Shown: in pieces, positions 1-64,000 of the stretch
Layout of the letters: every line of letters begins with the position of its first letter
Position numbering within the stretch: position 1 is the stretch's first letter
Assembly (NCBI RefSeq): GCF_900104625.1
Contig: NZ_FNVZ01000005.1
Coordinates: 434,001-498,000 of the forward strand
Source: Leptotrichia massiliensis
GTDB lineage: Bacteria; Fusobacteriota; Fusobacteriia; Fusobacteriales; Leptotrichiaceae
Direction of reading: 5' to 3'
DNA: 64,000 nt
Made by a program: the position numbers and the translations under genes
The notes under the pieces: model-generated
Databases searched by the model: none
Told to the model about the DNA's origin: nothing
Seen by the model: only the letters and a program-made list of their open reading frames with translations

Positions 1-599
1 CTGACATTGGAGTAGTGAATCTTGGCTCAATTGAAGAATTTGAGCATGAAAATGAGCGGTATCAGAATATTGCCGCACAGAAAAAAGATTTACTCGAAAG
101 CCGAGAAGCATTGCTTGGGTTTATTCAGGAAATTGAAGAGGAAGTTACAAGTAAATTTTTTATAGCTTATGAACAAATAAATAAAAATTTTCAGTATATG
201 TGTGAAACTATTTTAAATGGAGCAAAAGGGCTGATTAAAATGACAGATCCTGAAAACTTGCTTACAACTGGCTTGGAACTTAGTGTAAAATATAAAAATA
301 AGCCGGAACAGACTTTACTTTTACTTTCAGGTGGGGAAAAATCAATGCTTGCAGTATCCTTTATAATGGCAATCTTTATGTTTAAGCCGAGTCCATTTAC
401 TTTCTTTGATGAAATTGAGGCGGCACTGGATGAAAAAAATACAAAAAAAATTGTAGAGCTTCTGCATCAGTTTATTGACAAATCGCAGTTTATATTAATT
501 ACTCATAATAAGGAAACAATGAAGGGTTCTCATAGACTTTATGGGGTTACGATGAATAAGGAAATTGGGGAAACTAAAATTGTTTCGGTGGACGTGTAA
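1..599 (+). CDS. smc: Chromosome partition protein SMC, C-terminal part (5' end outside window)
   Basis: The reading frame is already open at the left edge (first complete codon at base 3) and ends at TAA 597-599, so this is the 3' part of a longer gene. The visible piece is an SMC/ABC-type ATPase head. It starts with the conserved Asn-Leu-Gly-Ser-Ile-Glu-Glu-Phe segment that follows the coiled coil, then has the ABC signature LSGGEKSM and a Walker B run FFDEIEAALDE followed by the ITHNKETM D/H-loop region. SMC dimers with ScpAB compact and segregate the chromosome. RecN and other SMC-like proteins have a different pre-signature segment, so SMC is the best call. The GTG at base 15 is an internal Val codon, not a start. 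Confidence 0.9.
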   Translation, partial: DIGVVNLGSIEEFEHENERYQNIAAQKKDLLESREALLGFIQEIEEEVTSKFFIAYEQINKNFQYMCETILNGAKGLIKMTDPENLLTTGLELSVKYKNKPEQTLLLLSGGEKSMLAVSFIMAIFMFKPSPFTFFDEIEAALDEKNTKKIVELLHQFIDKSQFILITHNKETMKGSHRLYGVTMNKEIGETKIVSVDV

Positions 600-770
600 T
601 TTAATAAACTTTTTTACTGGAAATTTTTTGATATTTTTGATAGAATATAGGTAAAATTTATAATATATAAAAATTACTTTAAAGCTGAATTTCAAATTAA
701 AAAACATTTAATTTTTTTTATATTAAAGAAATTTAGTTATATAAAGTACGATTAAAACTTGAAAGGAGAT

Positions 771-794
771 ATGTGTAAAAAGATTTTCACATAA
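771..794 (+). promoter_or_regulatory. Seven-codon micro-ORF with strong ribosome site in the leader of the hydrolase gene
   Basis: AAAGGAGAT at 762-770 is the best Shine-Dalgarno sequence in this leader. It directly precedes ATG at 771, which opens a seven-codon frame (Met-Cys-Lys-Lys-Ile-Phe-Thr) ending at TAA 792-794. The hydrolase ATG at 803 is eight bases further on and has only a weak GAGA before it. This looks like a short leader peptide with possible translational coupling. It could also be a chance frame between a distant ribosome site and its gene. Confidence 0.3.
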
Positions 795-802
795 TTGAGA
801 AA

Positions 803-2104
803 ATGTTAAAAAAATTATTAGGTTTAGTAGCAATATTTTTGTTATCAGTTATAGGTTTTGCTGATGTAGATATTTCACAGATAGCGAGTGATTATCCATA
901 TAAAGATAGTGCAATAGCGGCAACAGTTCTTGGAACACCTGCTGATCAGCAGTACAAATTTAAAAACCCAAAGGGTCCAAAAGTTAGAAAATTTACGACA
1001 ACCAAAAAGATTCCTGAAATATTAAGACAATGGAAGGATTATGAGTATGGTGTATGGACTCAAAAAGGTAAAAAAGCACCACTTATGATTATAATTTCAG
1101 GAACAGGTTCACTTTATAACAGTGGAATGTCACTTTATTTAGCAAATGTTTTTTATGACAAGGGATACAATGTAATTGCATTTAGCTCACCAACAACAAT
1201 GCCTTATATTGTAAGTCAAAGTAAAAATACATATGCAGGGTATATAAAAGATGAAACGACACAAATGTATTCTTTGATAAGTCAGGCTATTTCAAAAGAA
1301 AAAGGCGATGGAATGAAAATTGATAAAACTTATATCGGCGGTTACAGTTTAGGTGGTTTTCAGTCACTTTTACTTCATGAACTTGATGAAAAAAATAATA
1401 GAAGAATTGGAATTAACAAATCATTATTATTAAATTCACCAATTAGTATTTTAACTGCAACACAGAATTTAGACAATTTTTTGGTGAAAAATGGAATTTA
1501 CGATGCTAGAAGTTTGGAAAAATATATGGATACAATATTTAGCAGACTTATGTATGATGACACAATAAAAATAAAAGATATAGAATTTTCAAACTTAACT
1601 ACTTCATTAGGAAAATTAGGACTTGGAGAAAAAGATTTTGAAGTATTGACAGGGCTATTATTTCGATTTTATTCAGCTAATATGACTTTTGCTGGAGAAG
1701 TGTTCAGCGGTAGAAACGCAACTGGTAGACTTTCAGATAAAAAATCTTACAAACGTTTTGATTCTGTTTCAAAAGAATTTAGAGAAGGTTTGTCTGTTGC
1801 ATTTGATGAATATGCAAAAGAAATTTTGTATCCATATTTGAAGAAAAATAGAAATCCTAATCTTGATTTTAATGAATTTGTAGAAGAATTTGATTTAAAA
1901 CATAGTCAAGATTTTATAAATAGAAATAATAAAAATATTATATTTATAACATCTACAAATGATGTACTGTATTCGAGTCAGGATTTAGATTATATAGAAA
2001 ATACATTTTCAAATAAAGTTCTGATACCGTTTGGTGGACATACAGGTGTTTTATGGCATAAAGATGTGGCAAATTTAATGGTAGATAAATTGGAGGAAAA
2101 TTAG
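803..2104 (+). CDS. Exported alpha/beta-hydrolase-like protein upstream of mlaA
   Basis: A 433-residue protein with a Sec signal peptide (residues about 1-20, ending SVIGFA). The hydrolase fold is indicated by a core strand MIIISGTGS near residue 96, a nucleophile elbow GYSLGG with Ser182, and a late pair of candidate acid and base residues, Asp387 (STNDVL) and His413 (GGHTG). A serine hydrolase or esterase acting in the periplasm is therefore likely; the substrate is unknown. The gene ends two bases before mlaA begins, so the two are surely co-transcribed, which suggests a role in lipid or envelope maintenance. The start at 803 is the only ATG that keeps the signal peptide. Confidence 0.7.
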   Translation: MLKKLLGLVAIFLLSVIGFADVDISQIASDYPYKDSAIAATVLGTPADQQYKFKNPKGPKVRKFTTTKKIPEILRQWKDYEYGVWTQKGKKAPLMIIISGTGSLYNSGMSLYLANVFYDKGYNVIAFSSPTTMPYIVSQSKNTYAGYIKDETTQMYSLISQAISKEKGDGMKIDKTYIGGYSLGGFQSLLLHELDEKNNRRIGINKSLLLNSPISILTATQNLDNFLVKNGIYDARSLEKYMDTIFSRLMYDDTIKIKDIEFSNLTTSLGKLGLGEKDFEVLTGLLFRFYSANMTFAGEVFSGRNATGRLSDKKSYKRFDSVSKEFREGLSVAFDEYAKEILYPYLKKNRNPNLDFNEFVEEFDLKHSQDFINRNNKNIIFITSTNDVLYSSQDLDYIENTFSNKVLIPFGGHTGVLWHKDVANLMVDKLEEN

Positions 2105-2106
2105 AA

Positions 2107-3087
2107 ATGGCACAAAAAAATAAATTATTAATGTTTGGAACAATTTTGATTGTTGCAACAATTGGACATTCTAAAATGTTGGAAATTAAGAATGAAAATA
2201 CAATAATGTTTATCGAAGAAAATGAAAAGGAAGTAAATGATGACCTTTTTGTAGAATTCGTTGATGGAAAAATAGCAGAAACGCCTGATAAAAATATTGA
2301 TTTGGTTTCACAAACGAATATAAAAACGAAAAAAAATAAAGTTGATAAAAATAAATACATTGCTTTTGAGCAAGATGGTTATGGAATATTGGCGGCAAAT
2401 TTGGAAGAATTGGATGAAGATTACATTGCTTCAAGTCAAGTATTCCAGTTAACAGGTATAAATGACTCATTAGAGCCATTTAATCGGAGAATGTACGCTT
2501 TTAATACACAGCTTGATAGAAAAGTACTTTATCCAGCTTCACGTGTTTATGCAGCAGTTGTTCCAAAACCAATAAGAAAGGGAATTTCAAATTTCTATAA
2601 CAATTTTAGTGAAATACCAACATTTGTAAATTCACTGTTACAGCTAAAACCTGGAAAAGCAGTAAATGCACTTGGAAGATTTGTTGTAAATTCAACAGTA
2701 GGAATACTAGGGGTAGCGGATGTTGCTAAAAATATGGGAATGAAAAGAGATCCTGAAACAATGGGAGACACATTAGGACATTATGGGGTTGGAACAGGTT
2801 CTTATCTAGTATTGCCAATGTTTGGACCAAGTAATATAAGAGATGCAATTGGAACAGGAATAGACACGGTAACAGAAGGTGCAGTAAGAGGTGTAGCTGA
2901 AGAAAAACTGTTTTTTGATACGGGAGTTTTTGATAAAACAGTTTATGGATTTACAAGACCAGTTGTAACAGGACTGAATGCACGTTCTATGCTTAGTATG
3001 AGATATGGGGATTTGAATTCTCCGTTTGAATATGATTTAGTGAGAGCTCTTTATCATAATTACAGAAAAATACAAGTTGTGAAATAA
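2107..3087 (+). CDS. mlaA: MlaA (VacJ) family phospholipid-transport protein
   Basis: A 326-residue protein. The MlaA domain begins near residue 117 with the diagnostic SLEPFNRRMYAFN segment, continues with KPIRKGISNFYNNFSEIP and the VNSTVGILGVADVA region, and has the loop GHYGVGTGSYLVLPMFGPS. In proteobacteria MlaA is an outer-membrane lipoprotein that passes mislocalised phospholipid from the outer leaflet to MlaC. Here the N-terminus is a hydrophobic signal-like segment (residues 6-21) with no lipobox Cys, and I see no Cys anywhere in the protein. A stretch of about 90 acidic or polar residues separates it from the domain. No mlaBCDEF genes lie in the window. ATG 2107 follows the hydrolase stop by two bases. 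Confidence 0.88.
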   Translation: MAQKNKLLMFGTILIVATIGHSKMLEIKNENTIMFIEENEKEVNDDLFVEFVDGKIAETPDKNIDLVSQTNIKTKKNKVDKNKYIAFEQDGYGILAANLEELDEDYIASSQVFQLTGINDSLEPFNRRMYAFNTQLDRKVLYPASRVYAAVVPKPIRKGISNFYNNFSEIPTFVNSLLQLKPGKAVNALGRFVVNSTVGILGVADVAKNMGMKRDPETMGDTLGHYGVGTGSYLVLPMFGPSNIRDAIGTGIDTVTEGAVRGVAEEKLFFDTGVFDKTVYGFTRPVVTGLNARSMLSMRYGDLNSPFEYDLVRALYHNYRKIQVVK

Positions 3088-3146
3088 AAAGTTTAAAATT
3101 GTTCTACTAAAAAATTATTTTCGTGAAAATATAGGAGGAAATTGAT

Positions 3147-4391
3147 ATGAGTCACATAAAAGATGTGGATTTAGAAGTGTACAATGCAATTGTGGAAGAG
3201 GAAAAAAGACAGGAGGAAGGAATTGAGCTGATTGCTTCTGAAAATTTTGTTTCAAAGGCTGTGATGGAGGCCGCAGGTTCTGTATTTACAAATAAATATG
3301 CAGAAGGTTACCCTGAAAAGAGATATTACGGTGGATGTGCAAATGCTGATGTTGTAGAAAGCCTTGCAATTGAAAGATTGAAAAAAATATTTGGGGCAAA
3401 ATATGCAAACGTGCAGCCACATTCGGGATCTCAAGCAAATATGGGAGTTTATGTTGCACTGCTTGAAGCTGGAGATAAAATTTTGGGAATGAGCCTTAGT
3501 GCAGGTGGACATTTGACACATGGTTATAAAATCAATTTTTCAGGAAAAAATTACATTGGATTGGAATATGGTCTAAATCCTGAAACAGAACTGATTGATT
3601 ATGAAGCAGTCAGAGAAATTGCATTAAGAGAAAAACCTAAAATGATAGTTGCAGGAGCAAGTGCTTATTCAAGAATAATTGATTTTAAAAAATTTAGAGA
3701 AATTGCTGATGAAATTGGTGCGTATTTGATGGTAGATATGGCTCATATCGCTGGACTCGTAGCTGCTGGACTTCATCCAAATCCAATAGAATATGCAGAT
3801 GTAGTAACTTCAACAACTCATAAAACTTTAAGAGGACCTCGTGGTGGAATAATTTTGACAAATAACGAAGAAATTGCAAAAAAAATTGATAAAACAATAT
3901 TCCCTGGAATACAAGGAGGACCATTGGTTCATATAATTGCTGCAAAAGCAGTTGCATTTAAAGAGGCACTTAGCCCAGAATACAAAAAATATCAGGAACA
4001 AGTGGCAAAAAATGCAAAAATTCTGTCAGAAGAATTAGTAAAAGGTGGACTTAGAATTGTAAGTGGCGGTACTGACAACCATTTAATGCTTGTTGATTTA
4101 CGTCCAATGGGAGTTACAGGAAAATTAGCCGAAGCAAAATTAGAAGAGGCTGGAATAACTTGTAATAAAAATGCTATTCCAAATGATCCTGAAAAACCAT
4201 TTGTTACAAGTGGAATAAGACTGGGAACACCTGCAATTACAGCTCGTGGATTTAAGGAAGAGGAAACAAAACAGGTAGCACAATTTATATTGACTGTTTT
4301 AGAAAATATAAATGACAGTGAAAAAATTACTCAAGTAAAAGAGCAAGTTTTAAAGTTAACAGAAAAATTTCCACTTTATAAAAATAAATAA
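3147..4391 (+). CDS. glyA: Serine hydroxymethyltransferase
   Basis: A 414-residue PLP enzyme converting serine and tetrahydrofolate to glycine and 5,10-methylene-THF in the cytosol. Family landmarks are all present: LIASENF (residues 28-34), [20 protein letters not shown] (92-98), VDMAHIAG (196-203, with the PLP-stacking Asp and His), and the Schiff-base lysine in [14 protein letters not shown] (Lys226). Full length for the bacterial family. AGGAGG (3133-3138) lies eight bases before ATG 3147. It is followed after 25 bases or fewer by rph, so the two probably form an operon. No glycine riboswitch was seen in the 59-base gap upstream. Confidence 0.97.
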
Positions 4392-4416
4392 AATGGAAAA
4401 TAAATTAGGAGAAAAT

Positions 4417-5112
4417 GTGAGAAAAAATAATAGAAAAAATGATGAAATGAGAGAAGTAAAAGTAACAAAAAATTACATTATTCATCCAGAAGGTTCAGTT
4501 TTAATCGAATTTGGGAACACAAAAGTTATTTGTAATGCAACAGTTGAAGAAAAAATACCAAGGTGGCTTAAAGGAACAGGATCAGGATGGATAACGGCAG
4601 AATACAGCATGCTTCCAAGAGCAACAAATGCACGTGTCCAAAGGGAATCAACAAAAGGAAAACTTTCTGGAAGAACGATGGAAATCCAACGTTTAATTGG
4701 AAGAGCACTAAGAGCTGCAATAGACTTGGAAAAATTAGGAGAAAGAACAATAATGATAGACTGCGATGTAATTCAGGCAGACGGCGGTACAAGAACAGCT
4801 TCAATTACAGGAGCCTATCTCGCTTTGGAACTGGCAATTGAAAAATTGATAGATGAAGGAAAACTAAAAGAAATTCCAATAAAATCAAAAGTTGCAGCAA
4901 TAAGTGTTGGGAAAGTTCGAAATGAACTTTTACTTGATTTAGAATATGAAGAAGACTCAAGAGCTGATGTAGATATGAACATTGTAATGAACGACAAAGG
5001 CGAATTTATTGAACTACAAGGTACAGGAGAAGAAGCAACTTTTACTCATGCGGAATTATTGAAGTTTATTGAATTATCAAAAAATGCCTTTCATAAGTTA
5101 TTTAGTTTATAA
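4417..5112 (+). CDS. rph: Ribonuclease PH
   Basis: A phosphorolytic 3'-5' exoribonuclease that trims tRNA 3' ends. Recognisable segments are [20 protein letters not shown], the Arg-rich [16 protein letters not shown] phosphate and RNA-binding run, and the [20 protein letters not shown] active-site stretch. I chose the GTG at 4417. It has TTAGGAGAA at 4405-4413 in front of it and gives an N-terminus (Met-Arg-Lys-Asn...) that lines up with the usual MRxDGR start of RNase PH, for 231 residues. A longer in-frame ATG at 4393, one base after the glyA stop, would add eight residues (239) and cannot be excluded. Co-transcribed with glyA. Confidence 0.93.
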
Positions 5113-5226
5113 ATTAAGATTAAATTTGAAATATTTAAACAAAGACTAATTATAGTAATCAACCTAAATAAAGTACATGTTAAAAAATTTTAGAAATCTG
5201 AATAAAAAATATAAAATTTAGAAAGG

Positions 5227-5841
5227 ATGGTGAAAGAATATATGAAGAAAAGTGGAATGGAAAAATTATTTGACGAGTATATGAAAAAAATACAGGCTGG
5301 AGATACGAAGGCTATAAATGAAATTGGTCTTATTTTTCAAAATAATTATGATAATGAAAATGCGAAAAAGTGGTTTTTGAAGGCTATTGAAGCTGGAGAT
5401 TATGAATGTGCGAATAACTTAGGGTATCTTTACGCTAGCCAACATGATTTTGAGAATGCTGAAAAGTATTATTTGATTGCAATTGAAAATGAAGATTATG
5501 ATGCATTAAATAATTTAGCAATTTTATATGAACAAAATGGTAAAAATGAAGAAGCTGAGAAATATTACCTAAAAGCAATTGAAAAAAATTGTGAAGGAGC
5601 TAAGGAAAATTTACTTATATTTTATAATACAACAAATCAAACTGAAAAATTGAAAGATATTTATTTACAAATGGCTTGGAAAGATGATGTTAATGCAATG
5701 AACCGTTTAGGGATGATTTTTGGAAATGAAGGAAATTTTAAGGAATCTGAGAAATGGTTTTTGAAGGCTGCGGCACTTGGGGATGAGCATGCGAAAAGCA
5801 ATTTAAAAGTGCTAAGAAGTAGTTTGAAAAAGTCTAATTAA
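5227..5841 (+). CDS. TPR / Sel1-like repeat protein
   Basis: Up to 204 residues made of about five tandem 35-36-residue helical repeats with the pattern A..WFLKAIEAGDYECANNLGYLY, typical of Sel1-like and TPR proteins. There is no signal peptide or membrane segment, so it is probably a cytosolic protein-protein interaction scaffold; partners are unknown. The first ATG (5227) overlaps its own AAAGG ribosome site. ATG 5242 (Met-Lys-Lys-Ser-Gly) or GTG 5230 is more likely to be the true start. It stands alone between rph and crr. Similar repeat proteins recur at 9.2, 21-24 and 43.6 kb. Confidence 0.75.
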   Translation: MVKEYMKKSGMEKLFDEYMKKIQAGDTKAINEIGLIFQNNYDNENAKKWFLKAIEAGDYECANNLGYLYASQHDFENAEKYYLIAIENEDYDALNNLAILYEQNGKNEEAEKYYLKAIEKNCEGAKENLLIFYNTTNQTEKLKDIYLQMAWKDDVNAMNRLGMIFGNEGNFKESEKWFLKAAALGDEHAKSNLKVLRSSLKKSN

Positions 5842-5912
5842 AAATAAATGCATATAAAAAGTATTTAGTAAAATAAAAAAATAAAATTTTGATTGGATTG
5901 TCAAATTAAGAT

Positions 5913-5941
5913 TTGACTAATTTCATTATATATGGTAACAT
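5913..5941 (+). promoter_or_regulatory. Predicted sigma-70 type promoter for crr
   Basis: TTGACT (5913-5918), a 17-base spacer, then TAACAT (5936-5941) with an extended -10 TG at 5933-5934. It lies 47 bases before the crr start codon and there is no competing gene in between. Confidence 0.55.
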
Positions 5942-5988
5942 AAAAATAAGATAATTAAATATAAAATAAATAAATTGGAGGAATTAGA

Positions 5989-6507
5989 ATGGGATTATTT
6001 GATTTATTCAAAAAAGGTAAAAAAGAAGATGATGTTAAACAGGAATTTGACGGAAAAGTAAAAGCACCTATTTCAGGGAACCTATTACCTTTATCAGAAG
6101 TACCTGATGAAGTTTTCGCACAAAAAATGGTAGGAGATGGAATTGCTATCGAACCAACTGCGTCAGGAGTAATGTTAGCACCAGCTTCTGGAAGAGTAGA
6201 AAAAATCTTTGATACTAATCATGCTTTCAGTATTGTAACACCTTCTGGAATCGAAATTTTTGTTCACTTCGGAATGGATACAGTTCAATTGGAAGGAAAA
6301 GGATTTGAAAGAATCGCTGAAGAAGGAGCAGTAGTAAAAGTAGGAGATCCATTAATTAAATATGATTATGATTTCTTAAAAGCAAATGCAAAATCAATTA
6401 TCACACCAGTAATTATTTCAAACTATGAAGATTATGCTTCATTAAACCCAGTTGAATCTGGAACTGCAACAGCTGGAGAAACAGTTGTACTAAATGTTCA
6501 AAAATAA
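5989..6507 (+). CDS. crr: PTS glucose-type IIA component (EIIA-Glc/Crr), stand-alone
   Basis: A 172-residue soluble IIA protein of the glucose family. The fold markers are APISGNLLPLSEVPDEVFAQKMVGDG, TASGVMLAPASG, IFDTNHAF (His78) and IFVHFGMDTVQLEGKGF. His93 in the last segment matches the phosphorylated His90 of the E. coli protein and His78 matches His75. It receives phosphate from HPr and passes it to a membrane IIB/IIC unit. No IIB/IIC, ptsH or ptsI gene is nearby, so it must serve transporters encoded elsewhere. AGGAGG-like TGGAGGAATTAG precedes ATG 5989. It has its own promoter and terminator, so it appears monocistronic. Confidence 0.93.
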   Translation: MGLFDLFKKGKKEDDVKQEFDGKVKAPISGNLLPLSEVPDEVFAQKMVGDGIAIEPTASGVMLAPASGRVEKIFDTNHAFSIVTPSGIEIFVHFGMDTVQLEGKGFERIAEEGAVVKVGDPLIKYDYDFLKANAKSIITPVIISNYEDYASLNPVESGTATAGETVVLNVQK

Positions 6508-6529
6508 TTTAATAAAATAAATTCTATTC

Positions 6530-6579
6530 AAAAAATCTCTATTTAAGCAAGAGTATTTCTGCTTTTTTAGAGATTTTTT
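6530..6579. terminator. Bidirectional terminator between crr and the MATE pseudogene
   Basis: The arm AAAAAATCTCTA...AAGCA (6530-6549) pairs with TGCTT...TAGAGATTTTTT (6560-6579), with a three-base internal mismatch and a ten-base loop. There is an A-run on the left and a T-run on the right, so it can stop transcription from both converging genes. Confidence 0.85.
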
Positions 6580-7957
6580 ATTTTACAATTTTTATTACTT
6601 TTTTCCAATCGATAGCTTTTACTAAAATAAAGAATATTATTCCAGCCAGTGTATTTGAAAATAAATTTCCCCAGAATATTGAATAAAGTCCAAAATATTT
6701 TTGTGTTAATAAAATAAAAATATATCTTAATAGCCAAATTCTTAAAACAGACATAACTAATGGAATTGTTGTTCTTCCAAGTGCTATAAAAACTCCTTGT
6801 GCTATCATAAAAATACTAAATCCAATTACTGAATAAGTATAAATATGGAGAGCTTTATCAGCAATTTCTATTACTTTTGGAACTTTTGTAAAAGTTAATA
6901 CGAGTGGTAATGAAATAGGCAGGATTAAGGCAATAGTCAAAATTGAAATAGTAACGCCAGTTATCCAGCCCACCTTGAACACATCCTTAGATTTTTTTAC
7001 ATTTCCAATTCCCATATTTATACTAATCATTGAGGAAACGGTGGTTCCTATTGAGGATGGTAAAATAAAGCAGATTGCATTGATATTGGAAGCAATTCCC
7101 TAAGCATTTAAGGCAACAGCTCCAAATTTTTCCATTTCCTTATTTATAAGAAAAAATCCAAGATACAAGAAGGCGTAATTTAACATTGAAGGAAATCCGA
7201 TTTTTAATAATCGTTTTATAATTGGCAATTTTATTGTGTAACTTCGTAAATTAAGTTTTATATCTCCACTTTTTAAAAATAAATCGTAAAACATCCAGAT
7301 TGTAACAACTATGTAAGAAAAAAGTGATGCCATTACTGCACCCACAATTCCCATTTTTAAAACATATAAAAAAATTGAATTAAAAATAATTTTTAAAATT
7401 AATAAAAGAAAAATTCTAACAAATGTAACCTCAGGACGTCCAATCGCATTTTTTGAAGAATTGTAAATGGCAGCCAAAAATACAAAAGGCATTACCAGTG
7501 AATAAAGGGAAATATAGATATAGACATTGTTACGAATTTCAGAGGTTGTGTTATTTGAAATTAAAAGAGCTGTAAACATACATATAGGAATTAGTAAAAG
7601 CCCAATAAAAAAACTGAATACAAAAATTTGTAGCATCGTTTCCTTTACCGCTAACATTCTTCCTTTACCGTAAAGTCTACCTATCATAACAAGTGTAGCC
7701 ACGCCAAGCCCCTGCGAAAATGCAATCATAATATTTAGTACAGGCTGACTAAATGTAACTGAACTGGCAATTTCTACACTTGTGAGTCTGTTTAGAAATA
7801 AACTGTCTGAGAGTGGGATAAGTGCTTGAATAATTCCGACCAGCAATGTTGGAATAGACAAAAAAAGTAAAGTATTAATAACTCTTCCATTAAAAAGTTT
7901 TCTTGGATAATTATTTATTTTTGCTTGTTTTTTCGCTATTTTAAATTTTCTAGACAT
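6578..7957 (-). pseudogene. MATE-family multidrug efflux protein interrupted by an in-frame amber codon
   Basis: Read on the minus strand, 7957-7103 encodes the first 285 residues of a MATE transporter (about seven membrane helices, with the family's IPTLLVGIIQALIPLSDSLF start). The frame then meets TAG at 7102-7100. It reads on in the same frame as Gly-Ile-Ala-Ser-Asn-Ile-Asn-Ala through the remaining helices to the stop at 6578. The two halves together give 458 residues, the normal MATE length, and the lesion sits inside the conserved segment that starts the second half. No base is gained or lost, so this is a nonsense substitution. TAG is used as a normal stop elsewhere (for example at 2102-2104). 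An internal ATG at 7030 could start the C-terminal half but would not make a working transporter. Confidence 0.88.
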
Positions 7958-8104
7958 TTTAATGTAAATTTTCTTATCAGTATGATTTTTTTATAAATAA
8001 TTTTTACTTGTGGGAAAATTAATTGTATGTTAAAATAAAAGGAGTCTAGAAATTAAAAAAATAAATTTAGATATTATTTTAATTATACTATCTAAGGAGT
8101 TAAA

Positions 8105-8899
8105 ATGAAACAAAAAAACATATTTTTAGAAGGATTAGATTCTTTTACGCTACATATTTTAGCTATTTCGTTTATGATATTAGATCATTCGTGGAATGTA
8201 TTTTTTGTTAATCAGAATCAGATATGGATGAATCTTTTAGGCAGGCTTGCCTTTCCTATTTTTGCCTTTATGCTTGTAGAGGGGTTTTATAAAACGAAGA
8301 ATAGGAGTAAATATTTAAAGCGTATTTTTATTTTTGCTGTTATTTCAGAAATACCTTTTAATCTTTTGGTAAGTACTTCTGTATTTGGGAGTCCATCGAT
8401 ATTTTTTCCATATAATAATGTTTTGTGGACTTTTGGGATTGCTTTATATATGCTAGTTTTGTTTGAAAAAATTAAAAATAAAGATAACTTACCTGTAACA
8501 GTAAAAATTTTTGGAAAAATTATTATAAGTATTTTAGCTATGTTTATTACACGCCTTATAGTTAGTGATTACCGAGAATATGGAATTATGATGGTTTTAG
8601 TATTTTATTTTTTCAGAAGTAAAAAATGGTGGAATTTTATAGCTCAAGTCATCTTATTAGCATGGATAAATATTTTTCTTATATGGGGATATAATGTTAC
8701 TTTAAACTGTTTTGGAAATGAAATAAATGTATCATCACAATCATTTGCAATATTTTCATTAGTTTTTATATGGCTCTACAATGGAAAGCAAGGTATTCAT
8801 AATAAAATTACAAAATATATGTTTTACAGTTTTTATCCATTACATCTTTTGTTAATTGTAATGATTTATATTTTTTTTAAGAAATACATCATTTATTGA
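8105..8899 (+). CDS. TraX family integral membrane protein
   Basis: 264 residues with about eight hydrophobic helices. The N-terminal pattern LDSFTLHILAISFMILDHSW, then LGRLAFPIFAFMLVEGFYKTKNRSKYLKRIF, is typical of the TraX family. Its namesake N-acetylates F pilin, but most chromosomal members are uncharacterised membrane acyltransferase-like proteins. There are no conjugation genes nearby, so pilin acetylation should not be assumed. AAGGAG at 8094-8099 gives a clear start at ATG 8105. It is divergent from the MATE pseudogene. Confidence 0.8.
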   Translation: MKQKNIFLEGLDSFTLHILAISFMILDHSWNVFFVNQNQIWMNLLGRLAFPIFAFMLVEGFYKTKNRSKYLKRIFIFAVISEIPFNLLVSTSVFGSPSIFFPYNNVLWTFGIALYMLVLFEKIKNKDNLPVTVKIFGKIIISILAMFITRLIVSDYREYGIMMVLVFYFFRSKKWWNFIAQVILLAWINIFLIWGYNVTLNCFGNEINVSSQSFAIFSLVFIWLYNGKQGIHNKITKYMFYSFYPLHLLLIVMIYIFFKKYIIY

Positions 8900-9005
8900 A
8901 CTAAATGATATAAGTATTGTAACAAAAAACGGATTTAATTATAAATTTATAGAAATTCCTAATAGTAAAATAGGGCGAAAGATTGGTATAGAAATATTTA
9001 ATTAA
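8898..9005 (+). pseudogene. Remnant of an unidentified gene (35-codon 3' fragment)
   Basis: Directly overlapping the traX-like stop, another frame (8898-9005) reads as a plausible protein tail. It starts Glu-Leu-Asn-Asp-Ile-Ser-Ile-Val and ends Gly-Ile-Glu-Ile-Phe-Asn before TAA 9003-9005. It has no start codon or ribosome site of its own and is followed at once by a terminator. It looks like the decayed 3' end of a deleted gene. I do not recognise the family. Confidence 0.35.
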
Positions 9006-9032
9006 AGGCTGGAATTTTTTTCAGTCTTTTTT
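9004..9032 (+). terminator. Rho-independent terminator after the traX-like gene and gene remnant
   Basis: AAAGGCTG (9004-9011) pairs with CAGTCTTT (9022-9029, one G-T pair) and runs into a T tract to 9032. Confidence 0.7.
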
Positions 9033-9095
9033 GTATGGTGAAAGGCATAACCCTATAAAAAAATAACTTTAATTTTATAAATTTTTTGATTTCTG

Positions 9096-9125
9096 CTCTT
9101 TAAATGGGAAATAGTATAAAATGGA
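9096..9125 (+). repeat. Solo right end of the dispersed TIR repeat
   Basis: CTTTAAATGGGAAATAGTATAAAATGG resembles the right terminus of the repeat copies at 33.3-33.7 and 34.8-35.1 kb (TTTAAATGG.G.TTAGTAT form). The rest of the 8900-9213 gap holds the gene remnant and terminator listed above and a -10-like TATAAT at 9144-9149 ahead of the lipoprotein gene. Confidence 0.4.
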
Positions 9126-9213
9126 ATATAAACAAAAATGAGGTATAATATTATTGTATAAAATTTAAAATATAAATTTTGTTAATACTGAAAAAATATA
9201 GAAAGGGCAAGTT

Positions 9214-10227
9214 ATGAAAAAGATAATTTTAATTTTGATAAGTGTATTATTTTTAGTGAGCTGTAGTGGGGATATCCCCTTCTCGGAGGAGGAAAAAGGA
9301 GCTTTAAAAAAGGCAAAAACGGAAATTGCTGAAATGAAGAAAAAACCGACAATGGCAGAAAAGGAAAGAATTTTGCAAAAGGGACTAGAAGTTCAGAAAA
9401 AATATTTACGAATTGGGGTAGTGTATTTTAAAAGTGTGGAAAAGGATATTCCAATAGCAGATTATTATCTAGCAAGAAACTATAGTGCGAGAGGGGAAAA
9501 AGAAAAGGCACTCAAATGGGCAAGAAAAGGCTCGGACAGAGGAGTGAAGGAAGCAAGTGCATTTGCAGGACAGATTTATGCTAATCAGAGAGATGAAATG
9601 AATGCAAGAAAATATTATATAAAGGCAATGGATCAGGGAGATTATAGTGAAGATACATTGTTTAGAGTGTGGGTATATGGAGAAAGGAAAGAAATTAATA
9701 GCGAAGTGGTGGAAGCATTTAAAAGAAATTTAAATAAAAATATTGAGGTAAAAAATGCTTTGGCTTTTTATTATCAGAGGCACGATTACTTTGATGAAGC
9801 TGAAAAACTCTACAAGGAGCTTGTTAATGAAAAATATCCGAATGCAGAAAGACTTTTAGGGGAACTTTATATGTGGAAAAAAGATTATGACAAAGCTGAA
9901 GAATGGTTATTAAAAGAATCGGAAAAATTATTTTCACATTCAGAAGACAATGTGAAACGGATTGAAGAAAAAAGAGCAAGATTATTGCGTCTGTTAGCAG
10001 AAGTTTATGAAATGAAAGGAGATTACGGCAAGGCTGAAAATAGTCTTTTAAAAGCAAAAGAACTTGCACATAAGGAACTTGCATTAACGAGTTTAGCCAA
10101 ATTATATGAAAAGCAAGGGAAATATAATCAAGCTTTGAAAATAAATGAAGAATTAGAAGAATTGGAAAAAATAGAAAAACAGAAAAAATTAAATCATAAA
10201 AGAAATAAAAAATGGAGAGTTTTATGA
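9214..10227 (+). CDS. TPR-repeat lipoprotein
   Basis: 337 residues. The N-terminus MKKIILILISVLFLVSC is a type II signal peptide with lipobox LVSC (Cys17), so the protein should be lipidated and envelope-anchored. From about residue 60 on it is built of TPR/Sel1-like helical repeats (for example ADYYLARNYSARGEKEKALKWARKG and the later DYGKAENSLLKAKELAHKELALTSLAKLYEKQGKYNQAL). The likely role is a periplasmic scaffold; the partner is unknown. GAAAGG precedes ATG 9214. The stop overlaps the start of the next gene in an ATGA arrangement, so they are translationally coupled. Confidence 0.8.
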   Translation: MKKIILILISVLFLVSCSGDIPFSEEEKGALKKAKTEIAEMKKKPTMAEKERILQKGLEVQKKYLRIGVVYFKSVEKDIPIADYYLARNYSARGEKEKALKWARKGSDRGVKEASAFAGQIYANQRDEMNARKYYIKAMDQGDYSEDTLFRVWVYGERKEINSEVVEAFKRNLNKNIEVKNALAFYYQRHDYFDEAEKLYKELVNEKYPNAERLLGELYMWKKDYDKAEEWLLKESEKLFSHSEDNVKRIEEKRARLLRLLAEVYEMKGDYGKAENSLLKAKELAHKELALTSLAKLYEKQGKYNQALKINEELEELEKIEKQKKLNHKRNKKWRVL

Positions 10228-10721
10228 GAATAGAGAAACTGGAATTTGTAAAAAATATTGATAAATTTGAAAATAATTCTGATGAATATGTAGAGATTAA
10301 TTTAAATAGGAAGGTAACGGAACTTTCAAGCGTTTCGTATGAAAAAAAATTATACAGTTTTTATTTATTAATAGGAGAAGACGGGAGAATAAATTCGCTG
10401 GAAATTCTCAATATATTGAAAATGGCTAAATTTACACATAAAATAGAAGTTCCTGAAAATATAATAGAAGGCGAGATTTATTTTAAAAGGGAAGAATACA
10501 ATGAAGATGGTATAAAAGTTAAAGAATTAGATTTTTTGGAGATTGATATTTCCAAAAATATTATCAGATGTTATTTTACTGATAACAGGCTTAATATTTA
10601 TTTTGGAGTAAAAATTTGTGAAAATATAGTAATCTTAATAAATAGGAATAATTATGCAGAAGGAATTTTGATTTATGGAAAATTTGAAATTGAAAATGAT
10701 AGATTTTACTGGAAAAAGTGA
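10224..10721 (+). CDS. Unknown protein coupled to the TPR lipoprotein
   Basis: 165 residues starting at the ATG that overlaps the lipoprotein stop (ATGA, 10224-10227), with GGAGAG at 10214-10219 as ribosome site. A longer start at 10212 would bury that site in the coding region. No signal peptide and no membrane helix; acidic, mainly beta-type composition (MRIEKLEFVKNIDKF...). I do not recognise the family. Its gene overlaps the next by about 47 bases, so the two are an operon with the lipoprotein. Confidence 0.55.
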   Translation: MRIEKLEFVKNIDKFENNSDEYVEINLNRKVTELSSVSYEKKLYSFYLLIGEDGRINSLEILNILKMAKFTHKIEVPENIIEGEIYFKREEYNEDGIKVKELDFLEIDISKNIIRCYFTDNRLNIYFGVKICENIVILINRNNYAEGILIYGKFEIENDRFYWKK

Positions 10722-11103
10722 GAATGTGGTAAGCGAGCGAGATATGATTTTTTCTTTTAATAACGGAGAGATAAAAATATATTTGTCTTATGAAACAGGA
10801 GAACTGAAAAAAATAGAAATAGTTAGTGAAAATGAAAAAATTGAAAAAAAAATTGAACGGGAAGCGGTATTAAAATTTAAGGGGAATTCGGTTATTTTGG
10901 ATTATGAATATGGATTGTACGAGTATGTGGAAATAGAAATTGAGGATAAGCTGGAAAAATATTGGGCTGATGGAAAAACAGTTTATTTAAAGGAAAGGAA
11001 GAAAATTTTTTTAGAAGTTGAAGTTTGGGAGGGATATTTGCTATTTTTTGATGATGAATACGATGTAGTAAAAGTAAAAAGAAATTATCTGATAAAGTTT
11101 TAA
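10675..11103 (+). CDS. Unknown small acidic protein
   Basis: Up to 142 residues. There is no good ribosome site at ATG 10675. Later in-frame ATGs at 10696 and 10744 would give 135 or 119 residues and reduce the overlap with the previous gene. The sequence is rich in Glu, Lys and aromatic residues in alternating beta-strand-like runs (EIKIYLSYETGELKKIEIV, YEYVEIEIEDKLEKYW), with no signal peptide. It looks like a soluble beta protein. The family is not recognised; it may be a relative of the preceding gene. Confidence 0.45.
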   Translation: MENLKLKMIDFTGKSENVVSERDMIFSFNNGEIKIYLSYETGELKKIEIVSENEKIEKKIEREAVLKFKGNSVILDYEYGLYEYVEIEIEDKLEKYWADGKTVYLKERKKIFLEVEVWEGYLLFFDDEYDVVKVKRNYLIKF

Positions 11104-11260
11104 AAATTCAATTGGAACAGTTGTGATGATATTTCCTGAATTTCCAAATGATTATATGGTGGGGTTTATGGAAGATGAGAAGACTTTAGATATTTTAGTT
11201 ATTAAGGGGATTGAAAAAATAATAAAATTTGTAAACACAAATACTCTTGTTTTTTTATAA
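11099..11260 (+). pseudogene. DUF4926-like gene remnant or 44-residue ORF
   Basis: Just after the previous stop, a frame open from 11096 reads Ser-Ile-Gly-Thr-Val-Val-Met-Ile-Phe-Pro-Glu-Phe and goes on to GFMEDEKTLDILVIKGIEKI before TAA 11258-11260. The pattern GTVV..FP....Y.V.F.D..G.TL..L is that of DUF4926 proteins, but the N-terminal third (the LPEYGLKKGD part) is missing. ATG 11126 could start a 44-residue product but has no ribosome site. I read it as a truncated relic. Confidence 0.4.
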
Positions 11261-11275
11261 AAAATGTGGTATTCT
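11247..11275 (+). promoter_or_regulatory. Predicted promoter for the RclA-like gene
   Basis: TTGTTT (11247-11252), 17 bases, then TATTCT (11270-11275) with an extended -10 TG at 11267-11268. It lies about 75 bases before the oxidoreductase start. Confidence 0.45.
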
Positions 11276-11349
11276 TAAGACAAGGAAATCTAATTTTATA
11301 ATGAATACAATTATGTAACTAATTGTATAGAATGGAAAGGACGAAGAAA

Positions 11350-12723
11350 ATGAAAAAATATGATGCAATAATAATTGGATTTGGAAAAGGTGGAAAAACT
11401 TTGGCAGGATTTTTAGCTGGGAAAGGTCAAAATGTGGCTTTGATTGAGAAATCGGACAAGATGTATGGAGGGACTTGTATAAATATTGGGTGTATTCCTA
11501 CAAAAAAACTTGTTGACAGTACAAAAGTTCTTAAAAATAAAGGATTAAGCAGTATTGAGGAAAAGGAAAAATTTTATGAAGAAAGCATAAATAATAAAAA
11601 TACATTGATTGGTGCATTACGTGGAAAAAATTATGAAATGCTGGCTACAAAGGAAAATATTGATATTTATGATGGGTTTGGAAGTTTTGCTTCAAAAAAT
11701 GTTGTTAATATTGAAAGTAATGGGGAAAATGTTCAGATTGAAGGAGAAAAAATATTTATAAATACAGGTTCGACTACAATAATTCCTGGTATAAAAGGGC
11801 TTAAAGAAAGTAACCATGTGTATACAAGCACTTCAATTATGGAACTGAAGGAACTTCCTAAAAAATTGACTATTTTGGGAGCAGGGTACATTGGGCTGGA
11901 ATTTGCTTCGATGTATGCTGATTTTGGATCAGAAGTTACAGTGATTGATTTGGCACAAAGACTTATGCCTAGAGAAGATGAAGAAATTGCTGATAGGGCA
12001 AAGGCTATATTTGAGGCAAAAGGAATTAAATTTTTACTAGAATCAAAAATTGAGAAAATTGTTGATAAAAATGGAAAAGGGTATGTGCAAATTTCACAAG
12101 GGTCAAGCAAGAGCGAAATTGAATCAGATGCAATTCTTGTGGCAATCGGAAGAAAACCTAATACAGAAAGTCTTAATCTAGAAGCGGCAGGAGTAAAAAC
12201 TGATGAAAAAGGTGCGGTTGTAGTTGACGAAACATTGAAAACAACAGCTGATAACATTTGGGCAATGGGAGATGTGAAAGGCGGACTTCAATTTACATAT
12301 ATTTCTCTTGACGACTTTAGAATAATAAGAGATAATCTTTACAATGGAGGAAACAGAACGGTAAACGACAGAAATGTAATTCCATACAGCGTATTCATAA
12401 ATCCACCTTTATCAAGAGTTGGAATGACTGAAAGCGAAGCAATTGCCAAAGGATACGAAGTAAAAACAGGAAGACTTGAAGCAATGGCAATTCCAAAAGC
12501 AAAAATAGAAGGTGTAACAGATGGACTACTTAAGGCAGTTATAGATGCAAAAACAGATAAAATACTGGGATGTACTTTATTATGCAACACTTCCCACGAA
12601 ATGATAAACATTGTTGCAGCAGCCATGAAAGCTGAACAAAAATATACATTCCTAAAAGATATGATATTTACTCACCCTACAATGAGTGAGGCTTTGAATG
12701 ATTTGTTTGGAAGTGTGAAATAA
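11350..12723 (+). CDS. RclA-like FAD-dependent pyridine nucleotide-disulfide oxidoreductase
   Basis: 457 residues from ATG 11350 (ribosome site GAAAGGA 11336-11342); an upstream in-frame ATG at 11323 lies before that site. Domains in order: FAD-binding IIGFGKGG, redox pair in YGGTCINIGCIPTKK (Cys43 and Cys48), NAD-binding LGAGYIGLEFASMY, second FAD motif TTADNIWAMGDV, and a dimerisation domain with the HPTMSEALND His-Glu pair. The N-terminus and redox region resemble E. coli RclA, not lipoamide dehydrogenase. RclA-type enzymes reduce hypothiocyanous acid and have also been reported to reduce Cu(II). No 2-oxoacid dehydrogenase genes are near, which argues against Lpd. In an oral bacterium defence against HOSCN would make sense, but that is inference. 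Confidence 0.8.
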   Translation: MKKYDAIIIGFGKGGKTLAGFLAGKGQNVALIEKSDKMYGGTCINIGCIPTKKLVDSTKVLKNKGLSSIEEKEKFYEESINNKNTLIGALRGKNYEMLATKENIDIYDGFGSFASKNVVNIESNGENVQIEGEKIFINTGSTTIIPGIKGLKESNHVYTSTSIMELKELPKKLTILGAGYIGLEFASMYADFGSEVTVIDLAQRLMPREDEEIADRAKAIFEAKGIKFLLESKIEKIVDKNGKGYVQISQGSSKSEIESDAILVAIGRKPNTESLNLEAAGVKTDEKGAVVVDETLKTTADNIWAMGDVKGGLQFTYISLDDFRIIRDNLYNGGNRTVNDRNVIPYSVFINPPLSRVGMTESEAIAKGYEVKTGRLEAMAIPKAKIEGVTDGLLKAVIDAKTDKILGCTLLCNTSHEMINIVAAAMKAEQKYTFLKDMIFTHPTMSEALNDLFGSVK

Positions 12724-12800
12724 AGAAAATAAAAAATATTTTAGTTAAAATTTATGAATTTTTATGAAGTATTAAAAATACTACAAAGAATGGAGAATAA

Positions 12801-13307
12801 ATGGGCGAGTTAATAATTATGGGATTAGTAGTATTTTATAATCTATTTAAGATTATTTTTAATATTATAAGAGTAATTTTTTTAAAGAAAAAAGTAAAAA
12901 GGTTTTTGAAAATGGATTTAATTTCTGAAATAATTTATTTTTTAGGATGGATAAATTTGATGAGAAATGCAATTATTTTAGTACCTAGCCAAATATTTCA
13001 TTCAGTTTTTTACTATGTTGCTATTTTAATATTTTTGATAAATAAAAGAAACAAAAAAATTCATAATTATATTTTATTTTCGATAATAACAATTGATATA
13101 ATAATTGTATTATTTCTTCTAAATATGCTAAAATTATATCTTATTACGTTCATTACGGTAATTGTGTATATTTTTATAATTGTAATTTTAAGAAAAGATA
13201 GAGATAAATTACGAGATTGTGGATATTTAACACTATCTTTATTAGATATTGCAAATATTTTTATATCATATATTGCATTTATAGGATATGTTGCTTCGGC
13301 ATTTTAA
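12801..13307 (+). CDS. Unknown small integral membrane protein
   Basis: 168 residues with about five hydrophobic helices separated by short basic loops (LKKKVKRFLK, INKRNKKIHN, LRKDRDKLRD), so a polytopic inner-membrane protein. TGGAGAAT precedes ATG 12801. There are no catalytic or binding motifs that I can assign. It follows the RclA-like gene by about 77 bases and may share its transcript. Confidence 0.5.
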   Translation: MGELIIMGLVVFYNLFKIIFNIIRVIFLKKKVKRFLKMDLISEIIYFLGWINLMRNAIILVPSQIFHSVFYYVAILIFLINKRNKKIHNYILFSIITIDIIIVLFLLNMLKLYLITFITVIVYIFIIVILRKDRDKLRDCGYLTLSLLDIANIFISYIAFIGYVASAF

Positions 13308-13348
13308 AAAATAATAGATAGAATAATAAATAAAAAATTTCTTTAAAT

Positions 13349-13385
13349 GAAAATCACGGTTATTAAGATTAACTGTGATTTTTTG
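13349..13385 (+). terminator. Rho-independent terminator after the small membrane protein
   Basis: AAAATCACGGTTA (about 13350-13362) pairs with TAACTGTGATTTT (13370-13382) with one internal mismatch, then a T tract. Confidence 0.75.
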
Positions 13386-13438
13386 TTTTAGGAATTTATA
13401 GAATATATAAATTGGGGAGAAATATTTTTTGAAAAGTG

Positions 13439-13467
13439 TTGATAAATTATAGTCAATACAGTATAAT
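13439..13467 (+). promoter_or_regulatory. Strong predicted promoter with a ~185-base untranslated leader before the DUF896 gene
   Basis: TTGATA (13439-13444), 17 bases, TATAAT (13462-13467). The next start codon is at 13652, so the leader would be about 175-180 bases. No family of riboswitch was recognised in it. A weak inverted repeat (AACCCC...GGGCTT, about 13530-13550) is the only structure I could pick out by eye. Confidence 0.55.
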
Positions 13468-13651
13468 AATATTGTTACATACTTTTTGGATTACGAAATT
13501 TCTGCAATAGAAAAAAGATAAAAAAAATAACCCCAACATTAAGGGCTTAAACATAATCGAATTTTACTTTAATATGTTATGCCATATTTTAGATAAAATC
13601 AAGATGGAAATTAGAAATTAAAGTAATATTTTTAGAAAGGAAAATTTAAAA

Positions 13652-13873
13652 ATGGAAGATATTATTAAAAAAGTAAATGAATTTTCGAGGTTAGCACGTG
13701 AGAGGGAATTGACGGAAGAAGAGAAGAAAGAGCGTGAAAAATATAGAAAAATGTATATTGAAAAATTTAAGGAAAGTGTGAGGGGACATTTGGATAGCAT
13801 TAAGGTTGTTAGAGTGGATGACGATGGGAATCCAATTGATGATGACGGAAATATTATTGAGCCTGAAGCTTAA
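13652..13873 (+). CDS. DUF896 (UPF0291, YnzC-like) protein
   Basis: A 73-residue cytosolic protein beginning MEDIIKKVNEFSRLARERELTEEEKKERE, the two-helix hairpin pattern of the DUF896/YnzC family (INELA.K.K..GLTEEE..E...LR..Y...F). It goes on with ESVRGHLDSIKVV as usual. The C-terminal tail is acidic (VDDDGNPIDDDGN). The function in Bacillus is unknown, with YneA-operon and SOS links reported for relatives. AGAAAGGAAAA precedes ATG 13652. Confidence 0.85.
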   Translation: MEDIIKKVNEFSRLARERELTEEEKKEREKYRKMYIEKFKESVRGHLDSIKVVRVDDDGNPIDDDGNIIEPEA

Positions 13874-13911
13874 ATAAAACAGTAATAATAGCATTTAGAG
13901 ATTAATCTTTT

Positions 13912-13942
13912 AAAATCTTGAAAGTTGGATTGATAAGATTTT
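13912..13942 (+). terminator. Weak hairpin after the DUF896 gene
   Basis: AAAATCTT (13912-13919) pairs with AAGATTTT (13935-13942) around a 15-base loop. The T tract is short, so this is a possible weak terminator only. Confidence 0.35.
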
Positions 13943-13986
13943 GGTAATTGTTTAAAGTGGATTAGGAAGGGAATGAGTGGAAATTT

Positions 13987-14649
13987 ATGAAATACGATTT
14001 AGTTATATTTGATTTGGACGGGACGCTTATGGATACGTCGAAATCTATTACAAAGACTGTAAATTCAGCGATGGAAGAACTTGGGAAAAAGCAATATTCT
14101 GCTAATGAATGTGTAAAATTTGTTGGTGGTGGAGTTTCAGGGCTTGCACGGAATATTTTGGGAAAAGAGAAATATGAGGATGTAACGAATGAGAAAATGG
14201 AAAAAGTTATAAGAAAATATTATGATATTTACTTTGACTATGGTGTTGAGCCTTATGAAGGAATACCTGAATTGCTTGATTTTCTGGAACAGAATGGTGT
14301 GAAAAAAGGTATTGTAACAAACAAGGATCATGAAACAGCTTTATCTGCAGTTGATAAAAAATTATCTAAATGGAAATTTGATGGAATATTTGGTTCAAAT
14401 GAAAAGGAATATCCAAATAAACCGAATCCGTATAATGTTCACAAAATGGCACAAAACTTAAATATTTCAAAAGAAAAAATATTATTTGTTGGAGATATGC
14501 TTGTGGATGTAAATACAGCTAAAAATGCTGGAATTGATATTGTTTACTGTAAATGGGGATTTGGTGAAGTAAAAGGTGAGGATGGAATTGATGAAGATGT
14601 AAAGGTGTCTAGCGTTCAGGAAATTATTGAAAGAATAAAAGGTAAATAG
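13987..14649 (+). CDS. HAD-superfamily phosphatase, phosphoglycolate-phosphatase-like
   Basis: A 220-residue HAD hydrolase. Motif I is FDLDGTL with nucleophile Asp9 and acid/base Asp11; motif II is IVTNK; motif III is the Lys in PNKPNP; motif IV is VGDMLVDVNTAKNAG. The helical cap between residues 16 and 85 is of the class used by phosphoglycolate phosphatases (Gph) and pyrophosphatase PpaX. Substrate cannot be told from the sequence. Soluble and cytosolic. ATG 13987 follows GGAAGGGAATGAG. It probably forms its own unit, closed by the terminator at 14662. Confidence 0.85.
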   Translation: MKYDLVIFDLDGTLMDTSKSITKTVNSAMEELGKKQYSANECVKFVGGGVSGLARNILGKEKYEDVTNEKMEKVIRKYYDIYFDYGVEPYEGIPELLDFLEQNGVKKGIVTNKDHETALSAVDKKLSKWKFDGIFGSNEKEYPNKPNPYNVHKMAQNLNISKEKILFVGDMLVDVNTAKNAGIDIVYCKWGFGEVKGEDGIDEDVKVSSVQEIIERIKGK

Positions 14650-14661
14650 AAAGTTTTTAGG

Positions 14662-14701
14662 AAAAAATCGTTTTAGTATTTTGTATTAAGACGTTTTTTT
14701 T
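14662..14701 (+). terminator. Rho-independent terminator after the HAD phosphatase gene
   Basis: CGTTTT (14669-14674) pairs with AAGACG (14688-14693, one G-T pair) inside flanking AAAAAA and TTTTTTTT runs. Confidence 0.65.
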
Positions 14702-14734
14702 ATTTATATTTTGATGTCTTTTAAAATAAAAAAT

Positions 14735-14770
14735 GTGGTATAATTTATTAATACTATTCCCCATTAAAAT
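14735..14770 (+). promoter_or_regulatory. Extended -10 promoter element next to a solo left end of the dispersed repeat
   Basis: TGTGGTATAAT (14734-14744) is a good extended -10 element. Immediately after it, AATACTATTCCCCATTAAA (14749-14767) matches the left end of the dispersed repeat described at 33.3 and 35.1 kb. The rest of the 328-base gap (14650-14977) is AT-rich with further -10-like TATAAT-type strings around 14875-14905 and no gene that I can support. Confidence 0.4.
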
Positions 14771-14977
14771 AATAGAATTAGTATAAATAGTTGAAATCAA
14801 AAAATTCATGAAATTATGAAAAACATTTATTAAGCAATGCATAATTTGAAATCTATAGGTCATAAAAAATTTAATATAATATAGGGATTTGAATATAATA
14901 TCTATAATTTTTTAGATTAATTGATTTTTTTATTTTATGAATTGTTATAAAAAAAATTTGGAAAAGGATTTTTATTT

Positions 14978-15994
14978 ATGAAAAAAATTTTAAAAAGAGT
15001 GATATTGTTGATGTTGTTGTTGATAACTGTAATGACTTGTGGTGAAAATAGTGATAAAAATAAAAGAATAGAAAATAATATTGAAAAGCAAAATGAAAGT
15101 GAGAATGTTATTGAAAAACCTAAAAATCCATATTTAGTGGAGAAGGGGAAAGTTTATTTTAATGGCGAAATAGTGAAAGGTGCGGATATTACAACATTTG
15201 GATGGATTGAGGGGACTTGGTACGGAAAAGATGAGAATAATGTCTATTTTGAAGGGGAGAAAGTTGGAAAATTAGAAGACAAGCCGATTGAGAGAATAAA
15301 TAATTATTTGGTAAAGTCAGGAAATGCCCTTTATTATTTTTATTGGAAAATCGATAATTTGAAAAACAGTAAGATGGAAATAATTGCGAATAAGGAAGAC
15401 GGAGCTGAATATTATATTAAAGATGGGAAAAATGTTTACTTTTTAGAAAGAAATATTAATTTTCCTGAATTTGACGGGAAATTAATTTTACTAAGAAATA
15501 TTGACTATAATACATTTGAAGTGATTAATAAAAAATATTTTAGATATGTAAAAGACAAAACAGGAATTTATTATGTTGCAAATGGGAAGGCGGATGAATT
15601 GAAGGGACTGGATAAAAATAGTTTTAAAATCATTGATTTTGTCTTTTCTGCGGATAAGAATAGGGTGTACTATAGGGGAATTAAGCTGGAAAAGATTTTA
15701 TCTAATGGATTTGAAGTTGTGGGAAATGTTTATGATGTGAGTTATTATCTGAAAGATAGCGAAAAGGTGTATTTTTTGAATGAAATATCCGAATTAAGTG
15801 TTATAGAAAAGGCGGATTCAAAGACTTTTGCATTAATAAACGATTTATATTCAAAAGATAAAAATAATATTTTTTGCGATGGAAAAATTTTGGAAGGAGC
15901 TGATGTCAAGAGTTTTAAAGTATTTTATGATTCAGATGTAGAAACAGCGAAAGATAGCAAGCACGGGTATTATGATTGTTATTCTGTGAGATAA
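14978..15994 (+). CDS. DKNYY-family lipoprotein
   Basis: 338 residues with a type II signal peptide and lipobox-like VMTC (Cys21). The body consists of repeats of the DKNYY family: short beta units such as YLVEKGKVYFNGEIVKGADITTF, SADKNRVYYRGIKLE and YSKDKNNIFCDGKILEGADVKSFKV. These proteins are thought to be envelope beta-solenoid or propeller-like scaffolds; no activity is established. A Cys-rich end (YYDCYSVR) closes the protein. GGAAAAGGA precedes ATG 14978. It is followed after 37 bases by another DKNYY gene, so it is an operon of paralogues. Confidence 0.8.
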   Translation: MKKILKRVILLMLLLITVMTCGENSDKNKRIENNIEKQNESENVIEKPKNPYLVEKGKVYFNGEIVKGADITTFGWIEGTWYGKDENNVYFEGEKVGKLEDKPIERINNYLVKSGNALYYFYWKIDNLKNSKMEIIANKEDGAEYYIKDGKNVYFLERNINFPEFDGKLILLRNIDYNTFEVINKKYFRYVKDKTGIYYVANGKADELKGLDKNSFKIIDFVFSADKNRVYYRGIKLEKILSNGFEVVGNVYDVSYYLKDSEKVYFLNEISELSVIEKADSKTFALINDLYSKDKNNIFCDGKILEGADVKSFKVFYDSDVETAKDSKHGYYDCYSVR

Positions 15995-16031
15995 TTAAAG
16001 GAATAATGGATTTGAAAAAAGGAGGATTTTT

Positions 16032-17402
16032 ATGAGAAGCACTGTTTTAAGAATATTAGGTTTGTTAATTTTAATAGGAAATGCGGGATTTTCTGAATAC
16101 ATTATTGAAAATGGTAAAATTTATTATAATGAGGATTATCATAAAACTTTGGTTGTAAAGCGGATAGATGATGAAAAAAGTGAAAAATATTTAACAAAAA
16201 GTCCCGATTTAAAGAGTTTTAAAATTCTGAATGAGAATTTTGCGAAAGACAAGGATACTATTTATTATAAGGAATATGATATTTTGGAGGCAGATATAAA
16301 TAGTTTTGAAATATTGGATGAAGATACTGGAAAAGACAAAAATTATATTTATTTATATGGGGAGACTGTACGGTATGAAAATAGTGGCGAACCGGTAGAT
16401 ATGAAAAAAGTTACTTTTTATGAGAATTCTAAGGGTAAAATGTATTATTTTAGAAATAAAAATGACATCTATGTTATGGAAGGAATATATGCAGAAAAAG
16501 TTGATAACGTGGATAAAAGGACTTTTGAAGATTTAGGTGGAGGCTTTGGAAGAGATAAAAACTGGATTTATTCTGGAAAAATGAAATTGAGAAATATAGA
16601 CAGGGAAAGTTTTGAAAATATTGGTGATGGATATATAAAGGATAAGAATGGCATTTATAGAGATGCAGAAGTAATTTTTTATGATAGTGATGATTCCTAT
16701 AATATTTCAAAGTTGGAAAATGTTGATAAAGAGAGCTTTGAGAATATTGGAGAGGGATATTCAAAAGACAAAAATAACATTTACTACAATAATGAAAAAT
16801 TTAAGAATATAGATGTAAAAACTTTTCAATTAATAGGTAATGGTTTTTCAAAGGATAAAAATAATGTTTATTTTGAAAAAAATAAAATTGAAGGAGCAGA
16901 AGCAAAAACTTTTCAAATAGTGGATAATTTCTTTGAAAAAGATAAAAGCAATGTTTTTTATAAAGAATATAAATTAAAAAATATAAGCCCAATTGAATTT
17001 CAGACACTGTATATGAGTAAAAATGCTAATGTTGCGTATGCAATATTTTTTAAAAATAAGGATGGAGTATTTAAGCTGTTAATTGAAGATCCTTTTGATT
17101 TGACGAAAAATAAGGTTGTAAAATTGAACGTAGATAAGGATAGTGTAAAAATACTTAGTAAAAATTATTATAAAGATAGAAATAATGTTTATTGTAATGA
17201 CAAAGTGCTAAAAGGTGCTGATGTAAAAACTTTTGAACTGGTAGGAAATGACAAGGATGAAGCAATGGATGAATTTATAGATACTTTGGAAAATATTTTT
17301 GACGCTTTTAGTTCACTAGAAAAAAGCAACGAAACTAAAAAGAGTTCAATTACAGCACAGGATAAAAATCATAAATATGAATATTGTAGAATTGTGAAAT
17401 AA
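16032..17402 (+). CDS. Exported DKNYY-repeat protein
   Basis: 456 residues with a Sec signal peptide (about residues 1-22, RILGLLILIGNAGFS). At least eight repeats of the form SFENIGDGYIKDKNGIYRDAEV, YSKDKNNIYYNNEKFKNIDVKTFQLIGNGF follow, the clearest DKNYY array in the window. The final repeat is followed by an acidic spacer and a short tail ending YEYCRIVK. It has no lipobox, unlike its neighbour, so it may be periplasmic or surface-located. AAAGGAGGATTTTT precedes ATG 16032. A third, smaller DKNYY gene lies on the minus strand at 55.4 kb. Confidence 0.82.
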   Translation: MRSTVLRILGLLILIGNAGFSEYIIENGKIYYNEDYHKTLVVKRIDDEKSEKYLTKSPDLKSFKILNENFAKDKDTIYYKEYDILEADINSFEILDEDTGKDKNYIYLYGETVRYENSGEPVDMKKVTFYENSKGKMYYFRNKNDIYVMEGIYAEKVDNVDKRTFEDLGGGFGRDKNWIYSGKMKLRNIDRESFENIGDGYIKDKNGIYRDAEVIFYDSDDSYNISKLENVDKESFENIGEGYSKDKNNIYYNNEKFKNIDVKTFQLIGNGFSKDKNNVYFEKNKIEGAEAKTFQIVDNFFEKDKSNVFYKEYKLKNISPIEFQTLYMSKNANVAYAIFFKNKDGVFKLLIEDPFDLTKNKVVKLNVDKDSVKILSKNYYKDRNNVYCNDKVLKGADVKTFELVGNDKDEAMDEFIDTLENIFDAFSSLEKSNETKKSSITAQDKNHKYEYCRIVK

Positions 17403-17475
17403 ACTTCAATTTTTTTAAAATTAAACTTTTAATTTATAAAATTTGTTATAAAAATGATTTAATTACAAAAATATC

Positions 17476-17504
17476 TTGACATAAAAATAAATTAATGATA
17501 ATAT
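17476..17504 (+). promoter_or_regulatory. Predicted promoter for the DAACS symporter gene
   Basis: A consensus TTGACA (17476-17481), 17 bases, TAATAT (17499-17504), about 50 bases before the start codon. Confidence 0.65.
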
Positions 17505-17554
17505 TTGTATATGAAAATTTTAAGAATAAATTTTAAATAAAATTAGGAGGAAAA

Positions 17555-18928
17555 ATGTCAGCGATAGTGTTTTCAAGTATATGGGTAGTGATTTTGATTT
17601 TACTGTTCTTTTTATTGATTCATATAAATGTGAATTTAAAGAAAAAATTTAAGTTTTCTACAAGGATAATAATTTCTACAGTATTAGGATTTGTTGTGGG
17701 AATTGTATTTCAATCAACTTTGGGATTAGTGGGAGCGGCTGAGCATGAAGTTGTTATAAAGAATGTAACAAATGCAGCTTCGTTAGTAGGGAGAGGATTT
17801 ACGAGCCTTTTAAAAATGATAGTTATTCCGTTAGTTGGGCTATCTGTTTACAATTCAATAATTAATTCTAAAAATAATGAGAATTTGAGAAAACTGACCA
17901 TAAAATCAGTAGTTTATTATACAGCGACTGTGGCTATTTCGGCGATTATTGGAATTGTAATTGCAATGACATTTAAGCTCGGAGTTGGAATGAAATTGCC
18001 TGAAGGAATGGAAGCATGGGCTGGAAAAGGGGAATATAAAGGTCTTGTTGATGTTGTAGTCTCGTTTATACCGTCAAATATTTTTAAGGCTATGACAGAA
18101 ACAAGTGTTATTGGAGTAGTGATATTTACAGCGTTTTTAGGATTTGCAACAAACCGAGTTGGATTAAAAAATCCTGAAAAAATAAAACCTTTGAAGGACG
18201 TAACAGAAGCATTATTTTCAGTAATGACAAGCGTTACGATTACAATAATAAAAATAATTCCGTATGGAGTTGCGGCATTGATGTTTGATTTGACAGCTTC
18301 TTATGGGCTTGAAGTATTTAAAAATCTTGTTACATATCTGATTGTAATGTTTATTTCATTAGGACTGGTTGTAGTAATGCAATCTTTAAATCTTGCAATA
18401 CACGGTGTAAATCCACTAAGATATTACAAGAAAGTAACAGCACCGTTAGTTCTATCATTTACAACAACTTCAAGCATGGGAACTTTACCTGTAACAATTG
18501 AAACATTGGAAAAAGAAGTAGGAGTAAGTTCACCAACAGCAAACTTTACGGCAACACTAGGGACAACAATAGGAATGAATGGTTGTGCAGGAGTATTTCC
18601 AGCAGTAATAGCAATAATGATTGCCAATATGAACGGCATTGCAATTACTCCAGTATTTCTAATAAGCCTTATAACAGTGATTGCATTAGGGTCGTTCGGT
18701 ATGGCAGGAGTACCAGGAACAGCCTACATCGCAGCAACAGTCGTACTAGGTGGAATGGGATTACCTTTTGCTCCAGTAGCTTTAGTACTGCCAATTGACT
18801 CAATAATAGATATGGGACGTACAGCAATAAATGTAAACGGTGCAATGGTAGTTTCGACTGTTGTAGACAAAGAAATGGGAACTTTTAATGAAGAAGTTTT
18901 TAAAGGGGAAAGAATAAGTGAAGCATAA
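17555..18928 (+). CDS. Dicarboxylate/amino acid:cation symporter (DAACS), TcyP-like
   Basis: 457 residues with the DAACS (GltP/GltT) fold: helices at about residues 5-25, 36-56, 80-105 and on, the re-entrant segment TTTSSMGTLPVTIETLEKEVGVS, GTTIGMNGCAGVFPAVIA, and the last region MGRTAINVNGAMVVSTVVDKEMG. The N-terminal helix before the first conserved repeat and the overall length resemble the L-cystine importer TcyP/YdjN more than glutamate carriers, but substrate assignment by eye is uncertain. Inner membrane. ATG 17555 follows TTAGGAGGAAAA. It has its own promoter and appears monocistronic. Confidence 0.82.
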   Translation: MSAIVFSSIWVVILILLFFLLIHINVNLKKKFKFSTRIIISTVLGFVVGIVFQSTLGLVGAAEHEVVIKNVTNAASLVGRGFTSLLKMIVIPLVGLSVYNSIINSKNNENLRKLTIKSVVYYTATVAISAIIGIVIAMTFKLGVGMKLPEGMEAWAGKGEYKGLVDVVVSFIPSNIFKAMTETSVIGVVIFTAFLGFATNRVGLKNPEKIKPLKDVTEALFSVMTSVTITIIKIIPYGVAALMFDLTASYGLEVFKNLVTYLIVMFISLGLVVVMQSLNLAIHGVNPLRYYKKVTAPLVLSFTTTSSMGTLPVTIETLEKEVGVSSPTANFTATLGTTIGMNGCAGVFPAVIAIMIANMNGIAITPVFLISLITVIALGSFGMAGVPGTAYIAATVVLGGMGLPFAPVALVLPIDSIIDMGRTAINVNGAMVVSTVVDKEMGTFNEEVFKGERISEA

Positions 18929-19039
18929 TAAATTTTTTAAAAATTTTTAAAGCAGTAAATTTATAGTTGCTCCTAAAATTTTTGCTTTGTCTATGTTATT
19001 AATAAATCTGTAATTAGATAAGTAATTTAATAGATTAAC

Positions 19040-19086
19040 AAGGATTCATTTCTGTGTAAAACAGGAGTTAATCCTTTTAATTTTTC
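19040..19086 (+). terminator. Rho-independent terminator after the symporter gene
   Basis: AAGGATT (19040-19046) and an inner CTGT pair with ACAG and AATCCTT (to 19076), followed by TTTTAATTTTT. Confidence 0.75.
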
Positions 19087-19107
19087 TAAAAATAAAAATT
19101 AAAGATA

Positions 19108-19135
19108 TTGACTAAAATTTAATACAAGGTATAAT
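19108..19135 (+). promoter_or_regulatory. Predicted promoter for the YARHG protein gene
   Basis: TTGACT (19108-19113), 16 bases, TATAAT (19130-19135), about 42 bases before the start codon. Confidence 0.6.
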
Positions 19136-19177
19136 TTATAATGAAAAACAAAAAAATAGAAAATAGGAGTGGTTGCT

Positions 19178-20353
19178 ATGAAAAAAATTAGAGTACTTTT
19201 ATTATTTTGCTTAATGTTTATTTTTTGTACAAATTTACTGGCAAATGATTGGGAATTTGGTTCGGAAGGTGGGCATATTGTTCCAATGAATGTGTCTAAT
19301 ATTGCGATAAAAAGTGAGAAACTTCATTTTAAGCTGGAAAAAGTTAAGGGGGAGTATGGACCAGTAAATGAAATGGCGGTAACTGTAAAATTTGTGTTTG
19401 ACAGTCCTGAGGCTGGGGAGAAATACATTGGATTTATTACGCCTGAAGGTGGAAATGAGGAATGGGATGAAGTTAATCATTTTAAAAATTTTAGAACTGT
19501 TGTAAATGGGAAGAGTGTAAATACAGTTTCTTACAGACTAACCGATTTTGTTCCAAAGGACGTGAAAAAACTTGAAGAAGTGAAAAAATATTTTAAGGAA
19601 TATGACGAAGAAAAGGCAAAAGAGGAAGCCGACTATTATAAAAGAAGCTATGTTTATTATTTTAAAGCAAACTTGAAGAAGGGAGAAAATGTAATTGAGC
19701 ATAGCTATCGTTACGATGGAAGTGGCGGTGTCGGATATAACGACTTTAATTATGTCTGGTCTACTATTTCAAAATGGAAAAATCAAAAAGTGGATGACTT
19801 TGAAGTAATTGTTGAGCCTGGAAGCGCTTTGATTGCAATACCTGAAATAAAGATGAAGAATGGAAAATATGTAGACTGGAAATTAGCTGGAGAAGGGAAT
19901 ATTGATTACGGATATAGAAATTATTACGATAGAGACGGGCAATATAAAGTTCTTTATGCAAAATTGAAAAAAGGATATTTACATTTTAAAACAAAGAATT
20001 TTAGCCCTGAAGATGAATTTAGTCTATCAGAAATAGCCTATCTAAATGGTAATTACTATTTCTCTGAAAAAACGGAAAAAGGCTATAAATACAGAGATGA
20101 TTTAACAAAAGCCGCTTACAGTGCGGGATATTTAACAGCAGATGAATTAAAAGAACTTACCAATGAAGATTTGAAAATAATGAGAAATTATCCTTATGCA
20201 GTAGCAGGATATGATTTTTCTGATAAAAAATTAAAAGATTATTTCTCAAAATTCCTGTGGTATATTCCAATTGGAAAAAATGTGGAATTGAGAGAAGATG
20301 ACTATGAAGTTATTAATAATGTGGATAAGATTATGGATAGTCGGAGAAGATAA
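19178..20353 (+). CDS. Exported YARHG-domain protein
   Basis: 391 residues from ATG 19178 (ribosome site AGGAG 19165-19169; the in-frame GTG at 19169 overlaps that site). A Sec signal peptide ends near NLLAND. The large central part is beta-rich, contains a segment resembling extracellular DUF4424-type domains (GKYIGFITPEGGNEEWDEV..., KGENVIEHSYRYDGSGGVGYNDF), and is unassigned. The C-terminus has a YARHG-like unit: LTNEDLKIMRNYPYAVAGYDFSDKKLKDYF then WYIP. YARHG domains are extracellular modules of unknown ligand. It is transcribed from its own promoter, and the next small exported gene has a separate one. Confidence 0.7.
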   Translation: MKKIRVLLLFCLMFIFCTNLLANDWEFGSEGGHIVPMNVSNIAIKSEKLHFKLEKVKGEYGPVNEMAVTVKFVFDSPEAGEKYIGFITPEGGNEEWDEVNHFKNFRTVVNGKSVNTVSYRLTDFVPKDVKKLEEVKKYFKEYDEEKAKEEADYYKRSYVYYFKANLKKGENVIEHSYRYDGSGGVGYNDFNYVWSTISKWKNQKVDDFEVIVEPGSALIAIPEIKMKNGKYVDWKLAGEGNIDYGYRNYYDRDGQYKVLYAKLKKGYLHFKTKNFSPEDEFSLSEIAYLNGNYYFSEKTEKGYKYRDDLTKAAYSAGYLTADELKELTNEDLKIMRNYPYAVAGYDFSDKKLKDYFSKFLWYIPIGKNVELREDDYEVINNVDKIMDSRRR

Positions 20354-20392
20354 TTTTATAAAAATTTTAATTAAAAAAATAAGTAATAACAC

Positions 20393-20420
20393 TTGATTTA
20401 TTTATTTTTTCTGATATAAT
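20393..20420 (+). promoter_or_regulatory. Predicted promoter for the small exported protein gene
   Basis: TTGATT (20393-20398), 16 bases, TATAAT (20415-20420), 51 bases before ATG 20472. Confidence 0.5.
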
Positions 20421-20471
20421 TTAATAGAAATTTTTTAAAAAATAAGAAATATGAAAGGAAGATTATAGGAA

Positions 20472-20858
20472 ATGAAAAAAATTTTATTTGTTGCATTACT
20501 ATTGTTAATAAATACTATAAGTTTAGCCTATTCTGAAAAATTGGAACCAGGAGATGACTTTTATATAGAAACATTAGATTATAGAAATGGTAATGCAATA
20601 ATATATGGAAGCGGATGGATTGGAAATGGTGACTGGAGTAGTTCAACTTTAGTCATAAAAAATTTACCTTATGAAAGATATAAAAAATTTCAAGAAAAAG
20701 ATGGAGTTTTAGTTTTTAAATGTGGAATTAGCATTCAAGTTGCTGATGATAATAGCGGTACTTTATATATTGATGCTGAAAATGTTAGAAGTTATAGAAG
20801 TGAAACACATAGAGAAGCAGATACACAAGTATATGAAAAAGGATGTTTTAATAAATAA
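20472..20858 (+). CDS. Unknown small exported protein
   Basis: 128 residues with a clear Sec signal peptide (MKKILFVALLLLINTISLAYS). The mature part is about 108 residues, mainly beta, with a Gly/Trp-rich stretch (GSGWIGNGDWSSST) and two Cys (in KCGIS and KGCFN) that could form a disulfide in the periplasm. The family is not recognised. GAAAGGAAGATTATAGGAA precedes ATG 20472. It has its own promoter and a perfect terminator, so it is a single-gene unit. Confidence 0.6.
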   Translation: MKKILFVALLLLINTISLAYSEKLEPGDDFYIETLDYRNGNAIIYGSGWIGNGDWSSSTLVIKNLPYERYKKFQEKDGVLVFKCGISIQVADDNSGTLYIDAENVRSYRSETHREADTQVYEKGCFNK

Positions 20859-20878
20859 TTAAAATCAAAATAAGTTAT

Positions 20879-20910
20879 AAGGTTACAAGTAAAATTGTAA
20901 CCTTTTTTGT
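20879..20910 (+). terminator. Rho-independent terminator
   Basis: A perfect ten-base stem AAGGTTACAA / TTGTAACCTT (20879-20888 and 20895-20904) with a six-base loop and a T tract. Confidence 0.92.
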
Positions 20911-20954
20911 TTTTTAAAAAAGTGTTATAATAAGTTTAAAATAAAAATCGGGAG

Positions 20955-22115
20955 ATGAAATTGGATATTGAAGTTAAATTGAATGAAGGTATGAAAAAAT
21001 ATATTTATGAAATTTGGGAAAAATTAGAAAATGAGGACAGAACAGAATATGATGTTGCACTTGAGAATTATAGGGAATACTTGTTAAAGGAAACCACGAA
21101 AAATCCTGAAGATGTTTCGGTCGTTTGTCAGTTGGCGGGAGTTTGTTATTTGAGTAGAAGATGCGACGATATAGAAATTTTAGAAACATTTTTGAAAAGG
21201 AATTTTGATATTTTAACTGAAGATGAAAAGTTTAGAATATATGTTGATTTGGCTTATTTGTGTGAAGATATGGGATGTATGGAAGAAGAGGCTATTGATT
21301 ATCTTGAAAAAGCAATAAAAATTAATTCAAATAATGCAAACATTTATTACAGACTTTCAGCTATTTGTTTTCATGCTAAAATGTATCAAAAATCTCTTGA
21401 AAATATAGAAATCGCCTGCAAAATGAGTGATGAAGCGAAATATAGTTATGGATATGCACTGATTTTAATTCAAAATAAAGAATATAAAAAAGCTGAAAAA
21501 ATTTTAGATGATTTATTAATGGAAGACTCAAACAGCATTAAATATCATTTTTACAGAGTTCTTTGTGAAATTTATTTAGGAAATAAAGATACTGAAAATA
21601 TAGAAAAACTTTTGAAAAAAATAAAAGAGTTTGAAATGCTGGAGAAAACAGATTATGAAAAATATTTGAATTGGTTGACGTATGAAGGTTTTCACACGTT
21701 TGATGAAGATGTAATAAAAGATTTATATTATTTATGTGGTAATTATGAAAAATATTGTAAATATGCAGAGAATGTTAATTTTAATTTAGAAGCAAATTAT
21801 ATGGCACCGTATCTTTATTCTTTGAAACAATTGAATAAATTTGAGAAAATAGACAAAATATTGAAAGAAGCTGAAAAAGAAATTTTTCAAAATATTAAAG
21901 AAATCAAGACTGATGAAGAATATCGGAAAGATACAACGGAAGAAGAACTTTTGGAAATGATAGAAGATGAAAAACAGAAATTGAAAAACATTAATTTAGT
22001 GCTGGAAAAAATATTGAATACAGATTTTAAGCCTAAGATGGAAATATTTATGTACTTGAAATATGAATGTTGGTTACTGGATTGTCCACAGCATCTGATA
22101 ATTGATGAGAATTGA
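20955..22115 (+). CDS. TPR protein, first of three paralogues
   Basis: Up to 386 residues, soluble, no signal peptide. TPR units are visible in the middle (AIDYLEKAIKINSNNANIYYRLSAICFHAKMYQKSLENIEIACKM and the following EYKKAEKILDDLL). The end pattern LLDCPQHLIID matches the last residues of the next two genes (LIDCPRHQKLD), and the N-terminal CQLAGVCYL matches their CQLAAVYNE. It is thus a diverged member of the same family. The ribosome site GGGAG touches ATG 20955; TTG 20961 or ATG 20988 are possible starts. It is followed closely by its paralogue. Confidence 0.7.
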   Translation: MKLDIEVKLNEGMKKYIYEIWEKLENEDRTEYDVALENYREYLLKETTKNPEDVSVVCQLAGVCYLSRRCDDIEILETFLKRNFDILTEDEKFRIYVDLAYLCEDMGCMEEEAIDYLEKAIKINSNNANIYYRLSAICFHAKMYQKSLENIEIACKMSDEAKYSYGYALILIQNKEYKKAEKILDDLLMEDSNSIKYHFYRVLCEIYLGNKDTENIEKLLKKIKEFEMLEKTDYEKYLNWLTYEGFHTFDEDVIKDLYYLCGNYEKYCKYAENVNFNLEANYMAPYLYSLKQLNKFEKIDKILKEAEKEIFQNIKEIKTDEEYRKDTTEEELLEMIEDEKQKLKNINLVLEKILNTDFKPKMEIFMYLKYECWLLDCPQHLIIDEN

Positions 22116-22137
22116 AAAATATGAAAGGAATAAAATT

Positions 22138-23247
22138 ATGAAACAAACACAAAAAGAATGGGCAAGATATATTCAAGATGAAATCAAAAAAAATGATAGT
22201 TACGATAATTATAGGCATGCATTTATTGAATATATGGATTATTTAGAGAAATGTCTTTTGGAAAATCCGAGAGATGTAGAAAAAGTGTGTCAATTAGCGG
22301 CAGTTTACAATGAATTAACTTATCAATGGGAGGATATTTATAAATTATTGAATGAATTTATTAAAAAATATGAAAATGAATTGACTGATGAGGAAAAATC
22401 ACGGATTTATACTAATTTAGGGTATTATTATGATGATCAGAGAGATGGCAGTAAGAGAGCGATTAGAACTTTGAGAAAGGCTGTGGCGTTTAATCCAAAT
22501 AATTCTAAGGCTTATTATGGACTTGGGGCGGATTATTATGGTGCTGGGAAATATGATAAATCAGAAGAAATGTATAAAAGAGCTTGTGAGCTGGAAAATA
22601 ATCCGATTTATAAGTTTGAATATGCGAATTTGTTGATGGTTAATGGAAAATACGAAGAGGCGAAAATAATTTTGGAAGAATTAATAAAAAAAGATTTTGA
22701 GTTTGGAAAAGAGGATTTTGCTAAGATAAAATATGGTTATATTGCGAATAAGGTTCAGTTGAAGGAATTTGTAAATATTGAGGCTCAAATTGATGAATTA
22801 ATGTTAGAAAATATTGATAATGATTATTTTTTTGGTAGTGATTTAGAAAGTCTGTATTATTTATCTGAGAATTATAAAAAACTTGTAGGAATTTATTTAA
22901 AAATAGACACTCAAGAGGATTGCCAAGTACCATATGAGGAACTACCAATTTATTTTTATTCATTAAAGCGATTAGATAAATTTGATAAATTAGAAAAATC
23001 TTTTGAGAAAGCATTGAGATTTAAAAATGAAGAAATAGAAGATGTTAAAAATGGAGAATTTAAAAGAGAATGGACAAAATCTGAGAAAAAAGAAGAAATT
23101 AGGGAGATAAAAAGGCAAATAAAGAATTTGAAGGCAGAATATGAAAAAATATTGAAAACAGATTATAAACCAGAAGTAAAAATTTATCCTAAATTTTTAT
23201 ATGACTGTTTTTTGATAGATTGTCCACGACATCAGAAGTTAGATTAG
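22138..23247 (+). CDS. TPR protein, second paralogue (left copy of a tandem duplication)
   Basis: 369 residues from ATG 22138 (ribosome site AAAGGAA 22123-22129). An upstream in-frame start at 22102 would overlap the previous gene and precede the ribosome site. TPR helices cover about residues 45-220. The region from CQLAAVYNELTYQWEDIYK to the EELIKKDFEFGKEDF segment, and the last about 55 residues, are almost identical to the next gene. The segment between (about residues 225-310) has diverged. A soluble scaffold protein of unknown partner. Confidence 0.75.
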   Translation: MKQTQKEWARYIQDEIKKNDSYDNYRHAFIEYMDYLEKCLLENPRDVEKVCQLAAVYNELTYQWEDIYKLLNEFIKKYENELTDEEKSRIYTNLGYYYDDQRDGSKRAIRTLRKAVAFNPNNSKAYYGLGADYYGAGKYDKSEEMYKRACELENNPIYKFEYANLLMVNGKYEEAKIILEELIKKDFEFGKEDFAKIKYGYIANKVQLKEFVNIEAQIDELMLENIDNDYFFGSDLESLYYLSENYKKLVGIYLKIDTQEDCQVPYEELPIYFYSLKRLDKFDKLEKSFEKALRFKNEEIEDVKNGEFKREWTKSEKKEEIREIKRQIKNLKAEYEKILKTDYKPEVKIYPKFLYDCFLIDCPRHQKLD

Positions 23248-23255
23248 GAGGAAAA

Positions 23256-24374
23256 TTGGAAAAACAAAAAAACTTAGAAAGAAAAACGGTAAAAGAATGG
23301 ATAAAATATATTCAAGAAAAAATTAGAAATAATAGTGATTACGATTCTGTTTATGAAGGGTATAAAACATTTTTGGAAAATAAATTGAAAGAAAATCCCA
23401 AAAATGTGGAAGTTGTTTGTCAATTAGCGGCAGTTTATAATGAATTAACTTATCAATGGGAGGATATTTATAAATTATTGAATGAATTTATAAAAAAATA
23501 TGAAAATGGATTGACTGATGAGGAAAAATCACGGATTTATACTAATTTAGGGTATTATTATGATGATCAGAGAGATGGTAGTAAGAGAGCAATTAGAACT
23601 TTGAGAAAGGCTGTGGTGTTTAATTCAAATAATTCTAAGGCTTATTATGGACTTGGGGCGGATTATTATGGTGCTGGGAAATACGATAAGTCAGAAGAAA
23701 TGTATAAAAAAGCTTGTGAATTAGAAAATAATCCGATTTATAAGTTTGAATATGCGAATTTGCTGATGGTTAATGGAAAAAACGAAGAGGCGAAAATAAT
23801 TTTGGAAGAATTAATAAAAAAAGATTTTGAATTTGGAAAAGAGGATTTTATTAAGGTAAAATATATTTACATTGCGAATAAAGTTCAGTTGAAGGAATTT
23901 GAAAATATTGAGGCTCAGATTGATGAATTAATGTTAGAAACGGTTAATAAAGATGATTTTTTTGAGGAAGAGTTTGCAGAGCTATATTATTTAGCACGAA
24001 GTTATGAGAAAAGTGAAAAAATTTATTCAAAGTTTAAAATTCAAGATTATCAATTTCCAGCTTGGTGGCTGAGATTCTATTTTTATTCTTTAAAACAGTT
24101 AAACGAAATAGAAAAATTGCAAGAAAATTTTAAAATAGTTTTGAAGATTAAAGATGAAGAAATAGAGAGCATTAAAAATGGAGAATTTTTAACAGAATAT
24201 ACGAAATCTGAGAAAAAAGAAGAAATTAGGGAGATAAAAAGACAAATAAAGAATTTGAAGGCAGAATATGAAAAAATATTGAAAACAGATTATAAACCAG
24301 AAGTAAAAATTTATCCTAAATTTTTGTATGACTGTTTTTTGATAGATTGTCCACGACATCAGAAGTTAGATTAG
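23256..24374 (+). CDS. TPR protein, third paralogue (right copy of a tandem duplication)
   Basis: 372 residues starting at TTG 23256, seven-odd bases after the AGGAGG that follows the previous stop. The frame is open further upstream (to 23220), but that part is just the copied 3' end of the preceding gene read in another frame. The TPR core matches the previous gene almost residue for residue; the segment from about residue 230 to 320 is different (ELYYLARSYEKSEKIYSKFKIQ...). The last 55 residues are identical again. It probably arose by recent tandem duplication and then changed in one block. Confidence 0.75.
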   Translation: MEKQKNLERKTVKEWIKYIQEKIRNNSDYDSVYEGYKTFLENKLKENPKNVEVVCQLAAVYNELTYQWEDIYKLLNEFIKKYENGLTDEEKSRIYTNLGYYYDDQRDGSKRAIRTLRKAVVFNSNNSKAYYGLGADYYGAGKYDKSEEMYKKACELENNPIYKFEYANLLMVNGKNEEAKIILEELIKKDFEFGKEDFIKVKYIYIANKVQLKEFENIEAQIDELMLETVNKDDFFEEEFAELYYLARSYEKSEKIYSKFKIQDYQFPAWWLRFYFYSLKQLNEIEKLQENFKIVLKIKDEEIESIKNGEFLTEYTKSEKKEEIREIKRQIKNLKAEYEKILKTDYKPEVKIYPKFLYDCFLIDCPRHQKLD

Positions 24375-24382
24375 GAGGGAAA

Positions 24383-24898
24383 ATGATAATTTTAATAATG
24401 GGAGCTTCTCATACCGGAAAAACAAAACTGGCACAAAAATTACTTGAAAAATATAAGTATCCGTATTTGTCTATTGATCATTTAAAAATGGGACTTATCC
24501 GAAGTGGATATACTAAATTGACGGCTATGAGCAGTGATGATGAATTAACAGATTTGTTATGGCCAATTATTTTGGAAATGATAAAAACGGCTATTGAAAA
24601 TAAACAGAATCTTATTGTCGAGGGATGTTATATTTCATTTGACTGGAAAAAAGATTTTAAAAAAGAATATTTAGAGAATATAAAATGTATTTGTCTGGTT
24701 ATGAGTAAAAATTACATTAATAAACATTTTGGTGATATAAAAAAATATGCAAATGTTGTTGAAAGTAGAATAGATGATAGCTATTGCACCTTGGAAAGTG
24801 TTTTGAGAGATAATGAAAGAGTGTTAAAATTATGTAAAATTCATAATATTGATTATACGCTTATTGATGATGAGTATCAATTTGATATTGAATTGTAA
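24383..24898 (+). CDS. P-loop NTPase, kinase-like (zeta-toxin / 2-phosphoglycerate-kinase type fold)
   Basis: 171 residues from ATG 24383 behind GGAGGGAAA. A Walker A motif GASHTGKT lies at residues 7-14, followed by the short first helix and the YLSIDHLKMGLIRSG substrate-Asp region. A second strand NLIVEGCYISF resembles the Walker B part of small-molecule kinases. The protein is soluble. Candidates are adenylate-kinase-like, shikimate-kinase-like or zeta-like phosphotransferases; I see nothing to fix the substrate. Its ribosome site was copied along with the TPR duplication upstream, so it belongs to the same transcript. Confidence 0.65.
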   Translation: MIILIMGASHTGKTKLAQKLLEKYKYPYLSIDHLKMGLIRSGYTKLTAMSSDDELTDLLWPIILEMIKTAIENKQNLIVEGCYISFDWKKDFKKEYLENIKCICLVMSKNYINKHFGDIKKYANVVESRIDDSYCTLESVLRDNERVLKLCKIHNIDYTLIDDEYQFDIEL

Positions 24899-25042
24899 AA
24901 ATTTTAGATGTATTTATAGTAAAATTGATAAAAAATAAACAACAACTTTATAATTGGAGAAAAATAGATTATTAAAAATAATTTTCAATTTTTTGCATTT
25001 AATATTACAGGAAAATGTGATAAAATATATTTAGGAGGGAAA

Positions 25043-25450
25043 ATGAGATATTGGATAATACCAGCAAACTCTACAAAGTATGATTATTTTGCTGCTTTTA
25101 ACGATAAGGGATTTATAGATTGGACAAAAAAATCAAAATATGAAGAAGGTGATACTGTATATCTATATTGTACAAGACCTCAACAAAAAATAATGTATAA
25201 AGCGATTATAGAGAAAATCTTTATTTCTTCTAATATTGAAGTAGATGATAGTAAATATTGGCTTAATAAAAGTGAATTTGATAAAAATAAAAATATGAAA
25301 AAAGAATTTATAAGATTAAAATTATTAAAATATGTAGATAATGAAAATTTATCTTTAGAAAATCTTAAAGATAACGGATTAAAAACTGCACCTCAAGGTC
25401 CACTGAGAGTTGCTAGTGAACTTTTAGAGTATATAGAAAAATATATATAA
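25043..25450 (+). CDS. EVE-domain (PUA-like) protein
   Basis: 135 residues. The start RYWIIPANSTKYDYFAAF and the middle EGDTVYLYCTRPQQKIMYKAIIEK, together with the C-terminal APQGPLRVASELLEYI, match the EVE fold of the PUA superfamily. EVE domains bind modified bases in DNA or RNA and often occur with restriction or defence genes. Here no nuclease or methylase gene is adjacent; the neighbours are a kinase-like gene and purD. AGGAGGGAAA precedes ATG 25043. The gap before it (24899-25042) holds only AT-rich sequence with a weak promoter-like TTGCAT. Confidence 0.78.
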   Translation: MRYWIIPANSTKYDYFAAFNDKGFIDWTKKSKYEEGDTVYLYCTRPQQKIMYKAIIEKIFISSNIEVDDSKYWLNKSEFDKNKNMKKEFIRLKLLKYVDNENLSLENLKDNGLKTAPQGPLRVASELLEYIEKYI

Positions 25451-25468
25451 ATAAGTATACAGGAGGAA

Positions 25469-26737
25469 ATGATGAAAATATTAATTGTGGGTGCTGGTGG
25501 AAGAGAACATGCGATTGCTTGGAAACTTTCTCAAAATGAAAAGGTGGAGAAGATTTTTATAGCTCCAGGAAATGCCTGTGTAGAAATGTTACCAAATGCT
25601 GAAAGTGTGAATTTAGGATCAATTGATGAGTATATCTCGTTTGCCAAAGATAATAATGTTGAATTGACAGTTGTGGGAAGTGAGGAATTGCTTGTTCAGG
25701 GAATTGTGGATGAATTTCACAAAAATGGACTGAAAATATTTGGGCCTGATAAAAAGGCCGCGATTCTTGAGGGAAGTAAGGCATATTCTAAGGATTTTAT
25801 GAAAAAATATGGAATAAAGACAGCAGTTTATGAAATTTTCGATAATTCTGAAAAAGCTAAGGAATTTTTGAATAACTGGAAAGATTTTCCTGTGGTTATA
25901 AAGGCTAGTGGGCTTGCAGCTGGAAAAGGTGTTATTATTGCTCAAAATCTAAATGAAGCTATTAAGGCTGTAGAAGATATAATGGTTGATGAGAAATTTG
26001 GAAATGCTGGAAGTCAAGTTGTAATTGAAGAATTTTTGGATGGAGTAGAAGCTTCGATTTTATCATTTACAGACAGTAAAGTGATTGTACCGCTGTTGTC
26101 AGCAAAGGATCATAAAAAGATTTGGGAAGATGAAACTGGATTAAATACAGGAGGAATGGGAGTTATCAGTCCAAATCCTTTTGTTACGGATGAAATTTTT
26201 GAAAAATTTAAGTCAGATATAATGCAGCCGACTTTGAAGGGAATACAGGCTGAAGAAATGGATTTTGCGGGTGTGATTTTCTTTGGACTTATGATTACGA
26301 AAAAAGGCGTTTACCTGCTTGAATACAATATGAGAATGGGAGATCCGGAAACTCAAGCGGTATTGCCACTTCTAGAAAATGACTTACTTGAATTAATAGA
26401 AAAATCTTTTGAAAAAAAATTATCGGAAATAAAAGTTAACTGGAAGCCGTTACATTCGTGCTGTGTAGTAGCCGCTGCTGGAGGTTATCCAGAAAGTTAT
26501 AGAAAAGGCGATGAAATTACAGGAGTTCTTGACTTTAAAGAAACTGATGATAACAAAGTGTTTATTTGTGGAGCAAAAGTTGAAAATGGAAAACTGTTGA
26601 CAAATGGTGGAAGAGTATTAAATGCTGTGGCTCTTGGGAATACATTGGAAGAAGCACAAAAAAAGGCGTATGAACTTTTGAAAACTATAAATTTTGAAGG
26701 AATGTATTTTAGAAAAGATATTGGTGGAAGATTTTAA
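25469..26737 (+). CDS. purD: Phosphoribosylamine-glycine ligase (GAR synthetase)
   Basis: 422 residues catalysing the second step of purine synthesis (phosphoribosylamine + glycine + ATP to GAR). An ATP-grasp enzyme: N-terminal ILIVGAGGREHAIAWKLSQ, IKASGLAAGKGVIIAQ, the GGMGVISPNPF loop, the acidic EYNMRMGDPETQ metal site, and the C-terminal VVAAAGGYPESYRKGDEI. Full length for the family. AGGAGGAA precedes ATG 25469 (a second ATG follows at once). No other pur gene is in the window, so purD is separated from any pur cluster. Confidence 0.96.
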   Translation: MMKILIVGAGGREHAIAWKLSQNEKVEKIFIAPGNACVEMLPNAESVNLGSIDEYISFAKDNNVELTVVGSEELLVQGIVDEFHKNGLKIFGPDKKAAILEGSKAYSKDFMKKYGIKTAVYEIFDNSEKAKEFLNNWKDFPVVIKASGLAAGKGVIIAQNLNEAIKAVEDIMVDEKFGNAGSQVVIEEFLDGVEASILSFTDSKVIVPLLSAKDHKKIWEDETGLNTGGMGVISPNPFVTDEIFEKFKSDIMQPTLKGIQAEEMDFAGVIFFGLMITKKGVYLLEYNMRMGDPETQAVLPLLENDLLELIEKSFEKKLSEIKVNWKPLHSCCVVAAAGGYPESYRKGDEITGVLDFKETDDNKVFICGAKVENGKLLTNGGRVLNAVALGNTLEEAQKKAYELLKTINFEGMYFRKDIGGRF

Positions 26738-26872
26738 TAAAAATGAAAAAAAAATTTATAATTAATACTTATAAATAAGAGATTAAAATTATGTTCTTTA
26801 TTAAATTATTCTCTTAAGTTTATATTTTGGGTTATTTTGAACAATATTTTTTTTAAACAAAATAATCTAAAT

Positions 26873-26968
26873 ATTAAACTCCATTAGAAATTAGAAGTTT
26901 TAATTCCTTGCTAAAATATGTAATTCAAAATTTATTAGACTTTGCTATTTAAATGGGAATAGTATAAA
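26873..26968 (+). repeat. Decayed copy of the dispersed TIR repeat
   Basis: The left side ATATTAAACTCCATTAGAAA (26871-26890) and the right side CTATTTAAATGGGAATAGTA (26945-26964) are inverted relatives of each other and of the termini of the repeats at 33.3 and 34.8 kb. The right half also shares the TTTATTAG...ATTTAAATGG layout of those copies. The remainder of the 26738-27057 gap is AT-rich without a gene. Confidence 0.45.
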
Positions 26969-26970
26969 AT

Positions 26971-27022
26971 AAAAAGTACACTTAAAGATATTTATTTATT
27001 TATCCTCAAAGTGTACTTTTTT
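26971..27022. terminator. Bidirectional terminator between purD and the metal ATPase gene
   Basis: AAAAAGTACACTT (26971-26983) pairs with AAGTGTACTTTTT (27009-27021), a 13-base perfect stem with A and T runs on the two sides. Confidence 0.88.
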
Positions 27023-27057
27023 GTTTAAAAATTATTTATTTTCAAAAATATTTACAA

Positions 27058-29274
27058 TTAATAATTTTCATCAACTTTATATTTCAAAACTCTAGTTGCA
27101 TTCAATACAGCAAGCAAGGCAACACCAACATCTGCAAATACAGCTTCCCACATTGTTGCATCTCCAAAAAGCCCTAGAATTAGGACAATTAATTTTACAG
27201 CAAATGCTAAAGTAATGTTTTGCCAAACAATTGTTTTAGTTTTTTTGGCTATTTTCATAGCGGTTACTATTTTTGAAGGTTCATCGTTCATTATTACAAC
27301 ATCTGCAGCTTCGATGGCGGCATCACTTCCGACACCTCCCATTGCGATTCCAATGTCAGCTCTGGCAAGTACAGGTGCGTCGTTTATTCCATCTCCTACA
27401 AATACAACTTTCCCTTTTTCACTTTTAGTCTTGTAAATTTCTTCCAATTTTTCAACTTTCTCATTTGGAAGCAGCTCAGCAAAAACTTTATCAATCCCAA
27501 GCTTTTGAGCAATATTTTTACCAATTGCATTGTTATCGCCAGTAAGCATTACAATTTCCTTGATTCCGTTTGCTTTCATTCCCTTGATTGCTTTTGGAGA
27601 ATCTGCTTTTATTTCATCAGAAATTAGGATATTTCCGATATATTGTCCATCAAATGCAATGTAAATTACAGTTCCTAAATTCTCTTTTTCAGTAAATTTA
27701 ATATTTTCCAAGTTCATCAATTTAGAATTTCCAGCTAAAATCTGATGGTTATTTATGTTAGCTTTTATTCCAAATCCTGAAATTTCTTCAAAATCTTTTA
27801 TAACGCTTTCATCAATTTTTGTAGCAGTATTTTCATATTCAGAAACTATTGACTGAGCAATAGGATGATTTGAAAATTTTTCAATGTGTGCGGCGTATTT
27901 TAATAGTAAAGATTGTGTCAAATCAGTTTTATTATTTTCAAAATCATTTATTTTTACATTATTTTCAACGTTTATTTCAGTAACTTTGAAAACACCTTTT
28001 GTCAAAGTTCCAGTTTTGTCCATAACGACACTTTCCACATCATTCAATGCTTCCAGATAATTTGCACCTTTTACCAGAATCCCGTGTTTTGAAGCACCGC
28101 CAATTCCACCAAAAAACCCTAATGGAATAGAGATAATCAAAGCACATGGACAAGATACAACAAGGAAAATTAAAGCACGATAAATCCAATCTGTAAATGT
28201 TGCGCCTGAAATTAACAATGGAGGGAAAATTGCCATAATTAAAGCTGTTATTACAACTGCTGGAGTATAATATTTTGCAAATTTTGTAATAAAGTTTTCT
28301 GTCTTTGATTTTTTACTGCTGGCATTTTCTACTAAGTTAAGTATTTTGGAAACAGTTGATTCTGAAAATACTTTTGCAACTTCAATTTCCACAAGCCCTG
28401 TTTTATTTATGAATCCACTTAGGACGTTGTCTCCTGTTTTTGCTTCACGAGGAAATGATTCTCCTGTTAGTGCAGAAGTGTCAAAAGCTGAATTTCCATT
28501 TATAATTTTTCCATCCAAAGGTACTTTTTCTCCTGGTTTTACTACAATAATGTCAGCGACTTTTATTTCTTCAGGATTTACTTTTTTTATTCCATTATCA
28601 GTTTTAAGATTTGCATAATCAGGACGAATGTCCATTAACGCTATAATAGATTTTCTTGAATTATTAACTGCAATGCCTTGAAACAGTTCTCCAAGTTGAT
28701 AGAATAGCATAACAGCCACACCTTCAGGATATTCTCCAATAGCAAATGCACCAACTGTAGCAATAGCCATCAAAAAGTTTTCGTCAAAGACTTGACCCTT
28801 CAAAATATTTTTTACAGCAGACAGCAGCACATCGCCACCGATTATGAAATAGCTTACTAAAAATAAAGCTAATTTAGGAATAAATAAAGTTTTTGGAATA
28901 AAAATTCCTAGTACAAATAAAATTCCGCCAATCAATAATTTTTTCTTGATTTTATCAGTATCCTCTCCTCCATGAGCGTGACTATGATCATGGGAGTGAG
29001 CGTGTGCATGAGAATGTGAGTGACTATGGCTGTGGGCATGAAACTTTTTGGTAGAAATCTTTACTCCATCCTCAATTTTATTCACTTCGGCTTGAATAAA
29101 TTCAGCCAGTTCATCCTGTGAAAAATTCTCAGACTCCACAATAACCCTTTTTCCAAGGAAATCAACAGTAGCTTCCTTAATTCTATTAAGTGTATTTAGT
29201 TTTCGTTCAATCTTAGCCGCACAGTTAGGGCAATCTACCCCTTCAATAAATAGCGTGCATTCATTAGTTTTCAT
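27058..29274 (-). CDS. Heavy-metal translocating P-type ATPase (Zn/Cd/Pb, ZntA/CadA type)
   Basis: 738 residues from ATG at 29274-29272, behind GGAGG; the longer frame to 29307 lies upstream of that site. An HMA domain has the metal-binding pair in GVDCPNCA (Cys15, Cys18). Next comes a run of 12 His at every second residue (79-101). Then a P1B ATPase core: membrane CPC motif in SCPCALIISIP, phosphorylation site DKTGTLT, and the GDGINDAPVLARADIGIAMG hinge. CPC with a His-rich N-terminus and the final-helix Asp (FGDATMWEAVFADVG) suggest divalent Zn(II), Cd(II) or Pb(II) export across the inner membrane. It is monocistronic, with an ArsR/SmtB-like operator at its promoter. Confidence 0.92.
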   Translation of the reverse strand: MKTNECTLFIEGVDCPNCAAKIERKLNTLNRIKEATVDFLGKRVIVESENFSQDELAEFIQAEVNKIEDGVKISTKKFHAHSHSHSHSHAHAHSHDHSHAHGGEDTDKIKKKLLIGGILFVLGIFIPKTLFIPKLALFLVSYFIIGGDVLLSAVKNILKGQVFDENFLMAIATVGAFAIGEYPEGVAVMLFYQLGELFQGIAVNNSRKSIIALMDIRPDYANLKTDNGIKKVNPEEIKVADIIVVKPGEKVPLDGKIINGNSAFDTSALTGESFPREAKTGDNVLSGFINKTGLVEIEVAKVFSESTVSKILNLVENASSKKSKTENFITKFAKYYTPAVVITALIMAIFPPLLISGATFTDWIYRALIFLVVSCPCALIISIPLGFFGGIGGASKHGILVKGANYLEALNDVESVVMDKTGTLTKGVFKVTEINVENNVKINDFENNKTDLTQSLLLKYAAHIEKFSNHPIAQSIVSEYENTATKIDESVIKDFEEISGFGIKANINNHQILAGNSKLMNLENIKFTEKENLGTVIYIAFDGQYIGNILISDEIKADSPKAIKGMKANGIKEIVMLTGDNNAIGKNIAQKLGIDKVFAELLPNEKVEKLEEIYKTKSEKGKVVFVGDGINDAPVLARADIGIAMGGVGSDAAIEAADVVIMNDEPSKIVTAMKIAKKTKTIVWQNITLAFAVKLIVLILGLFGDATMWEAVFADVGVALLAVLNATRVLKYKVDENY

Positions 29275-29322
29275 GAGCCTAACCTCCAAAAGTTTTTTAT
29301 TTATCAATTTTATATCATTTTA

Positions 29323-29346
29323 ATATATGAACATCTATTCATATAT
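29323..29346 (-). promoter_or_regulatory. ArsR/SmtB-type operator overlapping the metal-ATPase start of transcription
   Basis: A nine-base perfect inverted repeat ATATATGAA - N6 - TTCATATAT (29323-29346) is of the 12-2-12 type bound by metal-sensing ArsR/SmtB repressors (core ATATGAA...TTCATAT). It lies directly downstream of the predicted -10 box, the place for a repressor that blocks initiation. No arsR/smtB/cadC gene is in the window. Confidence 0.65.
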
Positions 29347-29375
29347 AGTTTACTATATTTAATATTTATTGTCAA
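29347..29375 (-). promoter_or_regulatory. Predicted promoter of the metal-ATPase gene
   Basis: On the minus strand TTGACA (29375-29370), 17 bases, TAAACT (29352-29347), immediately upstream of the palindromic operator. The remaining part of the gap up to 29590 carries a divergent -10 element TATAAT at 29492-29497, preceded by TGTGTGA, for the MORN-type gene. Confidence 0.65.
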
Positions 29376-29590
29376 CATATTTTTTCGTAAATTAATAGTT
29401 ATTTTTTTACTAAATCTATTATAATTTAATATTTTTTAATAAAACATCAATATTAACATTAGAAAAAAAGAATAATATCAGATATGTGTGATATAATTTA
29501 TTGAATTTCATTAATAAGATTATATTATGATGTAATTCATGAAATAATGTGCTATTGTAAAATATTTAAATGAAGATAGGAGAGATTAAA

Positions 29591-30730
29591 ATGAAATACT
29601 ATTTTTGTGAAAGAAATTCGAAAAAACAAAGTTATCTAGGAAAATTAGTAATGTTTATACTAGTTATGCTAGTAAGTACAATTTCATTTGGAGTAAAATT
29701 AGGAACAATAAAAGGGCTTTCAAAGTTGAGTAATTATAATGAGCTTAAAGATGTTGATGTGAGTGATATAACCACGCTTAAAATAATAAATGGAATTCCG
29801 CGACAACCAGGAAAAGGATTTAGTGGAGTGGCAGTTCTCTATTTAGATGGGAAAATTATTGGATTATCCACTATAAAAAATGGTAAAAATCATGGAAAAC
29901 TTTATGCTTATACAGATAATGGACAATTAATTGATGTTGGTGAATGGAAAAATGGGATAAAAGATGGTGAATCCAAAAATTATTATGAAGATGGACAACT
30001 AATGAATATACAAATATTTAAAAATGATGTTTTGACTTTTGCTAAAGTATATAATCAAGATGGAAGTATTAAATCCACATATAATCAAACTTCAGGAAAT
30101 AGAGGTATAATGGAAATTCACACAAAAGAAGGAAATAAAGAAACTACAATGAAAGTTGAAGTAATATACAAAGAAATAAATAGAATTGTCTATTCCTATT
30201 ATACATTTATTAGAGATGGTAAATTTGAAGTTTTTGATAATAAAGGACGACTTTTAGAAGAAGGAACCTATAAAGATGATGAAGTTGTAAGTTCAACAAA
30301 AATTGATAAGTTTTTAGGATTTATTGCACAAGATAGCACTTATAAGGTAAATGTTGAGGATAGGGACTACTTTTTCAAGACATTGAAGGAATTGAATTTA
30401 AAGGGATTGACAGAAGAACACTATAAGGAACAAGTAAAACTTTTTGGAAACAAATCTTTTTGTTCTTCGTTGGGAATGGTTATTCCTCAGTATTATATAT
30501 TTGAAGGAGAGCCTGTTCAAGCACTTATAGAATCATATTTGTTAAAGATGTCTAAAGATATTAAAAAAGTATCAAAAAAATATACTGAACTTAACGACAA
30601 AGATTTTATTACAAAATATTTCAAGAGTTATTGTAAAGTTCCTTCGGAAAGTTCATTAAGTTTTGTGAAAGATTATAATAAAGATCCAAAAGCTTTGAGA
30701 GAATTTTTGAAAAACCCTGTAATTAAGTAA
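29591..30730 (+). CDS. Exported MORN-variant (YwqK-like) repeat protein
   Basis: 379 residues from ATG 29591 (AGGAGAG at 29578-29584; the in-frame ATG at 29570 precedes it). A hydrophobic segment at about residues 20-34 (VMFILVMLVSTISFG) is a signal peptide. Residues about 70-150 hold MORN_2/YwqK-type repeats (GVAVLYLDGKIIGLSTIKNGKNHGKLYAYTDNGQLIDVGEWKNGIKDGESKNYYEDGQL), short beta hairpins seen in surface or periplasmic proteins. The C-terminal 140 residues are helical and unassigned. Such repeats are sometimes annotated as toxin-antitoxin 'YwqK' antitoxins, which I would not infer here. A small secreted peptide gene follows. Confidence 0.68.
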   Translation: MKYYFCERNSKKQSYLGKLVMFILVMLVSTISFGVKLGTIKGLSKLSNYNELKDVDVSDITTLKIINGIPRQPGKGFSGVAVLYLDGKIIGLSTIKNGKNHGKLYAYTDNGQLIDVGEWKNGIKDGESKNYYEDGQLMNIQIFKNDVLTFAKVYNQDGSIKSTYNQTSGNRGIMEIHTKEGNKETTMKVEVIYKEINRIVYSYYTFIRDGKFEVFDNKGRLLEEGTYKDDEVVSSTKIDKFLGFIAQDSTYKVNVEDRDYFFKTLKELNLKGLTEEHYKEQVKLFGNKSFCSSLGMVIPQYYIFEGEPVQALIESYLLKMSKDIKKVSKKYTELNDKDFITKYFKSYCKVPSESSLSFVKDYNKDPKALREFLKNPVIK

Positions 30731-30779
30731 TATAGTAGAAAGAATTAAAGTATAAATATTTAGAAAGGAATGATTTACG

Positions 30780-30923
30780 ATGAAAAAATTAGTTTTAACA
30801 GCATTATTATCATTTGGACTGTTAAGTTTTTCGCAAAACATAAAAGTACAGAAGGGAAGTTACTGTAAAGGAATTTCAGGAAAATCTGCAGATAGTGGAA
30901 GCGGTTCAGGTAGAAACAGATAA
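30780..30923 (+). CDS. Small secreted peptide (47 residues)
   Basis: ATG 30780 with AGAAAGGAA (30762-30770) upstream. The first 18 residues are a compact Sec signal (MKKLVLTALLSFGLLSFS). The mature part of about 29 residues begins Gln-Asn-Ile-Lys-Val-Gln-Lys-Gly, has a single Cys in GSYCKG, and ends in a Ser/Gly-rich basic tail. It is followed by a hairpin terminator, so it is the last gene of the MORN-protein transcript. I do not recognise a family. It may be an extracytoplasmic peptide, a bacteriocin-like factor, or a partner of the MORN protein; none of these is shown by the sequence. Confidence 0.6.
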   Translation: MKKLVLTALLSFGLLSFSQNIKVQKGSYCKGISGKSADSGSGSGRNR

Positions 30924-30946
30924 GATAAATAAAAAATAAATATAAG

Positions 30947-31020
30947 CACAGGCTTTTTAATATTAACTGATTATTAGTTGATCTATTATTAAAAAGTACT
31001 GTCTTTTTAATTTTCAAAAA
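30947..31020 (+). terminator. Terminator-like hairpin after the secreted peptide gene
   Basis: A long imperfect stem: ACAG..CTTTTTAATA and AACT on the left pair with AGTT, TATTAAAAAG and CTGT on the right, then TTTTTAATTTT. Confidence 0.6.
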
Positions 31021-31119
31021 ATATCAAAATTTAATAATTTAGATTTAGCTATTGCTATTAGAGTGTACCCAAAACTTTGGACAATCAAATAGAAAAAAAT
31101 TCTAAAAAGAGGTAATGTT

Positions 31120-31596
31120 ATGAAAAAAAGAATATTATTTTGTTTTTTGACATTTTTAGGAGTTCTTATAATAAGAAATACATATTATCATATAATTAAA
31201 CCTGTTTTTTTGTCAATTATAACTTATGATAATCCTTTCCCTAAATTTTATTTAGATTTAACTTCGAAATATAAGTTAATCAGTTCTTTGGAAACAATAA
31301 CTACTTCAGAGTATATATTGAATGAAAATCGTAATAAATTATATATAAAAGAAAAAAATAGAAAATTGACTTACTATGGCGAAATTTTAGAATTAAAAAA
31401 AATAAGAAATTATTGGGTTTGTTACGGAAAAATTGGTAATAATAATAAAATTTATTTTATTATAAATCAAAAAAATGAAATAGAAATTTTAGGAACAACA
31501 AAAGAAGAATTGAATAGAAAATTTAAGAAAAAAATTAATTTTCATGATCCAAGATTTTATATGGTTCGTTTTGGTGGAATTATAGTAGAAGATTAA
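31120..31596 (+). CDS. Unknown membrane-anchored or exported protein
   Basis: 158 residues. A hydrophobic N-terminus (MKKRILFCFLTFLGVLII) serves as anchor or signal. The rest is basic and beta-like (KLYIKEKNRKLTYYGEILELKKIRNYWVCYGKIGNNNKIYFIIN). The family is not recognised. AGAGGTAATGTT precedes ATG 31120. Just upstream (31063-31084) is an IS-end-like string, so this gene may have entered with a mobile element. Nothing is coupled to it. Confidence 0.5.
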   Translation: MKKRILFCFLTFLGVLIIRNTYYHIIKPVFLSIITYDNPFPKFYLDLTSKYKLISSLETITTSEYILNENRNKLYIKEKNRKLTYYGEILELKKIRNYWVCYGKIGNNNKIYFIINQKNEIEILGTTKEELNRKFKKKINFHDPRFYMVRFGGIIVED

Positions 31597-32183
31597 AAAA
31601 TAGAAAGAGTATTTAAAATATTAAATCATTAACTAAAAAAATGGGTATAGAATTATTATAAAGACAACTATATTGTAAATTTGAGCTATACTCAAACCTA
31701 TTTAAAATTGAACTACTAAAAATTATATAAATTTAGGGTTTGAGTAAAATAGTCATAATTTTTGAGTTTGGTTTTAAAGAAGTTTTACTATACATTTAAA
31801 ATTTTATCCACAAGATACAAGAGGACGTTTTTATTTTTCATTCTTTATACATTACAAATAATTAGTTTAGAATTTATATTAAATAAAATCAGGAACGAAC
31901 TTAGTAAATAAGGGATTTTCTGATTTTTTATATTTTATTCTTTTTCTTAAAAATCCAAATTGTATTTATAAAAGAAATTTGATATACTTATTTTATAAAC
32001 ATAAGATAATAAAAGTTAAATAAAACAACGATTTTTGGAGGAATAATTATAATTTTCAAGTTTATTTTTAAAAAATTTAATTACAATATTTTAAAATAAT
32101 GTAGTAAGTATGAAATGAAAATGAAAAACATGAAATAAATTTTGAATAGAAAATAAATAGTAGCAAAGGGGACAGTGTAATAT
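31597..32183 (+). other. 587-base region without a gene; two hairpins
   Basis: No coding frame of good quality on either strand. An inverted repeat ACTCAAACC (31690-31698) / GGTTTGAGT (31737-31745) resembles the terminator arms near 50.26 kb but lacks a T tract. A terminator-like hairpin follows at 31885-31929 (AAAATCAG / CTGATTTTTT). A GGAGGAAT ribosome-like site at 32037-32044 is followed by no ATG in range. The end contains the promoter region of the asparaginase gene. Confidence 0.5.
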
Positions 32184-33257
32184 ATGGATAAACAAAATGC
32201 TCATAAAGTTTTGATAATAAATACTGGGGGAACTATAAGTATGGTTCATTCCGATAAAAAGGACAATAAAAGTGCATTAAAGCCGTCTACATCTTGGAGT
32301 GAAGTTATTCATAATTATGAATTTTTAAAGGAAATGAATGTAGATTATGTGAAAACGAAGAAAATTATTGATTCCTCTGATATGAATTATGAAATTTGGC
32401 TGGAAATTGGTAACATAATTGAAGAAAATTACGATAAATACAAAGGTTTTGTAATATTGCATGGAACGGATACGATGTCCTATACTGCAAGTGTTCTTTC
32501 TTTTATGTTAAAAAATCTTGGGAAAACGGTAATTTTGACAGGAGCACAGCGTCCGATTCAGGAAATTAGAAGTGATGGACTGCAAAACTTGCTAACTTCT
32601 ATTGAAATAATTGAAAAACAGACACAGAGAAATAGCGAAATTTGTAATTCAGAAGATGAAAGATTGCCAATAATTCCAGAAGTGTGCGTATTTTTCAGGG
32701 ATCATCTTTTTAGGGGAAATCGTTCAAGAAAGCTGGATTCTACAAATTATTTTGGATTTTCTTCCCCAAATTATCTTCCATTAGGGCAGGCAGGCTCAAA
32801 AATAAAAATATACGAAAACAGGCTATTATCAAAGCCGGAGGGAAAATTTTATGTAGATTACAAAATTAATCCAAATGTACTGATGATGGATGTATTTCCT
32901 GGATTTAATCCTAAAATTTTAAAACGTATATTCCAAGATGATGATAGTATAAAAGGACTTGTATTACGAACTTACGGAAGTGGAAACACTCCACAAAATA
33001 AGGAATTTTTAGAAACAATAAAATATATAATTGATATGGGAGTTATAATTCTGAATGTAACTCAATGCACAGTTGGAAGCGTAGAAATGGGACTTTATGA
33101 GTCAAATGCCATACTTACGGAACTAGGTGTTGTAAATGGATACGATATGACACCAGAAGCTGCAATTACAAAATTTATGTGCCTTTTAGGGAAATATGAT
33201 GTTGAAAAAGTGAAGGAAAGATTGGTTGAAAATGTGGTAGGAGAACTTACAAAATAG
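32184..33257 (+). CDS. ansA: L-asparaginase, cytoplasmic type I-like
   Basis: 357 residues without a signal peptide. The two catalytic Thr motifs are INTGGTISM (Thr17) and ILHGTDTMSYTASVLSF. The ILTGAQRPI region and the GLVLRTYGSGN segment of the C-terminal domain follow. The enzyme hydrolyses asparagine to aspartate and ammonia; lack of a signal peptide and the length point to the cytosolic AnsA type. There is an insert around residues 145-165 (EKQTQRNSEICNSEDERLP). The ribosome site is GCAAAGGGGACAG. Monocistronic. Confidence 0.9.
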   Translation: MDKQNAHKVLIINTGGTISMVHSDKKDNKSALKPSTSWSEVIHNYEFLKEMNVDYVKTKKIIDSSDMNYEIWLEIGNIIEENYDKYKGFVILHGTDTMSYTASVLSFMLKNLGKTVILTGAQRPIQEIRSDGLQNLLTSIEIIEKQTQRNSEICNSEDERLPIIPEVCVFFRDHLFRGNRSRKLDSTNYFGFSSPNYLPLGQAGSKIKIYENRLLSKPEGKFYVDYKINPNVLMMDVFPGFNPKILKRIFQDDDSIKGLVLRTYGSGNTPQNKEFLETIKYIIDMGVIILNVTQCTVGSVEMGLYESNAILTELGVVNGYDMTPEAAITKFMCLLGKYDVEKVKERLVENVVGELTK

Positions 33258-33293
33258 GTTCATCTTTTAATTATGCAGATTTAAATTTATGTT

Positions 33294-33690
33294 AATACTA
33301 AACCCCGTTTAAAAATGAGAATAAATTTTTATAATAGGGTTGTTCAATAGCTAATTTATAATCATTCAACTTTTTCATTTTTATTTCTGTAGGATTGCTC
33401 ATTGCCGCAAAACCTTATCTTGCAGTAAAGGTTTATCCTGATAATTAAAATTGTGGCAAGATTGCTACGCAATAACCTATGGCTAGTCTACGACATTTTT
33501 CTGCACTGACAAAAAACTCGCTATGCTCAGACAGTTTTGCCATCACAGAAAAATGCTCCGACGGATTAGTTCATGCCGGATTCTGTTTAAAAAACGAAAA
33601 TTATATTTTAAATTATTTGAAAATATTAGATTTATATCCTTTATTAGAAAAATCTATAACAAATTCGTTATTTAAATGGTGTTTAGTATA
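33294..33690 (+). repeat. Dispersed TIR repeat (MITE-like), copy 1, about 397 bases
   Basis: Ends: ATACTAAACCCCGTTTAAA (33295-33313) and TTTAAATGGTGTTTAGTAT (33671-33689) are inverted repeats of each other. The inside matches, in reverse complement, the element at 34847-35095 over most of its length. Shared runs include GGTTGTTCAATA, GTAGGATTGCTCATTGCC and CCTATGGCTAG. Copy 1 has about 140 bases more, including a hairpin at 33494-33555. A 70-codon frame inside (33479-33691) reads through the terminus and is not considered a gene. No transposase. Confidence 0.8.
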
Positions 33691-33769
33691 AAATAAATTT
33701 AGCAAGAAATTAAGAATTATTGTAATAAATGAAGATCAGACAATTTAATAAATTGATAAAGGATATAAA

Positions 33770-34801
33770 ATGGAAAATATTAATACAGAAAAAATAAAGC
33801 TAGATAAATTAATAAGAGATTTTGAGAATACAAAATATTTTGGATATATGTTTTTTGTAGAATACGATGGTCAAAAGTTTGAATCTTTTGATGAAAATCC
33901 TAATAAAAAGAGTGTTAAATCAGAATTTAGGAAAATTTTGGAAAAGAATAAAATAAATATTTTTAAAGGTATCCAGCAGGCTGGAAGAACTGATGCAAAT
34001 GTGAGTGCAAAAGAAAATATTCTTTATATAAATTCCAAAGAGATAATTGATTTTTCAAAATTAAAATTTTTGGAAATAGAAGGGCTGAAAATCAAAAAAA
34101 TAGTAAGAACGTTGCCGTTTCTTGAATTTCCACAAATGATTGAAAAAAGATATTATATTTATGAATATCCAAAAAAACTTAGGAAAAACGATGAAGAGAA
34201 AATAAATCAGATTTGCAATAAAGTATCTGGGAAAAAGGATTTTTACGAATTTACTTCAGAAAAAGGGAAAAAATTAAAAAATCACACAAGAGAAATTTTT
34301 GTGAAATATGAAAATGATAAGCTGTATTTTGTGGGAGATGGATTTTTGCCACAGCAGGTGCGGATTATGAGTAATTTTATTTTAAATAATACAAAGTTTG
34401 ATATTGAAAAGTTAAATGATGAGAATTTTGGAAACAGGAAATTAAAGATAAAAGATAAACCGCTTGATGGGAAATATTTGACACTTATGAAAGTTGACTT
34501 TTCAGAGGAATTAGAGAAAATCAGTTTTTTTGACGTGAAAAATATTGAAGAATTGATAAATTTGAAAAATGAAAATAGTATAAGTTTGGAAATAAAAACT
34601 TCTGAAAGTAAAATAGATAATTTGAATGAAAAAGTAAAAAATATTGACGAAATTACTAAAATTAGAAAAATTCAAAAAAATAGCTATTTTACGGTATTTT
34701 TCGTTGAAAAGAAAGATAAAGGAGAATTTATTGGGAAAAGAGGGAAGAATATTAGAAAGTTAAAGAGGATTTTTGGGGATATAGTTGTGAAAGAGATTTG
34801 A
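33770..34801 (+). CDS. TruA-family pseudouridine synthase with a C-terminal KH-like domain
   Basis: 343 residues, longer than the 245-270 of TruA. Residues about 20-240 are TruA-like: FFVEYDGQKF, then the catalytic motif QQAGRTDANVSA with Asp75, a KRYYIYEYP strand, and FVGDGFLPQQVRIMSNFIL. After an acidic linker the last 45 residues (SYFTVFFVEKKDKGEFIGKRGKNIRKLKRIFGDIVV) form a KH-type RNA-binding unit with a GKRG loop (residues 322-325). TruA makes Psi38-40 in tRNA anticodon arms; the active-site Asp is present so this should be active. The KH unit could add RNA contacts. AAGGATATAAA precedes ATG 33770. The gene stands between two inverted repeat elements. Confidence 0.8.
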   Translation: MENINTEKIKLDKLIRDFENTKYFGYMFFVEYDGQKFESFDENPNKKSVKSEFRKILEKNKINIFKGIQQAGRTDANVSAKENILYINSKEIIDFSKLKFLEIEGLKIKKIVRTLPFLEFPQMIEKRYYIYEYPKKLRKNDEEKINQICNKVSGKKDFYEFTSEKGKKLKNHTREIFVKYENDKLYFVGDGFLPQQVRIMSNFILNNTKFDIEKLNDENFGNRKLKIKDKPLDGKYLTLMKVDFSEELEKISFFDVKNIEELINLKNENSISLEIKTSESKIDNLNEKVKNIDEITKIRKIQKNSYFTVFFVEKKDKGEFIGKRGKNIRKLKRIFGDIVVKEI

Positions 34802-34846
34802 AAAAATTGAAAACACTTTATAGATTATGTAGAAATTTATTCTTTT

Positions 34847-35095
34847 TATAAACCCCATTTAAATAACGGATTTGTTACAAACTTTTCTAACAAAGGATAA
34901 AAATCGTAGTCTAGCCATAGGTATTGAGTAGCAATCTTTAATTATCAAGATAAACATTTATTGTAAGAGAAGGATTTGAGGCAATGAGCAATCCTACGAA
35001 AATAAAAAAGAAAAAAATCAAATGATTATGAATTGTTTATTGAACAACCTTATTCTAAAAATTTATTCCCATTTTTAAAGGGGGAATAGTATTAG
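34847..35095 (-). repeat. Dispersed TIR repeat, copy 2, inverted relative to copy 1, about 249 bases
   Basis: Reverse complement of copy 1 at 33294-33690. Ends: ATAAACCCCATTTAAA on the left and TTTAAAGGGGGAATAGTAT on the right, again inverted repeats. It lacks the inner 140-base hairpin segment and an 11-base stretch (TTGTGGCAAGA-type) of copy 1. The 34802-35206 gap otherwise shows no gene. Confidence 0.8.
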
Positions 35096-35206
35096 ATACT
35101 GTTTATAAAAAAATTGAATGATGAGATTTGAGAACAGGATATTAGTATATTTTGTAAGAAAATGTAGAAAAATAAGAAAAATCAAGATTAGGAAAAGAGT
35201 GGAAAA

Positions 35207-35623
35207 ATGTATATAATTAGAAAAGCAATGGAATATTTTAAACCGAAAATTAACAGGGCTTATATGAATGAGGCTTTGAAAAAATTGACAGAAAAAGAAA
35301 AGAAAATATTTTTGGAAATGTCTGATTACGACAAGTTTCATTCGCTTGAAGTTTATAAAAAAATAAAAAAAATGGAACTAAAAAATAATGAGAAATATTT
35401 AAAATTGGCACTTCTGCACGACTGTGGGAAAGAAAATGTGTCGATTGTAACGAGAGTTTTGCATAAATTAGGATTTAAAACACAGTTGCAAAATCACCCA
35501 CAAAGAAGTTTTGAAAAGCTGGAAAAAGTAGATGAGGAAGTAGCGGTTTTGGCGAAAAATCATCATAATAGAGGTTATTCGCAGGAGATGGATATTTTTC
35601 AGAAATGTGATGATGAGAGTTAA
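35207..35623 (+). CDS. HD-domain phosphohydrolase-like protein
   Basis: 138 residues. The metal ligands are recognisable: His in FHSLEVYKK, the LLHDCGKEN HD pair, His in AKNHHNRG, and the last Asp in KCDDES. These are the H...HD...H...D pattern of HD-superfamily nucleotidases or phosphodiesterases. The domain is small and ends right after the last ligand. No signal peptide. GGAAAAGAGTGG precedes ATG 35207. It is 36 bases from a Fic protein gene and may share its transcript. Confidence 0.72.
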   Translation: MYIIRKAMEYFKPKINRAYMNEALKKLTEKEKKIFLEMSDYDKFHSLEVYKKIKKMELKNNEKYLKLALLHDCGKENVSIVTRVLHKLGFKTQLQNHPQRSFEKLEKVDEEVAVLAKNHHNRGYSQEMDIFQKCDDES

Positions 35624-35659
35624 GAAATTGATGAAAAATTTTTAGAAAAGAGTGATTTT

Positions 35660-36328
35660 ATGAAAGACAAGTATAAAATGACATTGGAGGAGAATATTTT
35701 TGTTGCGAAAAGAAATATAGTGGATTCAATTTGGAAATCGGCAAATCTGGAAGGAATAGCTGTGACTTATCCTCAGACAGAAACGATTTTTCAAGGGCTG
35801 GGAGTTCAGAATATGAAAGTTAAGGATATAAATGCCATTGTTAATTTAAAACATTCGTGGGAATTTATTTTGGAAAATATTGAATATCCTCTTGATTTAA
35901 ACTATATTTGCAAAATTAATCAACTAATTGGGGAGGCAAATGTAAATCCTTTTCCTGGACAATTGAGATTTTCTGATGTAAGTATGGGTGGAACAGATTG
36001 GAAGCCTAAAATTCCAGATAAAGAAAAAGTGAATGGTAATTTGAATAAAATTTTGAAATGTGAAAACTCTGCAACGGAAAAAGCAATAAATTTAATGTTA
36101 TATTTAATGGGAAGTCAGCTTTTTTATGATGGAAATAAAAGGACAAGCATGATGACAGCAAATCACGTGATGATTCAAAATGGTGCTGGAATTATTTCTG
36201 TACCAATAAAACAGCAAGAGAAATTTTTGGAACTGCTTGTAAAATTTTATGAAACTAATGATATGAGTGAAATTAAGGAATTAATTTATAATCATTGTGT
36301 TGATGGGATAAATTTTAAAAGAGAGTAG
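35660..36328 (+). CDS. Fic/Doc-family protein with atypical active site
   Basis: 222 residues. The Fic core motif reads QLFYDGNKRTSMMTAN (Gln153-Arg161...), in place of HxFx(D/E)GNGR/K-R. The catalytic His is thus replaced by Gln, while the Asp-Gly-Asn-Lys-Arg anion hole and Arg remain. Near the N-terminus, SANLEG (Ser27, Glu31, Gly32) fits the (S/T)xxxE(G/N) inhibitory motif. Family members with His transfer AMP to hydroxyl groups on proteins; with Gln activity may be changed or lost. Soluble. It follows the HD gene by 36 bases. It could be a stand-alone regulator or a toxin relative; I see no antitoxin. Confidence 0.75.
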   Translation: MKDKYKMTLEENIFVAKRNIVDSIWKSANLEGIAVTYPQTETIFQGLGVQNMKVKDINAIVNLKHSWEFILENIEYPLDLNYICKINQLIGEANVNPFPGQLRFSDVSMGGTDWKPKIPDKEKVNGNLNKILKCENSATEKAINLMLYLMGSQLFYDGNKRTSMMTANHVMIQNGAGIISVPIKQQEKFLELLVKFYETNDMSEIKELIYNHCVDGINFKRE

Positions 36329-36374
36329 AATTTTGGGAAATAAAAAATTATAAAAGAAAGAAAAATAGATAATT

Positions 36375-37355
36375 ATGAATGAAAAATATGAAGTTGAAAA
36401 TGAATTTGAAGATGAAATAGATGTTGAAAATAGTGAAAATGAGGAAAATATTGTTATTTTGAAGGAAGAGGCAGGGAGCAGGATTGATAAATTTTTGTCA
36501 GAAAGGCTCGAGTTGACACGAACACGTATTCAACAGCTTATAAAAGATGAAAATATTTTAGTAAATGAAAAAAAGACAAAGCCTGCTTATAAAATTGAAG
36601 AAAATGATACAATAAAAGTTGTAATTCCAGAACTGGAAACTGTTGAAATTAAACCTGAAAACATTGATATTGAAATAATTTATGAAGATAATGATTTGGC
36701 AGTTATCAATAAAAAAGCTGGAATTGTCGTACATCCTGCAAACAGACATTATTCGGGAACGCTTGTAAATGCAATTTTGTATCATATCAAAGATTTGTCA
36801 GGAATAAATGGGGAAATCCGTCCTGGCATTGTGCATAGGCTAGACAAGGACACAAGCGGACTTTTAATAATCGCCAAAAATGACAAGGCACATCTAAAAT
36901 TGTCACAAATGTTTCACGATAAAACTGTAAAAAAAATTTATCTTGCAATTTTAAAAGGAAAACTAAACCAGAAAAGCGGAAGAATTGTAACACAAATCGG
37001 GCGTGATAAAAACGACAGGAAGAAAATGACTGTAATAAATGATTTAAATTCAGGAAAAACTGCGATTACCAATTACGAAGTAATTTCACAGACGGAAAAA
37101 TTTACACTTGTTAAAGTTCATATTGAAACTGGAAGAACTCATCAAATAAGAGTTCACATGAAACATTTAGGTTATCCAATTCTAGGTGACAGTGTCTACG
37201 GCAGAACAGATACCGAAAAACGCCAAATGCTTCACGCCTATAAGCTTGAATTTCAACATCCGATTACAGAAGAAAATATAGAATTTATTGCAAAATTGCC
37301 AGAAGATTTTAAAAAAGCATTGAAAAAATGCGGGCTGGAATTTGAAACTTTATAA
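36375..37355 (+). CDS. RluD-type ribosomal large-subunit pseudouridine synthase
   Basis: 326 residues. After an acidic N-terminal 25 residues there is an S4 RNA-binding domain (RIDKFLSERLELTRTRIQQLIKDENILVN, about residues 36-65), then the RsuA/RluA catalytic domain with IVHRLDKDTSGLLI (Asp157), and the late GRTHQIRVHMKHLGYPILGD motif. RluD modifies helix 69 of 23S rRNA; RluC and RluA relatives have different specificity. The full S4 domain supports RluD or RluC. It is followed by rnhB after 24 bases. Confidence 0.9.
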   Translation: MNEKYEVENEFEDEIDVENSENEENIVILKEEAGSRIDKFLSERLELTRTRIQQLIKDENILVNEKKTKPAYKIEENDTIKVVIPELETVEIKPENIDIEIIYEDNDLAVINKKAGIVVHPANRHYSGTLVNAILYHIKDLSGINGEIRPGIVHRLDKDTSGLLIIAKNDKAHLKLSQMFHDKTVKKIYLAILKGKLNQKSGRIVTQIGRDKNDRKKMTVINDLNSGKTAITNYEVISQTEKFTLVKVHIETGRTHQIRVHMKHLGYPILGDSVYGRTDTEKRQMLHAYKLEFQHPITEENIEFIAKLPEDFKKALKKCGLEFETL

Positions 37356-37379
37356 AATAATAAAAAAGAGGAAAAATTT

Positions 37380-38024
37380 ATGTGTAAAGACAAATTTGAA
37401 AACCAAAAAAATGAATTAATGGAATTTGATGAAAAATATAATAAGATTGTTGTTGGGGTTGATGAAGCTGGGAGAGGGCCTTTAGCAGGGCCAGTTGTGG
37501 CTGGAGCTGTAATTGTGATTCAGGATTTCCCAGAATTGCAGGAGATTAATGACTCAAAAAAGTTGACTGAGAAAAAAAGGGAAAGATTATTTGAAGCGAT
37601 AGAAAAGAATTGTATCGTGGGAATCGGAATTGCTTCAGAAAAAGAAATTGATGAGATGAATATTCTGAATGCAACATTTCTTGCAATGCGTCGAGCGATT
37701 AATCAAGTGGCTGAAAAATCAGCATTTGATATAGTTCTAGTTGATGGTAATCATTTGATTCATGAGTATGAAGGAGAGCAGGAATGCATTGTAAAGGGAG
37801 ATAACAAATCATTATCTATTGCAACAGCTTCGATTGTGGCAAAGGTTACAAGGGATAGAATGCTTTGTGAGATTGCAAAGGAATTTCCTGAGTATGAATT
37901 TGAGAAGCATAAAGGATACGGAACTAAGAAACATAGGGAAATTTTGCTTGAAAAAGGGGCTTGTAGGTATCATAGGAAGACGTTTTTGAAGAAGATATTG
38001 GGTGGAAGTGGGAAGAAAAAATAG
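37380..38024 (+). CDS. rnhB: Ribonuclease HII
   Basis: 214 residues. The acidic metal site begins at VVGVDEAGRGPLAGPVVAGAV (Asp28, Glu29) with the further Asp in VLVDGNHLI and the Asp of KVTRDRM. The GYGTKKH motif of type II RNases H is also there. It removes RNA from RNA/DNA hybrids and single ribonucleotides. Cytosolic. AAAGAGGAAAAATT precedes ATG 37380. The spacing from rluD suggests co-transcription. Confidence 0.95.
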   Translation: MCKDKFENQKNELMEFDEKYNKIVVGVDEAGRGPLAGPVVAGAVIVIQDFPELQEINDSKKLTEKKRERLFEAIEKNCIVGIGIASEKEIDEMNILNATFLAMRRAINQVAEKSAFDIVLVDGNHLIHEYEGEQECIVKGDNKSLSIATASIVAKVTRDRMLCEIAKEFPEYEFEKHKGYGTKKHREILLEKGACRYHRKTFLKKILGGSGKKK

Positions 38025-38059
38025 ATTTTTATTTATTTAGTAGAATGAAGGGGATTAAA

Positions 38060-38476
38060 ATGTTGGAAATTATGGAAGATGAAGGAGAAAGATGGATTGA
38101 GATAGTAGATGATAAATTATTAGGTTTTCTATATAATATTAGTAATGATGTTTTGAAATTTGTTTGGAAAGAAAAAGATATTGAAATATTGGAGAAATAC
38201 TTTGATGAAAATCAGTCAAATTATCTTGATGAATTTGCTGAAAGTTTTTTTGAAAATATAGAAGATGTTGATTTTGATGAAATTATTTATGAAGTTATAA
38301 GTGAAACAAAAAAAGAATGGCTGACAGAAAAGTTTTTATCCCAAAATAAATATAGAAATTTTAAACATATTTCAATATTCACTTATCCCGATGAAATAAG
38401 AAATTTAGATGATGAAATTCTATGGAAAAATCCAGAAAATTTTGAATTATATACTATAAATTTAGTAAGGAATTAA
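38060..38476 (+). CDS. Unknown small acidic protein A
   Basis: 138 residues from ATG 38060 (AAGGGGATTAAA in front; ATG 38045 is less well placed). The sequence is strongly acidic with many Glu, Asp and Trp/Phe (VWKEKDIEILEKYFDENQSNYLDEFAESFFENIEDVDFDE) and has no signal peptide. The family is not recognised. Together with the next two genes it forms a block of soluble acidic proteins of a size common for immunity or interaction proteins, but no toxin is near. Confidence 0.5.
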   Translation: MLEIMEDEGERWIEIVDDKLLGFLYNISNDVLKFVWKEKDIEILEKYFDENQSNYLDEFAESFFENIEDVDFDEIIYEVISETKKEWLTEKFLSQNKYRNFKHISIFTYPDEIRNLDDEILWKNPENFELYTINLVRN

Positions 38477-38535
38477 AATTTCTTGTCCTTAGCAAAGTTT
38501 TGATTTAGTATAAATAAAAAGGTGGAGAGTTTCAT

Positions 38536-38940
38536 ATGAAAAAATATTTAATAGAGAAGTTATGGACATTTGAATATGACTATGATATGGCAGTAGTAAA
38601 AGAACTAAAAAATAATGACAAAAAATGGAATGTTTCATTTGTAGAATTTGATGTAAAAAATTTTATTAAAAAAGGAGATATTGTCAAAGGGAAATTATTT
38701 ATGCAATATGTATGCAAAAGTTTGAAAGTGGATAGTGAATTGAGAGCTGTACAGCCTTTTCCAAAATCGCCACATATAGAAGCTGTAGTAAGAGTGGTAA
38801 AACATGTAAATTCAGATTCTTTACTGGTAGAATCAGCTATTTCAGATTCAGAAATTTTAGTTGAATTTGAAAATGATGTGACTTATAAAAAAGATGATGT
38901 TATTTTTTTTGAAGGTGAACTTTCGTTTGAATTTTTATAA
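38536..38940 (+). CDS. Unknown small protein B
   Basis: 134 residues, soluble, beta-rich (FVEFDVKNFIKKGDIVKGKLFMQYVCKSLKVDSELRAVQPFPKSPHIEAVVRVV), with possible OB- or SH3-like barrel spacing. There is no signal peptide. The ribosome site AAAGGTGGAGAG lies before ATG 38536. Family not recognised. It is probably in one transcript with its neighbours. Confidence 0.5.
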   Translation: MKKYLIEKLWTFEYDYDMAVVKELKNNDKKWNVSFVEFDVKNFIKKGDIVKGKLFMQYVCKSLKVDSELRAVQPFPKSPHIEAVVRVVKHVNSDSLLVESAISDSEILVEFENDVTYKKDDVIFFEGELSFEFL

Positions 38941-38978
38941 GAAAATATTTTGAATGAGAATTAAAAAGGAATTTAGGT

Positions 38979-39557
38979 ATGAAAAAATGGGAAGCAATAG
39001 CATTTCAAGAATTTTCACAATGGTTTATTATGGATGTAGACGATGATAGAGAATGGATATTTACAGATATGACATTAGGTACATTTATGCAACCGCTTAA
39101 AGATACAAAGGAATATTGGATATTTTTTGTAGAAATGATTTACAAACTTTATAAGTGTGATATGATTGAATTTCCAGATGATGAATTTCCAATAAGGATG
39201 TTGGTGGGGACTAAAAATTTAGAAGAATTTTATTCTAATTCAATAGAAGAGTTCTGTTGCTTGTTAGCTAGTAGATTTGAATATAGAAAAAGTGATTATG
39301 CTCACGAGCCCTATATTTATCCAAAAGAAAGATACAGGGAACTTATAACAAAGTATGAGAATGATATGGACTATATTTCTACCTGGTATGTTGATCCAAA
39401 TAAAATTGATAGAGAAATAGAAAATTTTGAAATTAATGAAGAATTTATAAACGAAATTGAAAAAATATTTGAAGAAAATGGCGTAGAATGGAAAGATAAG
39501 GAAAAATTTTTAGAAAAAAATGAAACGGAAAAAAGAAGAGAAATTTTCCAGTCTTGA
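38979..39557 (+). CDS. Unknown small protein C
   Basis: 192 residues, acidic, rich in Trp, Tyr and Phe in the first half (WEAIAFQEFSQWFIMDVDDDREWIF), and helical and charged at the end (EEFINEIEKIFEENGVEWKDKEKFLEKNE). No signal or membrane segment. It follows AAAGGAATTTAGG. Family not recognised. Confidence 0.5.
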   Translation: MKKWEAIAFQEFSQWFIMDVDDDREWIFTDMTLGTFMQPLKDTKEYWIFFVEMIYKLYKCDMIEFPDDEFPIRMLVGTKNLEEFYSNSIEEFCCLLASRFEYRKSDYAHEPYIYPKERYRELITKYENDMDYISTWYVDPNKIDREIENFEINEEFINEIEKIFEENGVEWKDKEKFLEKNETEKRREIFQS

Positions 39558-39654
39558 AAAATAAGTGAAAAATTGGTATCATATAATATAAAATTAAAAG
39601 AATAAATATAGATATTTATGATACAATATTAAAAAAGGGGATGGGACGAGAAAT

Positions 39655-40005
39655 ATGATGAATAAAAGGGAAATTGGGTTTAAGTATGAAAATGTGGCGA
39701 AGGAATATTTGATTTTGCAAGGGCTTACGTTTGTTGAGAGTAATTTTTATACCAGGTTTGGGGAGATTGATTTAATTTTTTTGGAAAAGAAGAGTAAGAC
39801 ATTGGTGTTTGTAGAGGTTAAATATCGGAAGAATGATTTTTTTGGATCAGCGATTGAGATGGTGACGGAGGATAAGCAGAATAAGATTCTTGCAAGTTCA
39901 CAAATTTATCTTTTAAAAAAGGAATGGGATAAAAATGTAAGGTATGATATTGTCGGAGTAAGTAGAGGCTCTAACAGTATTGAGTGGTTAAAAAATGCGT
40001 TTTGA
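39655..40005 (+). CDS. YraN family (UPF0102) nuclease-like protein
   Basis: 116 residues. GFKYENVAKEYLILQGLTFVESNFYTRFGEIDLIF and LVFVEVKYRKND show the endonuclease-like core with the Glu-Ile-Asp and Val-Glu-Val-Lys residues of the family. A role in DNA processing has been proposed, but is not established. It starts at ATG 39655 or 39658 behind GGGATGGGA. It is followed by a zinc-ribbon gene after nine bases. Confidence 0.88.
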   Translation: MMNKREIGFKYENVAKEYLILQGLTFVESNFYTRFGEIDLIFLEKKSKTLVFVEVKYRKNDFFGSAIEMVTEDKQNKILASSQIYLLKKEWDKNVRYDIVGVSRGSNSIEWLKNAF

Positions 40006-40014
40006 GGTGATTGT

Positions 40015-40215
40015 ATGAGAAATGATGAGAAATGTTGCAAGTGTGGAGAAGAAATATTTGAAATGAAAAAGGTGGCAATTCCTACAAAAAAAGTTGCTGG
40101 AACGCAGATTGCCATTGACATATTTTATTTGAAAATATGTAAAAATTGTGGATATACAGAGATGTACTCAACTAAAATAGTTCAAAAGGTTGAGGATCCA
40201 GTTGAGGGATATTAA
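40015..40215 (+). CDS. Small zinc-ribbon protein
   Basis: 66 residues with two Cys pairs, Cys7-Lys-Cys10-type (CCKCGEE) and Cys42-xx-Cys45 (ICKNCGYTEM), spaced as a zinc ribbon of the 'nucleic acid-binding / DNA-directed polymerase-like' small type. GAGGTGATT precedes ATG 40015. Its 3' end overlaps comF by about 26 bases, so it is in the same operon. Function unknown. Confidence 0.75.
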   Translation: MRNDEKCCKCGEEIFEMKKVAIPTKKVAGTQIAIDIFYLKICKNCGYTEMYSTKIVQKVEDPVEGY

Positions 40216-40897
40216 ATTTTTTAAGGAAATAATATTTAATTTTAAAGGAATTTTATTTAGAAATCGGGATATAATTTCAGGGGTGGAATTAGTTGAGTAC
40301 GGTATTGTATCGAAGGATACGAAAAATATTCTGAAAAGTCTGAAAAAATTGCGGAAATTAAATAATATTTATTATGTGTGGGATTACAATAAGGAGTTTA
40401 AGAGGTTAATTTATTCTTATAAATATAATCATAGAAAAATCATGGCAAAGTTGATTGCTGAATTGATAAAGGAAGAATTTTATTATGTCTTGAAACGTGA
40501 AAAGATAGATATTGTCGTGAGTGTGCCTGTCAGCAGAAAAAGAAAGAATGAAAGAGGATATAATCAGGTTGATGAGATTTTGAACTGTCTGAAAGTGAAT
40601 TATGTTCGGATTGAGAGAATAAAAAATACAAAAAAGATGGCTGAAATTTTGGACGAAGAAGAAAGAAACAGGAATATTGAGGGAGCTTTTAGAATTTCTC
40701 AGAATATTGATTTGAGCAATAAAAAAATTTTGATACTTGATGATATTGTAACTACAGGAGCTACGCTTAGGGAAATAAAAAATAGTATTTTAAGGCAATT
40801 TGATAATAAAGATAAAAAAAATGGAAATAATATAAAAATTACTGTTTTTTGTCTGGCTGCGGCTAGGGAGATTAAGGTAAATAGAGGAGAAATATGA
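40190..40897 (+). CDS. ComF-type phosphoribosyltransferase-like protein
   Basis: Up to 235 residues, with TTG 40190 or TTG 40202 as possible starts inside the preceding gene. The C-terminal half holds the PRPP-binding loop KILILDDIVTTGATLREI and, before it, VSVPVSRKRKNERGYNQV, the typical ComF signature. ComF is needed for DNA uptake in competent bacteria. The N-terminal Cys4 zinc finger usual in ComF is missing: I see no CxxC in the first 100 residues. A separate zinc-ribbon protein is encoded right before. The TGA overlaps the next start (ATGA). Confidence 0.8.
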   Translation: MRIQLRDIKFFKEIIFNFKGILFRNRDIISGVELVEYGIVSKDTKNILKSLKKLRKLNNIYYVWDYNKEFKRLIYSYKYNHRKIMAKLIAELIKEEFYYVLKREKIDIVVSVPVSRKRKNERGYNQVDEILNCLKVNYVRIERIKNTKKMAEILDEEERNRNIEGAFRISQNIDLSNKKILILDDIVTTGATLREIKNSILRQFDNKDKKNGNNIKITVFCLAAAREIKVNRGEI

Positions 40898-43464
40898 GTT
40901 TTAAATTAAAAATGAAAGTTTTATTGTTTTTGGTAAGCTCGGTTGTTTCGTTTTCAGCACAAAATGAAAATTTGCAAGCGGATATTAAAAATAATGATGT
41001 GATTAATCATGAAAATTATTTAATCAGTGCAGTAAAGAAAAAAAATAAGAGTAGACAGGAAAGCAGTGAAAATGATGGGAATAATGAAACAGAAGAAAAT
41101 ACAACAGAATTATTAAAATATAGCCAAAGAAATGACGGAGTGATTGATTTAAATTCTTTAGTTCATAATGAAGATTCAGAGTTTCGTGTGCTTAATGGAA
41201 CTAATGTAAAAATTATGCTACGAACGAAAAATAACGATGTTTATTCTGCCGAAGTTGTCTACAGTGGTGGGAAAAAAATGATGCGTGGAATTGGAAATTA
41301 TGGTGGTAATGAGATTTTTATGGCTGAAATTCCAAGCAATGTGTCAAGCTATTATTTTGTATTGACTGATGACAAGACTAAATATTATATGGGAAGAAAT
41401 ATTTCAAAAAACCTAAAGGATATAGAAAAATTTGAGTATTCGCGTTCTACAAAACTTACGACAATTCCAGAATGGGCTAGAGGTTCTGTTGGATATCAGA
41501 TTTATATTGATTCGTTTAGAAATGGCGATGTGGATAATGATGCGATTTTTAACGAATTTGGGACAGATGACTTTTCAGAGCCTACTGGAGAAATTCGTTC
41601 AGGAACTTCAAAAAAAGACTTAGTGCTGGCATATTGGGGTGGAAATGAAAAACCGCAGTTTTCATTGAATGAATGGAACAGTAACTATGAGGAAAAAAAC
41701 GAATGGGAAGAAAATACGTTAAATGATGTACAGAACTATACACGTTACTATGGTGGAGATTTACAGGGAATAATTGATAAATTGGATTATATTAAAAATC
41801 TTGGTGTAGAATACATAATTTTATCATCGCCGTTTTATTCTCTTTCAAACCATAAATATGATACGATTTACTTTAATCACGTGGATCCGTATTTTGGCTA
41901 CATTGAACAGACTGGAACATCAAAAGGGCTTGATATAAAGGCAAAAGTCCATAATAACAATGGGGATAAGGAATTGAACTTGCTTATTTTCAATCCCGAA
42001 ACGGATAAAAATTTACTTGACGAGGATTTACTTAATGTAAAAAGCTGGATTTGGACAGATTCTGATTTGCAGTTGGCAAGCCTTGTGAAACAAGCTCATC
42101 AAAAAGGGCTGAAAGTAGTTTTGGAAGTGGCTCCTGATATAACGTCAAGCAGATTTTTTGCTAGAAATAATAAAGAATTTTCTAACTGGTATTTAAAGGA
42201 TACTGTACTTGACTTAAAAAATCCGCAAGTTAGAAATTATATTGAAAATGCAATGAAAAAATGGATTTTAGGGCCTGATGAGACTTTTAAAAAAGATGTA
42301 TATGATGACGGAATTGACGGAATAAGATATGTTTATTACGACAACGAGAATAAAGAATATCTTGCACAAATTACAGAAAATTTGAAAAAATATAAACCTG
42401 ACTTGTTAATTACAGGAGAGGTTTCAAACAGTATTACAAAAGATGTTGAAGATGGGATTTATGACAGTGGGGCAGATTATAATATTGTCAATAACATTAT
42501 AAAATACACTGTGAATACTAATCCAAATTACCGAATCAACGGCGTAGAATTTGCAACAAAATTAAATGAAATTTACAACAGATATTCAAGCAATCGTTTT
42601 AATATGACACAAGTTTTTATTGGGTCGCTTGATACAGATAGAATCTTTAGTGGAATGATAAATCCGAATAGAGTTTATGATAGAAATAATCAGTCGGATC
42701 AAGGATACTTGAATATTCGTCCTGATTTGTATGACGGAACAGCTGTAAGTAAGCTGAAAAGAGTCGTTGCAATGCAAATGATGCTGCCTGCTACACCAGT
42801 TATCTACTACGGTGATGAAAAGGGAATGTGGGGAGCAGATTCGCCACGAAATAGAAAGCCTATGCTGTGGGAAGATTACGCACCATACGACCCTGAAACA
42901 GATAACATAAGCAAATATAAAGACAGACTTAGAAGTTTTCCTAGTGTTGTGGAAGTAAACGAAGTGCAAAAATGGATTTTATATCCTGTAAACAGCAATG
43001 CAGATATAGAAAACCATTATAAAGCATTGCTAAAAGTCAGAAAGGAACATAAAAATCTGTTTAAAAACGGGAAATTAAGAATCCTTGAAGTTTACAGCGA
43101 TCCAAAAACACAAGGTCGTATTGATTCAGAAATATCTGCTTATTTAGCTGATCAGAACAGACGGGCAAAATTATACCAAGGTCGTGATTTTACACCAGCA
43201 AGACCAAATACAGACTTTATTTCCTACGAAATTTCAGCTGGAAATGAATCAATGATAATTGTAGTAAATAACGGAGCAGACGAATATCCATTATCATTGC
43301 AGGTACCAAAATTATTTGGATTTTATCGAAATCAGCTGAATTTAAAAGAAAATTATGCGATTTCTGATAAGAAAATTCAAATTAATGTAAAACCTTATGA
43401 AGTTAAGGTTTTATACAGTAATGCAAAAAACATGTTTGATTCGTTTAGACAAAATAAAGATTAA
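40894..43464 (+). CDS. Exported GH13 (alpha-amylase family)-like protein lacking the catalytic nucleophile
   Basis: 856 residues with a signal peptide (about 1-22). An N-terminal beta domain (about 90-190) leads into a TIM-barrel of the neopullulanase/cyclomaltodextrinase kind (ARGSVGYQIYIDSFRNGD, DLQGIIDKLDYIKNLGVEYIIL) and a C-terminal beta domain. In the catalytic regions, GxRxD reads GIRYV (Gly476 to Val480), so the nucleophile Asp is Val. The acid Glu509 (LLITGEVSN) and the third Asp580 (GSLDTDRI) remain, but the His before the latter is Leu. Region I reads EVAPDI in place of D...NH. It probably binds but does not cleave glucan, or is a pseudoenzyme. ATG 40894 overlaps the comF stop. Confidence 0.8.
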   Translation: MSFKLKMKVLLFLVSSVVSFSAQNENLQADIKNNDVINHENYLISAVKKKNKSRQESSENDGNNETEENTTELLKYSQRNDGVIDLNSLVHNEDSEFRVLNGTNVKIMLRTKNNDVYSAEVVYSGGKKMMRGIGNYGGNEIFMAEIPSNVSSYYFVLTDDKTKYYMGRNISKNLKDIEKFEYSRSTKLTTIPEWARGSVGYQIYIDSFRNGDVDNDAIFNEFGTDDFSEPTGEIRSGTSKKDLVLAYWGGNEKPQFSLNEWNSNYEEKNEWEENTLNDVQNYTRYYGGDLQGIIDKLDYIKNLGVEYIILSSPFYSLSNHKYDTIYFNHVDPYFGYIEQTGTSKGLDIKAKVHNNNGDKELNLLIFNPETDKNLLDEDLLNVKSWIWTDSDLQLASLVKQAHQKGLKVVLEVAPDITSSRFFARNNKEFSNWYLKDTVLDLKNPQVRNYIENAMKKWILGPDETFKKDVYDDGIDGIRYVYYDNENKEYLAQITENLKKYKPDLLITGEVSNSITKDVEDGIYDSGADYNIVNNIIKYTVNTNPNYRINGVEFATKLNEIYNRYSSNRFNMTQVFIGSLDTDRIFSGMINPNRVYDRNNQSDQGYLNIRPDLYDGTAVSKLKRVVAMQMMLPATPVIYYGDEKGMWGADSPRNRKPMLWEDYAPYDPETDNISKYKDRLRSFPSVVEVNEVQKWILYPVNSNADIENHYKALLKVRKEHKNLFKNGKLRILEVYSDPKTQGRIDSEISAYLADQNRRAKLYQGRDFTPARPNTDFISYEISAGNESMIIVVNNGADEYPLSLQVPKLFGFYRNQLNLKENYAISDKKIQINVKPYEVKVLYSNAKNMFDSFRQNKD

Positions 43465-43507
43465 TAAATAATCTGAAACACTTTCAGTAACTTCTAATAA
43501 ATGAGAT

Positions 43508-43537
43508 ATGGGGACTTTGTTCCCCAAGTTTTTTTGA
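43508..43537 (+). terminator. Rho-independent terminator after the GH13-like gene
   Basis: TGGGGA (43509-43514) pairs with TTCCCCA (43520-43526) and a T tract follows (43530-43535). Confidence 0.75.
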
Positions 43538-43561
43538 GTAAAAGTAGTGAAAGGAGAAATA

Positions 43562-44362
43562 GTGAGTAAAAAAATATCACTAAATATGAAGTTGGAAATA
43601 GGGATGCTTTTATTATTTATATTTTTGACAGTTATATTTTACATTTTATTACCTAAAATTAACCTAATGTATTGTTTCTGGCTTTATGAATCTTTTTTAC
43701 ATAGAATTATAGTGATAATGGTAATTGTTTTAATAGATTATGTAATAGATGTTAATTTACGTAGAAAAATTTACAAAAATCTTTTGTGTTTGTTAGATGA
43801 AAAATTAGAAGTTTATACATATATTGATAAAGTAAGTCAGGAATATACAGTATCTAAAAAGGCTTTGTATAAGGATTTTTATGCTAATAATTTATCAGTA
43901 GCTTATTTTGAGATAAATGAATTTGAAAAAGCTATTTTTTACTTAAATCTAATAAATACAAAAAGTAAAAAGGGATATTATAGAAAAGATCCAGTTTTAT
44001 ATTATTACAATTATATTAACGTTTTACTTAAGTCAAATAAAAAAGAAGAAGCGAAAGATATGTATAATCAAAAATTGAATAAAAATAATTTGAAATTAAA
44101 AAATGTATCAAAGGAAATGTTAGAATTATTAGAGGCTAATTTATATGAAAAAGATCATCAAATTTTTAAATGTGTTCAAACCTTATTATCACAAAAAATT
44201 AGTAAAAGACTCGAAATGCATTGTAAATTTTGGTTAGCAGAGTATAATGAAAAAAATAATAATATTGAAAAAGCAGTTGAATATTATAAATATGTATCTG
44301 AAAATGGAAAAGATTTATATTTAAAAAAATTATCAGATGATAAATTAATAGAGTTAAAATAA
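43562..44362 (+). CDS. Membrane-anchored TPR-like protein
   Basis: 266 residues from GTG 43562 (AAAGGAGAA at 43550-43558; the GTG at 43547 precedes that site). Two transmembrane helices at about 13-32 and 43-62 are followed by a soluble part with TPR-like helices (NLSVAYFEINEFEKAIFYLNLINTKSKKG, NNIEKAVEYYKYVSENGKD). Topology probably puts the helical part in the cytosol. Partner unknown. It appears monocistronic, with weak promoter signals only. Confidence 0.6.
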   Translation: MSKKISLNMKLEIGMLLLFIFLTVIFYILLPKINLMYCFWLYESFLHRIIVIMVIVLIDYVIDVNLRRKIYKNLLCLLDEKLEVYTYIDKVSQEYTVSKKALYKDFYANNLSVAYFEINEFEKAIFYLNLINTKSKKGYYRKDPVLYYYNYINVLLKSNKKEEAKDMYNQKLNKNNLKLKNVSKEMLELLEANLYEKDHQIFKCVQTLLSQKISKRLEMHCKFWLAEYNEKNNNIEKAVEYYKYVSENGKDLYLKKLSDDKLIELK

Positions 44363-44474
44363 TATAAATATAATAAACTTTTTTCAATTTCAAAGAACGC
44401 AATTAATAAACAAAATAATAATTATGTATTGAAGCAAAAATATTATAATATAATTGAAAATTATAGGAGTAAAA

Positions 44475-45560
44475 ATGGGATTTCATTTAAATAATAACAT
44501 AGGTAAATTAGAAGTTGTTACTGGAAGCATGTTTTCAGGAAAAAGTGAGGAACTTATAAGAAGGCTTAGGCGTGCAGAGTATGCAAAGCAGAAAATTGTG
44601 GCATTTAAGCATTCAATTGATAATAGATATGGAGAAGAAGGGGTATTTTCGCATGGGAATGACAGTTTTAGAGCTTATCCCGTGAGTGATGTTTCTCAAA
44701 TGGAAGAAATTATGGAAAAAAATGTTGATGCGGAAGTAATTGGTATTGATGAAGTTCAGTTTTTTGGGGAAAAAGTCGTTGAGTTTTGCAAAAAATATGT
44801 GGAATATGGAAAAAGAGTGATCGTCGCAGGGCTTGATATGAGCTTTAGGGCGGAGCCTTACGAGCCGGTGCCAGAACTTATGAGCATTGCTGATCAGGTG
44901 GATAAGCTTCACGCAATTTGCATGGTTTGCGGAAAGCCTGCTTATGCGAGCCAACGTCTTATAAATGGAGAGCCTGCTTATTATGACGATCCGCTGGTTA
45001 TGGTTGGTGCAAATGAAAATTATGAGGCAAGATGCCGAAGACATCACATTGTGAGGCATAGAACTGATAAAAAAGGAAAAATATATTTTATAGTCGGAAC
45101 GGAAATTAACGTTGGCAAGAAATTTGTTGAAAAAATGTATGAAGAGCAGCTATTTGAAAATAAAAAAGTAACAACAATAGTTATAAAAGGGCAAATGGAG
45201 GAAAATGAAAAAAGTGATTTAATAAATTTGCGTGAAAAAATAAATTCGGCATTAACTGAAAACGACTATATCTTTGTCAGAATTACTGGAGGGCTTTTAT
45301 TAAAATTGGAAGGAAGTTACAGTATTCTCGACTTTATGTGTGAATTTAGAAAAAATTCAGAAGTTATCATTGTTTCAAAAAATAAAAAAGGTGTACTTAA
45401 TCAGATTTTATTAACAGTAGATTTACTAAAAAAATCGGACTTGAACTTGAAGGAAATTGTCTATAAAAATGGGAGTAGTCACGCTGGGGAAGAAAAGGAA
45501 GAAAATGGTGTTATTGAGAAAATATCGAAAATAACGGAAGTAAAGTATCGAGAGTTGTAA
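44475..45560 (+). CDS. tdk: Thymidine kinase fused to a BioD-like P-loop domain
   Basis: 361 residues from ATG 44475 (AGGAG in front; the in-frame ATG 44454 precedes it). Residues 10-200 are a class II thymidine kinase: P-loop TGSMFSGKS, IDEVQFF, VAGLDMSFRAEPYEPV, and zinc Cys in ICMVCG and ARCRRHH. Normal enzymes stop at about 195-200. Here residues 203-361 continue with KIYFIVGTEINVGKKFVEK, then a strand DYIFVRITGGLL, and EVIIVSKNKKGVLNQILLTVDLLKKSDLNLKEIVYKNG, the layout of dethiobiotin synthetase (BioD). Its Walker A ends GKK instead of GKT, so the second domain may not bind ATP normally. Thymidine salvage is expected from the first domain. Confidence 0.9.
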   Translation: MGFHLNNNIGKLEVVTGSMFSGKSEELIRRLRRAEYAKQKIVAFKHSIDNRYGEEGVFSHGNDSFRAYPVSDVSQMEEIMEKNVDAEVIGIDEVQFFGEKVVEFCKKYVEYGKRVIVAGLDMSFRAEPYEPVPELMSIADQVDKLHAICMVCGKPAYASQRLINGEPAYYDDPLVMVGANENYEARCRRHHIVRHRTDKKGKIYFIVGTEINVGKKFVEKMYEEQLFENKKVTTIVIKGQMEENEKSDLINLREKINSALTENDYIFVRITGGLLLKLEGSYSILDFMCEFRKNSEVIIVSKNKKGVLNQILLTVDLLKKSDLNLKEIVYKNGSSHAGEEKEENGVIEKISKITEVKYREL

Positions 45561-45682
45561 GATTTAAATTAACTTGTTTAATAATGAATATTCTAAGTTG
45601 TTTATACAAAAAATAGATATTATATAAAATAAAAAACAAGATAAAAAATTAGATATAAAAATAATGAGAAAAAAGGAGAAAT

Positions 45683-47890
45683 ATGAGCAGTATTTTAGAT
45701 GAATTAAATGAAGAGCAGAGAAAAGCTGCGGAAAAGATAGAAGGGCCTGTATTGATACTGGCTGGAGCGGGAAGTGGTAAAACACGGACAGTTACTTATA
45801 GAATCGCACACATGGTAAAAGAAATAGGGATTTCGCCGCTTAATATTCTGGCACTTACTTTTACGAATAAGGCGGCAAGAGAGATGAAGGAAAGGGCTAC
45901 GGCACTTATTGGACATGAGGCGAATAATCTTGTAGTTTCTACATTTCACTCGTTTTCGGTAAGACTGCTTAAAACTTATTCTGAAAGAATTGGATATGGA
46001 CGGAATTTTAATATTTATGATGTGGATGATCAGAAATCGATTATTACAAAGATAAAAAAAGATATGGGAATTAAAGATAATGATAATGTTCAGCCAGGAA
46101 AACTTGCAAATAGAATTAGTAAATTGAAGGAACAGAGGATAGGAATTAAGGAGCTTGAACGGGAAATTGATATGAGGATTCCTGCGAACAGGCTTTTTGG
46201 CGAGATTTATCAGAAGTATAATGAAGTTTTGAAGGCAAATAATGCGATGGATTTTTCGGATTTGCTTTTGAATGCAAGAAAATTGCTGGATGATGCTTTT
46301 GTTCTCGAAAGAATTCAGGAAAGGTATCAGTATATTGTGGTGGATGAGTATCAGGATACTAACGATATTCAGTATGAAATGATTAATCTGATTGCAGCAA
46401 AGTATCGAAACATCTGTGTTGTAGGGGATGAGGATCAAAGTATTTATGCGTTTCGTGGGGCAAATATTAATAATATCTTGAATTTTGAGAGAGATTATAA
46501 GGAAGCTTTTACAGTAAAACTGGAAAGAAATTACCGTTCTACAAAGAAAATACTGGATACAGCCAATGAGCTTATTAAAAATAATAAAAGTTCAAAAGGG
46601 AAAACACTTTGGACAGATGGTTCTGATGGAGAAAAAATCAAGATTTATAATGCAATGACTGTTTATGATGAAGCCGATTTTATTGTGACAGAGATGAAGA
46701 AAAAGAAAAGAGATGGTGCTGATTACAAGGATATGACGATTCTGTACAGGACAAATGCACAGTCAAGAGTTCTGGAGGAAAAACTGCTGTCTGCAAATAT
46801 TCCATATAAAATTTATGGCGGAATGCAGTTCTTTCAACGTAAGGAAATAAAGGATATTTTAGCATATTTGAGTCTTTTAAATAATAAAAATGATAATCAT
46901 AATTTTTATCGTATAATTAATGTTCCCAAACGTTCGGTGGGCGAAAAGACTCTCGAAAAAATACAGGAAGTTGCAAATGAAAAAAATATTTCGATGCTTG
47001 AAACGCTTCACTACATTGATGAAATTCCTGTAAGAGCAGCTACAAAACTGGCATTAAAGGAATTTTACAATTTAATGCAAGGCATTTACTCAAGCCTTGA
47101 AGAAATGTCAATTAAGGAAATATTTGATGAAATTCTTATAAGAACACGTTATATTGACTCAATTGAAGACAATAAGGAAGACAGGGTTAGAAATATTGAG
47201 GAATTGTTAAACAGTATTACTGAAATTGAAAAGCAAAATCCAAGCATGTCCTTGAATGAATATCTTGATATGATTTCGTTAAGTTCAGCGACTGATGAAA
47301 TGGAAGATGATGAAAATTATGTAAAACTTATGACAATTCACAGCTCGAAAGGACTGGAATTTGATTATGTATTTCTTGCGGGAATGGAAGACGGGCTGTT
47401 TCCATCAATTTCTTTTGACGCTCCTGAAGAAGAGCTGGAAGAAGAGCGTAGACTTTGCTATGTGGCAATAACCCGTGCTAAAAAGGAACTGTTTATTTCC
47501 TATTCTTCATCAAGAAAAATTTGGGGAAAAGATGATAATTTGCGTCGTCCATCAAGATTTATCTACGAAATGAAGCAAGATAACCTAGAGTATGTGGGTG
47601 GAAAATACGGAAGTTTAAAAGGGCAATCTTCAGCTCCAAGAAGTTTTACACCGAAAATAGAAAACTTTAATCCATTTTCTAAGGACAAACTAGGAACATT
47701 TGGTAAAAAATCAGGCTCTCAAACAACTTCAAATGTAAATTCTAAATATAAAGTTGGGGATGTGGTTAATCACAAGAAATTTGGACGTGGAAAAATAAAA
47801 AAAGTGGATACAAAAAGCATGGTTGTCGAATTTATGGTTGGAGAAAAGAAAATAGCGTTGGTGTTGGCAGATAAAATTTTAAAAAAATAA
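45683..47890 (+). CDS. pcrA: UvrD/PcrA-type superfamily 1 DNA helicase
   Basis: 735 residues. All SF1A motifs are present: Walker A LAGAGSGKTRTVTYRI, TFTNKAAREMKERA, VVDEYQDTNDIQYEM, VVGDEDQSIYAFRGA, LERNYRSTKKIL, LTIHSSKGLEFDYVFLAGMEDGLFPS, and the LCYVAITRAKKELFISYSSSR end. A C-terminal tail with a Tudor-like KVGDVVNHKKFGRGKIKKVD segment is typical of PcrA. It unwinds DNA in repair and replication. AAAGGAGAAAT precedes ATG 45683; a terminator follows at 47901. Confidence 0.95.
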   Translation: MSSILDELNEEQRKAAEKIEGPVLILAGAGSGKTRTVTYRIAHMVKEIGISPLNILALTFTNKAAREMKERATALIGHEANNLVVSTFHSFSVRLLKTYSERIGYGRNFNIYDVDDQKSIITKIKKDMGIKDNDNVQPGKLANRISKLKEQRIGIKELEREIDMRIPANRLFGEIYQKYNEVLKANNAMDFSDLLLNARKLLDDAFVLERIQERYQYIVVDEYQDTNDIQYEMINLIAAKYRNICVVGDEDQSIYAFRGANINNILNFERDYKEAFTVKLERNYRSTKKILDTANELIKNNKSSKGKTLWTDGSDGEKIKIYNAMTVYDEADFIVTEMKKKKRDGADYKDMTILYRTNAQSRVLEEKLLSANIPYKIYGGMQFFQRKEIKDILAYLSLLNNKNDNHNFYRIINVPKRSVGEKTLEKIQEVANEKNISMLETLHYIDEIPVRAATKLALKEFYNLMQGIYSSLEEMSIKEIFDEILIRTRYIDSIEDNKEDRVRNIEELLNSITEIEKQNPSMSLNEYLDMISLSSATDEMEDDENYVKLMTIHSSKGLEFDYVFLAGMEDGLFPSISFDAPEEELEEERRLCYVAITRAKKELFISYSSSRKIWGKDDNLRRPSRFIYEMKQDNLEYVGGKYGSLKGQSSAPRSFTPKIENFNPFSKDKLGTFGKKSGSQTTSNVNSKYKVGDVVNHKKFGRGKIKKVDTKSMVVEFMVGEKKIALVLADKILKK

Positions 47891-47900
47891 AAAAACTTAT

Positions 47901-47951
47901 TACAGTAAAAATCTTTTTGTTTGATTCAAAGAGGTTTTACTGTATTTTTTG
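47901..47951 (+). terminator. Rho-independent terminator after the helicase gene
   Basis: TACAGTAAAA (47901-47910) pairs with TTTTACTGTA (47935-47944), an inner CTTT/AAAG pairing adds stability, and a T run follows. Confidence 0.85.
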
Positions 47952-48008
47952 CATATTTTCAAAGGAAAAAGAGTTATAATTGAATATACAAATAAAAAAA
48001 GTGTAGGG

Positions 48009-48048
48009 AAGGAGAGTATGATTTTTACGTAACTTGCAATTATCATAC
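48009..48048 (+). promoter_or_regulatory. Leader hairpin and micro-ORF overlapping a strong ribosome site before the NAMPT gene
   Basis: AAGGAGA (48009-48015) is followed by ATG 48018, a four-codon frame (Met-Ile-Phe-Thr) ending at TAA 48030-48032. GTATGAT (48016-48022) can pair with ATCATAC (48042-48048), a seven-base stem. The NAMPT ATG (48058) has no ribosome site of its own, so initiation probably depends on this structure or on TTG 48034. It may be a translational control element. Confidence 0.4.
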
Positions 48049-48057
48049 AAAATAAAA

Positions 48058-49488
48058 ATGAAAAATTTAATACTATCGACAGATTCTTATAAAATTACTC
48101 ATCCATTTCAATATCCAGAAAATATGACTTATATGCACGATTATATCGAAAGTCGTGGTGGCTTATACGGATATGTAAAATTTTTTGGACTTCAATATTA
48201 TTTAATGGAATATTTAACAAAAAAAATTACAAATGAAATGATAGATGAAGCTAAGGAAATTTGCGAATTGCATGGATTGCCATTTTTTGAAGAGGGATGG
48301 AGGTATATTGTAGAAAAACTGGATGGAAAATTGCCACTTAGAATTAGAACTGTGCCAGAAGGCAGCGTTGTAAAAAATCATAATGTGCTGGTTACAGTTG
48401 AATCAACTGACAAAAATGTGCCTTGGATTGTGGGCTGGGTGGAAACATTGCTGTTAAAAGTATGGTATCCAATTACAGTTGCAACATTTTCATACAAGGC
48501 AAAACAGATTATAAAATACTTTTTAGAGGAAACAAGTGATAATGTGGAGTCAGAATTGAAGTTTAAATTGCATGATTTTGGTTATCGTGGTGTTTCCAGC
48601 GAGGAAAGTGCCGGAATTGGTGGAATGGCTCATCTTACAAATTTTTATGGTACAGATACCTTAAATGCACTTGTCTTTGCCCGTAAATATTATGATGAAA
48701 AAATAGCCGCTTACAGCGTGCCTGCTTCTGAACATAGCACAATGACTTCCTGGACTCAAAAATATGAAAAAGAAGCATACGAAAATATGCTTGATAAATT
48801 TCCAAAAGGAATTGTTTCAATCGTTCTTGACAGCTATAATTTTTTTAATGCGGTAGAAAATATTATTGGAAAAGATTTACGTGAAAAAATATTGGCAAGA
48901 GATGGAATGGTTACAATACGTCCAGATAGTGGAGACGCAATTACAAATATTCTATTTGCGCTTGAAAGTCTGGAAAAGAATTTTGGCTATACTATAAACT
49001 CCAAAGGATATAAAGTGATTAACAAAGTCCGTATTTTACAAGGTGATGGAATTAATGAAGATACAATCTGGGATATTTATAAATCTTTAAAGGATAACAA
49101 ATATTCTGCTGAGAATGTTACTTTGGGCTGCGGAGGATCTCTTTTGCAAGGAAATGAAAAATCTGGCATTAACAGGGATACTCATAAATTTGCCATGAAA
49201 TGCAGCTGTATAAAAATTGGAAATGAAGTTAGAGATGTTTACAAAAATCCTGTTACAGATAAAGGAAAAGTCAGTAAAAAAGGACGGCTTGACTTGATAA
49301 AAAATAAAAATGGAGAATTTGAAACAGTAAATATTTCAGACTTACCTGAAAATCAATATCATGAAGATTCCGTAATGGAATGTGTTTTTGAAAATGGAAA
49401 AATTTTAAAAACATATACTTTTGAAGAAGTAAGAAAAAATGAAAGTTTATTGTATAATCCGAGTTTAATTAGAGAAGTATCAAAATAG
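48058..49488 (+). CDS. nadV: Nicotinamide phosphoribosyltransferase (NadV/NAMPT family)
   Basis: 476 residues from ATG 48058, the position that gives the usual start MKNLILSTDSYKITH. Characteristic segments are the STDSYKITHPFQYP opening, FKLHDFGYRGVSSEESAGIGGMAHL, YSVPASEHSTMTSW, IRPDSGDAITN, and the LGCGGSLLQGNEKSGINRDTHKFAMK end. It makes NMN from nicotinamide and PRPP, so the cell salvages nicotinamide to NAD in a one-step route. A TTG at 48034 would add eight residues. The micro-ORF leader upstream is separate. No nadM/pnuC is near. Confidence 0.92.
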   Translation: MKNLILSTDSYKITHPFQYPENMTYMHDYIESRGGLYGYVKFFGLQYYLMEYLTKKITNEMIDEAKEICELHGLPFFEEGWRYIVEKLDGKLPLRIRTVPEGSVVKNHNVLVTVESTDKNVPWIVGWVETLLLKVWYPITVATFSYKAKQIIKYFLEETSDNVESELKFKLHDFGYRGVSSEESAGIGGMAHLTNFYGTDTLNALVFARKYYDEKIAAYSVPASEHSTMTSWTQKYEKEAYENMLDKFPKGIVSIVLDSYNFFNAVENIIGKDLREKILARDGMVTIRPDSGDAITNILFALESLEKNFGYTINSKGYKVINKVRILQGDGINEDTIWDIYKSLKDNKYSAENVTLGCGGSLLQGNEKSGINRDTHKFAMKCSCIKIGNEVRDVYKNPVTDKGKVSKKGRLDLIKNKNGEFETVNISDLPENQYHEDSVMECVFENGKILKTYTFEEVRKNESLLYNPSLIREVSK

Positions 49489-49589
49489 AAATGATAAAAT
49501 TAGATAAAAATAGTTTAAATTAAAGCTGTAAAAATTATACAATTTAAATTTTTAGAAGCGACAAATAAAATTACGAAAGAAGGAAACAA

Positions 49590-50240
49590 ATGAAAAAAAT
49601 ATTATTATTAGGAGTAGCTGCAGTAGTTCTGGCTGCCTGTGGAAATAAGCCAAAAACACAAAATGAAACAGGACATGCAGGACAAAATGCCGAATATGCA
49701 CAATATTTAGACACTTTGAAAGCTGATAATAATTTAAAAATCACAATGGGAAAAGTTCCTGTAACAATTGTTGGAAAAGAATTAAAAGTTGGAGATAAAA
49801 TAAGGGAAGTGCCTTTAGTTGTAAATACGAAATTAGAAGAAAAAAATATTTTTGAAGATAAAAATATAAAAGTAATTTATACAGCTCCGTCACTTGATAC
49901 AAAAGTTTGTTCACTGCAGACAAAACAGTTAAATGAAGCTGCCAAAACTCACACAAACGTGAAATTTTACTCTGTGACAGTTGACACTCCATTTGCTCAG
50001 GAAAGATTCTGTACAGCCAATGAAATTAATGGATTAAAAGCGGTTTCTGACTTTAAATATCATCAATTTGGTATCCAAAATGGATTTTTCATAAAGGAAA
50101 AAGGGCTTTTAACAAGAGCATTGATGATAGTGGATGAAAATAATAATGTGAAATACATTGAATACGTGTCTGAGGAAGGAAAAGAGGCAGATGTCGATAA
50201 GGCATTGAAATTTTTGGAAAATAAATTGTTGAAAAAATAA
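49590..50240 (+). CDS. tpx: Thiol peroxidase (Tpx family) with lipoprotein signal peptide
   Basis: 216 residues. A type II signal peptide MKKILLLGVAAVVLAAC (Cys17) is followed by a linker, then a Tpx domain from about residue 45. The peroxidatic Cys is in PSLDTKVCSLQTKQL (Cys107) and the resolving Cys in AQERFCTANEI (Cys141), the typical 1-2 Cys Tpx spacing. SDFKYHQFG is also conserved. Ordinary Tpx is cytoplasmic or periplasmic and soluble; here it should be lipid-anchored in the envelope. It is probably reduced by a thioredoxin-like protein, not seen here. Confidence 0.9.
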   Translation: MKKILLLGVAAVVLAACGNKPKTQNETGHAGQNAEYAQYLDTLKADNNLKITMGKVPVTIVGKELKVGDKIREVPLVVNTKLEEKNIFEDKNIKVIYTAPSLDTKVCSLQTKQLNEAAKTHTNVKFYSVTVDTPFAQERFCTANEINGLKAVSDFKYHQFGIQNGFFIKEKGLLTRALMIVDENNNVKYIEYVSEEGKEADVDKALKFLENKLLKK

Positions 50241-50258
50241 AGATAATATTAAAGTTCG

Positions 50259-50318
50259 CTCAAACCCCATTAATATTTGATCTAATAGTTTAATATTAAA
50301 GGAGTTTGAGTTTTTTTC
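50259..50318 (+). terminator. Rho-independent terminator after tpx
   Basis: CTCAAAC.CC.TTAATATT (50259-50277) pairs in 17 of 19 positions with the arm 50292-50310, followed by seven T. Confidence 0.88.
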
Positions 50319-50339
50319 TATTATTTTTATTTTAACAAA

Positions 50340-51098
50340 CTATCGTGATAATTTCAGTTGACTTTCATGCACGAAACCGTATCCAACTTTATCTGATCCT
50401 CCTTCAAAATACATGATATATTTCCATTCTCCAAAATCCTGTGTTATTGCTGCATAATAATCATTTGGAATTTTTTTTATTATATCATATTGTTTAGAAG
50501 GCCCTTTTCTTATATTCGTATAACCTTCTTTTGAATATATAGTATATGCTTTATTATCTTCTGAACCTATTACTCTGTTTAAACTTTCTCCAAAATCCAT
50601 ATTTTTTGGTATTTTGACTGTTGTCGATGAAATTTTTTCATGTTTTACTATTTCTGCGTAAAAATAATCTACTGCACAACAGCCAGCATATATCTTAACA
50701 GGTTTTAAAGTTAGTTTTACAGGCTGAGTAACATATCCCCATTCATTTTTTTTCATTTTGCTTTCAATATCCGGAGATATTTCCTTACCTATATTGAGTA
50801 TTCTGTTATACATTTTTTTTCCACCGATTCTTCCGTCTGTATTTCCAGGCCATACAATCAGGACATTATTCATAAATTTTTCTTTATCTTCAGGAGTAAA
50901 TTCCAAATATATTGCAAAACCTCCTGTTCCATCTTCTCCTGTTATAGGAAGAACAGTATCTTTATTATATTTTCCATTTCTGCTCCATACAAAACGCAGC
51001 ATTCCTTTAGCTTCCGTAGTAATATTACCTCCATTACTATTTTTTCCAAATGAAATACATGTAATTATAAGCATTATTATAAACAATATTTTTTTCAT
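50340..51098 (-). CDS. Exported SH3-domain protein, paralogue 1
   Basis: 252 residues with a Sec signal peptide (about 1-19). The N-terminal part (GMLRFVWSRNGKYNKD to KHEKISS, with the VWPGN segment) is shared with the next gene. The C-terminal 70 residues are a bacterial SH3 domain (YSKEGYTNIRKGPSKQYDIIKKIPNDYYAAITQDFGEWKYI). SH3 domains of this kind often bind peptidoglycan or peptides in the envelope. Two adjacent Cys (GCCAVDY) may be in a disulfide. GAGGTGATTT precedes the start. First downstream gene of a minus-strand block. Confidence 0.7.
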   Translation of the reverse strand: MKKILFIIMLIITCISFGKNSNGGNITTEAKGMLRFVWSRNGKYNKDTVLPITGEDGTGGFAIYLEFTPEDKEKFMNNVLIVWPGNTDGRIGGKKMYNRILNIGKEISPDIESKMKKNEWGYVTQPVKLTLKPVKIYAGCCAVDYFYAEIVKHEKISSTTVKIPKNMDFGESLNRVIGSEDNKAYTIYSKEGYTNIRKGPSKQYDIIKKIPNDYYAAITQDFGEWKYIMYFEGGSDKVGYGFVHESQLKLSR

Positions 51099-51128
51099 AT
51101 TAAATCACCTCTTTATTTGTATAGCATT

Positions 51129-51926
51129 CTAATTAAATAAATCAATATTTTCAAAAGGATGTCTTATATTTTTCTTCAGTTTACTTTTACGTACATATCC
51201 ATACGTGAAATCAGGATATGTATTACGGTAATATACAAAAACCCATTCTCCAAAATCCTGTATTTCTCCTACAATATCATTTTTCCCGATTTTTTTTACA
51301 ATTCTAGATTTTTCACTAGGTTTTTCCATAATATTTACAGACTTTTCTGATGACTTTACAGCATATTCAACAGTAAAGTTTCCGTATACTTTTTCATCAA
51401 ATTTTTCATCAGATAATTTTATTTTTGGTGCTTTTATTTCTTTAACATTTACCAACTCACTGTACAATAAGGTTGCATTACATCCTAATTTAGGTTTTAG
51501 AGATTTCAGTCTTATTTTCACAGTCATTTCCCTATGTCCTGCCTTATTTTTCTTTATTTTGGTGTTCTTAAATATTTTTTGAACCATCTTCAATGTATCT
51601 TCTTCGTGATTTCTGTATTGAAGTGAAGGATTACTGGCAAGAGCTTTAGCATACCCTTCATCTGACAAATCATTTGGCCATACATAAACTATTTTTCTAC
51701 CAAAATCCTCGGGATTATTCGGTATAAAAAACAGTTTTACTGAGTTACCATCAATTGCATCACAGTCATCTTCATCAGTCCATTCAAAACGAAGTGTACC
51801 TTCTGTTTCAAAAACATTATTTTCATCTCCACTTGAAATTAGTTTTACACTGGAAGCGGCACTGGAAACGAAAGAGACTGTAAATAAAATGACTAAAGTA
51901 AGAATAGAAAAAATATTTTTTTTCAT
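51129..51926 (-). CDS. Exported SH3-domain protein, paralogue 2
   Basis: 265 residues, signal peptide about 1-24 (ending SAASS). The same order as the previous gene: beta part with GTLRFEWTDEDD, IVYVWPND, LKPKLGCN; then an SH3 unit (KSSEKSVNIMEKPSEKSRIVKKIGKNDIVGEIQDFGEWVFVYYRN). The two genes are about 30 bases apart and clearly duplicated. Probably an envelope protein. GGGAGATAA precedes the start. Confidence 0.7.
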   Translation of the reverse strand: MKKNIFSILTLVILFTVSFVSSAASSVKLISSGDENNVFETEGTLRFEWTDEDDCDAIDGNSVKLFFIPNNPEDFGRKIVYVWPNDLSDEGYAKALASNPSLQYRNHEEDTLKMVQKIFKNTKIKKNKAGHREMTVKIRLKSLKPKLGCNATLLYSELVNVKEIKAPKIKLSDEKFDEKVYGNFTVEYAVKSSEKSVNIMEKPSEKSRIVKKIGKNDIVGEIQDFGEWVFVYYRNTYPDFTYGYVRKSKLKKNIRHPFENIDLFN

Positions 51927-52005
51927 AGTTTATCTCCCTTTTCTTTAAAACTGTAGTAATAAAACTAATTAATTTTAAAATTTAGTATCAATTATAAAAT
52001 AACTT

Positions 52006-52455
52006 TTAAAAATATACATCATAATAGTCTAAATTTTCACCATTTTCTCCTGTTTGCAGTCCCCAGTCTATCATTACCACTTTCTGTTCTCCCTTATAAC
52101 TAATTATTAATCTCGCTTCTGGAATTCCTTCAGGAACGATTCCCATAAAGCTATAAACTACATTTTTTTTAAGCTTAATTATAAATCCTGTTTCAATAGG
52201 GTAAAAATATGAATCATTCCATTCAACATAATTATGTTCTACAGTAACTCCATCAACTTTCGCAACAAATTTTATTTCCCTATCAAAATCATTTCTCCTT
52301 GCTAGCAACAATTTCCCTTTTCCTAATGAAGTATAGCTTTTTGTTAATGGATTTGTATAGATAGTAAGTACCTTTGTTTTTCCGTAGCATGATATGAACA
52401 TTAATATTGATAATATAAGCATAAAAAATTTTATAGATATATTTTTCTTGTACAT
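52006..52455 (-). CDS. Unknown lipoprotein
   Basis: 149 residues from the ATG at 52455-52453 (AAGGAG upstream on the minus strand). A type II signal peptide ends MFISC (Cys23). The mature part is basic and beta-like (TKVLTIYTNPLTKSYTSLGKGKLLLARRNDFDREI). The family is not recognised. It lies in the exported-protein block, probably anchored in the outer or inner membrane. Confidence 0.65.
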   Translation of the reverse strand: MYKKNISIKFFMLILSILMFISCYGKTKVLTIYTNPLTKSYTSLGKGKLLLARRNDFDREIKFVAKVDGVTVEHNYVEWNDSYFYPIETGFIIKLKKNVVYSFMGIVPEGIPEARLIISYKGEQKVVMIDWGLQTGENGENLDYYDVYF

Positions 52456-52492
52456 ACTTTTCAACTCCTTCTTAAAGTTATTGTGATTTTAA

Positions 52493-52930
52493 TTATTTGT
52501 CTAAAGCATCATACATTTCTGCCAGCTGAACAGCTCTTTCTTCAGTAAGTTTTGCGGCAGTATTAAGTGAAAATAGAATTCCCATGCTTCCACCGTTAGG
52601 ATTGTTTGTATAATAGCTTTTTTCTACTTCAGAATCCCTAAATTTAATCCATGCACGTTGTGCATTCCTGAGCTTGTTCTTAGTTACAGGATCAGCGACT
52701 TTCATTATTTTCTGATATACAATGTTCAGTTCCTTGTCCCATTCTTCTTCGGTTTTTCTTAAAGCTTCCTTCTGTTGAAAATCATTGCCTTCATCTGCAT
52801 TTGCAAATACACTGTTACGGAAATTACTCATACGGCTTATTAATGCATCTTTATACTGACCTGAAATACTAATGCTGGAAATCAATAAAAATACTAACAT
52901 TCCTAAAAATTTATTTTTTGAAATTTTCAT
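52493..52930 (-). CDS. DUF1311 / LprI-like exported protein
   Basis: 145 residues, signal peptide about 1-24 (ending SISISG). The domain EALRKTEEEWDKELNIVYQKIMKVADPVTKNKLRNAQRAWIKFRDSEVEKSYY is the DUF1311 (LprI) fold, four helices with conserved Trp and Arg. LprI from Mycobacterium inhibits lysozyme; the usual disulfide Cys of that family are missing here. AAGGAGGT precedes the start. In a host-associated bacterium defence against lysozyme is conceivable, but not shown. Confidence 0.75.
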   Translation of the reverse strand: MKISKNKFLGMLVFLLISSISISGQYKDALISRMSNFRNSVFANADEGNDFQQKEALRKTEEEWDKELNIVYQKIMKVADPVTKNKLRNAQRAWIKFRDSEVEKSYYTNNPNGGSMGILFSLNTAAKLTEERAVQLAEMYDALDK

Positions 52931-53022
52931 CTAAATTACCTCCTTTTATGTTTTAGTAAAAGTTTATAATTACAAAATTTAAAATTAGACTTTAAATTAT
53001 TTTTTTAGAAAATGATGGGAAA

Positions 53023-55039
53023 TTACAATTCTCCACCACCTCCACCGCCAGAACCTCCGCCACTGTAGCCGTTGCCCTTGGAGTAACCGCTGCCACCACT
53101 GCTATAGCCGCTTCCTGAACCACTGAATGAAGAAGAGGCTGAACTTCTTGAATCTTTATACGAAGAAGAATATGATTCCCTAATTTTTACTTTCATTTCT
53201 TCTTTTCTCGAATATGCATACAAACTATTAAGTTCTTTTAGCATTTCGTCATTTCTTGTTAGACTTGAATTAATTTCGATTGTCTTTTCCATCAGTTTTA
53301 TAGCTTGATTTTGTACATTCAAAGCTACTGCGTAGGGTAAAATTCCTTTAAAATATTTTACTAGCTCCTCAGTACTGTCAAATTTTTTTATCTGATTTTC
53401 TTCAGCGGTTTTTATATACATTTTTAAACCTTCGATATATTCTTTTTTTCGTAAACCTTCTTCAGAATATATTTGAAAATTACGTGAATAAAGTGCATTG
53501 GCAACTAATAACAAAATAAATACTGCTGCAATTAAAAAATTTTTATCTGAATACATTTCGTTTATTATGCTAAAAATCATTATCCATTTCAGAATAGTTA
53601 ATATTTTTCCTAATAAATTTTTTTGCAAAAATTTTTTATTTCCTGACATTATACGATAAAAATAAACTAAAGCTATAATAATAGTACCAAATATTATTGC
53701 AGTTAATATATTTACTATAATAGATGAAATGTTTACCACGTTTCCATTATATGTAATTACAAGATAGCCAATAATAATAGCAGATAAAGGGATTAAATAA
53801 TAAAAATCTTTATTTTCACAAAGTTTATTATATCTTTTAAAAAAAATGTTAATAATATTATTTTTAGGTTGATCTGATATTACAAATTTATTTTCTTTTT
53901 TTTCTAAAGCTTTAAAAAGTTTTTTTTCTTCCTCGTAAAGTTCACCATTAGAAAAATTTTGAATGGTATCATCATTAGGTTTGTCTGATATAGTAAATTT
54001 TTCTCCCATTTTTTCTTTCTTTTTCTTTAATTTTTTTAAGGCTTGTTCTTTATCTTTTAAATTTTCTTCTTTTTTCTCAAAATGTTGTTTTTTTTGAGAA
54101 TTTTGTATTTTAATATCTTTGCACAAAAGCGAAAAAATTCCTGTACTAATTATTTTTTTCTCATCATCCTGATTTACGAAATAGGAAACAAACATTGCAG
54201 ACATATCATCTGGAATTTCAAATTCGGGTATAATTGTTTTTTTGGAAGGCTGTTTTAAAACTGTGAGTTTTGTAATTAACATAAGAATTAACGATACAAA
54301 GGAAAGTATTAAACTGAAGGTTAGATTTTTTGAGGTTGTAAAAAATAGTTTTAATTTATCCGAAAAACTTGGAGATATTTTATCTGTTTTTAAATTTAAA
54401 AGAAATGTAATTCCTTCTTGAGGTGCTAATGGTTTTTGGTTTGTAAATTTTATTTCTCCATTTTCCTGTAAAATTTTATAATTTTTTTCGTTTATTCCTG
54501 CTTTGCCTGTATAAATCTCAAATTTTTTAATTTCTTCATTTGTTATTGGTTGACCATCAGAAAATTTTATTGTAACATTAGCTTTTTCTATTGGAACTTT
54601 CCAGAATTGTGGTATTATATTGAAATATATTTGTTGAATATCTTCATGTTTAAAAATATCAGTATACATAGTATAAGTTATTTCATATATATTTTTAAGC
54701 TGTGTTATTTTTTTGTCTTTTGAACCGATTTTTATTCGAAGTCCTTCATCAAACTCTTCATACGTATGTTTTACTTTTTGCCCATTCATTGTTACAGAAT
54801 TTATTTTAATAAGGCTTTTTTTTTAAGTTTTCTTTATCTTTTTTTCTTAAAAGAATATCTCTAAAAATGCCCCTATGATTTAAATCGGCGAACTCATATT
54901 CTATTTTTTCTGTAATTGTCAATGATGATTCTTTATTTATGTTCATTACGACATCATAATTTTTTATAGTAGAACCATTTATAATTATAGAAAAAATTAA
55001 AATTGTTATTATAAAAATAATTTTTGTTATTTTTTTCAT
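53023..55039 (-). pseudogene. DUF2207 predicted membrane protein, split by a frameshift in a homopolymer
   Basis: Minus strand 55039-54806 codes for a signal peptide and the first DUF2207 unit (STIKNYDVVMNINKESSLTITEKIEYEFADLNHRGIFRDI), then ends in LKKKPY at TAA. The rest (frame of 54789-53023, 588 residues from its first ATG) has the C-terminal membrane helices and the Gly/Ser-rich tail (SGSGSGYSSGGSGYSKGNG) of the family. The reading shifts at a run of nine A (T on plus, 54816-54824). With eight A the frame goes on as Lys-Lys-Ser-Leu-Ile-Lys-Ile-Asn-Ser-Val into the second part, giving about 670 residues. It could be a disrupted gene, a phase-variable one, or a sequencing error. Confidence 0.82.
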
Positions 55040-55094
55040 ACAAGTACCTCTTTATTTGTGTTTCTTAATAATAATGTTAATAGCTTTTTTAAGT

Positions 55095-55123
55095 AAAAAG
55101 CAGGTTTTGAGTCCCCGCTTTTC
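55095..55123 (-). terminator. Hairpin in the gap before the DUF2207 gene
   Basis: On the minus strand AAAAGCGGG pairs with CCTGCTTTT around an eight-base loop, with a T run after it. It may end the transcript from the DKNYY gene upstream. The rest of the 369-base gap 55040-55408 has no gene; it holds the 17-base string (55334-55350) shared with 56614-56630. Confidence 0.5.
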
Positions 55124-55408
55124 TGATAGAGTAACGTAAATAATGTTAATATGTTTTAATTTCATTTGTTATTTCAAGTAACATTAATCAATTCTATTGT
55201 TCAAATTTAAAGAATTTAAATTTTATTAGGTTATTGTGAATAGTTTTGAGTTTGTTTTCAAATATTGTAATTGTGAATAAGTATAATATGTTTTTTGTAT
55301 TTTTCTTTTTCAATTGTATATTAGCATGTAGATATTAAAGAAAAATGAGAGTTTGTAAATTTTGTAATAGAATTGTAAATCAATAAATTTAGAAATTGAT
55401 AGATAATC

Positions 55409-55924
55409 TTATTTGTTTTGATAGTATTTAACACAAGAATTTAAAGTATCGTCTTTTTCCATTCTTGCCCCTTTATAGAAAACGCCATTTTTATCTCTGG
55501 CACAGATGGAGTCAGTTGCTTCAAAAGACTCATAATCAGCATCATCAATTAGTGCTTCTTTGAAGAAAATATAATTTTTATCTTTGGAATAAGGACCATT
55601 ATTTAACAGTTTAAAAGTTTTGACATCAGCCCCTTTTATTTTCTGTCCTTTAAAGAATACATTTCTTTTGTCAATGTAAAAAAGGCCTGCATCATTAATT
55701 TCCTTAAAAGTTTCAGGATTAGCATCGTCAATTTTTTCCCCATAATAATAAACATTGCTTTTATCTTTAGAATATTCATAGTTAATCTCTTTAAAAGTCT
55801 TAGCATCTGCTCCTTTGATTATTTTTTCTTTAAAGTAAACTTTATTATTTTTTATTGAATAATCAGCGAATAACTGCACTCCTACTAATAAAATCACAAT
55901 TACAAATAATAACACTTTTTTCAT
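55409..55924 (-). CDS. Exported DKNYY-family protein (small)
   Basis: 171 residues, signal peptide about 1-20 (ending LFA). Four repeats of the kind YSKDKSNVYYYGEKIDDANPETFKEIN and KNYIFFKEALIDDADYESFE, the same family as the two genes at 15-17 kb. Ends with a possible disulfide Cys (NSCVKYYQNK). GAAAGGAGGTAG precedes the start. Function unknown. Confidence 0.82.
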   Translation of the reverse strand: MKKVLLFVIVILLVGVQLFADYSIKNNKVYFKEKIIKGADAKTFKEINYEYSKDKSNVYYYGEKIDDANPETFKEINDAGLFYIDKRNVFFKGQKIKGADVKTFKLLNNGPYSKDKNYIFFKEALIDDADYESFEATDSICARDKNGVFYKGARMEKDDTLNSCVKYYQNK

Positions 55925-56148
55925 ATTGAACTACCTCCTTTCTTCATTTATTTCTACAAATTTTCAACTTTTAATTTAACTTAATCTTTATTATAAATTA
56001 TACCTTATATTTTATAGAAGTCTAGATTTTTCCTTATTTAAAAAAATAATTTTTAAAAAATAATAATTGAAAATTTTTAATTTTTAAGATATGATATTTT
56101 TATATTATTTATACGAGAAATTTAAGGAAAAGAAATATGTTTTGGAAA

Positions 56149-56171
56149 AGCAGGTAATTTAATCACCTGCT
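56149..56171 (-). terminator. Hairpin after the small exported protein
   Basis: AGCAGGT (56149-56155) / ACCTGCT (56165-56171), a perfect seven-base stem. On the minus strand it is followed by TTTTCC. It is a probable terminator of the gene ending at 56231. Confidence 0.45.
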
Positions 56172-56230
56172 CTTTATAAATTTAAAGTATTGATTTGTCG
56201 ACAGCATAATTTTTTATACTTTCATTTTTA

Positions 56231-56503
56231 TTAATATAGATATTCGTATGATGTTAAATATAAATTTTTGTATCCTTGTCCATTGAAATAAAGCTTGTAA
56301 ACTTCTCCTAGATCCAAATTGCTTCTAGTTCTATAGTTTACTCTTGTAAAATTAAAGTGTCTTCCAGATTCTAAACTTACACAGTTTACATATCCTACTC
56401 CATTTCTATAAGTTCCTTTGGAAGTAATTTCACATTGTTCGATAAATCTTGAAAAACTTAAAGCACTAAATAATAAAAACATAGAAATTAAAATCTTTTT
56501 CAT
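56231..56503 (-). CDS. Unknown small exported protein
   Basis: 90 residues: signal peptide about 1-18 (MKKILISMFLLFSALSFS), then a mature part of about 72 residues, basic, with two Cys (EQCEITSK and YVNCVSLE) that could form a disulfide, and a Tyr-rich end (FNGQGYKNLYLTSYEYLY). The family is not recognised. TTAGGAGTGA precedes the start. Confidence 0.55.
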   Translation of the reverse strand: MKKILISMFLLFSALSFSRFIEQCEITSKGTYRNGVGYVNCVSLESGRHFNFTRVNYRTRSNLDLGEVYKLYFNGQGYKNLYLTSYEYLY

Positions 56504-56704
56504 AATAAATCACTCCTAAAATATAATTATTATAATGTAAACAATTTATTGTTTTAAATATAATTTTTTATTATGCCTTATCTTTCTTTTCAAGTTAATC
56601 ATATCATATAAACATTAAAGAAAAATGAGAATTTTTAATTTTATCTTTTAAATATTAAAATTAATTATTTTTGTAAAAATTAAAAAAATAATGATTTGCC
56701 ATTA

Positions 56705-56733
56705 TTGATAAAACTTTGAAAATATAGTATAAT
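56705..56733 (+). promoter_or_regulatory. Predicted promoter of the carAB operon with a long leader
   Basis: TTGATA (56705-56710), 17 bases, TATAAT (56728-56733). The leader to carA is about 160 bases. I found no clear PyrR-binding element, attenuator hairpin with T tract, or known riboswitch in it. The rest of the gap 56504-56899 holds no gene. Confidence 0.6.
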
Positions 56734-56899
56734 TATGAGATTAGAGATGTTAGTAAATACATTCAGACTTTTATTAATAAATACATATCTAGGATTTGAA
56801 TTAAAATAGTTTACTATTATCGCAAATCAGACACGTTAATGACAATTGAACAAATTTTAAAACAAATAGTATCATTTAAAATTTAGGGAGGTAGTATTT

Positions 56900-57997
56900 A
56901 TGTACGCATTGGATAAACAGCTTGTTTTGGAAGATGGTAGTGTGTATAAGGGGTATGGATTTGGAGCAGATGTGGAAATGGCTGGGGAAGTTGTTTTTAA
57001 TACTGCGATGACTGGGTATCAGGAAACTATTTCAGATCCATCGTATAATGGGCAGATTATTACATTTACTTATCCGTTAATTGGAAATTATGGGATAAAT
57101 AGGGATGATTATGAAACTATTAATCCAAGTATTAAGGGAATCATAACTCGTGAAATATGTAGAAAACCTTCTAATTTTAGAAATGAATTTACATTGGATG
57201 AAGTTTTGAAGGATTTGAATATTCCAGGAATTTCTGGAATTGATACACGTAGTCTGACAAAGAAGATAAGAGAGCATGGAACGATTAAGGGAATTATCGT
57301 TAGTGCAGACAAAGATCCGCAAGAAATTGCAGAAAATTTAAAAATCAATTCGTTGCCAACCAATCAAATCGAACAGGTATCGACAAAAAAGGCATTTCTT
57401 TCATCTGGAAGAGGGATGAGAGTTGTTCTGCTTGATTTAGGTATGAAATCAGGAATTATGAGGGAACTTAACTCAAGGGACTGTGATATTGTCGTAATGC
57501 CACATAATGCAACTTCTAAAGAAATTTTAAGACAAAAACCAGATGGAATAATGTTAAGCAATGGGCCGGGAGATCCGACAGATGTTCCAGAAACAATTGC
57601 TACAATTAGGGAATTAATAGATAAAGTGCCAATTTTTGGAATTTGCATGGGACATCAGCTAATTTCACTTGCCTGTGGAGCAAAGACATATAAATTGCTA
57701 TTCGGACATCGTGGGGCAAATCAGCCAGTATTAAACCTACAAACTGGAAAAGTTGATATTACAGCACAAAATCATGGATATGCTGTAGATATTGATTCTT
57801 TGAAGGATACAGAGCTGGAATTAACACATATTGCAGTAAATGACAGAACCTGCGAAGGTGTAAGACATAAAAAATATCCAGTATTTTCGGTACAGTATCA
57901 TCCAGAGGCTTCTCCAGGACCACATGACCCGAATTATTTATTTGATATATTTATTGAAAATATGAAAAAGAATCGGAATTTTGAATACGTCGAATAA
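56900..57997 (+). CDS. carA: Carbamoyl-phosphate synthase small (glutaminase) subunit
   Basis: 365 residues. The N-terminal domain begins LVLEDGSVYKGYGFGADVEMAGEVVFNTAMTGYQETISDPSY; the class I amidotransferase domain has the nucleophile Cys249 in FGICMGHQL and the His-Glu pair in VQYHPEASPGP. It hydrolyses glutamine and feeds ammonia to CarB for pyrimidine and arginine synthesis. AGGGAGGTAG precedes ATG 56900. It forms an operon with carB (80 bases apart). Confidence 0.97.
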   Translation: MYALDKQLVLEDGSVYKGYGFGADVEMAGEVVFNTAMTGYQETISDPSYNGQIITFTYPLIGNYGINRDDYETINPSIKGIITREICRKPSNFRNEFTLDEVLKDLNIPGISGIDTRSLTKKIREHGTIKGIIVSADKDPQEIAENLKINSLPTNQIEQVSTKKAFLSSGRGMRVVLLDLGMKSGIMRELNSRDCDIVVMPHNATSKEILRQKPDGIMLSNGPGDPTDVPETIATIRELIDKVPIFGICMGHQLISLACGAKTYKLLFGHRGANQPVLNLQTGKVDITAQNHGYAVDIDSLKDTELELTHIAVNDRTCEGVRHKKYPVFSVQYHPEASPGPHDPNYLFDIFIENMKKNRNFEYVE

Positions 57998-58076
57998 GAA
58001 GTATATAAAACTTAAATTATAAAATATTGAAATAAAAATGTTGGCAAAAAAATTAATAGCAAGGAGATGTAGGGAA

Positions 58077-61000
58077 ATGCCTAAACGAAAAGATATAGAA
58101 ACAATTTTAGTGATTGGATCTGGACCGATTATTATTGGACAGGCTGCTGAATTTGATTATGCGGGGACACAGGCGTGTTTATCATTGCGTGAAGAAGGAT
58201 ACAAGGTTATCCTTGTAAATTCCAATCCTGCAACTATTATGACAGATAAGGAAATTGCGGATAAAGTATATATTGAGCCATTGACTGTTGAATTTGTGTC
58301 AAAAATTATAAGAAAAGAGCGTCCTGATGCCTTGCTTCCTACTCTTGGAGGACAGGTTGGGCTAAATCTGGCTGTGGAACTGCACAAAGCAGGAGTACTG
58401 GAAGAATGTGGAGTAGAGTTGCTAGGAACTAAGCTTGACTCCATTAAGCAAGCGGAAGACAGGGAACTGTTCAGAAATTTGATGAATGAACTGGGAGAGC
58501 CTGTGCCTGAATCGGATATTATTCATAATTTGGAAGAGGCACGTAGATTTGTCGAAAAAATTGGTTATCCTGTGATTGTGCGTCCTGCCTTTACAATGGG
58601 AGGAACTGGTGGAGGAATCTGCCACAATGATGAAGAACTGGAAGATATTGTTACAAATGGACTTAGATATTCGCCAGTAACTCAATGTTTATTGGAAAAA
58701 TCAATTTCAGGATACAAGGAAATTGAGTATGAAGTAATGCGTGACAGCAATGACACAGCGATTGTTGTCTGCAATATGGAAAATATTGATCCAGTTGGGA
58801 TTCACACGGGAGATTCGATTGTAGTTGCACCGTCGCAAACGTTGACAGACAGGGAATACCACATGTTGAGAGATGTTTCACTGAAAATAATAAGAGCATT
58901 GAAAATAGAAGGTGGATGTAACGTTCAGCTGGCATTAGATCCGTATTCGTTTAATTACTATATTATTGAGGTAAATCCGAGAGTATCACGTTCATCGGCA
59001 CTCGCTTCAAAAGCGACAGGTTATCCAATTGCGAAAATCGCTGCAAAAATTGCAGTTGGATTGACACTTGATGAAATTATAAATCCTGTTACTAAAAATT
59101 CGTATGCGTGCTTCGAGCCGTCACTTGACTATGTTGTAAGTAAAATACCGAGATTTCCGTTTGATAAGTTTGAAAAGGCAGATAGGCATTTAGGTACACA
59201 AATGAAGGCAACAGGGGAAGTAATGGCAATTGGAAGAACTTATGAGGAAAGTTTGTTAAAAGCTATTCGTTCACTTGAGTACGGAGTACATCACTTGGGG
59301 CTTCCAAATGGGGATGAATTTAGCTTGGAATACATTTTGAGAAGAATCCAGAAAGCTGGAGATGAAAGATTGTTTTTCATTGGGGAAGCGTTAAGACGAG
59401 GAGTTACTCCGCAGGAAATACATGATATGACAAAAATTGACATGTTTTTCCTTGATAAAATGAAAAATATTATTGATATTGAAGTGGAATTGAAGGCAAA
59501 TGTAAATAATCCAGATGCACTGCTGTTTGCCAAAAGATATGGATTTTCAGATAAAGTTATTGCACACCGTTGGAATACGACAGAAGATGAAGTTTACAAA
59601 CTTCGTGAAAAATGCAATATTAAGCCTGTGTTTAAGATGGTTGATACCTGTGCGGCTGAATTTAAGTCAGAAACACCTTATTTTTACTCGACTTATGAGC
59701 AGGAAAATGAAAGTGTTGTAGGAAATAAGAAAAAAATTATTGTACTTGGCTCAGGACCTATTAGAATTGGGCAAGGTGTTGAATTTGACTATGCGACAGT
59801 TCACGCTGTGAAGGCGATAAAAGAGTCTGGCTATGAGGCGATTATTGTAAATAACAACCCAGAAACTGTTTCAACGGACTTTTCAATTTCGGATAAGCTT
59901 TATTTTGAGCCGCTTACGGAAGAAGATGTTATGGCAATAATTGAACTTGAACAGCCAGAAGGCGTTGTTGTTCAGTTTGGTGGGCAGACGGCAATTAACT
60001 TGGCTGAAAAATTGGCAAGACATGGTGTTAAAATATTGGGAACAGCACTTGAAGAAATTGATAATGCGGAAAATCGTGATAAATTCGAGGCATTGTTGCA
60101 TAAATTGAATATTCCTCAGCCTCTTGGAAAAACTGCATTTGATACGGAAACTGCTGTAAAAAATGCGGCTGAAATCGGGTATCCTGTTCTAGTGCGTCCA
60201 TCTTACGTATTAGGTGGAAGAGCAATGGAAATCGTATATCGTGAAGAGGAATTGCGTCAATATATGGAAAATGCTGTAAAAGTGTCGCCTGATCATCCTG
60301 TGCTTACTGACAGATATTTAGTTGGAAAGGAAATCGAAGTGGATGCAATTTGCGATGGGGAAACGGTTGTGATTCCTGGAATTATGGAGCATATCGAAAG
60401 AGCGGGAGTCCATTCTGGAGATTCTATTGCGGTTTATCCTCCGCAAAGCATTACAGATTCACAAAAACGTACATTAATTGACTATACAACAAGGCTTGCA
60501 AAAGGATTAAATATTATAGGACTTTTGAATATTCAGTATGTAATTAGCGATGGAGAAGTTTATGTGCTGGAAGTAAATCCTAGAAGTTCAAGGACAGTTC
60601 CGTTTTTAAGCAAGATTACAGGTGTTCCTATGGCAAATCTTGCTATGAAGGGAATTCTTGGAGAAACATTGAAAAGTAAAGGATACGAAACTGGATTAAT
60701 TGAAGAAAGTAAACATGTGTATACAAAAGTTCCTGTATTCAGTTTCCAGAAATTAAAAGATGTGGACACAACGCTAGGGCCTGAAATGAAGTCTACAGGA
60801 GAAGTTATGGGAAGTGATGAAAACCTTGAAAAATCACTTTACAAAGGGCTAATTTCGTCTGGAATTAAAGTCAAGGATCAAGGAAGTGTACTGTTTACAA
60901 TTAGTGGAACGGCAAAAGAGGAAGCTTATGGACTGGCTAAGAGATTTTCTCGGTTAGGTTATCATATAATGGCTACGAAAGGTACAGCCAGATATTTTGA

Positions 61001-61262
61001 GGAAAAAGGGCTTCGTGTTGAAACTGTTGGAAAAATTGAAGAAGAAGGGAAATATGAACACGATGTGCTAGGGCTGATTTATAAAGGACTTGTTGATATG
61101 GTAATAAATACAGCTGGTAAGAAAAAGACTGCAAGAAACGATGGATTTAAAATCAGACGTGCCGCAAGCGAGCAGGAAATAGCCTGTCTGACTTCACTTG
61201 ATACAACGGACGCTTTACTGAAAGTTCTGGAATCCATTTCATTTAATGTAAGTTCGATATAA
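58077..61262 (+). CDS. carB: Carbamoyl-phosphate synthase large subunit
   Basis: 1061 residues from ATG 58077 (AAGGAGA at 58061-58067; an in-frame ATG at 58038 precedes it). Two homologous ATP-grasp halves, beginning [24 protein letters not shown] and [24 protein letters not shown]. Both have the [18 protein letters not shown]-type metal loop, and the C-terminal MGS-like allosteric domain is present ([30 protein letters not shown]). Makes carbamoyl phosphate from bicarbonate, 2 ATP and ammonia. Full length. A terminator follows. Confidence 0.97.
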
Positions 61263-61303
61263 TTAATTATTGATTTTATTAAATAAAATAGAAAATAAAT
61301 TTT

Positions 61304-61366
61304 AAAAATTACCAATTTCGTTAGTTTTATTTTGAGGAATAGGATTCGCGGAATTGGTAAAATTTT
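61304..61366 (+). terminator. Terminator-like hairpin after carAB
   Basis: AAAAATTACCAATTTCG (61304-61320) pairs with CGGAATTGGTAAAATTTTT (61349-61366) around an about 28-base loop, ending in T. Confidence 0.65.
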
Positions 61367-61403
61367 TAAGCGAATTGAATAAATAAAAAATACTGGAGTA
61401 AAA

Positions 61404-62393
61404 ATGAATTATAAAAAAATAATATTAATAGGATTTCTTTCGATTTTTTTATTTTCCTGTGATGATACATTTAAGGAAATTGGAAGAAAATTTAGTATAA
61501 AAAAAGTGAAAAATGAAGAGATGGAGAAGTACAACGGTTATATTGAAATTCATAATAATTTGACAAATATTGAGAATGAAATTTCAAAATATATTGATGT
61601 GGCTGGAGAAGGCAAGGAAATAAATGTACAGGAAATGGGGACTCTGGAAAGCGTTCCTGTTATTAAAATCGACAATGCTGTTATCCAGAAACTTGAAAAA
61701 AATATAAATTCAAAATTTAAGATGGAAAAGCTGGATAACTCTTCCAAAAAATTATTGCCAATTTTAAAAGAATTAAAAACAGTAACGGATTCCATGACAA
61801 ATTACTATGGAAAAAAAGAACATTTGGCAGATGGCTTTGCAAAAGGGCGGCAATTACATACAAATTTTTTAAAAATTTACAAAAGATATAAAGAAAGTTC
61901 AGATGCTTTCAAAACTGAAGTGGCAAATAAATCAAAGGAAAGAATGCAGAAAATACTGGAAACATATAAAAATGAAGGCAGCCTAATAAAATACAATTTG
62001 ACAATTTTGATAAACAGCTGTGAAGATTTTGTTGATAAAATGGATAATCAGAAAATTAGTATGACAACCTTTATAAAAGGTGATTTAGGAAAATTAAAAA
62101 AAGCGCAGCAAAATATTTTAGTGGCTTCAGCTAACTTCCAGAAAGCAATTGCAAACGAGAAACAGCTAAAAAAAGAGAATTACACAAAAGAAAAATTGGA
62201 AATATTTAACAAACAGCTTGCAGAATTTGAAAAATCAGTTACAATATTTATTAAGGAAATTGAGAAAAGCAAGTCGATGAGCAAGAGCGAGATTGAGAAG
62301 AAAGTTTATACGGAGGATATGACTGGGACTCCGAATGATGTAATTAAGAAGTATAATAAACTGATAAATGATTATAATAATTTGATGAATTAA
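61404..62393 (+). CDS. DUF3829 (YiiG-like) lipoprotein
   Basis: 329 residues. A type II signal peptide ends IFLFSCDD (Cys19). The rest is almost entirely alpha-helical (EEMEKYNGYIEIHNNLTNIENEISKYIDV and coiled stretches through LKKAQQNILVASANFQKAIANEKQLKKEN), matching the DUF3829 family of bacterial lipoproteins (YiiG in E. coli). Function unknown. TGGAGTAAAA precedes ATG 61404. It appears to be transcribed alone between carAB and kptA. Confidence 0.75.
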   Translation: MNYKKIILIGFLSIFLFSCDDTFKEIGRKFSIKKVKNEEMEKYNGYIEIHNNLTNIENEISKYIDVAGEGKEINVQEMGTLESVPVIKIDNAVIQKLEKNINSKFKMEKLDNSSKKLLPILKELKTVTDSMTNYYGKKEHLADGFAKGRQLHTNFLKIYKRYKESSDAFKTEVANKSKERMQKILETYKNEGSLIKYNLTILINSCEDFVDKMDNQKISMTTFIKGDLGKLKKAQQNILVASANFQKAIANEKQLKKENYTKEKLEIFNKQLAEFEKSVTIFIKEIEKSKSMSKSEIEKKVYTEDMTGTPNDVIKKYNKLINDYNNLMN

Positions 62394-62491
62394 CTATTTA
62401 TTGCTTTAATATTGCCGATTTTATTTCCAAAAAAATTAAATAAATAAAAATTTAATTTACTTAACAAATTATATAGAAAAAAAGGAGAACC

Positions 62492-63052
62492 GTGAAAAAG
62501 AAATTAACAAGATTAGGAAAATTTATAAGTTTGATTTTAAGGCATAAGCCTGAGATGATTGGAATTGAACTGGATAGGAATGGATGGGCTAATGTAGATG
62601 AGCTTATTAATGGAATAAGTCGCTCTGGAGATGTTGAAAATGGAAAAGAGGAACGGATAAATTTTGAAATTTTGGAGGAGATTGTAAGGAATAACAGTAA
62701 AAAGAGATACGAATTTAATGAGGATTTTACAAAAATTAGGGCTTGTCAAGGGCATAGCATAGATGTTGACTTAGAATTGAAAGCTGTTAAGCCTCCTAAA
62801 ATTTTGTATCATGGGACAGCGGATAGATTTTTGGAGCAGATAAAAAAAGAGGGGTTAAAAAAGAAAAGCAGGCAATTTGTACATTTGTCAGAGACAGAAG
62901 AAACGGCATATTCTGTTGGTCAACGCCACGGAAAACCATTTATAATAAAGGTTTTGGCGGAAAAAATGTATGAAGATGGGAAAAAATTTTTTATTTCAAA
63001 AAATGGCGTTTGGTTGACTGATGATATTGAAGTGAAATATTTGGAATTTTAA
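62492..63052 (+). CDS. kptA: RNA 2'-phosphotransferase (KptA/Tpt1 family)
   Basis: 186 residues, GTG start at 62492 behind AAAGGAGAACC. An N-terminal winged-helix part (LGKFISLILRHKPEMIGIELDRNGWANVDELI, with Arg17-His18) and a C-terminal ART-like part (RACQGHSIDVDLEL, KILYHGTADRFLEQI, QFVHLSETEETA). The catalytic residues Arg-His-Arg-Arg are recognisable. Tpt1 removes a splice-junction 2'-phosphate with NAD in yeast. Bacteria lack that splicing route, so the role here is unknown (RNA repair or ADP-ribosyl-type activity is possible). Confidence 0.93.
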   Translation: MKKKLTRLGKFISLILRHKPEMIGIELDRNGWANVDELINGISRSGDVENGKEERINFEILEEIVRNNSKKRYEFNEDFTKIRACQGHSIDVDLELKAVKPPKILYHGTADRFLEQIKKEGLKKKSRQFVHLSETEETAYSVGQRHGKPFIIKVLAEKMYEDGKKFFISKNGVWLTDDIEVKYLEF

Positions 63053-63113
63053 AATAAATTATCAAACCATTTTATTAATATAAAAAACAGAAAGATGAAA
63101 GAAGGGATTTTTT

Positions 63114-64000
63114 ATGAAATTGGGAATTGTTGGTTCAGGGATGATTGTTCAGGAATTTTTGCCTAGTCTTGTTCGGTTGGAAGGGCTGGAAATCGTGGGG
63201 ATACAAGGGACAAAAAAGAGTATTGGAAAAGTTGAGGAAATTTGTGTAAAATATGGTATTTCGAAATTTACTGATGATTTTAATAAACTTTGTGAATTTG
63301 GGATTGACACTGTTTATATTGCTGTTCCGAATTTTTTACATTTTGAATATTGTAAAAAAGCATTGGAAAAAGGTCTGAATGTTATTGTTGAAAAGCCGAT
63401 GACAACTAATTATAGACAAGCTAAAGAATTGTCAGATTTAGTAAAGGAAAAAAAACTATTTTTATTTGAAGGGATAACGACACTTTATTTTGAAAACTAT
63501 AAAAAAATAAAAGATTGGATTGGGAAAATCGGAGATGTGAAACTTGTTCAGAGCCAGTATAGTCAGTATTCCAGCAGATATGACGCTTTTAAGAGAGGAG
63601 AAATTTTACCTGTATTTGATCCCGAAAAAGCTGGAGGAGCATTGATGGACTTGGGGCTGTATAATTTACATTATGTTTTAGGACTTTTTGGAAAGCCTGA
63701 AAATGTGAAATACTATGCAAACACCGAGCGAAATATTGACACAAGCGGAGTTCTTATGGTAGAATACAAAAATTTCAATGCTATGTGTGTATGTGCAAAA
63801 GATAGCGAAGGAGAAAGAATAGGAGTAATTCAAGGAAGTAAAGGAAAAATAGTAAGTGAAGAGGCTCCGGGACTTGTCGGAAAAGTTACATTAAAAATGT
63901 ATGATGGAACAACAGAAAGCTTTGATGATGGATTTTCAAAAGATAGAGTTGTGCCTGAATTTAAAACATTCATTAGTGCAGTAAATGAAAATGACTTGGA
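63114..64000 (+). CDS. Gfo/Idh/MocA family oxidoreductase, 3' end beyond the window
   Basis: At least 295 residues from ATG 63114 with no stop before 64000. A Rossmann motif LGIVGSGMIVQEFLPSL opens the protein, then TVYIAVPNFLHFEYCKKALEKGLNVIVEKPMTTN with the EKP motif of the NAD(P)-dependent sugar-type dehydrogenases. The C-terminal sheet region with GGALMDLGLYNLHY follows. The substrate is unknown. GAAGGGATTTTTT is a mediocre ribosome site. Confidence 0.88.
   Translation, partial: MKLGIVGSGMIVQEFLPSLVRLEGLEIVGIQGTKKSIGKVEEICVKYGISKFTDDFNKLCEFGIDTVYIAVPNFLHFEYCKKALEKGLNVIVEKPMTTNYRQAKELSDLVKEKKLFLFEGITTLYFENYKKIKDWIGKIGDVKLVQSQYSQYSSRYDAFKRGEILPVFDPEKAGGALMDLGLYNLHYVLGLFGKPENVKYYANTERNIDTSGVLMVEYKNFNAMCVCAKDSEGERIGVIQGSKGKIVSEEAPGLVGKVTLKMYDGTTESFDDGFSKDRVVPEFKTFISAVNENDL

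What the first reader, a model, noticed from the sequence alone, without database searches (positions are those of the whole stretch)
33770..34801. TruA-type pseudouridine synthase with an appended KH-like RNA-binding unit
The catalytic motif AGRTDANVSA (Asp75) is intact. The last about 45 residues give a GKRG loop (322-325) in a KH-like context that TruA proteins do not normally have. This could give the enzyme a second RNA contact or a new target RNA.
Basis: partly seen in the sequence, partly recalled or inferred. Interest (0 to 1): 0.6.

Follow-up and report, generated by a model that had tools for sequence, protein, structure and literature searches.

The report
Fusobacterial TruA relative carrying KH domain
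The gene encodes a pseudouridine-making RNA enzyme of the TruA superfamily, found so far only in Fusobacteriota beside the ordinary TruA, that has kept the catalytic site, rebuilt the surface TruA uses to hold tRNA and gained a KH RNA-binding domain, so it probably modifies an RNA that TruA does not.

Summary
The 343-aa ORF (33770-34801, +) is a TruA-superfamily pseudouridine synthase with intact catalytic residues. Its C-terminus is a real KH domain: Pfam KH_2 passes its cut-off in four of six orthologues scanned (not in this protein), and AlphaFold2 gives a confident KH-type fold. The same genome has a regular truA, so this is a paralogue. Orthologues occur in 83 of 98 Fusobacteriota genomes and in none of 291 genomes of other phyla, plasmids, phages or viral contigs searched. 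They form one clade on a very long branch apart from all TruAs. Against TruA, the RNA-contact segment (Y-G-W-Q-R-Q) reads x-S-F-D-E-x, His64 is Ser, the N..LP.DI and F..R motifs are gone, and two segments are shorter by about 14 and 21 residues. Both core and KH are under purifying selection. The gene usually overlaps or abuts a small HD-hydrolase gene; it was lost cleanly in several genera, and Streptobacillus kept the core but lost the KH. Best reading: a phylum-specific pseudouridine synthase that binds its RNA partly through KH and modifies a site other than, or besides, U38-40 of tRNA. Target unknown; no paper found describes it.

The parts
33770..34801 (+). KH-TruA gene, 343 aa
   Evidence: ORF; orthologues in 83 of 98 Fusobacteriota genomes
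33839..34519 (+). TruA-type catalytic core, residues 24-250 (D75, R73, Y129, R198, L237), with a genus-specific low-confidence insert at about 207-228
   Evidence: TIGR00071 1.6e-21; PF01416 over cut-off; VIA Z about 22 to solved TruA for the F. mortiferum orthologue model; residue mapping
33881..33901 (+). Residues 38-44, segment replacing the TruA RNA-contact motif Y-G-W-Q-R-Q (here E-S-F-D-E-N-P)
   Evidence: TruA contacts from PMC10631681
33980..34009 (+). AGRTDANVSA motif (residues 71-80) with catalytic Asp75
34520..34636 (+). Variable linker, residues 251-289, dN/dS higher than core or KH in most comparisons
34646..34798 (+). C-terminal KH domain, residues 293-343, GKRG loop 322-325
35207..35623 (+). 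Small HD-domain hydrolase, conserved downstream neighbour, often overlapping the KH-TruA gene in other species
   Evidence: PF01966 2.2e-8; synteny 43 of 51 loci; gaps

Best explanation
A Fusobacteriota-specific, TruA-superfamily pseudouridine synthase ('KH-TruA'). Shown by sequence and model: an intact Psi-synthase active site, a rewritten RNA-contact segment, loss of two TruA segments, and an appended KH domain on a variable linker, all kept by purifying selection in the lineages examined. Inferred: the KH domain grips a short single-stranded stretch of the substrate and the core flips a nearby uridine onto Asp75 and isomerises it to pseudouridine. The substrate is most likely an RNA or position other than, or in addition to, U38-40 of the tRNA anticodon arm, which the regular TruA of the same genome can serve. 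It is an accessory modification, since whole genera have lost the gene.
For: Catalytic residues invariant in 41 of 41 orthologues. Core superposes on TruA at Z 22.1-22.2, 1.9-2.1 A. KH by Pfam, PDB profile search and AF2 secondary structure. A regular truA in the same genome and in nearly all genomes. One clade, support 100, long stem, apart from all TruAs including fusobacterial ones. Tested TruA hallmark positions changed uniformly: Q27 to D, Q36 to K, H64 to S (36 of 41), Q68 to N, R110 to P. TruA residues 24-32 are an RNA-contact segment (PMC10631681). Purifying selection on core (w 0.07-0.17) and KH (w 0.06-0.25). Clean losses of the gene between conserved neighbours.
Against: No substrate or activity is shown. 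In Streptobacillus the core persists without KH, so KH is not always needed. 14 of 64 KH-bearing sequences have GKNA instead of GxxG. One 99%-complete genome has only KH-TruA and no regular TruA, which would also fit overlap in function with TruA. The deep placement of the clade is subject to long-branch effects and the tree was a quick search.
Confidence: 0.72

Rival explanations
1. It is a second, partly redundant TruA acting on U38-40 of a subset of tRNAs, with KH only strengthening tRNA binding.
For: Same fold and catalytic residues; genome G018 (99% complete) has KH-TruA but no regular TruA.
Against: TruA's RNA-contact segment and N..LP.DI / F..R motifs are not conserved and two segments are shortened; regular TruA is kept alongside in nearly all genomes, so the two are not freely interchangeable.
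Confidence: 0.18
2. The KH domain is not a specific RNA grip but a structural cap that keeps the enzyme monomeric, as the C-terminal helices of human Pus1 do.
For: It follows the last TruA strand, where Pus1 also carries a C-terminal extension; hPus1's extension covers the TruA dimer residues (PMC3983220); GKNA variants in some genera.
Against: The basic, GxxG-type loop is conserved in most members (50 of 64 with the second Gly) while the linker drifts.
Confidence: 0.15
3. An RNA chaperone that no longer depends on catalysis.
For: General precedent that Psi synthases such as TruB act as tRNA chaperones (own knowledge, not checked here).
Against: All catalytic residues tested are invariant in 41 of 41.
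Confidence: 0.06

Closest known systems
TruA, tRNA pseudouridine(38-40) synthase (TIGR00071; 1dj0, 2nqp, 1vs3)
   Same: Fold of the core; R58, D60, Y118, R205, L245 equivalents
   Different: 77 bits against an equivalog cut-off of 142.85; RNA-contact segment replaced; two segments shortened; KH appended; coexists with regular TruA
Pus1 (eukaryotic TruA-family enzyme)
   Same: TruA-fold enzyme with a C-terminal extension and RNA targets beyond TruA's
   Different: The extension is helical, not KH; oligomeric state of KH-TruA unknown
RluA/RsuA enzymes with S4, TruB with PUA, Pus10 with THUMP-type domain
   Same: Psi-synthase core plus an added RNA-binding domain
   Different: Other core families and other added domains; S4 + RluA seen here at 36375-37355, the rest own knowledge
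KhpA / KhpB, NusA and uS3 KH domains
   Same: Type II-like KH signature
   Different: Here fused to a Psi synthase; the genome has separate KhpA and KhpB

Membership tests
PseudoU_synth_1 superfamily (PF01416) | Pfam match over the gathering score | tested here: met
   29.3 bits against 23.3
TruA equivalog (TIGR00071) | Score over the curated equivalog cut-off | tested here: not met
   77 against 142.85 bits
TruA equivalog (TIGR00071) | Catalytic Asp and partner residues | tested here: met
   R73, D75, Y129, R198 invariant
TruA equivalog (TIGR00071) | G-[WF]-Q-x-Q contact segment, GVHA, N..LP.D, F..R motifs | tested here: not met
TruA equivalog (TIGR00071) | Psi at tRNA 38-40 | not testable with these tools
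   needs RNA from wild type and mutant
TruA equivalog (TIGR00071) | Homodimer | not tested
   only monomer models were made
KH domain | Pfam KH model over the gathering score | tested here: met
   KH_2 over cut-off in orthologues L064, L034, L060, L080, below it in L066 and L015; not over cut-off in the window protein itself
KH domain | beta-alpha-alpha-beta core with a GxxG loop between the helices | tested here: met
   DSSP on models; GKRG 322-325; GxxG in 50 of 64 KH-bearing sequences, GKNA in 14 (the set holds some overlapping records)
KH domain | Match to solved KH folds by structure | tested here: inconclusive
   The fold search was filled by the TruA core; the KH part was barely tested
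KH domain | Single-stranded nucleic acid binding | not testable with these tools
   needs a binding assay

The most novel reading that the evidence does not exclude
A previously undescribed, phylum-specific class of bacterial pseudouridine synthase whose target is set by a KH domain, possibly on rRNA, mRNA or small RNA, and working with an HD hydrolase encoded in the same operon.
Probability: 0.3. Interest if true: 0.75.

Novelty: new variant of a known kind. Interest (0 to 1): 0.5.

Why it matters
Each known Psi-synthase family has a limited set of RNA targets, and added domains (S4, PUA, THUMP-type) are one known way of changing them. A KH-bearing TruA relative conserved through most of Fusobacteriota predicts a Psi site that standard models would miss, and automatic annotation will call it a second TruA. 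It also gives a clear natural test: genera with the gene, without it, and with the core but no KH can be compared by Psi mapping.

Tried and rejected
KH by the window protein alone: too weak, so orthologues were used. A search for members outside the phylum found none: genome contigs patterns (29 loci, records titled as Fusobacteriota members), 291 other-phylum genomes, plasmids and phages, viral contigs. A functional pair with the HD hydrolase was tested by co-occurrence: HD is found in 90 of 98 genomes, including genomes lacking KH-TruA, so the link is by position, not by dependence. The idea that the flanking inverted repeats make the gene a mobile cassette was set aside: the repeat has 68 matches across the genome, and orthologues sit in the same gene context, with shorter gaps to the HD gene. 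No Rfam RNA near the gene. Structure search said little about the KH part, because TruA chains fill the list. Paper searches for KH with TruA, or pseudouridine synthase with Fusobacterium or Leptotrichia, found no description; the one paper on KhpA/KhpB in F. nucleatum is not held.

Full report
Check of the observation. The ORF is at the stated place and strand. It matches TruA models (TIGR00071 1.6e-21, PF01416 over cut-off), but lies far under the TruA equivalog cut-off. The KH claim rests weakly on this protein alone (E 0.03). It becomes firm with orthologues: KH_2 in 25 of 33 at E<=0.01, over Pfam's cut-off in four of six scanned individually, and a profile of the last 50 residues finds NusA, PCBP2, IGF2BP and uS3 KH chains (best 7e-6).

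What it is. AlphaFold2 models of the window protein (pLDDT 86.9, pTM 0.84) and of the compact Fusobacterium mortiferum orthologue (pLDDT 92.8, pTM 0.89) show a TruA core plus a C-terminal beta-beta-alpha-GxxG-alpha-beta unit. The orthologue's core matches T. thermophilus and E. coli TruA at Z 22.1-22.2, rmsd 1.9-2.1 A over 204-211 residues. The KH part was not tested by the structure search.

Comparison with regular TruA. The genome has a regular truA (G000:C4:99240-99965), truB, five RluA/RsuA-type genes, KhpA and KhpB. Mapping onto E. coli TruA: R58, T59, D60, Y118, R205, L245 and G157 are invariant in all 41 KH-TruA-family sequences; in contrast G25-W26-Q27 reads S-F-D (S in 33, F and D in 41 of 41), Q36 is K, H64 is mostly S, Q68 is N, R110 is P, and the N88..L91-P92..D94 motif is not kept. 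E. coli stretches 121-146 and 209-244 have medians of 11 and 14 residues here against 25 and 35 in TruA. In TruA the Y24-GWQRQNEV-32 segment contacts tRNA, and both subunits of the dimer do so (PMC10631681, PMC3983220). Whether KH-TruA dimerises is unknown; loss of TruA-type dimer contacts is inference.

Spread and history. 83 of 98 Fusobacteriota genomes and 0 of 291 genomes of other phyla match at 1e-10. A pattern scan of 84,980 species' genomes returned 29 loci, all in records titled as Leptotrichia, Sebaldella, Fusobacterium, Propionigenium, Ilyobacter, Psychrilyobacter, Cetobacterium, Streptobacillus or unnamed Fusobacteriales and relatives; plasmids, phages and viral contigs gave none. 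In a quick ML tree the family is one side of a branch with support 100 and a very long stem; long branches make its exact attachment uncertain. Streptobacillus copies (211-214 aa) lack KH and nest inside the family, so KH was lost there. Three loci of one genus (L153-L155) show the conserved neighbours with KH-TruA missing between them, and other genera also lack it. In G018 (99% complete) no regular TruA was found. Frame-disrupted copies occur in G008, G046 and G074.

Selection. Pairwise dN/dS is 0.07-0.17 for the core and 0.06-0.25 for KH, and mostly higher for the linker (short stretches, rough values).

Neighbourhood. In 43 of 51 loci the next gene is a small HD-domain hydrolase, overlapping or within 30 nt in 38 of the 43. 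In Fusobacteriaceae-type loci a TIGR03960 radical-SAM gene and ung often follow; in Leptotrichiaceae an RluA-family synthase and RNase HII follow. HD is present in 90 of 98 genomes, including ones without KH-TruA, so shared function is not shown.

Mechanism. Shown: architecture, intact active site, rewritten contact segment, selection. Inferred: U to Psi isomerisation by Asp75, substrate grip by KH, and a substrate other than or beyond tRNA 38-40. Unknown: the RNA.

Noticed in passing
33293-33500 and 34834-35094: Inverted copies of a dispersed repeat flank the gene; 68 matches to it in the genome.
   Followed up: partly
residues 207-228 and 251-289 (34388-34636): Leptotrichia-type copies carry inserts of about 20 and 30-50 residues, of low model confidence, that most other members lack.
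   Followed up: partly
35660-36328: Fic/DOC-family gene between the HD gene and the RluA-family gene; seen at this place in only two of the loci compared.
   Followed up: no
L058 6001-7019; L055; G074:C1:2799167-2800032: KH-TruA split or broken by stops or a frameshift in a few genomes; real decay or sequencing error not resolved.
   Followed up: partly
L064, L034 and others, third gene of the cluster: TIGR03960 B12-binding radical-SAM protein of unknown function often follows KH-TruA and HD in Fusobacteriaceae-type loci.
   Followed up: no
L139, L141, L146: Some Fusobacteriota genomes carry a further TruA that falls outside the fusobacterial TruA group in the tree, perhaps acquired.
   Followed up: no

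Follow-up and report, generated by a model that had tools for sequence, protein, structure and literature searches.

Genes whose reading frame hangs on a run of a single base have been described in several systems, and these provide the closest comparisons for the locus studied here. In homopolymer contingency genes the length of the run sets the frame, as at our locus; their tracts, however, vary in populations, whereas the run studied here is unshared by homologues and known from one sequence. In tssM1 of Citrobacter rodentium, a poly-A run shortly before a premature stop likewise divides one protein gene, and rescue of ~20% is reported on 11 A; there, added A restore the frame (PMC4256274), whereas one A more than the nine of our run leads into a stop. 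The M.HaeIII gene resembles our case in that A were added to an eight-A run: with one or two more A, clear activity was kept in E. coli, bypass having yielded active enzyme (PMC3812077)—though that gene sat on a plasmid in E. coli under laboratory drift, and ours is known from sequence alone. For Thermus dnaX, strong slippage is described on nine A, which is also the length named for many genomes (PMC1088944). According to other reports, RNA polymerase slippage at A/T runs of E. coli and Buchnera more often inserts bases than drops them, 80% of the insertions being of a single base (PMC5574713), and ribosomes slide little on A9 but much on A11 in vitro (PMC4363877).

Within the DUF2207 family itself, SMU.243 of S. 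mutans also had an apparently broken 5′ part, its annotation being ~200 residues short (i.e., the N-terminus was missing) through sequence errors; there, unlike here, the error was proven by Sanger sequencing, and deletion of the gene made the bacterium less tolerant of acid and peroxide and diminished its biofilm (PMC10457818).

Here we analyze a split DUF2207 gene in a stretch of 64,000 nucleotides from Leptotrichia massiliensis (“the window”). The reading that we favor, at a probability of roughly one half, is that a recent one-base slip made an accessory, redundant DUF2207 membrane-protein gene a leaky null allele.

Results

A Nine-A Run Splits One DUF2207 Gene

Direct reading of the sequence places nine A roughly 72 codons into a DUF2207 gene on the minus strand, where they split the gene into two frames (Table 1). 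The upstream ORF, with AGAGG (which we take to be Shine–Dalgarno-like) ahead of its ATG, stops 10 bases past the run. No Shine–Dalgarno-like sequence was found ahead of the first ATG of the downstream ORF, whose hydrophobicity profile indicates several hydrophobic or membrane segments and whose tail is rich in Gly and Ser. The gene belongs to DUF2207 by both Pfam cut-offs: PF09972 (DUF2207) reaches 32.5 bits in the first half and 40.5 bits in the second (cut-off 24.4), and PF20990 (DUF2207_C) reaches 64.6 bits in the second (cut-off 33), with the two halves covering complementary parts of the PF09972 profile.

Table 1. Positions of the features at the split DUF2207 gene within the window.
Feature	Position	Strand	Basis
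Nine-A run at frame break of DUF2207 gene	54816..54824	-	Direct reading; one-base gap vs. orthologue
First half: 77-aa ORF, hydrophobic N-terminus and start of DUF2207 domain	54806..55039	-	ORF list, PF09972 profile 1–49, hydrophobicity
Second half, counted from first ATG: 588-aa ORF, rest of DUF2207 and DUF2207_C	53023..54789	-	ORF list, PF09972 55–169, PF20990, hydrophobicity
A-AAA-AAG heptamer, zero frame of upstream ORF	54815..54821	-	Direct reading

In a protein alignment with 39 homologous ORFs, the two halves abut with zero gap at the break. At the DNA level, the sole gap in the stretch shared with the nearest orthologue (in genome G001) is one base, at the run. Because the halves jointly match this intact 612-aa orthologue, the split gene is more than a chance arrangement. 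The original prediction had claimed that the halves of one protein lie in different frames around the run and that eight A would yield one continuous protein; both points are confirmed. A single frame is restored by one A fewer (eight), as had been proposed, and equally by two more (eleven).

Relatives, Locus and Family Copies

With the second half as query, matches were obtained in 38 of 60 genomes (own genome included), and among the 12 other genomes of the same genus only the G001 copy was clearly nearer than paralogues (64%, best segment). This orthologue is intact and occupies the same place: the upstream gene, presumably carA-like, is 94% identical, and the downstream LprI gene and three more match in order. 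At the run site, G001 has six A followed by GAG, i.e., the run is interrupted. Nine A within 66 bases around the site occur in none of the 39 homologous ORFs. Their alignment comprises ORFs longer than 450 aa, excludes the copies from the window itself (L001, L004) and contains, in a few rows, truncated versions of a single gene that is present in overlapping loci. Three of the 39 carry eight A a few codons upstream of the site; the tract is not kept in homologues as a contingency tract would be. The broken site had no match in viral contigs or plasmid collections, and a scan of genome contigs returned one distant DUF2207 only (28%). Among the matches listed, no paper had phase variation in Leptotrichia as its topic by title.

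The interval between the carA-like and DUF2207 genes (55040–56900) differs between the two genomes, with a DKNYY gene and a 90-aa ORF in the window and a 351-aa gene in G001 (L035:6848–8857), while patches of its intergenic DNA still align. The 351-aa gene is zinc-ribbon-like from its cysteine motifs, its Pfam matches being weak and below cut-off. Though absent from the window, it has a 67% relative at another place in the own genome (C5:1628070), and relatives were detected in 11 of the 13 genomes of the genus, this one among them, so that the loss of an operon partner carries little weight as a sign of decay.

The own genome holds two other full-length DUF2207 genes, as well as C-terminal paralogues beside LemA (C5:1556–1568 kb, L036). 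DUF2207 copies seem to undergo high turnover within the genus. A paralogue in genome G008 (L039:3794–4715, minus strand) has its match spread over two frames and looks broken, and of a copy in G006 (L044:4240–4540, plus strand) N- and C-terminal fragments of the full-length gene remain.

Age of the Break and Constraint

A simple pairwise Nei–Gojobori count of the window against G001 gives a dN/dS of 0.27 for the 71 codons ahead of the run and of 0.41 for the 533 codons past it (0.28 over the first 220, 0.49 over the remainder); the corresponding dS values are 0.66 and 0.71. That dN/dS stays under 1 both before and after the run is evidence of past constraint; the gene was thus useful until recently, and may still be. 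The downstream frame is stop-free over 597 codons. In a neutral simulation (n = 2000; substitutions only, base bias assumed), the first stop arose at a median of 10 substitutions, and in 95% of replicates within 42, or 0.0235 per site. That the long frame is still clean, against the early first stop expected under neutral drift, argues for a recent break. If the window lineage accumulated ~0.35 substitutions per site (half of dS), any loss of constraint would fall within about the final 7% of lineage time. A single lesion of recent date is compatible with a fresh slip, an error, a switch and a rescued gene alike. The clean long frame and single lesion argue against an old pseudogene, a reading that was dropped, and the further decay that the original prediction had named as its refuting case was not seen at this gene.

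A Runs in the Genome and Assembly Quality

Run statistics were drawn from the window plus 20 stretches of 20 kb on the same contig (L045–L064), i.e., 464 kb at 29% G+C, with greedy ORFs as gene models. Long A runs as such are common in it: the sample contains 29 A/T runs of at least nine, of which 14 lie inside gene models. Eight proteins with in-frame runs of this length were scanned against Pfam; six had families above cut-off (RimM, alanine racemase, methyltransferase, TPR protein, HicB-like antitoxin and glycosyltransferase) and two did not. Since the genes for RimM and alanine racemase carry in-frame runs of the same length, a nine-A run alone is no mark of a switch. When synonymous codons were shuffled in 385 ORFs, exactly nine A were expected 47 times and at least nine A 75 times, against 12 observed in each case, whereas eight-A runs were near expectation (157 observed, 170.5 expected). 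The ratio of runs of at least nine to runs of eight was also lower in gene models (14:183) than outside (15:57; p = 0.003), the DUF2207 run being scored as outside because its ORF is <80 aa. Such avoidance of long A runs in genes is as expected if these runs slip, and its strength for nine-A runs suggests that they cost the organism something. By far the longest run in the sample, 21 A (L063:14792–14812), lies outside gene models.

Runs of at least seven with coding-like flanks on both sides number 458 in the 464 kb, and the frame changes at five of them, in a test that uses 150-base flanks and detects only runs flanked by coding-like sequence on both sides. Four of the five are normal ends or starts of adjacent genes (L062, L063, L064, L048); the fifth is the DUF2207 run. 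By this test, the 400 kb sampled beyond the window contain no second gene broken at a run of at least seven, and run errors are therefore not abundant in the assembly. An error-ridden assembly was accordingly rejected as an explanation, the four other frame changes being ordinary gene ends. As a separate observation, L048 carries a 648-aa ORF (6737–8683, plus strand), presumably PAAR/Hint-like from its look, with a possible immunity gene next to it (8704–9780).

Read-Through Routes

The long frame can be reached from nine A by the loss of one A or the gain of two; one added A leads to a stop. Heptamers such as A-AAA-AAG are a type of −1 ribosomal slippery site. From this one, the −1 frame soon reaches a stop rather than the long frame, for which a slip of two back or one forward would be needed. 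No stable structure was found downstream of the run (z = 0.72; stability equalled or exceeded in 146 of 200 shuffles). A dnaX-type −1 ribosomal frameshift was therefore rejected: the heptamer is in frame, but it leads to a stop and no structure follows. The run does have the length associated with transcriptional slippage (≥9 A or T), although the common slip, one added base, does not give the second product here. Some leak of full-length protein is likely, and useful expression from the nine-A allele is possible but unsupported.

Discussion

The favored reading—a leaky null allele made by a recent slip—draws on the single lesion, the intact syntenic orthologue, the lack of nine A in all 39 homologous ORFs, the recent date, the redundant and decayed paralogues, and the avoidance of long A runs in genes. 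Specifically, an eight-A run would have arisen in the window lineage, at a site where the relative has an interrupted run, and replication slippage would recently have added one A. The added A would split the gene after codon 74 and leave the 77-aa stub as main product, and hence a near-null allele, while a little full-length protein may escape via polymerase or ribosome slips. The extra A could drop out again at the normal slippage rate, such reversal occurring by chance only. This account takes the extra A to be really present in the cell, replication slippage to be its probable source and the stub to be presumably without function; nothing indicates that selection shaped the run into a purpose-built switch. 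Against it stand the dN/dS values, which are under 1 for both halves and suit a gene that may still be useful, and the fact that a sequencing error would look identical. The allele may also be less null than proposed, given the strong bypass described for A added to an eight-A run in E. coli (PMC3812077).

An error of sequencing or assembly, such that the cell has eight A and an intact gene, is in our view unlikely, yet it deserves serious weight. A single base is at issue, it belongs to a run as long as any that genes here contain, there is no other lesion, and the mis-annotated S. mutans gene supplies a precedent within the family (PMC10457818); the assembly sampled outside the window, however, contains no second gene broken in this way. 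Improbable, by comparison with the favored reading, is a productive use of the run, in which RNA polymerase skips one A or inserts two extra, or the ribosome slips two back or one forward, to yield useful full-length protein. The downstream frame has been kept clean, and M.HaeIII (PMC3812077), Thermus dnaX (PMC1088944) and tssM1 (PMC4256274) provide reported precedents, but the single insertions described as dominant at A/T runs lead to a stop here (PMC5574713), ribosome sliding on A9 is reported to be little in vitro (PMC4363877), and the run is neither followed by structure nor conserved. Both routes that would come to mind most readily, i.e., the usual RNA polymerase slip (one added A) and the −1 ribosomal heptamer, miss the right frame.

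The original prediction of phase variation or slippage stands in part. A frame break at an A run is present and its origin by slippage is well supported, but the proposed on/off switch found no support: the run is missing in relatives, and housekeeping genes contain in-frame runs just as long. That the run evolved as a contingency tract switching the protein on and off thus seems to us quite improbable. In its favor, the break falls close to the 5′ end of a gene for a membrane protein, a change of one base would reopen the frame, no more decay is seen, and the DUF2207 gene evolves fast; against it, none of the 39 homologous ORFs shares nine A at this position, and the 14 A/T runs of nine that lie inside gene models in the 464 kb, some of them in RimM and alanine racemase, indicate that such runs are not reserved for switches. 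We likewise give a low probability to a real slippage device of any kind (RNA slip, two-base ribosome slip or replication slippage) by which the cell would make this fast-evolving DUF2207 envelope protein in small or switchable amounts.

The case serves mainly as a caution: in a genome of this low G+C content (29%), a reading frame broken at nine A can readily be mistaken for a switch. If a switch or a rescue were nonetheless true, the DUF2207 envelope protein would join the slippage-controlled genes.
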